From Candidatus Gastranaerophilales bacterium (GTDB lineage: Bacteria > Cyanobacteriota > Vampirovibrionia > Gastranaerophilales > Gastranaerophilaceae): 33,461 nucleotides of DNA. Positions 1 to 33,461 of this stretch are shown here, piece by piece (the first letter of the stretch is position 1; each line of letters begins with the position of its first letter). The stretch lies in NCBI GenBank assembly GCA_944325585.1, contig CALVAS010000015.1:1-33461 (forward strand). The letters are read 5' to 3'. The notes below the pieces were generated by a model that was not told where the DNA came from, ran no database searches, and saw only the letters and a program-made list of their open reading frames with translations. The position numbers were made by a program, and so were the translations under genes.

Positions 1-795
1 AAGAATCCTGATTTGTGGACCAAATGTGTTCATTGTGATGCACAGCTTTTAAAAGAGGATTTGGCAGGCAATCAATATGTGTGCCCTGTTTGCGATTATC
101 ATTTCAGAATAAATGCAAAGACTCGCATTGCACAGCTTTTTGATGAAGGCAGTTTTGAAGAACTGTTTGCGGAAATCAAACCGACAGATCCGTTGGATTT
201 TGTTGATACCGAAAGTTATAAAGACAGATTGTCCCGTGCGCATGACAAAACAGGTTTGAATGATGCCGTTGTAACCGGACTTGCTGCAATCAAAGGACAT
301 AAACTTGCAGTTGCAATTATGGATTTTGATTTTATGGGCGGTTCAATGGGCTCTGTTGTCGGCGAAAAGGTTACGCGCATTATTGAAAAAGCAATTGAAT
401 TGAGACTTCCGGTTCTTGCAATAACTTCGTCCGGAGGCGCAAGAATGCAGGAAAGCGCTTTAAGTCTTATGCAGATGGCCAAAACCTCATGTGCGGTTTC
501 AAGATTGGATGACGAAGGTTTGTTATACATAAATCTTTTGACTGAGCCGACTTTTGGCGGAGTTACTGCTAGTTTCGGCATGCTGGGTGACATAATAATT
601 GCCGAGCAGGGAGCAAGAATAGGATTTGCCGGACGCCGTGTAATAGAGCAGACAATCAGACAAAAACTTCCTTCAGACTTTCAGACTGCGGAATATCTGC
701 TTAAATACGGACAGGTGGACGTTGTTGCAAAACGAAAAGATTTGCCGGATATTTTAGGCAATCTTCTTTCAATGCACGAACCAGCCGTAAAGTAA
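1..795 (+). CDS. accD: Acetyl-CoA carboxylase carboxyltransferase subunit beta (5' end cut off)
   Basis: AccD pairs with AccA to form the carboxyltransferase that moves CO2 from biotinyl-BCCP to acetyl-CoA, giving malonyl-CoA for fatty-acid synthesis in the cytoplasm. The reading frame is open from base 1 (K-N-P-D-L-W-T-K-C), so the true start lies upstream; bacterial AccD is about 280-300 residues and perhaps 20-30 are missing. The N-terminal zinc ribbon is visible as CVHC followed by CPVC. The crotonase-fold core shows the SSGGARMQE and LTEPTFGGVTASF blocks and the GARIGFAGRRVIEQT block typical of AccD. accA follows after 39 bases, so the two subunits are probably co-transcribed. Confidence 0.97.
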   Translation, partial: KNPDLWTKCVHCDAQLLKEDLAGNQYVCPVCDYHFRINAKTRIAQLFDEGSFEELFAEIKPTDPLDFVDTESYKDRLSRAHDKTGLNDAVVTGLAAIKGHKLAVAIMDFDFMGGSMGSVVGEKVTRIIEKAIELRLPVLAITSSGGARMQESALSLMQMAKTSCAVSRLDDEGLLYINLLTEPTFGGVTASFGMLGDIIIAEQGARIGFAGRRVIEQTIRQKLPSDFQTAEYLLKYGQVDVVAKRKDLPDILGNLLSMHEPAVK

Positions 796-834
796 ACAAA
801 TCTGATAATAGAATATTTTTATAAGAGGTAAAAG

Positions 835-1785
835 ATGACAGTTTTGGATTTTGAAAAACCGATTACTGAAATTCAGGCAAAAATCGATGAGCTAAAAAAA
901 ATAAGTTTGGAGTCCGGCATGGATTTGAATAAAGAAATAGAAACATTTGAACAGCAGGCAGAAGATTACAAAAAAGATTTGTATGCAAATCTTAAGCCGT
1001 CTCAAAAATTGCAGATCGCGCGCCATCCAGAAAGACCCAATTTTTTGGATTATGTTCATCTGATATGCGAAGATTTCATTGAACTTCACGGGGATCATGA
1101 AGGCATGGATGATCGTGCAATAATCGGCGGTCTGGCAAAAATTGACGGAAAACCTGTTATGATAATCGGTACAATGAAAGGCAAATCTACCAAAGAGAAC
1201 CTTGAATACAATTTTGGGATGCCCCAGCCGCAGGGTTACAGAAAGGCTTTAAGATTATTTAAACACGCAAATAAATTCAATATCCCGATTGTGACAATAA
1301 TTGACACCCCCGGAGCATATCCCGGAATCAGTGCGGAAGAAACCAATCAGGGCGGAGCAATTGCAGTGAATTTGCGCGAGATGGCAAAACTGAAAGTTCC
1401 GGTTGTTGCAATTATTTCAGGTGAAGGCTGTTCAGGCGGAGCACTCGGGCTTGCCGTTGCAAATAAAGTTTATCTTCTTGAGCATGCATATTATACGGTA
1501 ATTTCACCGGAGGGTTGTGCGTCAATTTTGTGGCGTGATGCGACAAAAGCAAATGAAGCTGCAGAAGCCTTAAAGATTACTGCGCCTGATTTGATGAAAT
1601 TTGAAATTATCGACGGTGCGATAAAAGAACCTCTTGGCGGTGCCCACCATGATTATAAAGCAATGGCTGATGAGTTAAAAAAGACAATTCTTTCAAGCCT
1701 GGAAGAGCTTTCTAAAATGTCAGGAGATGAACTTAAAAATTCCCGTTACGAAAAATTCAGAAAAATGGGTGCTTTTCTGGAGTAA
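835..1785 (+). CDS. accA: Acetyl-CoA carboxylase carboxyltransferase subunit alpha
   Basis: This is the alpha half of the acetyl-CoA carboxylase carboxyltransferase, 316 residues, the usual length for the family. The start is supported by an AAGAGG Shine-Dalgarno just upstream of the ATG. The N-terminus is the family's helical segment (LDFEKPITEIQAKIDEL). The core has FGMPQPQGYRKALRLF, the oxyanion-hole block IIDTPGAYPG and the SGEGCSGGALG block. Its position next to accD is a common arrangement outside the Enterobacteria. prmA begins 3 bases after the stop, so translation is likely coupled. Confidence 0.98.
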   Translation: MTVLDFEKPITEIQAKIDELKKISLESGMDLNKEIETFEQQAEDYKKDLYANLKPSQKLQIARHPERPNFLDYVHLICEDFIELHGDHEGMDDRAIIGGLAKIDGKPVMIIGTMKGKSTKENLEYNFGMPQPQGYRKALRLFKHANKFNIPIVTIIDTPGAYPGISAEETNQGGAIAVNLREMAKLKVPVVAIISGEGCSGGALGLAVANKVYLLEHAYYTVISPEGCASILWRDATKANEAAEALKITAPDLMKFEIIDGAIKEPLGGAHHDYKAMADELKKTILSSLEELSKMSGDELKNSRYEKFRKMGAFLE

Positions 1786-1788
1786 TTT

Positions 1789-2742
1789 ATGGCTGATAGT
1801 TATGTCGAACTTCAAATCAAAATAAATCCTGATATAGAAGATATTTTGTCAGAGATTTGTTTTGAAAATTTGCCATGTGATGGTGTTGTTCTGGCGGAAG
1901 AAACTTATAAAGATCTGGAGATGATAGCGACGACTGAGGGCACTTTGAAGGTTTTTCTGAACCCTGATTTTGGTTCTGCTGAAATGCTCACGGAAGATTA
2001 TATAGGCAAAGTTTTGAATGAGCAGCGAAATCTTTTAAAATCACGCGGCTTTTCTGATGAAGAACTCGGAAGCTGGGAGTTTACGGTTCAGACAAAGCCC
2101 AATGAAGATTGGTCAAAAAAATGGAAAGAAAAATGGGAGGTAACCCCTGTTTCTGACAGAATTACTGTTGTACCTGACTGGATTGAATATTCTCCGCACA
2201 GGGCAGATGAGGTTATTATAAGACTTGAACCCGGCTGTGCGTTTGGAACAGGTACTCATCAGACAACACAATTGTGTATGAAAGCGATTGAAAAATACAT
2301 GCCCTTAAATGCAAGAATGGCGGATATTGGTACGGGAAGCGGAATACTTGCCATTTGTGCCACAAAATTTGGTGCCTCGGAAGTTTACGGATGTGATAAC
2401 GATCCTACGGTAATAGATGTAGCAAAAGAAAATGCTTGTAAAAATGATGCGGAATGTACATTTGAACTTAATACCGCTGACAAAATAATTGAAAAATTCG
2501 ATTTTGTCTGTGCAAATATTCTTCATAACGTGCTTGCAGAAATTATGGGAGATTTGAAAAATATTATGCAAAACGGTGCAATTATGGTTTTGTCTGGGAT
2601 TTTGGATGAGAAAAAGCAGGTCGTGCTTGATGCTGTTAAAAAATATGATTTGGAATTGTTGGAAGAAGCTCATCAGAATCAGTGGGTTGCTCTAATTGTT
2701 AAAAATGCGGAGGGTGTTATTGATGTACGTAAAACCGTTTGA
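1789..2742 (+). CDS. prmA: Ribosomal protein L11 methyltransferase
   Basis: PrmA is a SAM-dependent class I methyltransferase that methylates ribosomal protein L11. The 317-residue length fits the family. The N-terminal half is the substrate-recognition domain. The catalytic half begins with the PrmA-specific block GCAFGTGTHQTTQLC, followed by the SAM-binding motif DIGTGSGILAI and a later acidic SAM-contact region (GCDNDPTVIDVAKENA). The NILHNVL segment corresponds to the NPPY-like motif region, where PrmA proteins usually read NILA. It starts 3 bases after accA and overlaps the next gene by 20 bases. L11 methylation is dispensable in E. coli, and no special role can be read from the context here. 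Confidence 0.95.
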   Translation: MADSYVELQIKINPDIEDILSEICFENLPCDGVVLAEETYKDLEMIATTEGTLKVFLNPDFGSAEMLTEDYIGKVLNEQRNLLKSRGFSDEELGSWEFTVQTKPNEDWSKKWKEKWEVTPVSDRITVVPDWIEYSPHRADEVIIRLEPGCAFGTGTHQTTQLCMKAIEKYMPLNARMADIGTGSGILAICATKFGASEVYGCDNDPTVIDVAKENACKNDAECTFELNTADKIIEKFDFVCANILHNVLAEIMGDLKNIMQNGAIMVLSGILDEKKQVVLDAVKKYDLELLEEAHQNQWVALIVKNAEGVIDVRKTV

Positions 2743-3151
2743 AATAGTTTTTTTACTAGTTTTTGTAGTATTCTTTTTGGGTTTAATAGCTTATCTTGTG
2801 GTCAACATATTAAAAGATTCATTTGACGCAATATTTGATTGTGATTATTACGATGAAATCAAATCAAATTCAACTGCTGAACCGCTGAAAATATTTACAA
2901 CACGTATTTCCAGCATAAACGGGCTCATTTATAGAGGTTTTTATGCTGATGTTGAAATTTATTCAGATTTTATAGCTTTTAAGATTTTTAATAGAGCTTT
3001 AGTTGTTAATGATTTTTCAAAATTAAAGTTAACCAGCAAATTTACCACCTCAACTTTAATTGTTAATTCAGGTAAAAATAAAATAAAACTTCCGTTAGGT
3101 ATGGAAGAATATGAATATATAAAGAAATTTTTGGAGGAACACAATGTCTAA
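2723..3151 (+). CDS. Hypothetical membrane-anchored protein, 142 residues
   Basis: I do not recognise a named family. A GGAGGG Shine-Dalgarno at 2709-2714, 8 bases before ATG 2723, fixes this start; an earlier in-frame start would lie deeper inside prmA without such a site. Residues about 6-28 form one strong transmembrane segment. They are followed by an acidic stretch and a roughly 90-residue domain of alternating hydrophobic strands (IYSDFIAFKIFN, LVVNDFSKLKL, TLIVNSGKNKIKLPL) ending in a helix (EEYEYIKKFLEEH). That strand pattern with a terminal helix looks like a PH-like fold, which is inference only. It overlaps prmA by 20 bases and kdsB by 8, so it is tightly coupled to both. Confidence 0.8.
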   Translation: MYVKPFEIVFLLVFVVFFLGLIAYLVVNILKDSFDAIFDCDYYDEIKSNSTAEPLKIFTTRISSINGLIYRGFYADVEIYSDFIAFKIFNRALVVNDFSKLKLTSKFTTSTLIVNSGKNKIKLPLGMEEYEYIKKFLEEHNV

Positions 3152-3887
3152 AACCGCAATAATTATACCGGCCCGTTACGGGTCATCAAGACTGGAAGGC
3201 AAGCCGCTTTTGGTAGTAGCGGGAAAACCTGTAATTCAGTGGGTTTACGAAAAAGCAATGCAGGCCAAATCGGCCGATATGATTATTGTTGCGACAGATG
3301 ACAAAAGAATTTATGATGCAGTGACGGATTTTGGAGGTGTTGCCGAGATGACATCAGCCAATCATAAATGCGGTTCTGACAGAATTCGCGAGGTTGTAGA
3401 CAGACATCCCGAAATTTCTTATATTGTCAACCTTCAAGGTGACGAGCCTCTGATAGAACCTTCCGCTATTGATGAGGTTGCAAGAAATGTTAAAGAGGAC
3501 GCAAATGCAGATATTTCAACTCTTGTCAGAGTTTTGAAAGATAAAGACGAAATTAACAATCCTAATCTTGTCAAATGCGTGCGTGATAAAAACGGCTTTG
3601 CATTGTATTTTTCACGTTCAAAAATCCCGTATGAAAGAAATCCGATATGCGGCGAATTTTACGGACACCTTGGCATTTACGGCTACAAGCGGGAAGCATT
3701 GATTAAAATGACCTCACTGGAGCAAACCCCGCTTGAAAAAACGGAAAGCCTTGAGCAGCTAAGAGCGCTTGAAAACGGTATGAAAATTAAAACTTCGGTT
3801 GTTGATTTTGTGCCTGTAGGCATTGATACAAAAGAGGATTTGGAAAAATTCAAATCAATTGTCGAAGCAAAATTAGGAATAATTTAA
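3144..3887 (+). CDS. kdsB: 3-deoxy-manno-octulosonate cytidylyltransferase
   Basis: KdsB activates Kdo with CTP to CMP-Kdo, the donor used when the inner core of LPS is built on lipid A. The protein is 247 residues, a typical length. It opens with the nucleotidyltransferase motif IIPARYGSSRLEGKPL and has IVNLQGDEPLI, the metal and sugar-nucleotide block, followed by YFSRSKIPYER and the GHLGIYGYKREAL block. A GGAGG site sits 8 bases before ATG 3144. Its presence implies an outer membrane with Kdo-containing LPS. It is the last gene of the cluster that begins with accD. Confidence 0.96.
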   Translation: MSKTAIIIPARYGSSRLEGKPLLVVAGKPVIQWVYEKAMQAKSADMIIVATDDKRIYDAVTDFGGVAEMTSANHKCGSDRIREVVDRHPEISYIVNLQGDEPLIEPSAIDEVARNVKEDANADISTLVRVLKDKDEINNPNLVKCVRDKNGFALYFSRSKIPYERNPICGEFYGHLGIYGYKREALIKMTSLEQTPLEKTESLEQLRALENGMKIKTSVVDFVPVGIDTKEDLEKFKSIVEAKLGII

Positions 3888-3907
3888 AATATAATATCAT
3901 ATTTTTT
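3886..3907 (+). terminator. Weak AT-only hairpin after kdsB
   Basis: A 7-bp stem (AAAATAT at 3886-3892 with ATATTTT at 3899-3905) is closed by a 6-base loop and followed by T residues. The stem has no G-C pairs, so it would be a poor terminator on its own. Confidence 0.3.
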
Positions 3908-3930
3908 CAACCTAAAGTATAAAAAAGTAC

Positions 3931-3959
3931 TTGCAATTTTTTGTAAATTAGGTTAATAT
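3931..3959 (+). promoter_or_regulatory. rpaB promoter with overlapping HLR1-like direct repeat
   Basis: TTGCAA (3931-3936), a 17-base spacer and TAATAT (3954-3959) make a good sigma-70-type promoter with a start near 3966, giving a leader of about 90 bases. TTGTAA at 3941-3946 repeats the -35 element at exactly 10-bp spacing. Read on the other strand, the two boxes resemble the cyanobacterial HLR1 repeat bound by RpaB, although the first box is imperfect. A third TTGTAA lies at 3991-3996 in the leader. Confidence 0.6.
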
Positions 3960-4055
3960 AACGTTATAAAAATTTAAAAAAGTATATATTTTGTAATAAT
4001 TATATATGTTTTTTGTTGAGGTGTTAGATTTTTTAAGTAAGGAAAAGAAAAAATT

Positions 4056-4805
4056 ATGACTGAAAATGCTGAATTACAAAATGAAACAGAAGATCGTCAA
4101 AGAATATTACTTGCAGATGACGAAGCCAGTATCAGACGAATTCTGGAAACTCGTTTAAAAATGGCAGGTTATGATGTTTATACAGCGGCTGACGGTGAGG
4201 AAGCTGTTGCAGCATTTAATAAATACAATCCTGATTTGGTAGTTTTGGATGTTATGATGCCGAAAATGGACGGCTATGGCGTTACCCGCGAAATCAGACG
4301 GACTGCTGATGTTCCGATTATTATTTTAACTGCGTTGGGTGACGTTTCAGAAAGAATTACGGGCCTTGAACTCGGTGCTGATGATTATGTAATTAAACCA
4401 TTTTCACCAAAAGAACTTGAAGCCCGTGTAAAAGCTGTTCTTCGCCGTACTAACAATCGTGAAACTGTTACGCCGGCAGGCAAAGTTACCAAAAACGTTA
4501 TTACAACAGGTAATATCAAGATTGATACTGCACGCCGTCAAGTATTCCGTAAAAATGAACGTATCCGTTTGACCGGTATGGAATTTAGTTTGTTAGAGCT
4601 TCTTGTAAATAATTCAGGTCAAGCATTTTCAAGAAATGAAATTTTGCAGCATGTTTGGGCTTATCCGCCGGATCACAGAATTGATACAAGGGTTGTTGAT
4701 GTTCATATTTCAAGATTGCGTTCAAAATTGGAATCAGATCCAGCAAATCCGGAATTGATTCTTACAGCCCGCGGAATCGGATATATGTTTCAACGAATTA
4801 GTTAG
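4056..4805 (+). CDS. rpaB: RpaB-like OmpR/PhoB-family response regulator
   Basis: This is a 249-residue two-component regulator with an N-terminal receiver domain (about residues 16-132) and a C-terminal winged-helix DNA-binding domain (about 150-247). Receiver landmarks are the acidic pair in LLADDEAS, the phospho-acceptor Asp in VVLDVMMPKMDGYG, and the switch residues in IIILTALGDVSERITGLELGADDYVIKPFSPKELEARV. The EASIRRILETRL start, GMEFSLLELL, RVVDVHISRLRSKLE and NPELILTARGIGYMFQRI blocks match cyanobacterial RpaB (ycf27) as I remember it, more closely than PhoB or WalR. RpaB in photosynthetic cyanobacteria controls high-light genes through the kinase NblS/Hik33; no kinase is adjacent here. 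The gene stands alone with its own promoter and terminator. Confidence 0.88.
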   Translation: MTENAELQNETEDRQRILLADDEASIRRILETRLKMAGYDVYTAADGEEAVAAFNKYNPDLVVLDVMMPKMDGYGVTREIRRTADVPIIILTALGDVSERITGLELGADDYVIKPFSPKELEARVKAVLRRTNNRETVTPAGKVTKNVITTGNIKIDTARRQVFRKNERIRLTGMEFSLLELLVNNSGQAFSRNEILQHVWAYPPDHRIDTRVVDVHISRLRSKLESDPANPELILTARGIGYMFQRIS

Positions 4806-4826
4806 AATCATTTCATATAAACCAAT

Positions 4827-4858
4827 AAAGAAACAGGGGATTAACCCTGTTTCTTTTT
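4827..4858 (+). terminator. Rho-independent terminator after rpaB
   Basis: A 12-bp perfect stem (AAAGAAACAGGG at 4827-4838 with CCCTGTTTCTTT at 4845-4856) and a 6-base loop run into a T tract. It ends the rpaB transcript before the tRNA-His promoter. Confidence 0.9.
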
Positions 4859-4880
4859 ATCAGCTTTTCAAAAAAATCTC

Positions 4881-4911
4881 TGGACAAAAAATATTTTCAT
4901 GTTATTATAAT
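4881..4911 (+). promoter_or_regulatory. Promoter of tRNA-His
   Basis: TGGACA (4881-4886) lies upstream of two overlapping -10 candidates. TGTTATTAT (-10 hexamer 4903-4908) is an extended -10 at 16-base spacing; TATAAT is at 4906-4911 with 19-base spacing. Transcription would start about 12 bases before the tRNA. Confidence 0.55.
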
Positions 4912-4929
4912 TTAGTAACAAATATAAAT

Positions 4930-5006
4930 GGCGCCTGTCGTCAAGTGGTTAAGACCTCGGATTGTGGTTCCGATATGCATGGGTTCGAATCCCATCAGGC
5001 GCCCCA
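4930..5006 (+). tRNA. tRNA-His (anticodon GTG)
   Basis: The 5' acceptor strand GCGCCTG (4931-4937) pairs with CAGGCGC (4996-5002). G at 4930 pairs with C73 at 5003, the extra G-1:C73 pair that identifies histidine tRNAs. The anticodon arm is TCGGA, loop TTGTGGT, TCCGA, with anticodon GTG at 4964-4966. The T arm contains GGGTTCGAATCCC. The 3' CCA (5004-5006) is encoded in the genome. Confidence 0.98.
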
Positions 5007-5029
5007 TTTTTGAAAATAGCAAAATTTAT

Positions 5030-5055
5030 AAGAGCCTTAAACGGCTCTTTTATTT
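5030..5055 (+). terminator. Terminator after tRNA-His
   Basis: A 7-bp stem (AAGAGCC at 5030-5036 with GGCTCTT at 5043-5049) and a 6-base loop are followed by a T-rich run. It sits 24 bases after the tRNA 3' end. Confidence 0.8.
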
Positions 5056-5092
5056 TAGGGCAAATTTTTTTTTCAGGGTTTTTAAATTTAAT

Positions 5093-5752
5093 ATGAATAA
5101 TAATTCTATATCTTTTACCTCAAAAATAAGATTCGTTGACAGACCCGTTTATGCAATGATGGAAAAAAGTAATTTAATAGGTTTCCGACATAATGTACCA
5201 AATATTCTCAAAGATAAAACTTTTTATTCAGAAGAAATCAGAACTTGTACGGGCGGAGGTTTGGTAAATCCTTTTAAAGAAGCTGAAGGGTTTCATTTTT
5301 GGGATGATTTGCCGAATAAAAAGAATTTTGATATTCTGATAAACCGCTTGTTTAGATTTGTTAAGTCGCCGGAACACGGGCTGCTTGTCGGCGGAAAAGA
5401 CTTGAAAAATTCACCGTTTTCAATGGAACAGTTTTTGCGTTTTAAAAAAGTATTTTTAGAAAGAGTGAAAAATGTTTCGTTTTTTCAAAAGCATAATTAT
5501 GAATATTCAGAAACTCATTTTCACTATTCGCTGGATACTGATACCTGGACACTTTGTTCAAGTTTTTTAGACTCTAATCCTGACAGGTACAGAACCGTAA
5601 AGAAAATTGCTGATTTACGTAAATGTTTTGATAAAATTTCTATTGCGGAAGGCGATAAGTTATTTTTAGGTAAAAAAGAAATATTGCCGGATGATGCTCC
5701 TGATATTTTCGCAATTTACCAAAAAAAGCAACAGGCAAATCTAAATTTGTAA
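5093..5752 (+). CDS. Hypothetical protein, 219 residues, N-terminal SFTSKI motif
   Basis: No family is recognised. The frame stays open upstream through the tRNA gene, but that part cannot be coding in a tRNA transcript, so ATG 5093 is the first sensible start; there is no strong Shine-Dalgarno, only GGG at 5076-5078, 14 bases upstream. The protein is soluble-looking, with no signal peptide or membrane segment. It opens with a poly-Asn/Ser stretch and ISFTSKIRFVDRP. The middle has a glycine-rich turn (CTGGGLVNP) and aromatic-rich segments (GFHFWDDLP, THFHYSLDTDTWTLCSSF), and the end is basic. It overlaps the 3' end of the convergent exonuclease gene by 12 bases. Short SFT-type N-termini recur in this lineage, as far as I recall. 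Confidence 0.7.
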   Translation: MNNNSISFTSKIRFVDRPVYAMMEKSNLIGFRHNVPNILKDKTFYSEEIRTCTGGGLVNPFKEAEGFHFWDDLPNKKNFDILINRLFRFVKSPEHGLLVGGKDLKNSPFSMEQFLRFKKVFLERVKNVSFFQKHNYEYSETHFHYSLDTDTWTLCSSFLDSNPDRYRTVKKIADLRKCFDKISIAEGDKLFLGKKEILPDDAPDIFAIYQKKQQANLNL

Positions 5753-6298
5753 TGTCATAAATTCGTTTTTTAGTTTGTTGTAAATTTCGTGAGTAATTCT
5801 GCAGTCATTTAGTGCTCTGTGGTGACCGGCAATGTTGACTTCATAGTGTTGAGCCAGATTTTTAAGACTGTGGCTTTTTAGTTTGCAATAGCGTCTTGCC
5901 AAAATCATTGTATCAATATAGGAGTTGTTTATCCTGTTAAATCCGCAGGTTTCAAGGTTTTCTTGAATGAAATTAAGGTCAAACCGTACGTTATGTCCTA
6001 AAATAACATCAGAGCCGATAAACTTTACAAAATCAGGGAGAATTTCTTCAATCTTTGGCGCATTTTTCACCATGTCGTTGGTTATGCCTGTAAGATAAGT
6101 TATAAAGCCTCCGATTGTTTTTGAAGGATTTAAAAGAGTGTTAAATTCGTCCGTGATAGCATTATTGCGGACTTTTAACCCCGAAATTTCAATGATTTCA
6201 TCAGTGCGGTATGAAAGTCCTGTCGTTTCAATATCTAAAACAGTGTAGTCTTTCAAAAATTCTGCTGATGCCTTTTTGCAAATCAAATTTGTACTCAT
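5741..6298 (-). CDS. DEDDh-type 3'-5' exonuclease (DnaQ/PolC-epsilon family)
   Basis: A 185-residue stand-alone exonuclease of the DnaQ superfamily. Exo I is VLDIETTGL (Asp22, Glu24), Exo II is in DVILGHNVRFDLNFI, and Exo III epsilon is HHRALNDCRITHEIYNKL, with the His and Asp of the DEDDh signature. This is the size of a free proofreading subunit or PolC-like exonuclease domain, but such proteins also act in repair or RNA trimming, so no specific role is claimed. The -10 hexamer TATAAT (6305-6310) lies only 6 bases before the ATG and there is no Shine-Dalgarno, so the mRNA is predicted to be leaderless. Confidence 0.9.
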   Translation of the reverse strand: MSTNLICKKASAEFLKDYTVLDIETTGLSYRTDEIIEISGLKVRNNAITDEFNTLLNPSKTIGGFITYLTGITNDMVKNAPKIEEILPDFVKFIGSDVILGHNVRFDLNFIQENLETCGFNRINNSYIDTMILARRYCKLKSHSLKNLAQHYEVNIAGHHRALNDCRITHEIYNKLKNEFMTLQI

Positions 6299-6304
6299 AA
6301 AAGT

Positions 6305-6333
6305 ATTATATTACAATTAAACCTTTTCAACAA
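6305..6333 (-). promoter_or_regulatory. Promoter of the exonuclease gene, leaderless geometry
   Basis: Reading the minus strand, TTGTTG (6333-6328), a 17-base spacer and TATAAT (6310-6305) are followed by only 6 bases before the ATG at 6298, so transcription should start at or next to the start codon. Confidence 0.55.
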
Positions 6334-6336
6334 ATC

Positions 6337-7137
6337 TCAGTTACCTAAAAGTCTTATTCTTGTTTGCGGGGATGGGTGTGTACTGAAGTAGTGTACAAAT
6401 TCCGGCAGCTTTTGATTTTTGTCAATCAATTGAAAGAATTCTATTGCACCTTTGTTGGTTCCGTATATTTTTTTGATAACTTCGTTTGCATATCTGTCAG
6501 CTTCAATTTCCTGTCTTTTTGAGTACCTTAAATCGCCAATGTCATATATGGAGTACATTATTTTGTGAGCCAGATCCCCGCTGCCGCATCCGATAATACT
6601 TATGGTCGTGAGCGCCAGAATGCTTCTTCCGATTGATTTCAGGTGGTCACGGTTTTTGTAATGGGCAATCTCATGTGCAAGTACAAAAGCTGCCTGTTCA
6701 TCTGTTTTTAAATTATTAAGTATTCCTGTGGTAAAGTAAATATTGCCATTTGGAAGAATGTAGGCATTGATTTCTTTTTTTGTTGAAATATCAATATTCA
6801 AAGGTTTTAATTTTTTCAGTTCATCATCTTGCGCAATGATTTTGTTATTTATATTATTAAGCCGATTAAGCCATATTTGTTCGTTTTCCGAATAAGTCCG
6901 CTCGGGCAGAGCATCCAGAGTTAAAAAAGATTCAATTTTAGTTTGAGTTTCATAGGTCATTTTGTCCAGAAAAAAGCGCATAGCAAGATCCGATAAAAAT
7001 AATATTGTAAAAATAAGCAGAACAATTCCGCCAATCAGAATAAAAAATTCTTTTATATCTGAGGTTTTTGTAACATTAACATTATCTTCAATGATATCTA
7101 TTTGATTTTCATAAGAATAGTTGTCTTCACCGTTCAT
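6337..7137 (-). CDS. Membrane-anchored M48-family zinc metalloprotease
   Basis: A 266-residue M48 peptidase. Zinc ligands are in the HEIAH motif (residues 155-159, catalytic Glu156) and the third ligand is in EIEADRYA (about Glu212). A transmembrane segment at residues 31-49 anchors it, and a second hydrophobic stretch follows the active site (about 172-188), as in HtpX/Oma1-like enzymes. The segment AYILPNGNIYFTTGIL is typical of the M48 core. ATG 7137 is preferred over earlier in-frame codons that lie inside the upstream gene; it overlaps that gene's stop by 11 bases, suggesting coupling. It is the last gene of an operon with two YbjQ-family proteins. M48 enzymes usually act in envelope protein quality control; the substrate here is unknown. 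Confidence 0.9.
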   Translation of the reverse strand: MNGEDNYSYENQIDIIEDNVNVTKTSDIKEFFILIGGIVLLIFTILFLSDLAMRFFLDKMTYETQTKIESFLTLDALPERTYSENEQIWLNRLNNINNKIIAQDDELKKLKPLNIDISTKKEINAYILPNGNIYFTTGILNNLKTDEQAAFVLAHEIAHYKNRDHLKSIGRSILALTTISIIGCGSGDLAHKIMYSIYDIGDLRYSKRQEIEADRYANEVIKKIYGTNKGAIEFFQLIDKNQKLPEFVHYFSTHPSPQTRIRLLGN

Positions 7138-7579
7138 ATGTAATTGCTGTTCCGTATGCAATAACCGAAACTTTAGGAAGCTGATTGTTATTATTATCTT
7201 CTGTGTTAAGCATGGCAGTTTCAAGTCTTAAATTGACAATAATGTCTGCATTTTTTGCCTTTTCCCGCATTCTTAAAACAGCTTCTCTTCGTGCTCTGTC
7301 CATGATTGATTCAAATGACACCATGCGTCCGCCGAAAAAGTTTCTGAATGCTGAAACAAAAGTTTTAAAATAATCCCCGCTTATTGCCGCTTCTCCTGTT
7401 ACAAGTTCAACATTTTTTATTTTTTTAGAGGTTGTAAGTTTTTTGCCAAAAGTTACAACAGGCTTTTTAACAAGCGCAATTTCTCTTTGTCGAATCTTTT
7501 TAAAATGATTTTTTTCAATAATACTGCCGGTTGCATAAGTAACACCGAGTATTACGATAATTAGAAGTAAATCACCCAT
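7127..7579 (-). CDS. YbjQ/UPF0145-family protein with N-terminal membrane anchor
   Basis: A 150-residue protein: residues about 3-21 are a membrane segment (LLLIIVILGVTYATGSI), then a basic linker, then a YbjQ (DUF74, 'heavy-metal-binding') domain from about residue 55. The domain is recognised by VTGEAAISGDYFKTF, FFGGRMVSFESIMDRARREAVLRM and the end VSVIAYGTAI. An AAGGAT site 7 bases before the ATG supports the start. It begins 4 bases after the stop of the soluble YbjQ gene and overlaps the M48 protease gene by 11 bases. A poly-Asn insert (DNNNNQ) interrupts the second half of the domain. Confidence 0.85.
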   Translation of the reverse strand: MGDLLLIIVILGVTYATGSIIEKNHFKKIRQREIALVKKPVVTFGKKLTTSKKIKNVELVTGEAAISGDYFKTFVSAFRNFFGGRMVSFESIMDRARREAVLRMREKAKNADIIVNLRLETAMLNTEDNNNNQLPKVSVIAYGTAITYER

Positions 7580-7583
7580 AATT

Positions 7584-7910
7584 TTATCCTTCGATTGGCT
7601 GTACTTTTACGGCTGTTCCGTAAGCATATACTTCGGCCGCACCTGCTGTTATTGCTGATGTTGCAAGTCTTACGTTAATAATTGCATTTGCCCCCAATTT
7701 TTGCGCCTGTTGAGTCATTCTGTCAATTGCTTCACGTCTGGCTTCTTCCAAAAGTTCAGTGTAGCTTTTAAGCTCTCCTCCGACTATATTTTTTAATCCT
7801 GCGCCGAAATCTTTTACAAAATTCTTTGCACGCACTGTGCTTCCGGATACCATTCCGCAGTGTCCGGTTATTTTCATGCCCGGAACGCTTTCAATGTTTG
7901 TTAAAATCAT
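7584..7910 (-). CDS. YbjQ/UPF0145-family protein
   Basis: A soluble, nearly minimal YbjQ-family protein of 108 residues. It has the family landmarks MILTNIESVPGMKI, VSGSTVRAKNF, the VGGELKSYTELLEEARREAIDRM block, GANAIINVR and a final VYAYGTAV. YbjQ proteins form pentameric rings in known structures; a metal-binding role has been proposed but is not established. GGAGG at 7915-7919 gives 4 bases to ATG 7910 and only 1 to ATG 7913, so 7910 is chosen; 7913 is the alternative. It is first in an operon with a membrane-anchored YbjQ and an M48 protease. Confidence 0.9.
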   Translation of the reverse strand: MILTNIESVPGMKITGHCGMVSGSTVRAKNFVKDFGAGLKNIVGGELKSYTELLEEARREAIDRMTQQAQKLGANAIINVRLATSAITAGAAEVYAYGTAVKVQPIEG

Positions 7911-7940
7911 CATACCTCCAACTGTTTTATAAGCCTTCTG

Positions 7941-7969
7941 TATATATTAAATCACAGCTATATAAACAA
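7941..7969 (-). promoter_or_regulatory. Promoter of the YbjQ-YbjQ-M48 operon
   Basis: On the minus strand, TTGTTT (7969-7964), a 17-base spacer and TATATA (7946-7941) give a start near 7934, about 24 bases before the first ATG. Confidence 0.45.
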
Positions 7970-8001
7970 GGTGTATATTTAATATTTATTTACAAATTAA
8001 T

Positions 8002-8463
8002 CTAGTAAATGATTTTTTCAATATTTTTTAATTCAGTGCCTGAAGTTTTTTGTCTGATATTTTGTTCAAATATTTTAAGTTCGTGTTTGAGTGCAGAGCC
8101 TGCTTCTCTTTTAATTTTTTGATATTCTGCCTCGCTTATTTTATAAATAAAACTTTTTATTTTGCCCTGCTCGCGCATTTTGAGTGCCTTATTTTGTATC
8201 GGCGTAACTATAAAGCGCAATTTTTCCCAGAATGTGAGTTTGGGAATTTTCGATGTCTTCACTTCAAATGATTTTGACATAGAGTTGCTTATTTTTACAT
8301 CAAACGAATTAATATTTTTCGCAGCAATTTCATTTATGTAGCGTATAAATTTTTTGTCGCCGTGATGACAGCAATAAATGGGCTTGGTTAAATGATTACC
8401 GATTTGCGAATATAGTCTTCCGTTAAAATTTGTGTTTTGATTATTATTATTTTGGATTTGCAT
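8002..8463 (-). CDS. Hypothetical basic protein, 153 residues, Asn-rich N-terminus with NFNGRL motif
   Basis: Not recognised. It opens with an Asn/Gln-rich stretch followed by NTNFNGRLYSQIG, which resembles the SFTSKI start of the protein at 5093-5752. A His/Cys cluster (YCCHHGDKKF) follows. The rest is lysine-rich and mostly helical, with KLTFWEKLRFI in the middle and a probable amphipathic helix over the last 50 residues. There is no signal peptide or membrane segment. An AAAAGG site sits about 7 bases before the ATG. It stands alone between the HAD gene and the YbjQ operon, on the same strand as both. Confidence 0.65.
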   Translation of the reverse strand: MQIQNNNNQNTNFNGRLYSQIGNHLTKPIYCCHHGDKKFIRYINEIAAKNINSFDVKISNSMSKSFEVKTSKIPKLTFWEKLRFIVTPIQNKALKMREQGKIKSFIYKISEAEYQKIKREAGSALKHELKIFEQNIRQKTSGTELKNIEKIIY

Positions 8464-8520
8464 AAGAGACCTTTTTATTTTTTTATATAAAAATCCAAAA
8501 TAAAAATTTTTGCCTGTTTT

Positions 8521-9234
8521 TTATAAAACGGCAGTTGATTCCTTAACAAACTGATTTCTGTCAAGCTGGCTGAAATCTGTAATAACTTGACCGACACATG
8601 GCATTTTTTTGTAAAGTTCAACGGGCTCCATTGACGCAATCGCAATGATTTTTCCAATACCTGCGTTATACGCCGCATTGATTCCGGACACTGCATCCTC
8701 AACAACAATACAGTCCTCCGGTGCCAAATTAAGATTTTTCGCTGCAATCTGGTAAATATCAGGTGCGGGTTTCCCCGGAATTTTGCCGTCTGCATAGACT
8801 ATTTTATCTATATCAAACCAGCGTTCAAGTTTGAATTCTTCTATGTAAAATTCAACGTTTTCTATTCCTGACATTGTTGCAATTGTGTGCGGAATCCTGT
8901 TTTCGCAAAGATAGTCCAAAAGTTCTTCCGCGTGAGGTGCAAGTTTAAAGTTCTCACGGTCATTCCGGCACATGTCGCGATAAACAGCTTCCTTTTCAAG
9001 TCCCAGTTTTTTGACAAGTTCAGGCTCCGGTTTTCTACCGATTGCATATGCGATTATATCTTCGTTTGTACGTCCGAACATATAATCACGCATTTCCTCA
9101 TCAGTGAAGGCTTTACCTCTAAGCTGTCTGGAATATTCACGCCATGCCTCAAGGTGCTTCTCCGAATCAAACAGCAGCGTGCCGTTAAAATCAAAAATTA
9201 TTCCTTTATATTTTTTTTCGTCTCTTTTACTCAT
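8521..9234 (-). CDS. HAD-superfamily hydrolase, beta-phosphoglucomutase-like, with Asp-to-Asn in motif I
   Basis: A 237-residue HAD subfamily IA/IB-type phosphohydrolase with a helical cap. Motif I is IIFDFNGTL: the nucleophile Asp15 is present but the usual acid/base Asp two residues later is Asn17. Motif II is TIATMSG, motif III is the Lys in GKPAPDIY, and motif IV is VVEDAVSGI. The overall order resembles beta-phosphoglucomutases and YniC-like sugar phosphatases. FDFNGT variants exist in anaerobes as far as I recall, so this may be a subfamily trait. TTG 9237 precedes ATG 9234; the ATG is chosen. It overlaps the TPR gene stop by 8 bases, so translation is coupled. The substrate cannot be deduced. 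Confidence 0.88.
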   Translation of the reverse strand: MSKRDEKKYKGIIFDFNGTLLFDSEKHLEAWREYSRQLRGKAFTDEEMRDYMFGRTNEDIIAYAIGRKPEPELVKKLGLEKEAVYRDMCRNDRENFKLAPHAEELLDYLCENRIPHTIATMSGIENVEFYIEEFKLERWFDIDKIVYADGKIPGKPAPDIYQIAAKNLNLAPEDCIVVEDAVSGINAAYNAGIGKIIAIASMEPVELYKKMPCVGQVITDFSQLDRNQFVKESTAVL

Positions 9235-9808
9235 CAATTTGGGTTTCCATTATTTTGTTATAAATCTCAAGATATGCTTTTGCATCTTTTTCTTTGTTCA
9301 TTTTTTTGTAAACATATGCCAGATTGTAATAAAAATCAGGCTCTGTGTTTTTGAAATAAACAGCATCAAGAAATGCATTTTTTGCTTTTCTGTATTGTCC
9401 GAGCTTTAAATATGCACATCCAAGGTTGTAGTATGCATAAGCATAATCATTTTTTAGTTTCAGAACTTTTTTATATTCATCAATTGCCATGTTCGGTTTG
9501 TCCGAATTCAGGTAGAAGTTTCCGAGATTGTAGTGTGCTTTGTAAAATTTGTCATCCTTTAAAACAGCCTGAGAATACATAAAAAGCGCGTCATCATCCC
9601 TGCCCTTGTCCTGAAGCAGGTTGCCCAACAAAAGCCAGTTTTCGGCAGTTCGTTCTTCTTCCGGAATTGATAAAAGCAGATTAAAACTTTCTTCAATACT
9701 ATTGTCGGCGTAAAGAAGTTTTGCCTGCTCACTTGTTGTGTTTTCCTCCGCAATTGCAGGGGATGTCAAACATATCCCTAAAATAAATAAAGTAAAAAAT
9801 CTTTTCAT
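9227..9808 (-). CDS. Secreted TPR-repeat protein
   Basis: A 193-residue protein with a clear signal peptide (MKRFFTLFILGICLTSPAIA, cleavage after AIA), so it is exported to the periplasm. Behind it lie about four tetratricopeptide repeats: NWLLLGNLLQDKGRDDDAL, AHYNLGNFYLNSDKPNMAI, AYYNLGCAYLKLGQYRKAK and FYYNLAYVYKKMNKEKDAK. TPRs mediate protein-protein contacts; the partner is unknown. The Cys within the signal peptide is not in a lipobox position. TATAAT lies 6 bases before the ATG and no Shine-Dalgarno is seen, so the mRNA is predicted to be leaderless. A HAD hydrolase gene follows with overlapping codons. Confidence 0.9.
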   Translation of the reverse strand: MKRFFTLFILGICLTSPAIAEENTTSEQAKLLYADNSIEESFNLLLSIPEEERTAENWLLLGNLLQDKGRDDDALFMYSQAVLKDDKFYKAHYNLGNFYLNSDKPNMAIDEYKKVLKLKNDYAYAYYNLGCAYLKLGQYRKAKNAFLDAVYFKNTEPDFYYNLAYVYKKMNKEKDAKAYLEIYNKIMETQIDE

Positions 9809-9814
9809 AATTTC

Positions 9815-9843
9815 ATTATATTAAAAATTCAGAAAAATATCCA
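9815..9843 (-). promoter_or_regulatory. Promoter of the TPR-HAD operon, leaderless geometry
   Basis: On the minus strand, TGGATA (9843-9838), a 17-base spacer and TATAAT (9820-9815) lie 6 bases before the ATG at 9808. Confidence 0.55.
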
Positions 9844-9850
9844 TAAAAAT

Positions 9851-9955
9851 TTGACTTTAAAAAAAAGTAAATAATAATGTTGGTGATGTCTCTTTTACTG
9901 ATTTAGTTCCCGTTCCTCACTCCTTCAAATAAAAAGAGGTGCGGGAATTCTTTAT
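9851..9955 (+). ncRNA. Candidate small RNA with CU-rich loop
   Basis: TTGACT (9851-9856) and AATAAT (9873-9878) at 16-base spacing could start a + strand transcript near 9885. It would end at a 12-bp hairpin (9907-9918 with 9936-9947, one T-T mismatch and one G-T pair) followed by a T-rich tail. The 17-base loop contains CTCCTT, complementary to Shine-Dalgarno sequences. No open reading frame of note lies inside. This is inference from layout; the hairpin alone could be only a terminator of antisense transcription. Confidence 0.3.
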
Positions 9956-9980
9956 TCTGATGTCAGGCATATTAAACAAA

Positions 9981-10010
9981 AATAAAAAGGACTGAGGGGT
10001 ATCAGTCCTT
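9981..10010 (-). terminator. Terminator of the 10051-10887 gene
   Basis: A 9-bp perfect stem (AAGGACTGA at 9987-9995 with TCAGTCCTT at 10002-10010) has a 6-base loop. Read on the minus strand it runs into a T-rich stretch, as expected for a Rho-independent terminator. Confidence 0.88.
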
Positions 10011-10050
10011 AAAAATTACACACACATTCTATTTACACTATTTGGGAAAA

Positions 10051-10887
10051 TTAAGAGAAAAAATCTAATATTCTGCCGGCTGCCCAGCCTAATCCTGCAC
10101 CTATCACCGCAGCTTTGCCGTATTTACGTTTGCCGAGTATTCCCGCAAAGTCACGGAGTTTTTTTGATAATGCGAGAGCGCCTCCTGTTAATGCAACACC
10201 TGTAGTTGCATTACCTGCCCATTCCTTATATTTTTCGGTTTTGCCTTTGGGCTGACCGGTTATTTTTGCAATATTGTCTTCCGCGCTTATTCTGGTCGGG
10301 AAAAGCAGTATTTCCTTCATTCCGTGAAGATATGAATCTGTTCCGTTTGTGCGGATATCTTTTTGAATTGTGTTGCCGAACTGTTGCTGATAAAGTTCAA
10401 GAGCTGTGTTTTTCAAATCTTCTTCATTAGCATCTTTTCCGTAATAACTTCTTACACTTTCAACATATGCATTAAATGCCGGAAGAATTTGTGATTGTTC
10501 ATTAAGCTGAATTTTTTCATTCAATACCAGTCCTTTTTGACGCATATTTTTATAAGCTGCATTCAATGTAATATCAGCTTCTCTTGTTCTTTGCTGGTAT
10601 TTAACCTGATTGTTCATCATATTTTCATAATATTTATCCATATTCTGATAATATGAGTCAGAATTATAATTCATATAAGGCATTGACCACGGTGTAGTAT
10701 AGTTGAATAGACTGCTGTTCATATCCATTCCGTAACCGAAGCCAAGACCTGTGTTGTAATTAAACGGAGGAGTGAACCAGTTCATTCCGGTCAAGTCGTT
10801 TAAAAATACCTGACTGCTGTATGAGTCATACATATTCGGATAACCGAACATCGGCATCATTGATGATATTCCAAACGTGGATGTCAT
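10051..10887 (-). CDS. Hypothetical protein with Met/Tyr/Asn/Gly-rich N-terminus and glycine-zipper C-terminus
   Basis: Not recognised. The first 100 or so residues of this 278-residue protein are strikingly rich in Met, Tyr, Asn, Phe, Gly and Ser (for example NYNTGLGFGYGMDMNS), low-complexity and probably disordered, with no signal peptide. A helical, charged middle follows (residues about 100-215). The C-terminus has two hydrophobic glycine-rich stretches, ATTGVALTGGALAL and AAVIGAGLGWAAGRILDFF, the second with GxxxG-like spacing that could insert into or pack against a membrane. GGAGG, 8 bases before the ATG, gives a confident start. The gene is monocistronic with its own terminator and is divergent from the TPR gene at 11072. 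Confidence 0.72.
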   Translation of the reverse strand: MTSTFGISSMMPMFGYPNMYDSYSSQVFLNDLTGMNWFTPPFNYNTGLGFGYGMDMNSSLFNYTTPWSMPYMNYNSDSYYQNMDKYYENMMNNQVKYQQRTREADITLNAAYKNMRQKGLVLNEKIQLNEQSQILPAFNAYVESVRSYYGKDANEEDLKNTALELYQQQFGNTIQKDIRTNGTDSYLHGMKEILLFPTRISAEDNIAKITGQPKGKTEKYKEWAGNATTGVALTGGALALSKKLRDFAGILGKRKYGKAAVIGAGLGWAAGRILDFFS

Positions 10888-11021
10888 AACCTAACCTCCA
10901 AATTAATTTAACCTACCTTACTTATATAAACAATTTGTTTTTCATTGATTTGCTTATTTGTATATACGAAATTAATATTTTGTAACATTTCCCGAATGCA
11001 AAATTAAATTCCTTAATATAC

Positions 11022-11050
11022 TTGATAAATCTCACCAAAAAGATTATTAT
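11022..11050 (+). promoter_or_regulatory. Promoter of the 11072 TPR gene
   Basis: TTGATA (11022-11027), a 17-base spacer and TATTAT (11045-11050) put the start near 11057, a leader of about 15 bases that includes the AGAGGT Shine-Dalgarno. Confidence 0.65.
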
Positions 11051-11071
11051 ATTTAAATGTAGAGGTAGATT

Positions 11072-12169
11072 TTGAACAAGCGCAAACTTTCAAAAATTTT
11101 TTCAATTTTACTTTTTATTGTAATTGCGGTTACTGCATACATGTATACTGATTGGTATGTAACCCAGATTAATAAATGCCGCGGCATGTATCTTGTCTGG
11201 CGCGGAGACAGAGCGTTAAGAAAACTTAAGATGCAAAAGGCCATTGATTTTTATTTAAGAGGTCTTGCATTATATCCCGGACATTACAGCGCATGGTTCA
11301 ACCTCGGAAATATTTATGTACTTTACGAGGATTATTATTCTGCAGTTGACGCATATGAAAACGCAATTAAAGCAAATCCGAATTATGTGATTGCCCGCAT
11401 GAATTACGGTATAATTTCAGCTGAGCGTCTCGGAGACTTTGACGGTGCAATAGACCAGTACAACACAATTTTAGGTATAAGAAAAAAGTTTTTAATCTGG
11501 ATTCCGTATGTGTTTAACAATATGAAAAGTTACAAAACCAATATGGGGCTTGCTCATTACAATAAAGGTGTTGCATACAGACAAAAATATATTTATCAGG
11601 AAGGTAAAAAGGATTACGAGTTAAAATATTTGAAATATGCAATTGCATCTTATAAAGAAGCTATAAAAATTTTAAAAGACAGTTATGATGCCCATTATAA
11701 TCTTGGTCTTGCATATCATCTTTACGGAGATTATAAAAACGCGGGTCTTGCATATTGTAAGGCAATAGAACTTGAACCGTTTAACTATGAAGCGCATTAC
11801 AATCTTGCAATTCTTTTAAGACATTTAAAATATTACAAAGAATCGGTTGTTGAAATGCAGAAGGCAACGACACTTTTGACTGAAAATGAAGGTATGTCAA
11901 ACAGGCAGAGATATGTTTTTGATGTTTTGAATGATATATCCAGAACTTATATGGAGACAAAAGGAAAGATTAACTATCTTGTGGATAATGTTTCTGATGA
12001 TTTGACGCCGAATGAAGTTGCTGCGGGCAATGTTACCTATGTAAAAGGGCACCTTGTTATGTCTGATGATTTTGATGAAGCGATTTTGCAGAATTACAGC
12101 ACATGCGGATCGTACAGAATTTTCGTAAAAGAAGAAGAAAATGAAGATGAAATACTGTATGGCAATTAA
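11072..12169 (+). CDS. Membrane-anchored TPR-repeat protein
   Basis: A 365-residue protein with one N-terminal transmembrane segment (about residues 10-26) followed by roughly six TPR units, e.g. AWFNLGNIYVLYEDYYSAV, ARMNYGIISAERLGDFDGAI, AHYNLGLAYHLYGDYKNAG and AHYNLAILLRHLKYYKESV. The start codon is TTG: GAGG at 11062-11065 lies 6 bases before it and no better ATG is in frame nearby. The final 70 residues are acidic and not TPR-like. The short positive N-terminus and single membrane segment suggest the repeats face the periplasm. The 3' end overlaps the convergent permease gene by 4 bases. Its partner is not evident. Confidence 0.88.
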   Translation: MNKRKLSKIFSILLFIVIAVTAYMYTDWYVTQINKCRGMYLVWRGDRALRKLKMQKAIDFYLRGLALYPGHYSAWFNLGNIYVLYEDYYSAVDAYENAIKANPNYVIARMNYGIISAERLGDFDGAIDQYNTILGIRKKFLIWIPYVFNNMKSYKTNMGLAHYNKGVAYRQKYIYQEGKKDYELKYLKYAIASYKEAIKILKDSYDAHYNLGLAYHLYGDYKNAGLAYCKAIELEPFNYEAHYNLAILLRHLKYYKESVVEMQKATTLLTENEGMSNRQRYVFDVLNDISRTYMETKGKINYLVDNVSDDLTPNEVAAGNVTYVKGHLVMSDDFDEAILQNYSTCGSYRIFVKEEENEDEILYGN

Positions 12170-13008
12170 CCTTTAACCGCGCCTTCATTTTCACCGGAGA
12201 TAAAATATTTCTGCATAAATAAGAAAAATATTATTATTGGAATGGTTGCAAGAATTGAACCTGCAGCAATGAATCTCCAGTTTGAACTGAACATTCCCTG
12301 AAGGTTGTTAACACCGACAGGAAGTGTGTACATAGATTCTTTTGTCAGAACAATGCTTGGCCACAAAAATTCTCCCCAGCTTCCGATAAAGGTAAAAATC
12401 GCAAGCACTGCAAGCGAAGGTTTAACCATCGGAATCAAAACTTTTGTGAAGATTTGCCAGACATTGCAGCCGTCAACAATTGCCGCTTCTTCCATTTCTT
12501 TTGGAATGCCGAGAAATGCCTGACGCATAAGAAATATTCCGAATGCGCTTACTGCAAACGGCATAATCAGACCGACAAAACCCGCAAGATTATTTACACT
12601 GTCAACAAGATGAAGTTTTAATGTTATCAGATAAACAGGAAGCATAATCGCCTGAAAAGGAATCATAATTGTCGCAAGAATTGCAAAAAATGTAAATTTT
12701 TTCCCTTTAAATTCCATTCTTGCAAGCGGATAACCTGCCATTGCCGACAGAATGAGGTTTAACAGTACGGTTCCGCCCGCAACAATCATTGAATTGATAA
12801 AATATCCGATAAAATCAACTTTTTGCCAGACTCCCGCATAATTGGCCCAGGTAAATTCTGTCGGAATAATTGAGGGCGGATATGCAAAAATGTTTTCGCT
12901 GTTGCCTTTCAGTGATGTAGAAATAAGCCAGATGAACGGAAAAACCGATAAAAGAGAAATAAATATCAAAATAATATGTACCGGCATGTTTTTTAAAAAT
13001 TTTTTCAT
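12166..13008 (-). CDS. Carbohydrate ABC transporter permease, MalG type
   Basis: A 280-residue inner-membrane permease of the CUT1 sugar ABC family, with about six membrane helices. The EAA loop that contacts the ATPase is clear: EEAAIVDGCNVWQIFTKVLIPMVKPSLAVL. The N-terminal FPFIWLISTSLKG and the WANYAGVW segment are typical of MalG-like subunits. GGAG at 13014-13017 is 5 bases before ATG 13008, preferred to the TTG at 13011. It lies 23 bases after the MalF-type gene. Neither a substrate-binding protein nor an ATPase is nearby, so the substrate is unknown; an MsmX-like shared ATPase elsewhere is plausible. Confidence 0.92.
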   Translation of the reverse strand: MKKFLKNMPVHIILIFISLLSVFPFIWLISTSLKGNSENIFAYPPSIIPTEFTWANYAGVWQKVDFIGYFINSMIVAGGTVLLNLILSAMAGYPLARMEFKGKKFTFFAILATIMIPFQAIMLPVYLITLKLHLVDSVNNLAGFVGLIMPFAVSAFGIFLMRQAFLGIPKEMEEAAIVDGCNVWQIFTKVLIPMVKPSLAVLAIFTFIGSWGEFLWPSIVLTKESMYTLPVGVNNLQGMFSSNWRFIAAGSILATIPIIIFFLFMQKYFISGENEGAVKG

Positions 13009-13031
13009 CAATTCTCCTTTTATGTTTTTCC

Positions 13032-13904
13032 TTAAATTTGATATTTATTTCTTTCAAAGCATAATACATTAATAAACGAAAGCGCAAGAACAATAAGCAA
13101 AAGCACAACAGCCATTGCAGAGGCAAATCCCAAATCAAGATTTTCAAACGCTCTTTCGTAAATATAATAAACTATTGTTTTACTTGAATTAAGCGGACCG
13201 CCTTTTGTCATAACATATATTTCAGCAAACACTTTCATTGCGGAAATTGCGCTGATTGTTGTAACAAGTGCAATTGTCGGCATTATATGCGGAACAGTAA
13301 CAGTCAAATGTTTTCTCAAGAAGCCTGCGCCGTCAATTTCACATGCTTCATAAAGTTCTTTCGGTACACTCATCAGCGCCGCAAGATAAATCATCATATA
13401 ATATCCGACTCCCTTCCAGATTGTTACGATAATTACCGAATATAAAGCCCACTTTGGATTCGTAAGCCATCCGATTTTTTCCATTCCGAAAGTTGTAACA
13501 AGATAATTTAAAATCCCTTCATCAGCATAAAGCCACTTAAAAGCAATAGCTGCTACAACTATGGAAACGATTACAGGAAGATAAATCAAAATTTTATATA
13601 AAGTGATTCCGCGGATTTGTCTGTTGATTAATACCGCCAGAAACAGCGGCACTATCGCAAGAATAGGAACCGCCACAAACAGATAAATAAAAGTGTTCAG
13701 CAGAACTTTGTAGAACACAGGGCTTTTGAAAAGTTTTATATAGTTGTCAAATCCTGCAAAACCAGCATGATAAATGCTGTTTGAGTAGTCTTGAAAACTC
13801 AAAACAAATGTGTGAAAAAACGGTATAAAAAAGAATATAACCAGAACAACCGCTGCCGGAAGCAAAAACAAATATGGAGCGTATTTGCCGTAATATTTAA
13901 ACAT
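13032..13904 (-). CDS. Carbohydrate ABC transporter permease, MalF type
   Basis: A 290-residue CUT1 sugar permease and partner of the MalG-type subunit downstream. It begins with a membrane helix (YLFLLPAAVVLVIFFFIPFF) and has the typical FVLSFQDYS and GFDNYIKLF segments. The EAA loop reads KELYEACEIDGAGFLRKHLTVTVPH, slightly degenerate in that EAC replaces EAA. MTKGGPLNSSKTIVYYIYERAF is a MalF-family hallmark. A -10-like AATAAT ends 6 bases before the ATG with TTGACT 17 bases further up, so the message may be leaderless; no Shine-Dalgarno is seen. Confidence 0.92.
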   Translation of the reverse strand: MFKYYGKYAPYLFLLPAAVVLVIFFFIPFFHTFVLSFQDYSNSIYHAGFAGFDNYIKLFKSPVFYKVLLNTFIYLFVAVPILAIVPLFLAVLINRQIRGITLYKILIYLPVIVSIVVAAIAFKWLYADEGILNYLVTTFGMEKIGWLTNPKWALYSVIIVTIWKGVGYYMMIYLAALMSVPKELYEACEIDGAGFLRKHLTVTVPHIMPTIALVTTISAISAMKVFAEIYVMTKGGPLNSSKTIVYYIYERAFENLDLGFASAMAVVLLLIVLALSFINVLCFERNKYQI

Positions 13905-13910
13905 AAACTG

Positions 13911-13939
13911 ATTATTACACTTTTATATATATCAGTCAA
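13911..13939 (-). promoter_or_regulatory. Promoter of the sugar permease operon, leaderless geometry
   Basis: On the minus strand, TTGACT (13939-13934), a 17-base spacer and AATAAT (13916-13911) precede the ATG by 6 bases. TAATAA one base earlier is an equivalent reading. Confidence 0.5.
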
Positions 13940-13950
13940 ATGTTTAAAAT

Positions 13951-13979
13951 TTGCAAAACCTTTAAATTTACGATATAAT
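13951..13979 (+). promoter_or_regulatory. Promoter of the prepilin-like gene
   Basis: TTGCAA (13951-13956), a 17-base spacer and TATAAT (13974-13979) form one of the best promoters in the window. Start near 13986 leaves a leader of about 33 bases containing AAGGAG (14004-14009) and then ATG 14019. Confidence 0.75.
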
Positions 13980-14018
13980 CTATTTGAAAAATTATTAAAT
14001 AAGAAGGAGCTTAAAAAC

Positions 14019-14069
14019 ATGAAAATGCACAGTATGATTGAATTTCGGGGGGGGGGGGGCAACCCGTAA
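14019..14069 (+). other. Shine-Dalgarno-led start region of the prepilin gene, out of frame at G13
   Basis: ATG 14019 follows AAGGAG (14004-14009) by 9 bases and is the only well-equipped start for the pilin gene. In the sequence as given it reads MKMHSMIEFR, four Gly, N, P and then TAA at 14067-14069. Removing one G (12 instead of 13) would carry this frame straight into the prepilin frame, giving a 30-residue leader before A|FTMAE. Confidence 0.75.
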
Positions 14070-14739
14070 AACAGCTCCTGAGGGTGATTTATCGAAGTAT
14101 AAACCTGCCTTTACCATGGCAGAGGTTCTTATAACTCTTGGCATAATCGGAATTGTTGCCGCTATGACGTTGCCTTCATTGATAGGCAAGTGGCAGGAAA
14201 AACAGTGGAAAGTCGCCTATAAAAAAGCCTATTCAAGTATATCGCAGGCTTTTTTAAGAATGCAGGCAAATGAAGAATTCTTAGATATTTCTGATCTGAC
14301 ACCAAATGATAGCGGCGTTTCAGGAAATGATAATTGCGGTGAAAATTTCAAGATAGTATCAAATTATTTTAATGCGGTAAAAAAATGTTTTGATAATAAT
14401 GGCTGTGAATGTTTTGAATGCGCCAAAGGGCAGGCAGGGATAGGTACTGCTCCGGATTATTTGGGCGGCGGCAACAACAGGTATGCATTTATAGATTATT
14501 CAGGTATGAGCTGGTTTTTGTACTCGAATAGAGAATGGCCCATTATTGTTGATGTAAACGGGTTTAAAGCTCCGAACAAACTGGGAAAAGATAGATTCGT
14601 AATGAAATTTGCAGTAAATAACAGTGCAAGCATGTATATAGAATCTGCCAATACAATTCAGCCATGGGATGATATTATTGAAAAGCAGCGCTGGTGCCCT
14701 GAAGGCAATTGTTTTTACAGCTCGTGGCTCCTAGAGTGA
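14038..14739 (+). CDS. Prepilin-type N-terminal domain protein (type IV pilin/pseudopilin-like), frame interrupted by a poly-G tract
   Basis: The readable frame has the class III signal: basic leader ending YKPA, then FTMAEVLITLGIIGIVAAMTLPSLI, with the Glu at +5 and a hydrophobic helix. Ala rather than Gly precedes the cleavage site. The remaining about 165 residues hold Cys pairs (NNGCECFECAKG, RWCPEGNCF) and the segment IIVDVNGFKAPNKLGKDRF, which I associate with pilin-like proteins of Gastranaerophilales. The product would be exported, cleaved by a PilD-type peptidase and either assembled in a pilus or kept as a minor pseudopilin. As given, this frame opens only at TTG 14038, which has no Shine-Dalgarno; the equipped ATG 14019 is one base out of frame across 13 G's. 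The end overlaps the convergent usp gene by 9 bases. Confidence 0.85.
   Translation: MNFGGGGATRKTAPEGDLSKYKPAFTMAEVLITLGIIGIVAAMTLPSLIGKWQEKQWKVAYKKAYSSISQAFLRMQANEEFLDISDLTPNDSGVSGNDNCGENFKIVSNYFNAVKKCFDNNGCECFECAKGQAGIGTAPDYLGGGNNRYAFIDYSGMSWFLYSNREWPIIVDVNGFKAPNKLGKDRFVMKFAVNNSASMYIESANTIQPWDDIIEKQRWCPEGNCFYSSWLLE
14047..14059 (+). repeat. Homopolymeric G13 tract
   Basis: Thirteen consecutive G residues inside the start of a predicted surface-protein gene, in otherwise AT-rich DNA. Tracts of this length slip readily at replication. A length of 12 (or 9, or 15) puts the pilin in frame with its Shine-Dalgarno-led ATG; 13 does not. Confidence 0.95.
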
Positions 14740-15594
14740 GTCTTTATAAATCAAAATATCACATCTTGAGTTTTCAAGAACCCTTTTGCTGACTGAACCG
14801 AGAAGGAAATCCTGCATTTTGGTTTTGCCTTTGCTTCCAAGAACAATCAAATCTATTTGTCTTGTTTTGGCAAAGTCAATAATTTTTTGTGCAGGATTAC
14901 CGCTTAAAATAATATTTTCTACAGGCGGAAAACCTTTATTTTTAAATCGTTCTTTTAAATCTTCTATTGTCTTTTGAGAGAACTTTATTTGCTGCTCCTC
15001 AATTGCCAGAATCCAGTTTGAATCAAGAGTTCCGTCCAGAAATAACATATCCGGCGTCTCATTTACAGTGCATAAGAAGATTTCCTTGTCATCAAGATTT
15101 AAATTTTCAAGCGCCTCGGTGATTGCATAATTTGCGCTGGCAGTACCGTCGGTTGCAAAAAGAACACGCTTCCTGCAATTCTCTTCTTTTGAAATGTATG
15201 TTGAATTGCTGTCACTGTATGCAATTTCTCGAGAAACTGAGCCGAGCCATTTTTGAATCCCTTTTTTCCCGTGTGACCCCATAAGAATAATGTCATATTT
15301 TTCTTTGTCAGCCTGCTCAAGTATGCTTTCAACTGCGCTTCCGCAATGTTTTATTTTTTCGCCGAAAAGCAGTCCGTAATTTTCTGCTTCACGTTTGGTA
15401 TATTCAAGAATGCTGTCCGCAATATTTGCGCAGGTTCCGGAAAATCCTTCGGCTTCAATACTCACATCATCAGGCAGAAAGCTCCAATCAATTACACAAA
15501 TGGCATCAACAATTGCGTTTTTCGACCATCTGGAAAAATTGTGAAGTGCATTAAAACTTATCTTTGAACCGTCTGTGCAAAATAAAACTTTCAC
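14731..15594 (-). CDS. Tandem universal stress protein (two UspA domains)
   Basis: A 287-residue cytoplasmic protein of two UspA domains, residues about 1-137 and 141-287. Each ends with the ATP-binding signature G-x2-G-x9-G-S/T-like: MGSHGKKGIQKWLGSVS in the first and LGSKGKTKMQDFLLGSVS in the second. Each begins with the strand that leads into the nucleotide pocket (VLFCTDGS and VLFATDGT). The ATP signature suggests the ATP-binding rather than the UspA-only class. Start codon is GTG 15594, with GGAG 6 bases upstream. The gene is convergent with, and overlaps, the prepilin gene and is divergent from the sigma-factor gene. Confidence 0.93.
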   Translation of the reverse strand: MKVLFCTDGSKISFNALHNFSRWSKNAIVDAICVIDWSFLPDDVSIEAEGFSGTCANIADSILEYTKREAENYGLLFGEKIKHCGSAVESILEQADKEKYDIILMGSHGKKGIQKWLGSVSREIAYSDSNSTYISKEENCRKRVLFATDGTASANYAITEALENLNLDDKEIFLCTVNETPDMLFLDGTLDSNWILAIEEQQIKFSQKTIEDLKERFKNKGFPPVENIILSGNPAQKIIDFAKTRQIDLIVLGSKGKTKMQDFLLGSVSKRVLENSRCDILIYKDSL

Positions 15595-15731
15595 CTGTAT
15601 CTCCTTATCTGAATTTTATTAATTTTACTTCACTATAAAATATGTTAAGGAAAATTAAATTATCTGGTATTCTATATTTTTTTCTGATATTATGTTGCTT
15701 GAGATTAGATTCTAGGATAAGTGTTGTAGTC

Positions 15732-16343
15732 ATGACAGCAGAACAAAGGGTTAACCTAAGGGATTATAAAAATTTAATTGAAACTATTGCAAAGGTTGAG
15801 TATCAAAAATTTTCGGTTTCACATCTTATTGAATTGCCTGAACTCATAAATATCGGCAATCATACTCTTTATATTCTGTTTAAAAGCAATCCGCCCGAAA
15901 CTTACAACAACACCTATCTTTCAACAGCAATAAAATGGGCAATCAGAAATGAAGTTCGCCGGCGTTACAAATGGTATTCTCTTAAAAACAGCCGTCAGAA
16001 ACTTCAGGAAGCGGACGAAGAACAGAATGTGCGGGAAGAGGTTTATAAAACAATTTTGTCTATTGATGAAATGCAGGAAGCCGAAGTTCCCACTCAAATT
16101 AAAGCTGAGGACAAAACACCGGAAGAATCTATTGAATTTGCCGAGTTGAAGGCACAGATTCTGGAGTCAATGAAAAAACTTCCGCGGCGCGAAAGAGAAC
16201 TTATTGAATATAAATTTTTCAAAGAGAAAAAATTGAGAGAAATATCAGAAGAATTTGATATTTCACAGTCCCGAATTTCACGTATTATACAGGCAGGACT
16301 TGATAAAATTAAAAAAGACTTGAAAAAACAGGGGATAATTTAA
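15732..16343 (+). CDS. Small sigma-70-family RNA polymerase sigma factor
   Basis: A 203-residue sigma factor with a reduced region 2 and a good region 4. The region 2 portion is LINIGNHTLYILFK and TYLSTAIKWAIRNEVRRRYKW (about residues 50-100). An acidic linker follows instead of region 3. Region 4 is LPRREREL..YKFFKEKKLREISEEFDISQSRISRIIQAGLDKIKK, with the helix-turn-helix at its end. An upstream in-frame ATG at 15642 would add 30 hydrophobic residues, which is unlikely: a TATAAA at 15634-15639 would place the transcript start at or after it. MTAEQRVNL at 15732 is therefore preferred, though its Shine-Dalgarno is weak. gcvPB begins 7 bases later. No anti-sigma factor is adjacent. Confidence 0.82.
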   Translation: MTAEQRVNLRDYKNLIETIAKVEYQKFSVSHLIELPELINIGNHTLYILFKSNPPETYNNTYLSTAIKWAIRNEVRRRYKWYSLKNSRQKLQEADEEQNVREEVYKTILSIDEMQEAEVPTQIKAEDKTPEESIEFAELKAQILESMKKLPRRERELIEYKFFKEKKLREISEEFDISQSRISRIIQAGLDKIKKDLKKQGII

Positions 16344-16350
16344 AAAATAT

Positions 16351-17775
16351 ATGAAAACAATCTTTGAAAAAAATACTGATACTGACGGAATAACTTTTAC
16401 TGATGAGGGGATTAAGGCTGATTTTATAGACAGGCGTTTTTTGAGAGAATCCTCCTGTAATCTTCCGAATATCGGCGAACTTGAAGTTTTGCGTCATTAT
16501 AATGAACTGTCCGACAGAAATTTTTGTATAGAAAAGGGCTTTTATCCTCTGGGTTCCTGTACAATGAAGTATAACCCGAAAGTTAATGAACTTCTGGCTT
16601 CTCTTGACGGGTTTCAAAATCTCCATCCCGCGCAATCTGATGACGATTCACAAGGCGCGCTTGAATTGATGTTTAAATTGCAGGAAGCCCTGAAAACAAT
16701 TACGGGAATGGATTATATTTCTCTTCAGCCGGCAGCAGGCGCACATGGCGAACTTACCGGAATGATGATTGTCAAAAAATATTTTGAATCAAAAGGTGAA
16801 ATCCGTAAAAAAGTTCTGGTTCCGGACTCTGCACACGGAACTAATCCTGCCAGTGCAGCGCTTTGCGGTTTTGAAATCGTATCTGTCAAATCAAATGAAA
16901 AAGGACAGGTTGATATAGAGGATTTAAAATCACATTTAGATTCTGATGTCGCTGCAATTATGATGACAAATCCTAATACTCTGGGAATTTTTGAAGAAAA
17001 AGTTCTTGAAATATCTAATCTCATGCATCAAAACGGTTCTCTGTTATATTACGACGGTGCAAATTTTAATGCGATTATGGGGTACACAAATCCGAAACTT
17101 ATGGGATTTGATGTAGTGCACCTTAACCTGCATAAAACTTTTGCAACTCCTCATGGCGGAGGCGGCCCAGGAGCCGGCCCTGTCGGCGTCGTAGAAAGTT
17201 TGAAGGAATATCTTCCTGTGCCCGTTGTTGACTATGACGGTGCAAAATACTTCAAAAAATATGATTTAAAGCATTCAATCGGAAATGTTCGTGATTTTTA
17301 CGGAAGTTTCGGCGTGTTGGTCAAGGCTTATGCGTATATTCTTATGATGGGCGAAAATTTAAAAGAAGCCAGTGAAAATGCTGTGCTTAATGCAAATTAT
17401 TTAAAGGAAAAACTTAAAAAATACTTTACGCTTCCTTATGATGTTCCGTGTATGCATGAATTTGTTCTGTCAGGCGAAAATTTGAAACATAATACAGGCG
17501 TTTCAACTTTGAATGTTGCAAAAGCTCTGATGGATGAAAATACCCATCCGCCGACGGTTTATTTCCCGCTAATAGTTCATGAAGCAATGATGATTGAGCC
17601 GACTGAAAGCGAGACAAAATTTCGTCTGGATGAATTTGTCAATGTGATGATAAAGATTTATAACGAAGCAAATTCAAATCCCGAAAAGATAATTTCGGCA
17701 CCTTATACAACACCTGTCAAGCGTGTTGATGAAACTATGGCGGCACGTCATCCGGATTTAAAATTCACTGAATAA
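16351..17775 (+). CDS. gcvPB: Glycine dehydrogenase (decarboxylating) subunit 2
   Basis: The PLP-binding half of the two-subunit P-protein of the glycine cleavage system, which decarboxylates glycine and passes aminomethyl to the H-protein lipoyl group. The 474-residue length is usual for GcvPB. Landmarks are FYPLGSCTMKYNP, DYISLQPAAGAHGELTG, PDSAHGTNPASAALCG and the PLP lysine (Lys262) in HLNLHKTFATPHGGGGPGAGP. The partner gcvPA and gcvT/gcvH are not in the window. There is no Shine-Dalgarno in the 7-base gap after the sigma factor gene; a GATAAT at 16334-16339 could drive a very short-leader transcript. No glycine riboswitch can fit. Confidence 0.96.
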   Translation: MKTIFEKNTDTDGITFTDEGIKADFIDRRFLRESSCNLPNIGELEVLRHYNELSDRNFCIEKGFYPLGSCTMKYNPKVNELLASLDGFQNLHPAQSDDDSQGALELMFKLQEALKTITGMDYISLQPAAGAHGELTGMMIVKKYFESKGEIRKKVLVPDSAHGTNPASAALCGFEIVSVKSNEKGQVDIEDLKSHLDSDVAAIMMTNPNTLGIFEEKVLEISNLMHQNGSLLYYDGANFNAIMGYTNPKLMGFDVVHLNLHKTFATPHGGGGPGAGPVGVVESLKEYLPVPVVDYDGAKYFKKYDLKHSIGNVRDFYGSFGVLVKAYAYILMMGENLKEASENAVLNANYLKEKLKKYFTLPYDVPCMHEFVLSGENLKHNTGVSTLNVAKALMDENTHPPTVYFPLIVHEAMMIEPTESETKFRLDEFVNVMIKIYNEANSNPEKIISAPYTTPVKRVDETMAARHPDLKFTE

Positions 17776-17788
17776 AAAATAATTTATC

Positions 17789-17797
17789 TGATATAAT
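17789..17797 (+). promoter_or_regulatory. Extended -10 promoter of the CoA-activase-like gene
   Basis: TG at 17789-17790 followed by one base and TATAAT (17792-17797) is an extended -10 element. The -35 position is weak. The leader would be about 12 bases. Confidence 0.5.
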
Positions 17798-17815
17798 AAT
17801 TCAGTAAATACAGAC

Positions 17816-18997
17816 TTGGAAAATAATATAAGAAAGGCACTTAAATTGACTAAAAATAAGAAAAAAATAAAAGTATCATTTCCTCATATGGGAACAATAT
17901 ATATTGCATGGTCGGCAGCTTTGAGAAAAGTTGGTGTAGAACCTTTTGTTCCGCCTTACACAAGCAAAAGAACGTTATCTCTGGGAACTAAGCATTCACC
18001 TGAGGCGATATGTCTTCCTTATAAATTAATTATGGGAAATTTTATTGAAGCGATAGAGGGCGGTGCTGATTACGTTGCAATGATTACCTCACCCGGGTGC
18101 TGCCGTCTGGGTGAATACGGCAAATGTATAAATAATGCTCTTGACGATCTCGGATATCATGCAAACTATATAGAGCTTCAGTTGTATGACGGAATAAAAG
18201 GCATGTATGATTTCCTTAAAAAAATCAGCGGGAAAAGCGATCCTGTTTTATTCTTGCGGGCAATTGTTCTTGCTATAAGAAAAGTTTTTCTTCTGGATGA
18301 TTTGGAAAGAAGACTTTCTTATTTACGAGCAAGAGAATTAACGTTCGGGGATGCGGAAAAACATTTTATAAAGGCGTTAAAAATTGTTGATGATGCAATG
18401 AATACGCGTCAGTTGAACAGAGCTAAAAAACTTGCCTTTGCTGAAATGGATAAAGTTAAATATGACAAAAATAAAGAAGTTCTTTATGTTGATATAACAG
18501 GCGAAATTTATCTGGTCTGTGACAAATTCTCAAATCAGGACATAGTTAAAGAACTTGGGAAAATGGGCGTTGAAACCAGAAAAAGTCTGACTGTAAGCAG
18601 CTTTTTAAAAGATGCAATTATTCCTAAAATTTTCAGAAAAGGCGAAACTCACCTTCAAAGAGCAAACCGTCTTGCAAAACCGTATTTGATGCGGGATATC
18701 GGCGGAGATGCGCTTGAATGTGTTTCTGATGTTGCATATGCAAACGAGAGGGGAATTGACGGAATTATTCACATCAGTCCGTTTACCTGCATGCCGGAGA
18801 TAATGTCACAAAATATCTTCCCGGCAATGAGAGAAAATTGCGATATACCGATTCTGCCTTTAATCATGGACGAGCAAACAGGTAAGGCCGGATATCTTAC
18901 AAGACTTGAAGCGTTCGTGGATTTGATGAGAAGACGCAAACGCCGCCGCGAAATTGCTGCCAAAAACGATAAAATACAGGCTGAAATTACTAAGTAA
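17816..18997 (+). CDS. CoA protein activase / 2-hydroxyacyl-CoA dehydratase-related Fe-S protein
   Basis: A 393-residue protein of the family annotated 'CoA protein activase' (COG3581-like), related to 2-hydroxyglutaryl-CoA dehydratase components. It has KVSFPHMGTIYIAW near the start, VPPYTSKRTLSLGTKHSPEAICLPYK (Cys66), TSPGCCRLGEYGKC (Cys95, Cys96, Cys104) and HISPFTCMPEIM near residue 325. The invariant Cys residues probably hold a 4Fe-4S cluster. PILPLIMDEQTGKAGYLTRLEAFVDL closes the conserved part, and the C-terminal tail is basic. The start is TTG 17816, supported by a promoter just upstream but without a Shine-Dalgarno; the next TTG at 17846 is possible. The function of this family is not settled, and the usual ATPase partner is not adjacent. 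Confidence 0.85.
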   Translation: MENNIRKALKLTKNKKKIKVSFPHMGTIYIAWSAALRKVGVEPFVPPYTSKRTLSLGTKHSPEAICLPYKLIMGNFIEAIEGGADYVAMITSPGCCRLGEYGKCINNALDDLGYHANYIELQLYDGIKGMYDFLKKISGKSDPVLFLRAIVLAIRKVFLLDDLERRLSYLRARELTFGDAEKHFIKALKIVDDAMNTRQLNRAKKLAFAEMDKVKYDKNKEVLYVDITGEIYLVCDKFSNQDIVKELGKMGVETRKSLTVSSFLKDAIIPKIFRKGETHLQRANRLAKPYLMRDIGGDALECVSDVAYANERGIDGIIHISPFTCMPEIMSQNIFPAMRENCDIPILPLIMDEQTGKAGYLTRLEAFVDLMRRRKRRREIAAKNDKIQAEITK

Positions 18998-19041
18998 GCA
19001 GTCGGTTATGTAAATTTAATAATCAGAGGTTAATAATATAT

Positions 19042-19890
19042 ATGTTTAAACTTTTTAAAGAGGCATTTAAAACCACTAATGATTGTATAATTCTGGCAAT
19101 TCCACTGGTTCTTTTTATGTGGATTCTGTCGTTTTATTTTGCATTTTCAAATACTGTTGTGAATGATCCGGCTGAATTGCTTCTGGCTTTTGTAACCGTT
19201 TTGTTTATGTTGGGTGCATTCTTATCAGGCTGGTTTTATATGGTTCAAAAGGCCATAAACGTATCAAAACAGGTTTATGTTCTTGATGAGGATCGCGCCA
19301 AGGCAACTATGAATCTTTTTAAAGTTATTCCTTACGGTATCGGTAAATATTTTCTATCTTTTATCGGTTTGATTTTGATATTTTTGTTTGCGGTATCGCT
19401 TTCCGGAACACTTGTTTACAAAATCGGTATTCATAATATCGGAAATGTCTTTACACAGGAGCAGATTTCGACAGCTCTTTCATCCACTGCAGATATGAGA
19501 AATTTTATTGATTCTCTTTCACAAGAGCAGCTTATCAAACTGAATCTCTGGAACTTATTGATTATGGGAACAACGACAATTCTATCATTTCTTTTTATGC
19601 TCTGGATTCCCGAAATAATCTATTCAACACTTAATCCCTTTATGGCATTGTTTAAAGCCATTAAAAAATCATTTATCAGATTTAATAAAACTCTGCTGCT
19701 GTTTATATATTTATCATTTCTGAATGTAATAGTGTCATTTATCAGTACGTTTGCATTTTTGCATCCGCTTTTATACTTGCTGGTAATGGTTGTTTGTTTC
19801 TATTTTATAATTTACATTGTAGTTTTGTTATTCAGTTTCTACGAAATTGAGTTTTGCGGGACGGATAATAATGACGAAATTAAAACCTAA
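19042..19890 (+). CDS. Polytopic membrane protein, 282 residues
   Basis: No family recognised. About six membrane helices are visible: residues about 15-35, 47-70, 105-130, 168-190, 205-235 and 240-270. Short basic loops lie between, and the N- and C-termini are probably cytoplasmic. The pattern resembles DUF-type 'YihY/ glycerophosphoryl membrane domain' integral proteins, but that is only a guess. The gene has a GAGG 12 bases before ATG 19042, which is far. It overlaps miaA by 20 bases at its 3' end, so the two are co-expressed. Nothing in the neighbourhood fixes a function. Confidence 0.8.
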   Translation: MFKLFKEAFKTTNDCIILAIPLVLFMWILSFYFAFSNTVVNDPAELLLAFVTVLFMLGAFLSGWFYMVQKAINVSKQVYVLDEDRAKATMNLFKVIPYGIGKYFLSFIGLILIFLFAVSLSGTLVYKIGIHNIGNVFTQEQISTALSSTADMRNFIDSLSQEQLIKLNLWNLLIMGTTTILSFLFMLWIPEIIYSTLNPFMALFKAIKKSFIRFNKTLLLFIYLSFLNVIVSFISTFAFLHPLLYLLVMVVCFYFIIYIVVLLFSFYEIEFCGTDNNDEIKT

Positions 19891-20740
19891 AGTTATTGCA
19901 ATAGTCGGCCCGACAGCTTCCGGCAAAACAGGATTTGCCATATCTCTTGCCAAAAAACTTAACGGTGAAATAATTTCTGCTGATTCTCGGCTTGTATATA
20001 AAGGTTTTGATATCGGAACAGCAAAACCGTCAATTGAGGAAAGAGAGGGTATTCCTCATTATATGATTGATATAGTTGAGCCGGAATTTGATTATTCAGC
20101 AGGACTTTATGCACAGGAAGCAGAAAGATTAATTTTTGATATTTCAAAACGCGGTAAGGTGCCGGTAGTTGTTGGCGGAACGGGATTATATTTCAGACTT
20201 TTGCTAGAAAATTATGATGTTCCGAAAGTTGAACCTGATTATGAATTGCGCGAAAAGCTGGCGAAACTTTCATATTCAGAACTGGTGCTTATGCTTGAAG
20301 CAAAAGATCCTGTCCGTGCAAAGGAAATAGAGGTTAACGATAAAAAGAAACTTATCCGAGCAATAGAAATGGCGGAACATCTTGAAAAACCGTTGTCAGA
20401 GTATAAAAAAGAACCGGCGTTTGAGGTTGAGTGGATAGGTTTAAATTATCCGCGGGCAGAGCTTTATGAAAGAATTAATAAACGTGTAGATATGATGATT
20501 AAGGACGGGCTGGTGGAAGAGACCGAATATCTTTTGAAAAAACACGGGCGAATTAAAAATCTGGTTTGTACAATCGGGTATCAGGAAATTGTTCAATATC
20601 TTGACAATTTGCTTACTCTGGAGGAGGCTAAAGAGAAACTCAAGCAGAATACAAGAAATTATGCCAAACGCCAGCTTACATGGTTTCGTAAAAATCCTGC
20701 CATTAAGTGGAATGTGGAACCGTTAAGATTGAAAAAATAA
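19871..20740 (+). CDS. miaA: tRNA dimethylallyltransferase
   Basis: MiaA transfers a dimethylallyl group to A37 of tRNAs that read UNN codons, the first step toward ms2i6A. The 289-residue protein has the P-loop IAIVGPTASGKT (residues 8-20), the DSRLVYKGFDIGTAKPS block, VVGGTGLYFRLLLE, and the C-terminal ICTIGYQE-type motif, here VCTIGYQEIVQYL, followed by YAKRQLTWFRK. ATG 19871 is chosen because the family starts close to the P-loop; an in-frame ATG at 19847 adds eight residues. It overlaps the membrane-protein gene by 20 bases. Confidence 0.97.
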   Translation: MTKLKPKVIAIVGPTASGKTGFAISLAKKLNGEIISADSRLVYKGFDIGTAKPSIEEREGIPHYMIDIVEPEFDYSAGLYAQEAERLIFDISKRGKVPVVVGGTGLYFRLLLENYDVPKVEPDYELREKLAKLSYSELVLMLEAKDPVRAKEIEVNDKKKLIRAIEMAEHLEKPLSEYKKEPAFEVEWIGLNYPRAELYERINKRVDMMIKDGLVEETEYLLKKHGRIKNLVCTIGYQEIVQYLDNLLTLEEAKEKLKQNTRNYAKRQLTWFRKNPAIKWNVEPLRLKK

Positions 20741-20757
20741 TTTTATGGTAAAATAAT
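20729..20757 (+). promoter_or_regulatory. Promoter of the AsmA-like gene
   Basis: TTGAAA (20729-20734), a 17-base spacer and AATAAT (20752-20757) lie across the end of miaA. A start near 20764 gives a leader of about 36 bases with an AAAGGGG ribosome site. Confidence 0.4.
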
Positions 20758-20799
20758 TTAAAAAGGAATATAAGTAATTTTTGTTGATAAAGGGGTGTT

Positions 20800-23700
20800 A
20801 TGAGAAGAGGATTAAAAATTACAGCAATAGCAGCGGGTTCTGTTATTCTTTTTATATATGCTTTATTTTTGACAGTGCCGTTTTTCTTAAACCTGTATAT
20901 TGCAGGGCATAGCGGAGAGATAATCAAATTAATAAAAGATGCAAGCGGTTTTGATGTTGTTCTGGAAGACTTAAAAGTTGTTACAACGCCAAAACTTACG
21001 GCCGGTATAAAACTCGGGCATGCTGAAATAATGCTTCCAAATAACGATAAAATATTTTCAACTGATAATTTTGAAATTAAATTGTCGCTGATTCCATTGA
21101 TTGTTAAAAAAATCGAACTTGATAAAATCGGGCTTGAAAATGCTAAATTGAAACTGGCAGTTAAAAAAGACGGGCATTTTTTAATTGAAGACTACTTGCC
21201 TGAAGCAGCCGATACTGAAGAAGAATCTCAAAATGCGTCTGCTGCAGAACTTCCGTTTGGCTTAAAACTTTCAAATCATCTCCCGAATATTTATTTGAAA
21301 AAGTTTTATATAGCTTTTGTTGATATTCCGACCGATAAAAAATATTATCTTGACGGAAGTTATCTTAATATAACGGACTTTATTCTTAATAAAAAAATAA
21401 AAATAAATGCAGCAGGACAAATTTTTCTTGACGGGGAAGAGCATTTTAAATATGACGTGAAAGTTAAAAATTATATAATGCCGAATCTTGATATAAACGA
21501 TCTGGTATTTGCTCCGCAGGATGCTGAAGTTAATTCCGAAAACCAAGAGGAAATTCCGTTTATTAATGTTATAGATTTGTTTGATATGATTCATCAAAAC
21601 GGTTTGACTGCAAATTTAAACGCAAATTTAAAAACTTACGGAACAGTTGATGATATTGATTATAACGGTAAGTTTACAATTAATGATATGACATTAAATG
21701 TTGACGGAGAAAAACTTCCTGAAGGAACAATCAATGCAGACTTAAAAGATAAAAAAATTAAAATCAATGCAACGGTTCATCCTGCAAAAGAAGAGAATAT
21801 TTCTCTTATCAGTACGATAGAAACCAGAAAAAACTTCAAATATGACGTTCATTTGATTGCAAATGCAGGTATAAATAATATTATCAATCTCGTTGACAGC
21901 CTTGCAAAATCCTTTGAAATAAATGATTTTGATACCTTGAGCGGAACAGGTAAGATTGATGCCAATTTTTATCTGACAGGCGATACTAAAAAAGTAACAT
22001 CATCAGGTTACTTCAAAATTCCTGACGCCTCCATAAATTATAAACTCTATAATATTCTTATAGATAAAATTAATGCTGATGCCGACTTTTCTGATAACAA
22101 CGTAAATATAAAAAATGTTTCATTTACTGTTTTTAATCAGCCTTTAAAATTCTACGGAACGGTTTCATCTGATGCCGTTGCAGACCTCTACCTTGTTGCG
22201 GATAAACTTCTTATCAAAGCTCTTATTGCAGCGGCAGGACAGGTCGCTCTTTTAAAAGAAAATGATTTCCAATCAGGCACCCTTTCGCTTGAAGCGGCTT
22301 TAAAAGGTAAACTTTCAGAGCCGGTACCCGCACTTAACTTATCAATAAATGACCTTAAAGTTAAAAATATTCCTTCAAATACATCTGTGTCACTTGCAAG
22401 CGGAACTCTTAACTTCACAAAAGAAGACGACTCTTATGAAGGTGTGCTTAATGCTTCATCTGCTCTGGTTGACAATCCGGCGTTAAAAATTAAATTGCCG
22501 GCCGCTAAAGTAACCATGGATGAAAATGATATTAATATTGATAATGCGTATTTGATGTTTGGCAGCTCTCGTATTGATATCAACGGCGGAATTAAAGATT
22601 ATATGACGCAGGATCTTTGTATTGATATCAATGCTGACGGAAAATTGAATGCAAATGATATTAAAAATATGCTTCCTGCTGATTTCAAACCTTTTGTGGC
22701 TTCCAAAGGCCAGCTTCCTTTAAACGTTCACCTGACTGGAAACGCCAAAATCCAGCAGGCTGATATTTCATTAAATGCGACTCCGGACAATTACTTTAGA
22801 ATTCTGGATATTGATAAACTTAAAAATAAACCTTCATCTATAAAAAGTACAATTGTGTATTCAAACGATTCTCTTAAAATCACAGACACCAAATTGACAT
22901 CATCAGGTACTCAAATAGCCTCTGTCGACGGTGTCATCAACAATTTGTCAAAATCACAAAATCTTTCAATAAATATTAATGTTCCTGAAACTGTAAAAAT
23001 GCCGATTCCTGGTTTAAGCGGTGCATCTTCCCTTACGGCATCAGGCAATCTGAATGTCGGCGGAACTGCGCTTAATCCTACATTAAAGGGTAATGTTAAG
23101 GTTCCGAGTTTGAGTATTCCGGAGATGAAATTTTCTATGGAAAATTTATCTGCTGATTTGAGCGGAAAACTCGCAAACGGCAAAGGAACTCTGGCAAAAA
23201 TTACATCCGGCGGAATTGTTGCTGAAAATCTCTCTTCTGATTTTTCATTCAATCCGCAAAATTGTGTTTTCTATCTTAAAAATATAAAAGGCAGTGCGTT
23301 TTCAGGTAATATCGGCGGTAATGTCTCTTATAACGTTATGAACGGAAAAATCGGTGTTGATTTTTCAGGCAGCGGACTTGATGCAATAACTGCAATTGAA
23401 GGTGCTGCAGGTATTAAAAATGCTCTTTCCGGCACTTTGGGATTTGATGTAAACGTTACTCTTTCCGGCGCAACTGATGTTGAAATGATTAAAAATCTTA
23501 AAGGTAAAATGTCTTTTGATGTTGCAGACGGTGCGTTTTTAAGTATCGGTAAAATAGAAAATCTTCTTTCTGCTGATAATATTGTCGCAAATGCTGTTAT
23601 GAAAACCGCGCTTGCCGCAATTTCGACTGTTCCGGTAATTAAAAACAGTGCAAATTTCCAATATATAAAAGGAACAATGTCTTTCGGCGGCGGATGGGCT

Positions 23701-24327
23701 GAAAATCTCTCAATTAAAACCAGCGGGCCTTCAATGGCGTATTATATAACAGGAAAATATAATATTCTAAACGGAACCGCAAATCTTGTTGTACTCGGAC
23801 GCCTCGGAAATGATGTTGTCAGCGCATTAGGCCCTCTTGGTGACCTTTCCGTTGATAAATTAACTTCATATATTCCAAAGTTCGGCGCACTAACTTCAAG
23901 CATAATAAAAACAATGACGTCTGATCCTAAAAATGAAAATATTGCTGCAATCCCCGAACTTTCAAGCGGAAATAAACAGTACAAAGATTTCAAAGTTATT
24001 TTTAACGGCGGTGTTGAAAGCAGTTCATCCGTTAAATCTTTCAAATGGCTTTCAGATCCTGATTTAACTGAAATCGAGGGCGGAAGTTTGAAAGAACAGA
24101 TTCAGACAAGTGCCGAAACAATAAAACAGACAATTCAGACAAACATTGATGCGGCAAAAGCGCAAAATGAACTTAAAAAACAGGAAACACAGCAGCAGGC
24201 TGAATTGTTAAAGCAGCAGGCAGAACAGAAAAAAGAAGATTTGAAAAATCAGGTTCAGAATGTAAAAGACAGTATTGATGAGATAAAAAATCTTTTCAAT
24301 TCATCCAAACAAAATTCCGCGGAATAA
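20800..24327 (+). CDS. Large AsmA-family envelope protein
   Basis: A 1175-residue protein with an N-terminal membrane helix (about residues 8-30, ITAIAAGSVILFIYALFLTV) followed by a long beta-rich periplasmic region, the AsmA/TamB-type architecture. The AsmA N-terminal domain is seen in SGFDVVLEDLKVVTTPKLTAGIKLGHAEI and FEIKLSLIPLIVKKIELDKIGLENAKLKL. Many later strands follow the 'G x L/I x N/D' pattern (GTGKIDANFYLTG, ASGNLNVGGTALNPTLKGN). Residues about 890-1050 match the AsmA-like C-terminal block (LSGTLGFDVNVTLSG...MIKNLKGKMSFDVADGAF). The last 70 residues are a Gln/Lys/Glu-rich coiled coil, unusual for the family. Such proteins are proposed to move phospholipids to the outer membrane. 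AAAGGGG precedes the ATG. Confidence 0.9.
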   Translation: MRRGLKITAIAAGSVILFIYALFLTVPFFLNLYIAGHSGEIIKLIKDASGFDVVLEDLKVVTTPKLTAGIKLGHAEIMLPNNDKIFSTDNFEIKLSLIPLIVKKIELDKIGLENAKLKLAVKKDGHFLIEDYLPEAADTEEESQNASAAELPFGLKLSNHLPNIYLKKFYIAFVDIPTDKKYYLDGSYLNITDFILNKKIKINAAGQIFLDGEEHFKYDVKVKNYIMPNLDINDLVFAPQDAEVNSENQEEIPFINVIDLFDMIHQNGLTANLNANLKTYGTVDDIDYNGKFTINDMTLNVDGEKLPEGTINADLKDKKIKINATVHPAKEENISLISTIETRKNFKYDVHLIANAGINNIINLVDSLAKSFEINDFDTLSGTGKIDANFYLTGDTKKVTSSGYFKIPDASINYKLYNILIDKINADADFSDNNVNIKNVSFTVFNQPLKFYGTVSSDAVADLYLVADKLLIKALIAAAGQVALLKENDFQSGTLSLEAALKGKLSEPVPALNLSINDLKVKNIPSNTSVSLASGTLNFTKEDDSYEGVLNASSALVDNPALKIKLPAAKVTMDENDINIDNAYLMFGSSRIDINGGIKDYMTQDLCIDINADGKLNANDIKNMLPADFKPFVASKGQLPLNVHLTGNAKIQQADISLNATPDNYFRILDIDKLKNKPSSIKSTIVYSNDSLKITDTKLTSSGTQIASVDGVINNLSKSQNLSININVPETVKMPIPGLSGASSLTASGNLNVGGTALNPTLKGNVKVPSLSIPEMKFSMENLSADLSGKLANGKGTLAKITSGGIVAENLSSDFSFNPQNCVFYLKNIKGSAFSGNIGGNVSYNVMNGKIGVDFSGSGLDAITAIEGAAGIKNALSGTLGFDVNVTLSGATDVEMIKNLKGKMSFDVADGAFLSIGKIENLLSADNIVANAVMKTALAAISTVPVIKNSANFQYIKGTMSFGGGWAENLSIKTSGPSMAYYITGKYNILNGTANLVVLGRLGNDVVSALGPLGDLSVDKLTSYIPKFGALTSSIIKTMTSDPKNENIAAIPELSSGNKQYKDFKVIFNGGVESSSSVKSFKWLSDPDLTEIEGGSLKEQIQTSAETIKQTIQTNIDAAKAQNELKKQETQQQAELLKQQAEQKKEDLKNQVQNVKDSIDEIKNLFNSSKQNSAE

Positions 24328-24342
24328 TTGCGGAATTTTGTT
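24308..24342. terminator. Bidirectional hairpin shared by two convergent genes
   Basis: A 13-bp perfect inverted repeat (AACAAAATTCCGC at 24308-24320 with GCGGAATTTTGTT at 24330-24342) with a 9-base loop. The stop codon of the AsmA-like gene lies in the loop and the stop of the minus-strand gene begins at the right end, so one structure may end both transcripts. U tracts are short (TTTTGTT). Confidence 0.7.
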
Positions 24343-25318
24343 ATAGAATGCAGGCAAGAACCATAAGCAGTATTGTACCTATCTGCATTGCTGTTGTCAT
24401 ATTTTGAGCAAATCTGTTGCTGTCATATTTGGTTGCGGATTTTTGCGCATTGTATGCGCTTGAAATTCTGTTGATTCTTGTTTCTGTATCATCTTCGGAA
24501 AATTGAGTTCCGAACATTGCATTTTCAAGTCTTGCAAGGCGGTTTTCGGTAGAATCGTTTTTGAAAGTTTGTTTTAATACATTTTTTTCTACTGTTGTGA
24601 GGTTGTATTTTTTAGGTGATGGCGGAATCGGTGCCTGATAGCCTCCGTTCTGGAAATTTTCTTCCATTGCGGCCTGTCTTGCGTTGAATGCGGAATAATC
24701 AAACATATCTGTCTGTTGATATTTATTCAGATGATAATCTGCTCCGAGTGGAGGAACGTAATCATCATAAAATTCGTTTGAAGATTGCGCAATTTGATTA
24801 TCCATAAACGATTTGGGCTTTATTTCGGCTTTAAGCCTGTCTGTTCGGGTTGCAAGATCATCATTGTATTCTTTTCCGAACATTTTCATCTCAAGTCGGG
24901 ACAGACGTTTTTTGATGTCATCTTTTGGCGTAACTTTATTGAACACCATTTCTTCAAGTTCATCAACGGCAGGATAGGTTACGTTTGATGCAGCGACAGG
25001 CTCTTGCTCATCATAATAAGCATATTCATCTTCCGCAAAAGTGTCTTCTCTGGGTTCGATTTCCTGACCTATCAAATCTGCCGACAAATCTTTTTTCAAT
25101 CTTGCAACACGTTCTGCTGACGGCTTTTGAGAAACAGTTCCGTAAACAGTGTTTTCAATTCTGTCAAGACGTGAGTTTTCTGAATCTCCAGTATAAGTAA
25201 AACCGTAAAGAGAATTTTCTATTTTATCAATGATTTGTGTGTTTGCTGCTGCAAACGTTGAATTTGAAAATGCTCCTAATACGCTTAAAACTCCTAATGT
25301 AACGATAATTTTTTTCAT
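24341..25318 (-). CDS. Secreted repeat protein with 'RLxRLExxxFG' units and C-terminal membrane segment
   Basis: A 325-residue exported protein. Residues 1-23 are a signal peptide (ending STFA). Three units of about 46 residues can be aligned: 29-75 (IENSLYGF..RLDRIENTVYG..RVARLK), 118-163 (LEEMVFNK..RLSRLEMKMFG..RTDRLK) and 242-286 (VLKQTFKN..RLARLENAMFG..RINRIS). They are separated by acidic/Tyr-rich and Pro-rich linkers. The last 19 residues (MTTAMQIGTILLMVLACIL) form a hydrophobic tail. The function is unknown; similar R-L-x-R-L-E-x-x-x-F-G repeats are, as I recall, common in cyanobacteria-related genomes. AGGAG lies 7 bases before the ATG. It converges with the AsmA-like gene. Confidence 0.82.
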   Translation of the reverse strand: MKKIIVTLGVLSVLGAFSNSTFAAANTQIIDKIENSLYGFTYTGDSENSRLDRIENTVYGTVSQKPSAERVARLKKDLSADLIGQEIEPREDTFAEDEYAYYDEQEPVAASNVTYPAVDELEEMVFNKVTPKDDIKKRLSRLEMKMFGKEYNDDLATRTDRLKAEIKPKSFMDNQIAQSSNEFYDDYVPPLGADYHLNKYQQTDMFDYSAFNARQAAMEENFQNGGYQAPIPPSPKKYNLTTVEKNVLKQTFKNDSTENRLARLENAMFGTQFSEDDTETRINRISSAYNAQKSATKYDSNRFAQNMTTAMQIGTILLMVLACIL

Positions 25319-25336
25319 AACGCAACTCCTTATGCA

Positions 25337-25371
25337 TAGAATAAGGTCGGATGAGCCTAAAAACTATTCTA
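25337..25371 (-). promoter_or_regulatory. Hairpin in the leader of the repeat-protein gene
   Basis: TAGAATA (25337-25343) and TATTCTA (25365-25371) pair over 7 bp, with an inner AGG/CCT pairing. The base of the stem ends 6 bases upstream of the AGGAG ribosome site at 25326-25330. No promoter is obvious on the minus strand, so whether it is transcribed is unknown. Confidence 0.35.
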
Positions 25372-25411
25372 CGAAGCTGCCATTTTGAAAACGTTTAAAA
25401 TCCTTATAAAT

Positions 25412-25463
25412 ATTTAAGCCCAAAGTCTTATGTTTAAAATTACATACTACTTTAGGCTTAAAT
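25412..25463. repeat. 14-bp inverted repeat downstream of nifS
   Basis: Positions 25412-25425 and 25450-25463 pair over 14 bp with one C-A mismatch. A second 5-bp stem (TATGT at 25429-25433 with ACATA at 25442-25446) lies inside, so a long two-part hairpin forms. It lies 28 bases beyond the nifS stop. There is no clear U tract on either side, so it may be a 3' stabilising structure rather than a terminator. Confidence 0.5.
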
Positions 25464-25490
25464 AAAAGTTTATTAGATAGAGTTTTAAAA

Positions 25491-26687
25491 TTAAAACCCT
25501 TTGAGTTTTTTAAGATTTTCAAGTTCTTCCTGATAGGGAGAAAGTGAAGTGATTTTGTTGATAATTCCCGGTAAAACATCAAGAACATAGTCAATTTCTT
25601 TTTCAGTTGTGTATCTTGAAAGCGACCATCTGATACTTCCGTGAATTGCAGTGAACGGAACATTCATTGCTCTTAAAACATGGCTAGGCTCAAGAGAACC
25701 TGATGTGCAGGCGCTTCCAGAACTTGCACAAATTCCGAGATCGCTTAAATGAAGAAGAATTAATTCGCCTTCAATGTATTCAAAACCGATATTTGAAGTG
25801 TTCGGAACTCTGTTTGCGGCACCGGTATTCAAACGGGCATTAAATACTTTTTTCAAAATGCCTGTTTCAAGTTTGTCACGAAGTCTTTTAACTTCGCTTG
25901 CTTCATATTTAAGGCTGTCAACAGCAAGTTCGGCAGCCTTAGCCATACCGACAATGTATGGAACATTTTCAGTACCTGCACGTTTTCCGCGCTCCTGATG
26001 ACCGCCTATAATTAACGGTGTAATAAGGGTTTTGGAATTTACATACAATGCTCCGATACCTTTTGGAGCATGGAATTTATGTCCTGAAATGCCCAGAAGA
26101 TCAATTCCTGCGGCTTGAACATCAATCGGAATTTTACCGGATACCTGTACTGCATCAACGAAAAATTTGGTCTCTTTATTTTTTGATTTAATTATTTCCG
26201 AAATCTTTTCTATCGGGAAAATAACACCGGTTTCGTTGTTGGCATACATTATTGAAACAAGTGCGGTGTCATAATTTATTGCTTCTTCAAGTTGAGCCAA
26301 ATCAAGCTCTCCGTTTGAATTAACTCCGATATAATCAACTTTATAGCCCTGTTTTTCCAGTGTTTGATAAAGATTAAGAACACAGGGGTGTTCGACTTTT
26401 GATGTTATAATATGGCGTTTGTTTTTGTTCATGTTTAAAACGCCTTGAATTGCAGTGTTTGCGCTTTCGGAACCGCAGGAGGTGAATATGATTTCTTTTT
26501 CGTTTTCAGCGTTCAAAAAATCTTTTATTACGCCTCTTGCGTCTCTTACTGCGTGGTTTGCATTTTTTGCAAATTCATAAATGCTTGAAGGGTTTGCGTA
26601 TTCTTCCTTAAAGTAAGGCAGCATTACCTCAAGAACTTCCGGTGCAACTTTTGTTGTTGCGTTGTTGTCTAAATATATCAAACTCAT
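25491..26687 (-). CDS. nifS: Cysteine desulfurase, NifS/IscS class
   Basis: A 398-residue group I cysteine desulfurase that takes sulfur from cysteine with PLP for Fe-S cluster assembly. IYLDNNATT opens the protein. PLP contacts include His100 in VEHPCVLN and Lys204 in GISGHKFHAPKG. The active-site Cys327 lies in CASSGSACTSGSLEPSHVL, on the long flexible loop that marks group I enzymes. The C-terminus runs about 20 residues past VLPGIINK. Its ATG overlaps the nifU stop (TAATG), so the two are made together. NifS rather than IscS is used because of the full-length NifU partner; no nitrogenase gene is present. Confidence 0.95.
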   Translation of the reverse strand: MSLIYLDNNATTKVAPEVLEVMLPYFKEEYANPSSIYEFAKNANHAVRDARGVIKDFLNAENEKEIIFTSCGSESANTAIQGVLNMNKNKRHIITSKVEHPCVLNLYQTLEKQGYKVDYIGVNSNGELDLAQLEEAINYDTALVSIMYANNETGVIFPIEKISEIIKSKNKETKFFVDAVQVSGKIPIDVQAAGIDLLGISGHKFHAPKGIGALYVNSKTLITPLIIGGHQERGKRAGTENVPYIVGMAKAAELAVDSLKYEASEVKRLRDKLETGILKKVFNARLNTGAANRVPNTSNIGFEYIEGELILLHLSDLGICASSGSACTSGSLEPSHVLRAMNVPFTAIHGSIRWSLSRYTTEKEIDYVLDVLPGIINKITSLSPYQEELENLKKLKGF

Positions 26688-27526
26688 TATGCCACCTCGA
26701 TTACATCAATATTTTTGTCAACGGTTTCCCGTAAAGTGCTTTCAACAAATGCTTTCAGCGTCAAGTGCGAATTTTTGCATCCTGAACATTTGCCTCTGAG
26801 TTTTACGAGCACTCTGTTTTCGTCAATGTCAACAAGTGTTATGTCTCCGCCGTCTTTTCTGAGTTCCGGTGAAATCTGTGTTTCAATGATGTTGTTGATT
26901 TTGAGAATCCGCTGCGCCGGTGAAAGTGTGGGTTTGTTTGATTCATTTTCTTCTTTTTTGTAGTATGTGTCGATTATGTCTTGAATCAAACCTTTGCATT
27001 TGCCGCAGGCACCGCCGGCTTTTGTGTAATTTGTTATATCTTCCACTGTTTTTAATCCGTTTTGCTTTATTGCATCCCAGATCATGTTTTCCGTAACGTT
27101 AAAACATGTACAGACGATTTTTTCTTCTTTCTTTTCGTTTCGTAAATCGTCCAGATCCGTCATGTTGTTATAGTTTTGAAGAGCATCTTCAAGCGCTTCA
27201 TAGCCCATTACTGAACAGTGCATCTTTTCCGGCGGAAGCCCTCCAAGCTGGTCTGCAATATCTTTGTTTGTAATTTTTTTAACTTCTTCGACTGTTTTTC
27301 CGATAATCATTTCAGTCAGAATGCTTGAACTTGCAACTGCACTTCCGCAGCCGAAAGTTTGAAATTTTGCATCTGTTACAATGCCGTTTTCTATTTTTAA
27401 ATATATTTTCAACGAATCACCGCAGGCCAGAGAACCGGCTTCGCCAACAGCATCAGCATTGTCGATTTTACCTACGTTTCTGGGGTTTCTGTAGTGATCC
27501 ATTACTTTTTCAGAGTAATCCCACAT
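26687..27526 (-). CDS. nifU: Fe-S cluster scaffold NifU, three-domain form
   Basis: A 279-residue full-length NifU. The N-terminal IscU-like scaffold has Cys35 (SLACGDSL), Cys60 (TFGCGSA) and Cys104 (MHCSVMGYEAL). The middle BFD-like 2Fe-2S domain has CTC (Cys139, Cys141) and CGKC (Cys174, Cys177). The C-terminal Nfu domain has CSGC (Cys247, Cys250) in VKLRGKCSGCKNSHLTLK. Clusters built here with sulfur from NifS are passed to client proteins. An AAAGGAT site sits about 8 bases before the ATG. Three-domain NifU is known from diazotrophs and from epsilon-proteobacteria that do not fix nitrogen, so it does not by itself imply nitrogen fixation. Confidence 0.95.
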   Translation of the reverse strand: MWDYSEKVMDHYRNPRNVGKIDNADAVGEAGSLACGDSLKIYLKIENGIVTDAKFQTFGCGSAVASSSILTEMIIGKTVEEVKKITNKDIADQLGGLPPEKMHCSVMGYEALEDALQNYNNMTDLDDLRNEKKEEKIVCTCFNVTENMIWDAIKQNGLKTVEDITNYTKAGGACGKCKGLIQDIIDTYYKKEENESNKPTLSPAQRILKINNIIETQISPELRKDGGDITLVDIDENRVLVKLRGKCSGCKNSHLTLKAFVESTLRETVDKNIDVIEVA

Positions 27527-27608
27527 AATTATTATCCTTTTTTTGACTAACCTTAATTACATTTTAACCCAAAAAAAATGCAGGACTTATTTTTTAATAT
27601 AAAATTAA

Positions 27609-28499
27609 TTATTCGTGTATAAAAAGTTCTTTTCCGTTCAAAATTGCGGAAGCCCCGATGGGAACAGTTGTCTTGCAGGCTGTATGAGAAAATTTAAAAC
27701 CTACGGATGCCGGTATGTTTAACTCATCAGCAAGTTCCATAAACAGTTTCAAAAGCCATTCTTTGTTGTCTGTATTTGAAAAATCCCCGAGGCATAACCC
27801 TTTTATATTTTCTCTGAATTTATCAATGTTTAGCAGTTGTCTGAACATTTTATCTATTTTGTACACGGGTTCGTTAATATCTTCCGCGAAAAATATAAAC
27901 GGTTCATCGGGAATAAAATCCAATCCGCATAAAGACACAACAGTTGAAAGGTTTCCGCCCCACAAAATACCTTTGGCTTTGCCGTGCTTTATAATATTTG
28001 CTCCGTGAATTGAGTATTTGTCGGAACTTACTGCTTTAAAAAATTCATTCATTGTGTAGTTTGAGCGTTCGGGTTCTGCAAAATCGCTCATAATCATCGG
28101 GCCGGAGTAGGTAATTAAGCCTGAACGTTTCAGAAACATAAGACTTAACGCCGTTACATCAGAATACCCGCAAAATATTTTAGGATTGTTTCTGATAATA
28201 GAATAATCTATTTTATTTATCAGGCGTAATGCACCGTATCCGCCCCTAAGGCAGATGATTGCATTTATCTGTGAATTTTCAAAAAATTCATGAAGGTCTT
28301 TAAGTCTGGTTTCGTCACTGCCTGCGAGATACCTGTCTTCTTTATAAATATCGTTGCTCACAACTGTTTTGTAACCCGACTTTTTAAAATAATCAACCGC
28401 TGTTAATATCGGCATACCATCTTGTCTTATCGGCCCTGATGTCGCTAAAATTCCGATTGTATCACCCTTTTTTAACCTTGCAGGTTTAATTATGTTCAT
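27609..28499 (-). CDS. ldcA: Muramoyltetrapeptide carboxypeptidase (LD-carboxypeptidase)
   Basis: A 296-residue S66-family LD-carboxypeptidase, which removes the terminal D-Ala from tetrapeptides during murein recycling. It begins with KKGDTIGILATSGPI and has ICLRGGYGALRLINKIDY, the nucleophile block IFCGYSDVTAL and a catalytic Glu in the LCLGDFSNT/ EDINEPVY region. The catalytic His lies in VGFKFSHTACKTTVPIGASAIL. There is no signal peptide, consistent with a cytoplasmic recycling enzyme. An AGGG at 28507-28510 is 7 bases before the ATG. It is divergent from dnaX across 40 bases; microcin C self-immunity proteins (MccF) are the main alternative in the family. Confidence 0.92.
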   Translation of the reverse strand: MNIIKPARLKKGDTIGILATSGPIRQDGMPILTAVDYFKKSGYKTVVSNDIYKEDRYLAGSDETRLKDLHEFFENSQINAIICLRGGYGALRLINKIDYSIIRNNPKIFCGYSDVTALSLMFLKRSGLITYSGPMIMSDFAEPERSNYTMNEFFKAVSSDKYSIHGANIIKHGKAKGILWGGNLSTVVSLCGLDFIPDEPFIFFAEDINEPVYKIDKMFRQLLNIDKFRENIKGLCLGDFSNTDNKEWLLKLFMELADELNIPASVGFKFSHTACKTTVPIGASAILNGKELFIHE

Positions 28500-28524
28500 A
28501 TTTTAACCCTTTTACATAAAACTC

Positions 28525-28533
28525 TGCTATAAT
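28525..28533 (+). promoter_or_regulatory. dnaX promoter, extended -10, leaderless geometry
   Basis: TG (28525-28526), one base and TATAAT (28528-28533) form an extended -10 element 6 bases before ATG 28540. The same AT core reads TAATAT/TATTAT on the minus strand and may serve ldcA as well. Confidence 0.6.
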
Positions 28534-28539
28534 ATTAGC

Positions 28540-30405
28540 ATGAACGAAAAATATATTCCTCTATACAGAAAATATCGTCCGCAGACATTAGAAGAGGTTG
28601 TGGGACAGGAACATATAAAAACTGCACTTGCAAACGCAATTGCAATGGATAAAATTTCTCATGCATATCTTTTTACAGGCCCCCGCGGAACCGGTAAAAC
28701 TTCTACCGCAAGAATTTTTGCAAAGTCTTTAAACTGTGTAAACGGTCCGACGATTCATCCCTGCGGTGAATGCGAAAACTGCCGCGATATTACAAACTCT
28801 GTTCCTATGGATGTTATTGAAATTGATGCCGCAAGTAACAGAAAAGTTGAAGATGCGCAAAATATTCTTGAAAAAGTTATGTATGCGCCCGTAAACAGCC
28901 GTTACAAGATTTATATAATAGATGAAGTGCATATGCTTTCAACAACGGCATTTAATGCACTTTTGAAAACACTGGAAGAACCGCCGAAAAACGTTATTTT
29001 TATTCTTGCAACAACGGAGGTTCACAAAGTTCTTGATACGATTAAAAGCCGCTGTCAGAGATTTGACTTTAGAAGAATAACAACTTCTGATATCGTAAAG
29101 CATTTGAGATATATTTCCGATTCCGAAAAAATTAATATCACGGATGATGCGCTTGCAACTATCGCCAAAAATTCGGCAGGCGGAATGCGTGACAGTATTG
29201 CATTGCTGGATCAGCTGAGTGTTTTGGGAACCCAAAATGCAATTACAACAGATGATATCAATTCACTTCTGGGAAGAATATCTTTTGATATATTGCATCA
29301 GTTGTCTTTACGGATTTTAGAATCTAATCATGCGGGTGCGGTCGAAATTCTGGAAAAAATCTATAATTCAGGAAACGAACCTGTTCAGATTTTACAAAAT
29401 CTTCTTGATTATTTGAAGAATCTGCTTATTATAAAAAATTGCACTTCTGAAATTGCAATTGAATTAACCCAGCTTAATGATGTTCAGTTGAATGATTTAA
29501 AATCACAGGCGCAAAATATAGAGACGCATCAGATTATTTCGCTCTGCGACAAATGCGCAAGTTATATAAAAGAATTGAAATCAACAAACAATCCCAGACT
29601 CTGGCTTGAAATCGCAATTATTGATATGGCTAATCTTGCTGAAAACACAAAACTGGAAGATTTACAGGCAAGATTAAGTGCTCTGGAGGGCGGAGGAACA
29701 ATTGCGCCAAGAATTGAATCAGTTGCGCACGCAAGACCGAAAATTGCAGAACGGCATGCAGAACCTCCGGTGGTTAAACCGTTTGTGCCTGAGCCTCAGC
29801 CTAAAAATGAAGTTCACAATACAGAACCGGAGCCAAAACAGCAAACAGATTCATCATCTGCTGCTGCAGTTGAAAATGAGTTTGCACCTATGCCAAAAGC
29901 CAAAGTCTCATCAGGCGACGATATAATGACTTTATGGGGAAATCTTCTCGGAAATGTCGCAAGTGCCCCGACACGCGCGCTTTTAAAACAATGGGCTAAA
30001 CCTGTTGTTATCAACTCTGATGAAGTGGTTTTGTCAATTAAAAATGAAATTTATTTACAGCAATTTGTTTCAGGCAGCAAAAAAGCTGTTCTTCAAAAAG
30101 CTGTTGACGAACTTTTCGGTCAGGCTAATACAAAAATTACTGTACGGCTTCCGCAGCCGGATGATGTCGTACCGCAGGGAAATGTAACAATCCCAAAGCC
30201 GAGTCCGGTTCCGCAGCCTTCTAAGCCGGAGCCGGTAGAAAAAACTCCGAGTGTTGAAGATATAAAAGAAGAAATTGATGAAGTTGAAAATTCTGATGAT
30301 GAACCTGTTGCAAATTCCGAGGAAAAAATAGCCAAATTTACAGACATTCATTCAGACACTGTTAATATGGTAATGGATCTTTTTGACGGAAAAGTTATTG
30401 AATAG
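28540..30405 (+). CDS. dnaX: DNA polymerase III subunits gamma/tau
   Basis: The clamp-loader ATPase of the replicative polymerase, 621 residues. Domain I has LYRKYRPQTLEEVVGQEH, the Walker A motif GPRGTGKT (47-54), the zinc module Cys66, Cys75, Cys78, Cys81, the Walker B region YKIYIIDEVHML, and the sensor/SRC block TTEVHKVLDTIKSRCQRF. Domains II-III follow to about residue 365. A Pro/Glu/Lys-rich linker precedes a tau-type domain (IMTLWGNLLGNVASAPTRALLKQW...FVSGSKKAVLQKAVDELFG). No classic A-AAA-AAG slip site in the right phase was found, so only tau is predicted. There is no Shine-Dalgarno; TATAAT lies 6 bases before the ATG. Confidence 0.97.
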   Translation: MNEKYIPLYRKYRPQTLEEVVGQEHIKTALANAIAMDKISHAYLFTGPRGTGKTSTARIFAKSLNCVNGPTIHPCGECENCRDITNSVPMDVIEIDAASNRKVEDAQNILEKVMYAPVNSRYKIYIIDEVHMLSTTAFNALLKTLEEPPKNVIFILATTEVHKVLDTIKSRCQRFDFRRITTSDIVKHLRYISDSEKINITDDALATIAKNSAGGMRDSIALLDQLSVLGTQNAITTDDINSLLGRISFDILHQLSLRILESNHAGAVEILEKIYNSGNEPVQILQNLLDYLKNLLIIKNCTSEIAIELTQLNDVQLNDLKSQAQNIETHQIISLCDKCASYIKELKSTNNPRLWLEIAIIDMANLAENTKLEDLQARLSALEGGGTIAPRIESVAHARPKIAERHAEPPVVKPFVPEPQPKNEVHNTEPEPKQQTDSSSAAAVENEFAPMPKAKVSSGDDIMTLWGNLLGNVASAPTRALLKQWAKPVVINSDEVVLSIKNEIYLQQFVSGSKKAVLQKAVDELFGQANTKITVRLPQPDDVVPQGNVTIPKPSPVPQPSKPEPVEKTPSVEDIKEEIDEVENSDDEPVANSEEKIAKFTDIHSDTVNMVMDLFDGKVIE

Positions 30406-30421
30406 CATACAGTTTGAAGGT

Positions 30422-31744
30422 CTAAATTTTTGTTGTGTAAAATCTGAACGCTTCAAACGTTTCGCTGAAATGATTCTTTGAAAGTCCTGCTTTTTGCTTT
30501 AAAGAGGCAAGAAAAAGTTTTTTATCAGGAAGCTGCTCCCATACTTCAGGAAGATAAACCGCCTGATAACTGCCGTCCCTGATGATTATTCCGTCTTTAA
30601 GAGGAACCATTTTGTCAAGCAGGTCATTTTCATCTTTAAAATCTATTTTTTCGGGTTTTGATAACAGAGAAACCGAAATATCCGTATGTTTAAATTCGTC
30701 AATTGTCAAAGGCATAAATCTCGGGTCTGAAAAGGCTGCTGCATGTGCATTTTTGACTAAATCCGTAAACAGGGTTCTGTGAGCTATTATTGACCCGATA
30801 CATCCCCGAAGCTGCCCCTGAATCTCCAGTGTGACAAAAGATGCGCCGTTTTCACAAAGCACTTCCGGATACTTTTCGGGAAGCGAATTTCCAAGCTGCA
30901 GCCCGCTTTCAATACTTTTTCTGCAAAGCTCCTTCACAAATCCGCCAAGATACTCTTTTATATACTCGCCGCGGATACCTTCATACAAAAACCAGCCGCC
31001 GTATCCTACAACTCTTGAGGTGTCGCCGGTTGAGGCGGAAGAATTTGTTAGTCCCGCTCTTATAAGAGAAAATCCTCTTTCTTTTGCAAAATTTACTATC
31101 CCGCAAATTCCGACAGCGCCGCATGCCATTTCAGCTTCAAAATTACGCGTTTCATTATTTTCAATCAAATTGGCTGTGTATGTGTCGATTTTAACGGCTT
31201 CGCGAGCAGGATAAAAATGGCTTAAATCAGATGAAATAACAAAAGCATTCTCTTTATTTCCCCAGTATTTTTCTATAATTTTTGTGATATTTAGATAATC
31301 CTCACATCCGTATAAAATCGGAATGATTTTAACCTCGGGCAGAAGTCTTTTTATAAACGGCAGATGGACTTCAATTGAATGCTCTCTTTCAAAAGCCTGA
31401 TTGTTTATATCAATTGCAAGTTCTTTTAAAAATTCTTTATTCACCTCTAAATTTCCCAGCGGTGTTTGAAATTCGTCATAATCTGAACTTACACAGCCGA
31501 AAATTCTTGCATAATGCGAAGGTGCAAATATAAAAACGTTTTTTACCGCCGTATCCAGATATTGATAACATTTGGCAGCTAATCCGCCGGAAAAAATATA
31601 TCCTGCATGCGGTGCAATAATTGCTCTTGTTTTAAATCCGCTGTCAGGTTTGTTGTTTTCAAGCAGAGTATTAAGAAAACTGTTTAATTCATCCTTTGTT
31701 TCGGGATAAAATGTTCCCGCTGCGTTTTCGTATTTTATATTCAT
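30422..31744 (-). CDS. MEMO1-AMMECR1 fusion (AmmeMemoRadiSam system proteins B and A)
   Basis: A 440-residue fusion of two families. The MEMO1 half (residues 1-256) keeps the likely metal-site residues His46 (APHAGY), His77 (PSHYAR), His176 (SSDLSHF) and Cys208 (MACGAVG), matching those described for human MEMO1. The AMMECR1 half (about 263-440) has ASFVTLEIQGQLRGCIGS with the conserved LRGCIG, and FSDPRFMPLT. These families often occur with a radical SAM protein as the AmmeMemoRadiSam set, whose function is unknown; that third gene is not in this window. The gene lies 21 bases after ribD. Its start has either an AAGGAG 13 bases away or a TATAAT 7 bases before the ATG. Confidence 0.93.
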   Translation of the reverse strand: MNIKYENAAGTFYPETKDELNSFLNTLLENNKPDSGFKTRAIIAPHAGYIFSGGLAAKCYQYLDTAVKNVFIFAPSHYARIFGCVSSDYDEFQTPLGNLEVNKEFLKELAIDINNQAFEREHSIEVHLPFIKRLLPEVKIIPILYGCEDYLNITKIIEKYWGNKENAFVISSDLSHFYPAREAVKIDTYTANLIENNETRNFEAEMACGAVGICGIVNFAKERGFSLIRAGLTNSSASTGDTSRVVGYGGWFLYEGIRGEYIKEYLGGFVKELCRKSIESGLQLGNSLPEKYPEVLCENGASFVTLEIQGQLRGCIGSIIAHRTLFTDLVKNAHAAAFSDPRFMPLTIDEFKHTDISVSLLSKPEKIDFKDENDLLDKMVPLKDGIIIRDGSYQAVYLPEVWEQLPDKKLFLASLKQKAGLSKNHFSETFEAFRFYTTKI

Positions 31745-31751
31745 AAATTTT

Positions 31752-31757
31752 ATTATA
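31752..31757 (-). promoter_or_regulatory. -10 element before the MEMO1-AMMECR1 gene
   Basis: TATAAT on the minus strand lies 7 bases before ATG 31744, in the short gap after ribD. The -35 position is weak and an AAGGAG overlaps, so read-through from ribD is equally likely. Confidence 0.3.
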
Positions 31758-31765
31758 CTCCTTTT

Positions 31766-32827
31766 TTAAATTTTTCGAATAGGATAATAAGTTAATAAAA
31801 TATCGGGCGAAAATACTTTCATCTCATCAAATCTGAAGTTTAATGAATCGTTGATGTCATAAATATTTTTGCCGTCAAAAGCCGATTTTGCACTGTTATC
31901 CGCAATTATTTTAGGTGCGATAAAATGGTAAATTTTGTCTGCATAATTTATCATTGCACCGTTTAAAGTTCCGCCGGCTTCCGCAAATACGCTCATTATT
32001 TTATTTTCATACAGTTTTTTTAGAATAAATTTAATGTCTAATCTTTCATTCATAACAGGGCACGGTATAAACGAAATTCTGCCGGTATTTTTAGGCTGCG
32101 GGAGGTTTTTATCGTAGAAAACATAAATATTTCCGGATTTATAAATGTTTGCATTCTCAAAATCGGTTTTCAATTCTCTGTCAAGGATAATTTTATTTTT
32201 ATGCTCCATTGTCGGATTGTCTGCAATTATGGTAGAAGACGAGGTTAAAATTGCGTCATACAAAGTGCGGAGTCGTCTTGCTTCCTCTCTTGCACCTGAT
32301 GAAGTAATCCATTTTGAACTTCCTGTTGATGTCGCAACTTTTCCATCCAGTGTGCTTGCAGTTTTTAGCGCAACAAAAGTTCGTTCTTCTTTCATATTCG
32401 TTATAAAAACTTCGTTCAGCTTTTCTGCTTCTTTTTCTAAAACACCTTCTACCACTTCAATTCCGGCATCCTTTAGTTTTTTTATGCCGTTTCCCGCTAC
32501 AATCGGGTTTACGTCGCGCATTGCAATAACAACTTTTTTAATCCCGTATTCAATTATCAGGTCTGCACATGGCGGTGTTTTGCCGTAATGAGAGCAAGGT
32601 TCAAGATTTACAATTAATGTTCCTTCTTTTGCACTGTTTTTATCAATTTTTAAAAGAGCATCGCGTTCTGCATGATTTCCTCCGCATTTTGCATGAAACC
32701 CTTTTGAAATTACTTCCCCTCTGCTGTTTAAAACTATACAGCCGACCATAGGATTCGGTGAAGTACTGCCCTGCCCTTTAAGTGCAAGTTCAAAACATTC
32801 TTTCATATATGTTTCGTATTGTTTCAT
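31766..32827 (-). CDS. ribD: Riboflavin biosynthesis deaminase/reductase
   Basis: A 353-residue bifunctional enzyme for steps two and three of riboflavin synthesis. The deaminase half (1-145) has the zinc motif NHAERDAL (His52, Glu54) and EPCSHYGKTPPCADL (Cys78, Cys87). The reductase half (from about 147) has TFVALKTASTLDGKVAT, SSKWITS, ARRLRTLYDAILTSSSTIIADNP and EAGGTLNGAMI. No other rib gene is next to it, and the 61-base gap upstream is too short for an FMN riboswitch. TAAAAT lies 6 bases before the ATG without a Shine-Dalgarno, a leaderless layout. The MEMO1-AMMECR1 gene follows. Confidence 0.96.
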   Translation of the reverse strand: MKQYETYMKECFELALKGQGSTSPNPMVGCIVLNSRGEVISKGFHAKCGGNHAERDALLKIDKNSAKEGTLIVNLEPCSHYGKTPPCADLIIEYGIKKVVIAMRDVNPIVAGNGIKKLKDAGIEVVEGVLEKEAEKLNEVFITNMKEERTFVALKTASTLDGKVATSTGSSKWITSSGAREEARRLRTLYDAILTSSSTIIADNPTMEHKNKIILDRELKTDFENANIYKSGNIYVFYDKNLPQPKNTGRISFIPCPVMNERLDIKFILKKLYENKIMSVFAEAGGTLNGAMINYADKIYHFIAPKIIADNSAKSAFDGKNIYDINDSLNFRFDEMKVFSPDILLTYYPIRKI

Positions 32828-32829
32828 AA

Positions 32830-32858
32830 TTGAATTTTATCAAAAAATCTGATATAAA
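32830..32858. promoter_or_regulatory. Overlapping divergent promoters of ribD and the MBL-fold gene
   Basis: On the + strand, TTGAAT (32830-32835), a 17-base spacer and TATAAA (32853-32858, preceded by TG at 32850-32851) would start transcription near 32865. On the minus strand, TAAAAT (32839-32834) is 6 bases before the ribD ATG. The + strand -35 and the minus-strand -10 share bases, so the two could compete. Confidence 0.45.
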
Positions 32859-32888
32859 TAAACTGTGGATAATAAGAAGGAGTAACTT

Positions 32889-33461
32889 ATGGACATAAGA
32901 TATTTAGGACACAGCGCTTTTCAGTTTAAGGTCGGTGAAAGATGTATTTTAATTGACCCGTTTGTAAAACAAAACGATAAATATAACTGGCATCAGGAAA
33001 ATATTACCGATATTTTTGTTACACACGGTCATTCCGACCACATTGGCGACACAATTGAAATCGCAAAAGAAAAAGGTGCGACAGTTTCTGCGGTTGTGGA
33101 ACTTGCGGATTATTTTTCAAAAGAGGGAATAACTGTTAACAGAGTAAACTTCGGCGGATGGTTGAGTTATCCGTGGGGACGTGCAATTTTTGTTCCTGCA
33201 TATCATTCAAACTCTTTGCCAGACGGCTCATTTGCAGGAAGCGCTGCCGGTATAATTTTTGATATAGAAAATACAAGAATTTACCATGCAGGAGATACTG
33301 CATTAACAGGAGAAATGAAAACATTAAAAGAATTGTATCGTCCGAACATTGCTTTGCTTCCGATTGGCGGTCATTACACAATGGATGCGGCGCATGCTGC
33401 AATTGCTGCAGATTGGCTCGGCGTCAGAACAGTAATCCCGATGCATTATAACACGTTCCCG
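32889..33461 (+). CDS. UPF0173 metallo-beta-lactamase-fold hydrolase (3' end cut off)
   Basis: The first 191 residues of a YtkL/UPF0173-type metal-dependent hydrolase; the frame is open to the end of the window. It starts MDIRYLGHSAFQFKVG and has DPFVKQN, the metal motif THGHSDHIGD (HxHxDH), VPAYHSNSLPDG, YHAGDTALTGEM and LLPIGGHYTMDAAHA with a late PMHYNTFP. Family members are about 225 residues, so only some 35 are missing. AAGGAG precedes the ATG by about 7 bases. The substrate is unknown in most bacteria. Confidence 0.93.
   Translation, partial: MDIRYLGHSAFQFKVGERCILIDPFVKQNDKYNWHQENITDIFVTHGHSDHIGDTIEIAKEKGATVSAVVELADYFSKEGITVNRVNFGGWLSYPWGRAIFVPAYHSNSLPDGSFAGSAAGIIFDIENTRIYHAGDTALTGEMKTLKELYRPNIALLPIGGHYTMDAAHAAIAADWLGVRTVIPMHYNTFP

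Follow-up and report, generated by a model that had tools for sequence, protein, structure and literature searches.

What does a run of 13 consecutive G's do when it separates a well-equipped start codon from a prepilin reading frame that lies one base out of register? The run occurs in a window (the whole stretch of DNA that was analyzed, 33,461 nucleotides of a contig from a Candidatus Gastranaerophilales bacterium) for which a sequence-only reading had claimed a phase-variable prepilin in the OFF frame. That claim remains the best reading, and it is now supported by a genome-wide cassette with ON and OFF alleles; switching in cells is inferred. The features of the cassette in the window are as follows.

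13951 to 13979, forward strand: promoter, TTGCAA (13951-13956), a 17-base spacer, and TATAAT (13974-13979), from the sequence
14005 to 14011, forward strand: Shine-Dalgarno (SD) arm AGGAGCT of a hairpin, the SD sequence AAGGAG itself being 14004-14009, from the sequence, minimum free energy (MFE) and centroid pairing with 14073-14079, and covariation
14019 to 14069, forward strand: leader open reading frame (ORF) in the OFF frame, ATG at 14019, 16 residues (MKMHSMIEFRGGGGNP) and then TAA, from the sequence
14038 to 14040, forward strand: TTG in the pilin frame without an SD, a weak alternative start, from the sequence
14047 to 14059, forward strand: G13 tract, the proposed slippage switch, from the sequence, shuffles, and the genome tract count
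14067 to 14069, forward strand: OFF-frame stop codon TAA, adjoining the anti-SD, from the sequence
14073 to 14079, forward strand: anti-SD AGCTCCT, exact complement of the SD arm AGGAGCT, from the sequence and fold prediction
14083 to 14739, forward strand: prepilin coding region 3' of the switch, 218 residues in an open frame, from PF07963 N_methyl and homologues

Every base of the promoter, the AAGGAG, and the ATG that the sequence-only reading had named is present, its G13 and in-frame stop from 14067 are exact, and the TTG at 14038 lies in the pilin frame with no SD ahead of it, as it had said. The prepilin frame (..FTMAEVLITLGIIG.., with its stop at 14737-14739) is offset by one base from the leader, and the two are joined when the tract length in the window is divisible by 3, in agreement with the junction claimed for 12 or 15 G's. 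What that reading missed were the genome-wide, family-specific occurrence of the cassette, the conserved default-OFF frame, and the SD/anti-SD pair; the complement of the SD arm at 14073-14079 is our addition. In 58 of 124 elements, an exact TATAAT lies between -70 and -12 relative to the start of the leader, versus 3 of 121 control stretches.

By its N-terminus, the downstream product is a predicted type IV prepilin. PF07963 N_methyl matched the window product with an E value of 2.2e-4, 0.1 bit below the cut-off; the search of the whole genome, in which the match spans 14107-14169, placed it above the cut-off. Homologues of the window pilin in other genomes are 58 to 70% identical, and the pilin profile retrieves type IV pilins in the PDB via the N-terminal helix. 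A structure model of modest confidence (mean pLDDT, 68) has a helix at 7 to 62 followed by strands or sheet; a Foldseek search with this model was uninformative, since its best matches were not significant and gonococcal pilin reached only an E value of 1.1. No LPXTG motif occurs in the translation, so the product does not qualify as a sortase-dependent pilin. Judging from profile searches, the genome encodes a prepilin peptidase (Peptidase_A24, one), PilB/T-type ATPases (T2SSE, four over the cut-off), and a PilC-type protein (T2SSF, one protein).

The window has a GC content of 36%, and its second-longest G or C run is 5 bases; a 9-G run never arose in shuffles of it (expected, 0.00). Across the window's genome (1.76 Mb in 105 contigs), 37 runs of 10 to 14 G's are present, against ∼0.1 runs of at least 10 G's expected by a rough iid estimate. 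Thus, the G13 of the window is not due to chance. A search for other poly-G tracts at pilin gene starts in related genomes, which the sequence-only reading had recommended, finds dozens in one conserved context (19 to 63 tracts per genome); the four genomes of the genus other than the window's have 43, 19, 33, and 63. Most, indeed almost all, of the 37 tracts share this cassette context, whose observed order is its own promoter, AAGGAGCT (the SD), ATG, a leader of 19 to 38 nt, the tract, CAACCCG or CACCCG, a stop codon, AGCTCCT, and a prepilin in another frame. Comparison of the profile search with the tract list places the cassette ahead of about 27 of the 45 PF07963 N_methyl places in the window's genome; N_methyl genes without it mostly have an ordinary SD-ATG start directly before KKAFTLAEVL. 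In a few cassettes the tract is interrupted (L283, L284, L297, and L299), and L299 reads through in the ON frame.

The exact pattern AGGAGCT..G10..AGCTCCT was searched for in 84,980 species genomes and matched 66 stretches, nearly all of them labelled Candidatus Gastranaerophilales, Melainabacteria, or uncultured bacterium. Two matches fall in the record "Fusobacterium sp. CAG:439," which is probably a mislabelled MAG, and one Pseudomonas match looks like chance. A pattern with looser arms was found in 39 of the 100 genomes sampled within the family and in 0 of 17 genomes from five other families of the order, with reversed-pattern controls near zero; the most matches in one genome by this search was 60 (G149). 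No copy of the cassette element was found in the viral contigs searched.

For a survey of frame states, tracts in five genomes of the genus were picked by poly-G alone, with neither the SD nor the anti-SD required. This yielded 152 tracts, 125 with an SD-led leader and 110 with an open-frame prepilin downstream. Among these 110 tract-pilin pairs, 88 were in a common OFF frame (the default), 12 were ON, and 10 were in the third frame. The modal tract length was 13, 11, or 12 depending on which of three classes the flank belonged to, and the association between length and flank had a chi-square of 95, with the caveat that the copies are related and not independent. Because the modal length tracks the flanking bases, the frame is conserved and not the length. 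From the tract to the prepilin motif, the ON frame was open in 106 of 114 cases; the two remaining frames together were open in 8 of 228. In 105 of the 110 pilin-linked elements of the genus, the default frame meets a stop no more than 12 nt from the tract (third frame, 8 of 110), and the anti-SD mostly starts 1 to 6 nt past this OFF-frame stop. Given the openness of the ON frame and the early default stop, both the ON product and the early stop appear, from these sequence patterns, to be under selection.

Near-identical copies were also observed to differ by a single G. For instance, L030 in the window's genome (G13, OFF) shares its 10-nt flank and 98.6% identity over 292 nt with L203 from another species (G12, ON), L021 (G11, ON) and L051 (G12, OFF), both from the window's genome, are 98.8% identical over 169 nt, and L031 (G12) and L166 (G13) are 96.3% identical over 298 nt. 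Such differences are, as far as comparison of deposited copies can tell, the pattern expected from DNA slippage. The tract has what is required of a slippage locus: it is long enough, a change of ±1 alters the frame, and ON and OFF alleles occur in close copies.

We consider it likely that every cassette turns a single type IV prepilin-like gene ON and OFF by DNA slippage, with switching in cells inferred in the absence of read data. In the proposed mechanism, the cassette's own promoter and strong SD would start transcription and translation of the short leader ORF, which at the default tract length would stop just 5' of the anti-SD and give no pilin. Replication slippage by one G (a loss in the window's genus, a gain in some sister genera) would fuse the leader to the prepilin, and the signal of the fused product would be processed by the genome's prepilin peptidase. 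The hairpin would close the SD after the ribosome ends at the OFF stop, making a tight OFF state, or it would gate initiation in both states. Each cell would show few of the dozens of pilins, and the switch would be reversible and frequent; both are inferences made without reads, and the surface fibres on display may differ from cell to cell. Some findings count against this explanation. ON is rare and the default frame is strongly kept, unlike fast neutral drift of tract length, and many default-state copies in the genus carry a pilin-frame TTG, so that some expression is possible.

Conservation of the default frame despite changes in the flank would also suit slippage by RNA polymerase, in which cells with default DNA make a small, steady share of in-frame mRNA and selection holds the DNA length. 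Stem-loop-mediated transcriptional slippage is a known phenomenon, reportedly described by Penno and colleagues in 2015. However, the near-identical copies with DNA alleles one G apart, including in-frame ON alleles, and the in-coding methyltransferase tracts, of which one copy is ON and two are OFF, show that slippage takes place in DNA as well, and we regard an RNA-level explanation as unlikely, without dismissing it.

The organization on which the proposed DNA switch depends is retained in sister genera, whose leaders are of unrelated sequence yet keep the order SD, leader, G10 to G12, stop, and anti-SD. The default OFF length is one G short of ON in g22 and g7 and one over in the window's genus. 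Among G034 loci, G10 was OFF in 13 and G11 was ON in 2, and the tract-to-stop spacers differ by 3 nt (CACAGGCCTAG and CAAAGGCCGCTTAG), with the leader's own frame preserved. To reach ON, the window's genus and g11 need a shift of +1, and g22, g7, and others of the family need one of -1. This bears directly on programmed ribosomal frameshifting at the G-run (RF2-like +1, or -1) as the means of joining leader and pilin: a fixed frameshift cannot serve both directions, and the RF2-type comparison failed. Further, the distance from tract to stop is variable and no slip codon is shared, DNA alleles in the ON frame exist, and the interrupted tract of L299 is in the ON frame. Frameshifting would account for a fixed default frame with an early stop, and the G-run resembles, by inference, an internal SD, but we consider it very unlikely.

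A pilin-frame ATG, GTG, or TTG is present in the leader of 60 of the 88 default-state elements of the genus, versus 0 of 88 in the third frame, as might be anticipated if the pilin were translated from an internal start (TTG 14038 in the window) and the upstream leader were only a regulatory uORF. The remaining 28 of 88 elements have no such codon, and outside the genus only 3 of 53 OFF elements have one (50 of 53 without); as TTG 14038 also has no SD, we give this account hardly any credence. Homopolymer sequencing or assembly error, which the sequence-only reading had kept as its alternative and which the enrichment of tracts at contig ends might favor were breaks not equally explained by shared leaders, can be set aside with near certainty, given the tract counts in all five genomes of the genus, the one-base differences between near-identical copies, and the recurrence of this architecture across dozens of genomes that were assembled separately, as well as in sister genera whose leaders are unrelated. 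Frameshifting, an internal start, and sequencing error were all rejected as general explanations after testing.

As to the contig ends themselves, 11 of the 37 tracts in the window's genome (G000) lie within 130 nt of one, compared with ∼0.6 expected (contigs C7, C17, C43, C45, C59, C65, C68, C71, C73, and C89). These are probably assembly breaks at shared leader-tract sequence. We dropped the enrichment as a sign of length mixtures, because loci sharing leaders explain assembly breaks equally well. In the same genome, L040 (end of C43) and L049 (end of C71) have the same pilin start joined at the poly-G to two different upstream sequences, which could stem either from recombination at the tract or from a branch in the assembly.

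The second component of the cassette is the SD/anti-SD hairpin. In a 101-nt stretch of the window, the 7-bp pairing AGGAGCT/AGCTCCT is the core of both the MFE and centroid structures; taken as a whole, the stretch gives no better a fold than shuffled sequence (z, 0.27), and only the 7-bp stem is supported. The mean energy of the SD:anti-SD duplex was -11.1 kcal/mol for own partners, -10.67 for partners permuted within the genome (19 of 5,000 permutations as good), and -5.3 for a control stretch. The base after GGAG pairs with the base before CTCC in 62 of 77 elements versus 52.7 when permuted within the genome (1/1,000), and the same flanking pair across all genera forms in 117 of 158 versus 105 (0/1,000). 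The search pattern for elements outside the genus itself demanded GGAG and CTCC, and thus only the adjoining bases count there as evidence of pairing. Positions further out in the stem showed no consistent excess over permutation, and a stem longer than two pairs beyond GGAG was unsupported overall. By eye, G106 has longer complementarity (GGAGGTTAA/TTAACCTCC), as in some genera.

Pairing potential and covariation are therefore observed, and covarying SD/anti-SD pairing, our criterion for an SD-sequestering leader, was met. Within the ON frame, GCTCC is read in all three phases among copies (32, 30, and 18), and so it is not retained for its amino acids. An Rfam scan of the element gave nothing near threshold, with no family at its gathering score. 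That the hairpin closes the SD, and that the anti-SD gates initiation, is inferred without translation data. From the position of the OFF stop, adjoining the anti-SD, we suspect that a ribosome terminating at that codon exposes the anti-SD when it is released. In the ON state, too, the stem can form again once a ribosome has passed, and the escape of the ON state from the hairpin is not settled by the present data. More tentatively, and with less confidence than we place in slippage itself, the cassette may be a two-layer switch of a new kind, in which the frame at the tract decides whether the ribosome stops abutting the anti-SD and hence whether the hairpin closes. One G would then set both product and initiation, and selection would hold pilins by the dozen in a particular OFF frame from which a single slip leads to ON, so that this uncultured gut lineage of the cyanobacteria would gain combinatorial diversity of its surface fibres.

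Type IV pilus genes of Neisseria are varied by repeat slippage, and Neisseria has one expressed pilin locus plus silent cassettes; here, in contrast, promoters and pilins are many and separate, and every pilin has a switch of its own. The closest likeness is to another gut commensal, Bifidobacterium breve, in which bbr_0113 and bbr_1889 have a G-tract between a highly transcribed short ORF and an out-of-frame pilin ORF without an SD, joined frames give pili, and replication slippage was demonstrated by deep sequencing and enriched in mice (PMC9187656). The likeness is one of architecture only, with expression inferred in our case. B. breve belongs to a different phylum and has two such loci per genome encoding sortase (LPXTG) pili, whereas in the present case a genome has dozens of type IV prepilins, and the cassette has a conserved hairpin with the OFF stop adjoining it; a word search of PMC9187656 found no mention of a hairpin. 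Campylobacter likewise has poly-G tracts within ORFs and a genome-wide phasome, with a median of 20 tracts per genome in C. jejuni, lengths that peak at 9 to 10, and an ON proportion near neutral drift in the larger data set (PhasomeIt, PMC6321876). The genomes here differ in having 19 to 63 tracts, mostly of 12 G's, most in one repeated cassette, and 11% ON. As in RNA thermometers and riboswitch-type expression platforms, the SD pairs in cis with a downstream anti-SD, but here the anti-SD is inside the coding region, past a slippage-prone tract. In the 5' UTR of Mycobacterium tuberculosis espR, a poly-G indel is thought to act via SD accessibility (PMC11898584); that tract alters the fold directly, while ours, in a leader ORF, alters the reading frame. 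We found no literature linking Gastranaerophilales or Melainabacteria to phase-variable pilins, subscription papers and preprints being outside the search. With G-tract slippage at an out-of-frame pilin already described in B. breve, the mechanism class is known; what appears to be new is the hairpin cassette, its conserved default-OFF frame, the scale, and the lineage.

If the proposed switch is real, non-photosynthetic gut Cyanobacteriota have a very dense phase-variable surface repertoire (19 to 63 tracts per ∼2-Mb genome in five genomes of the genus). The cassette would be a defined, portable RNA/DNA element whose frame state, OFF stop, and hairpin logic are testable in Escherichia coli. 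Moreover, because the deposited allele is OFF, many such pilin genes are likely misannotated or missed by automatic annotation.

Glycosyltransferases, acyltransferases, and DNA methyltransferases are classic contingency genes, and all three are also interrupted by poly-G. A GT8 glycosyltransferase (PF01501) stands behind an SD-led leader and an in-frame G10 (L171, G003:C4:172400-174300, tract at locus 1569), indicating that the switch is used beyond pilins. In L190 (G006:C8:21800-31620, tracts at locus 1480, 2809, 3468, and 9512), three N6/N4-type DNA methyltransferase genes contain in-coding tracts of G12, G10, and G9, with only the G10 in frame, and a C5-cytosine methyltransferase contains an out-of-frame G10; this is likely a phase-variable methylation cluster. 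An acyltransferase (PF01757) is broken by an out-of-frame G12 in L167 (G003:C3:163300-165150, tract at locus 1550), and the 20 bases past this tract (CAACCCGTAAAACAGCTCCT) are identical to the pilin cassette's 3' half, a hint that recombination occurs at poly-G. Finally, in-frame palindromic repeats encoding HSELDSES- or VILNLIQNLS-like peptides lengthen the interval between tract and prepilin signal in G003 cassettes (e.g., L153, L158, and L177).
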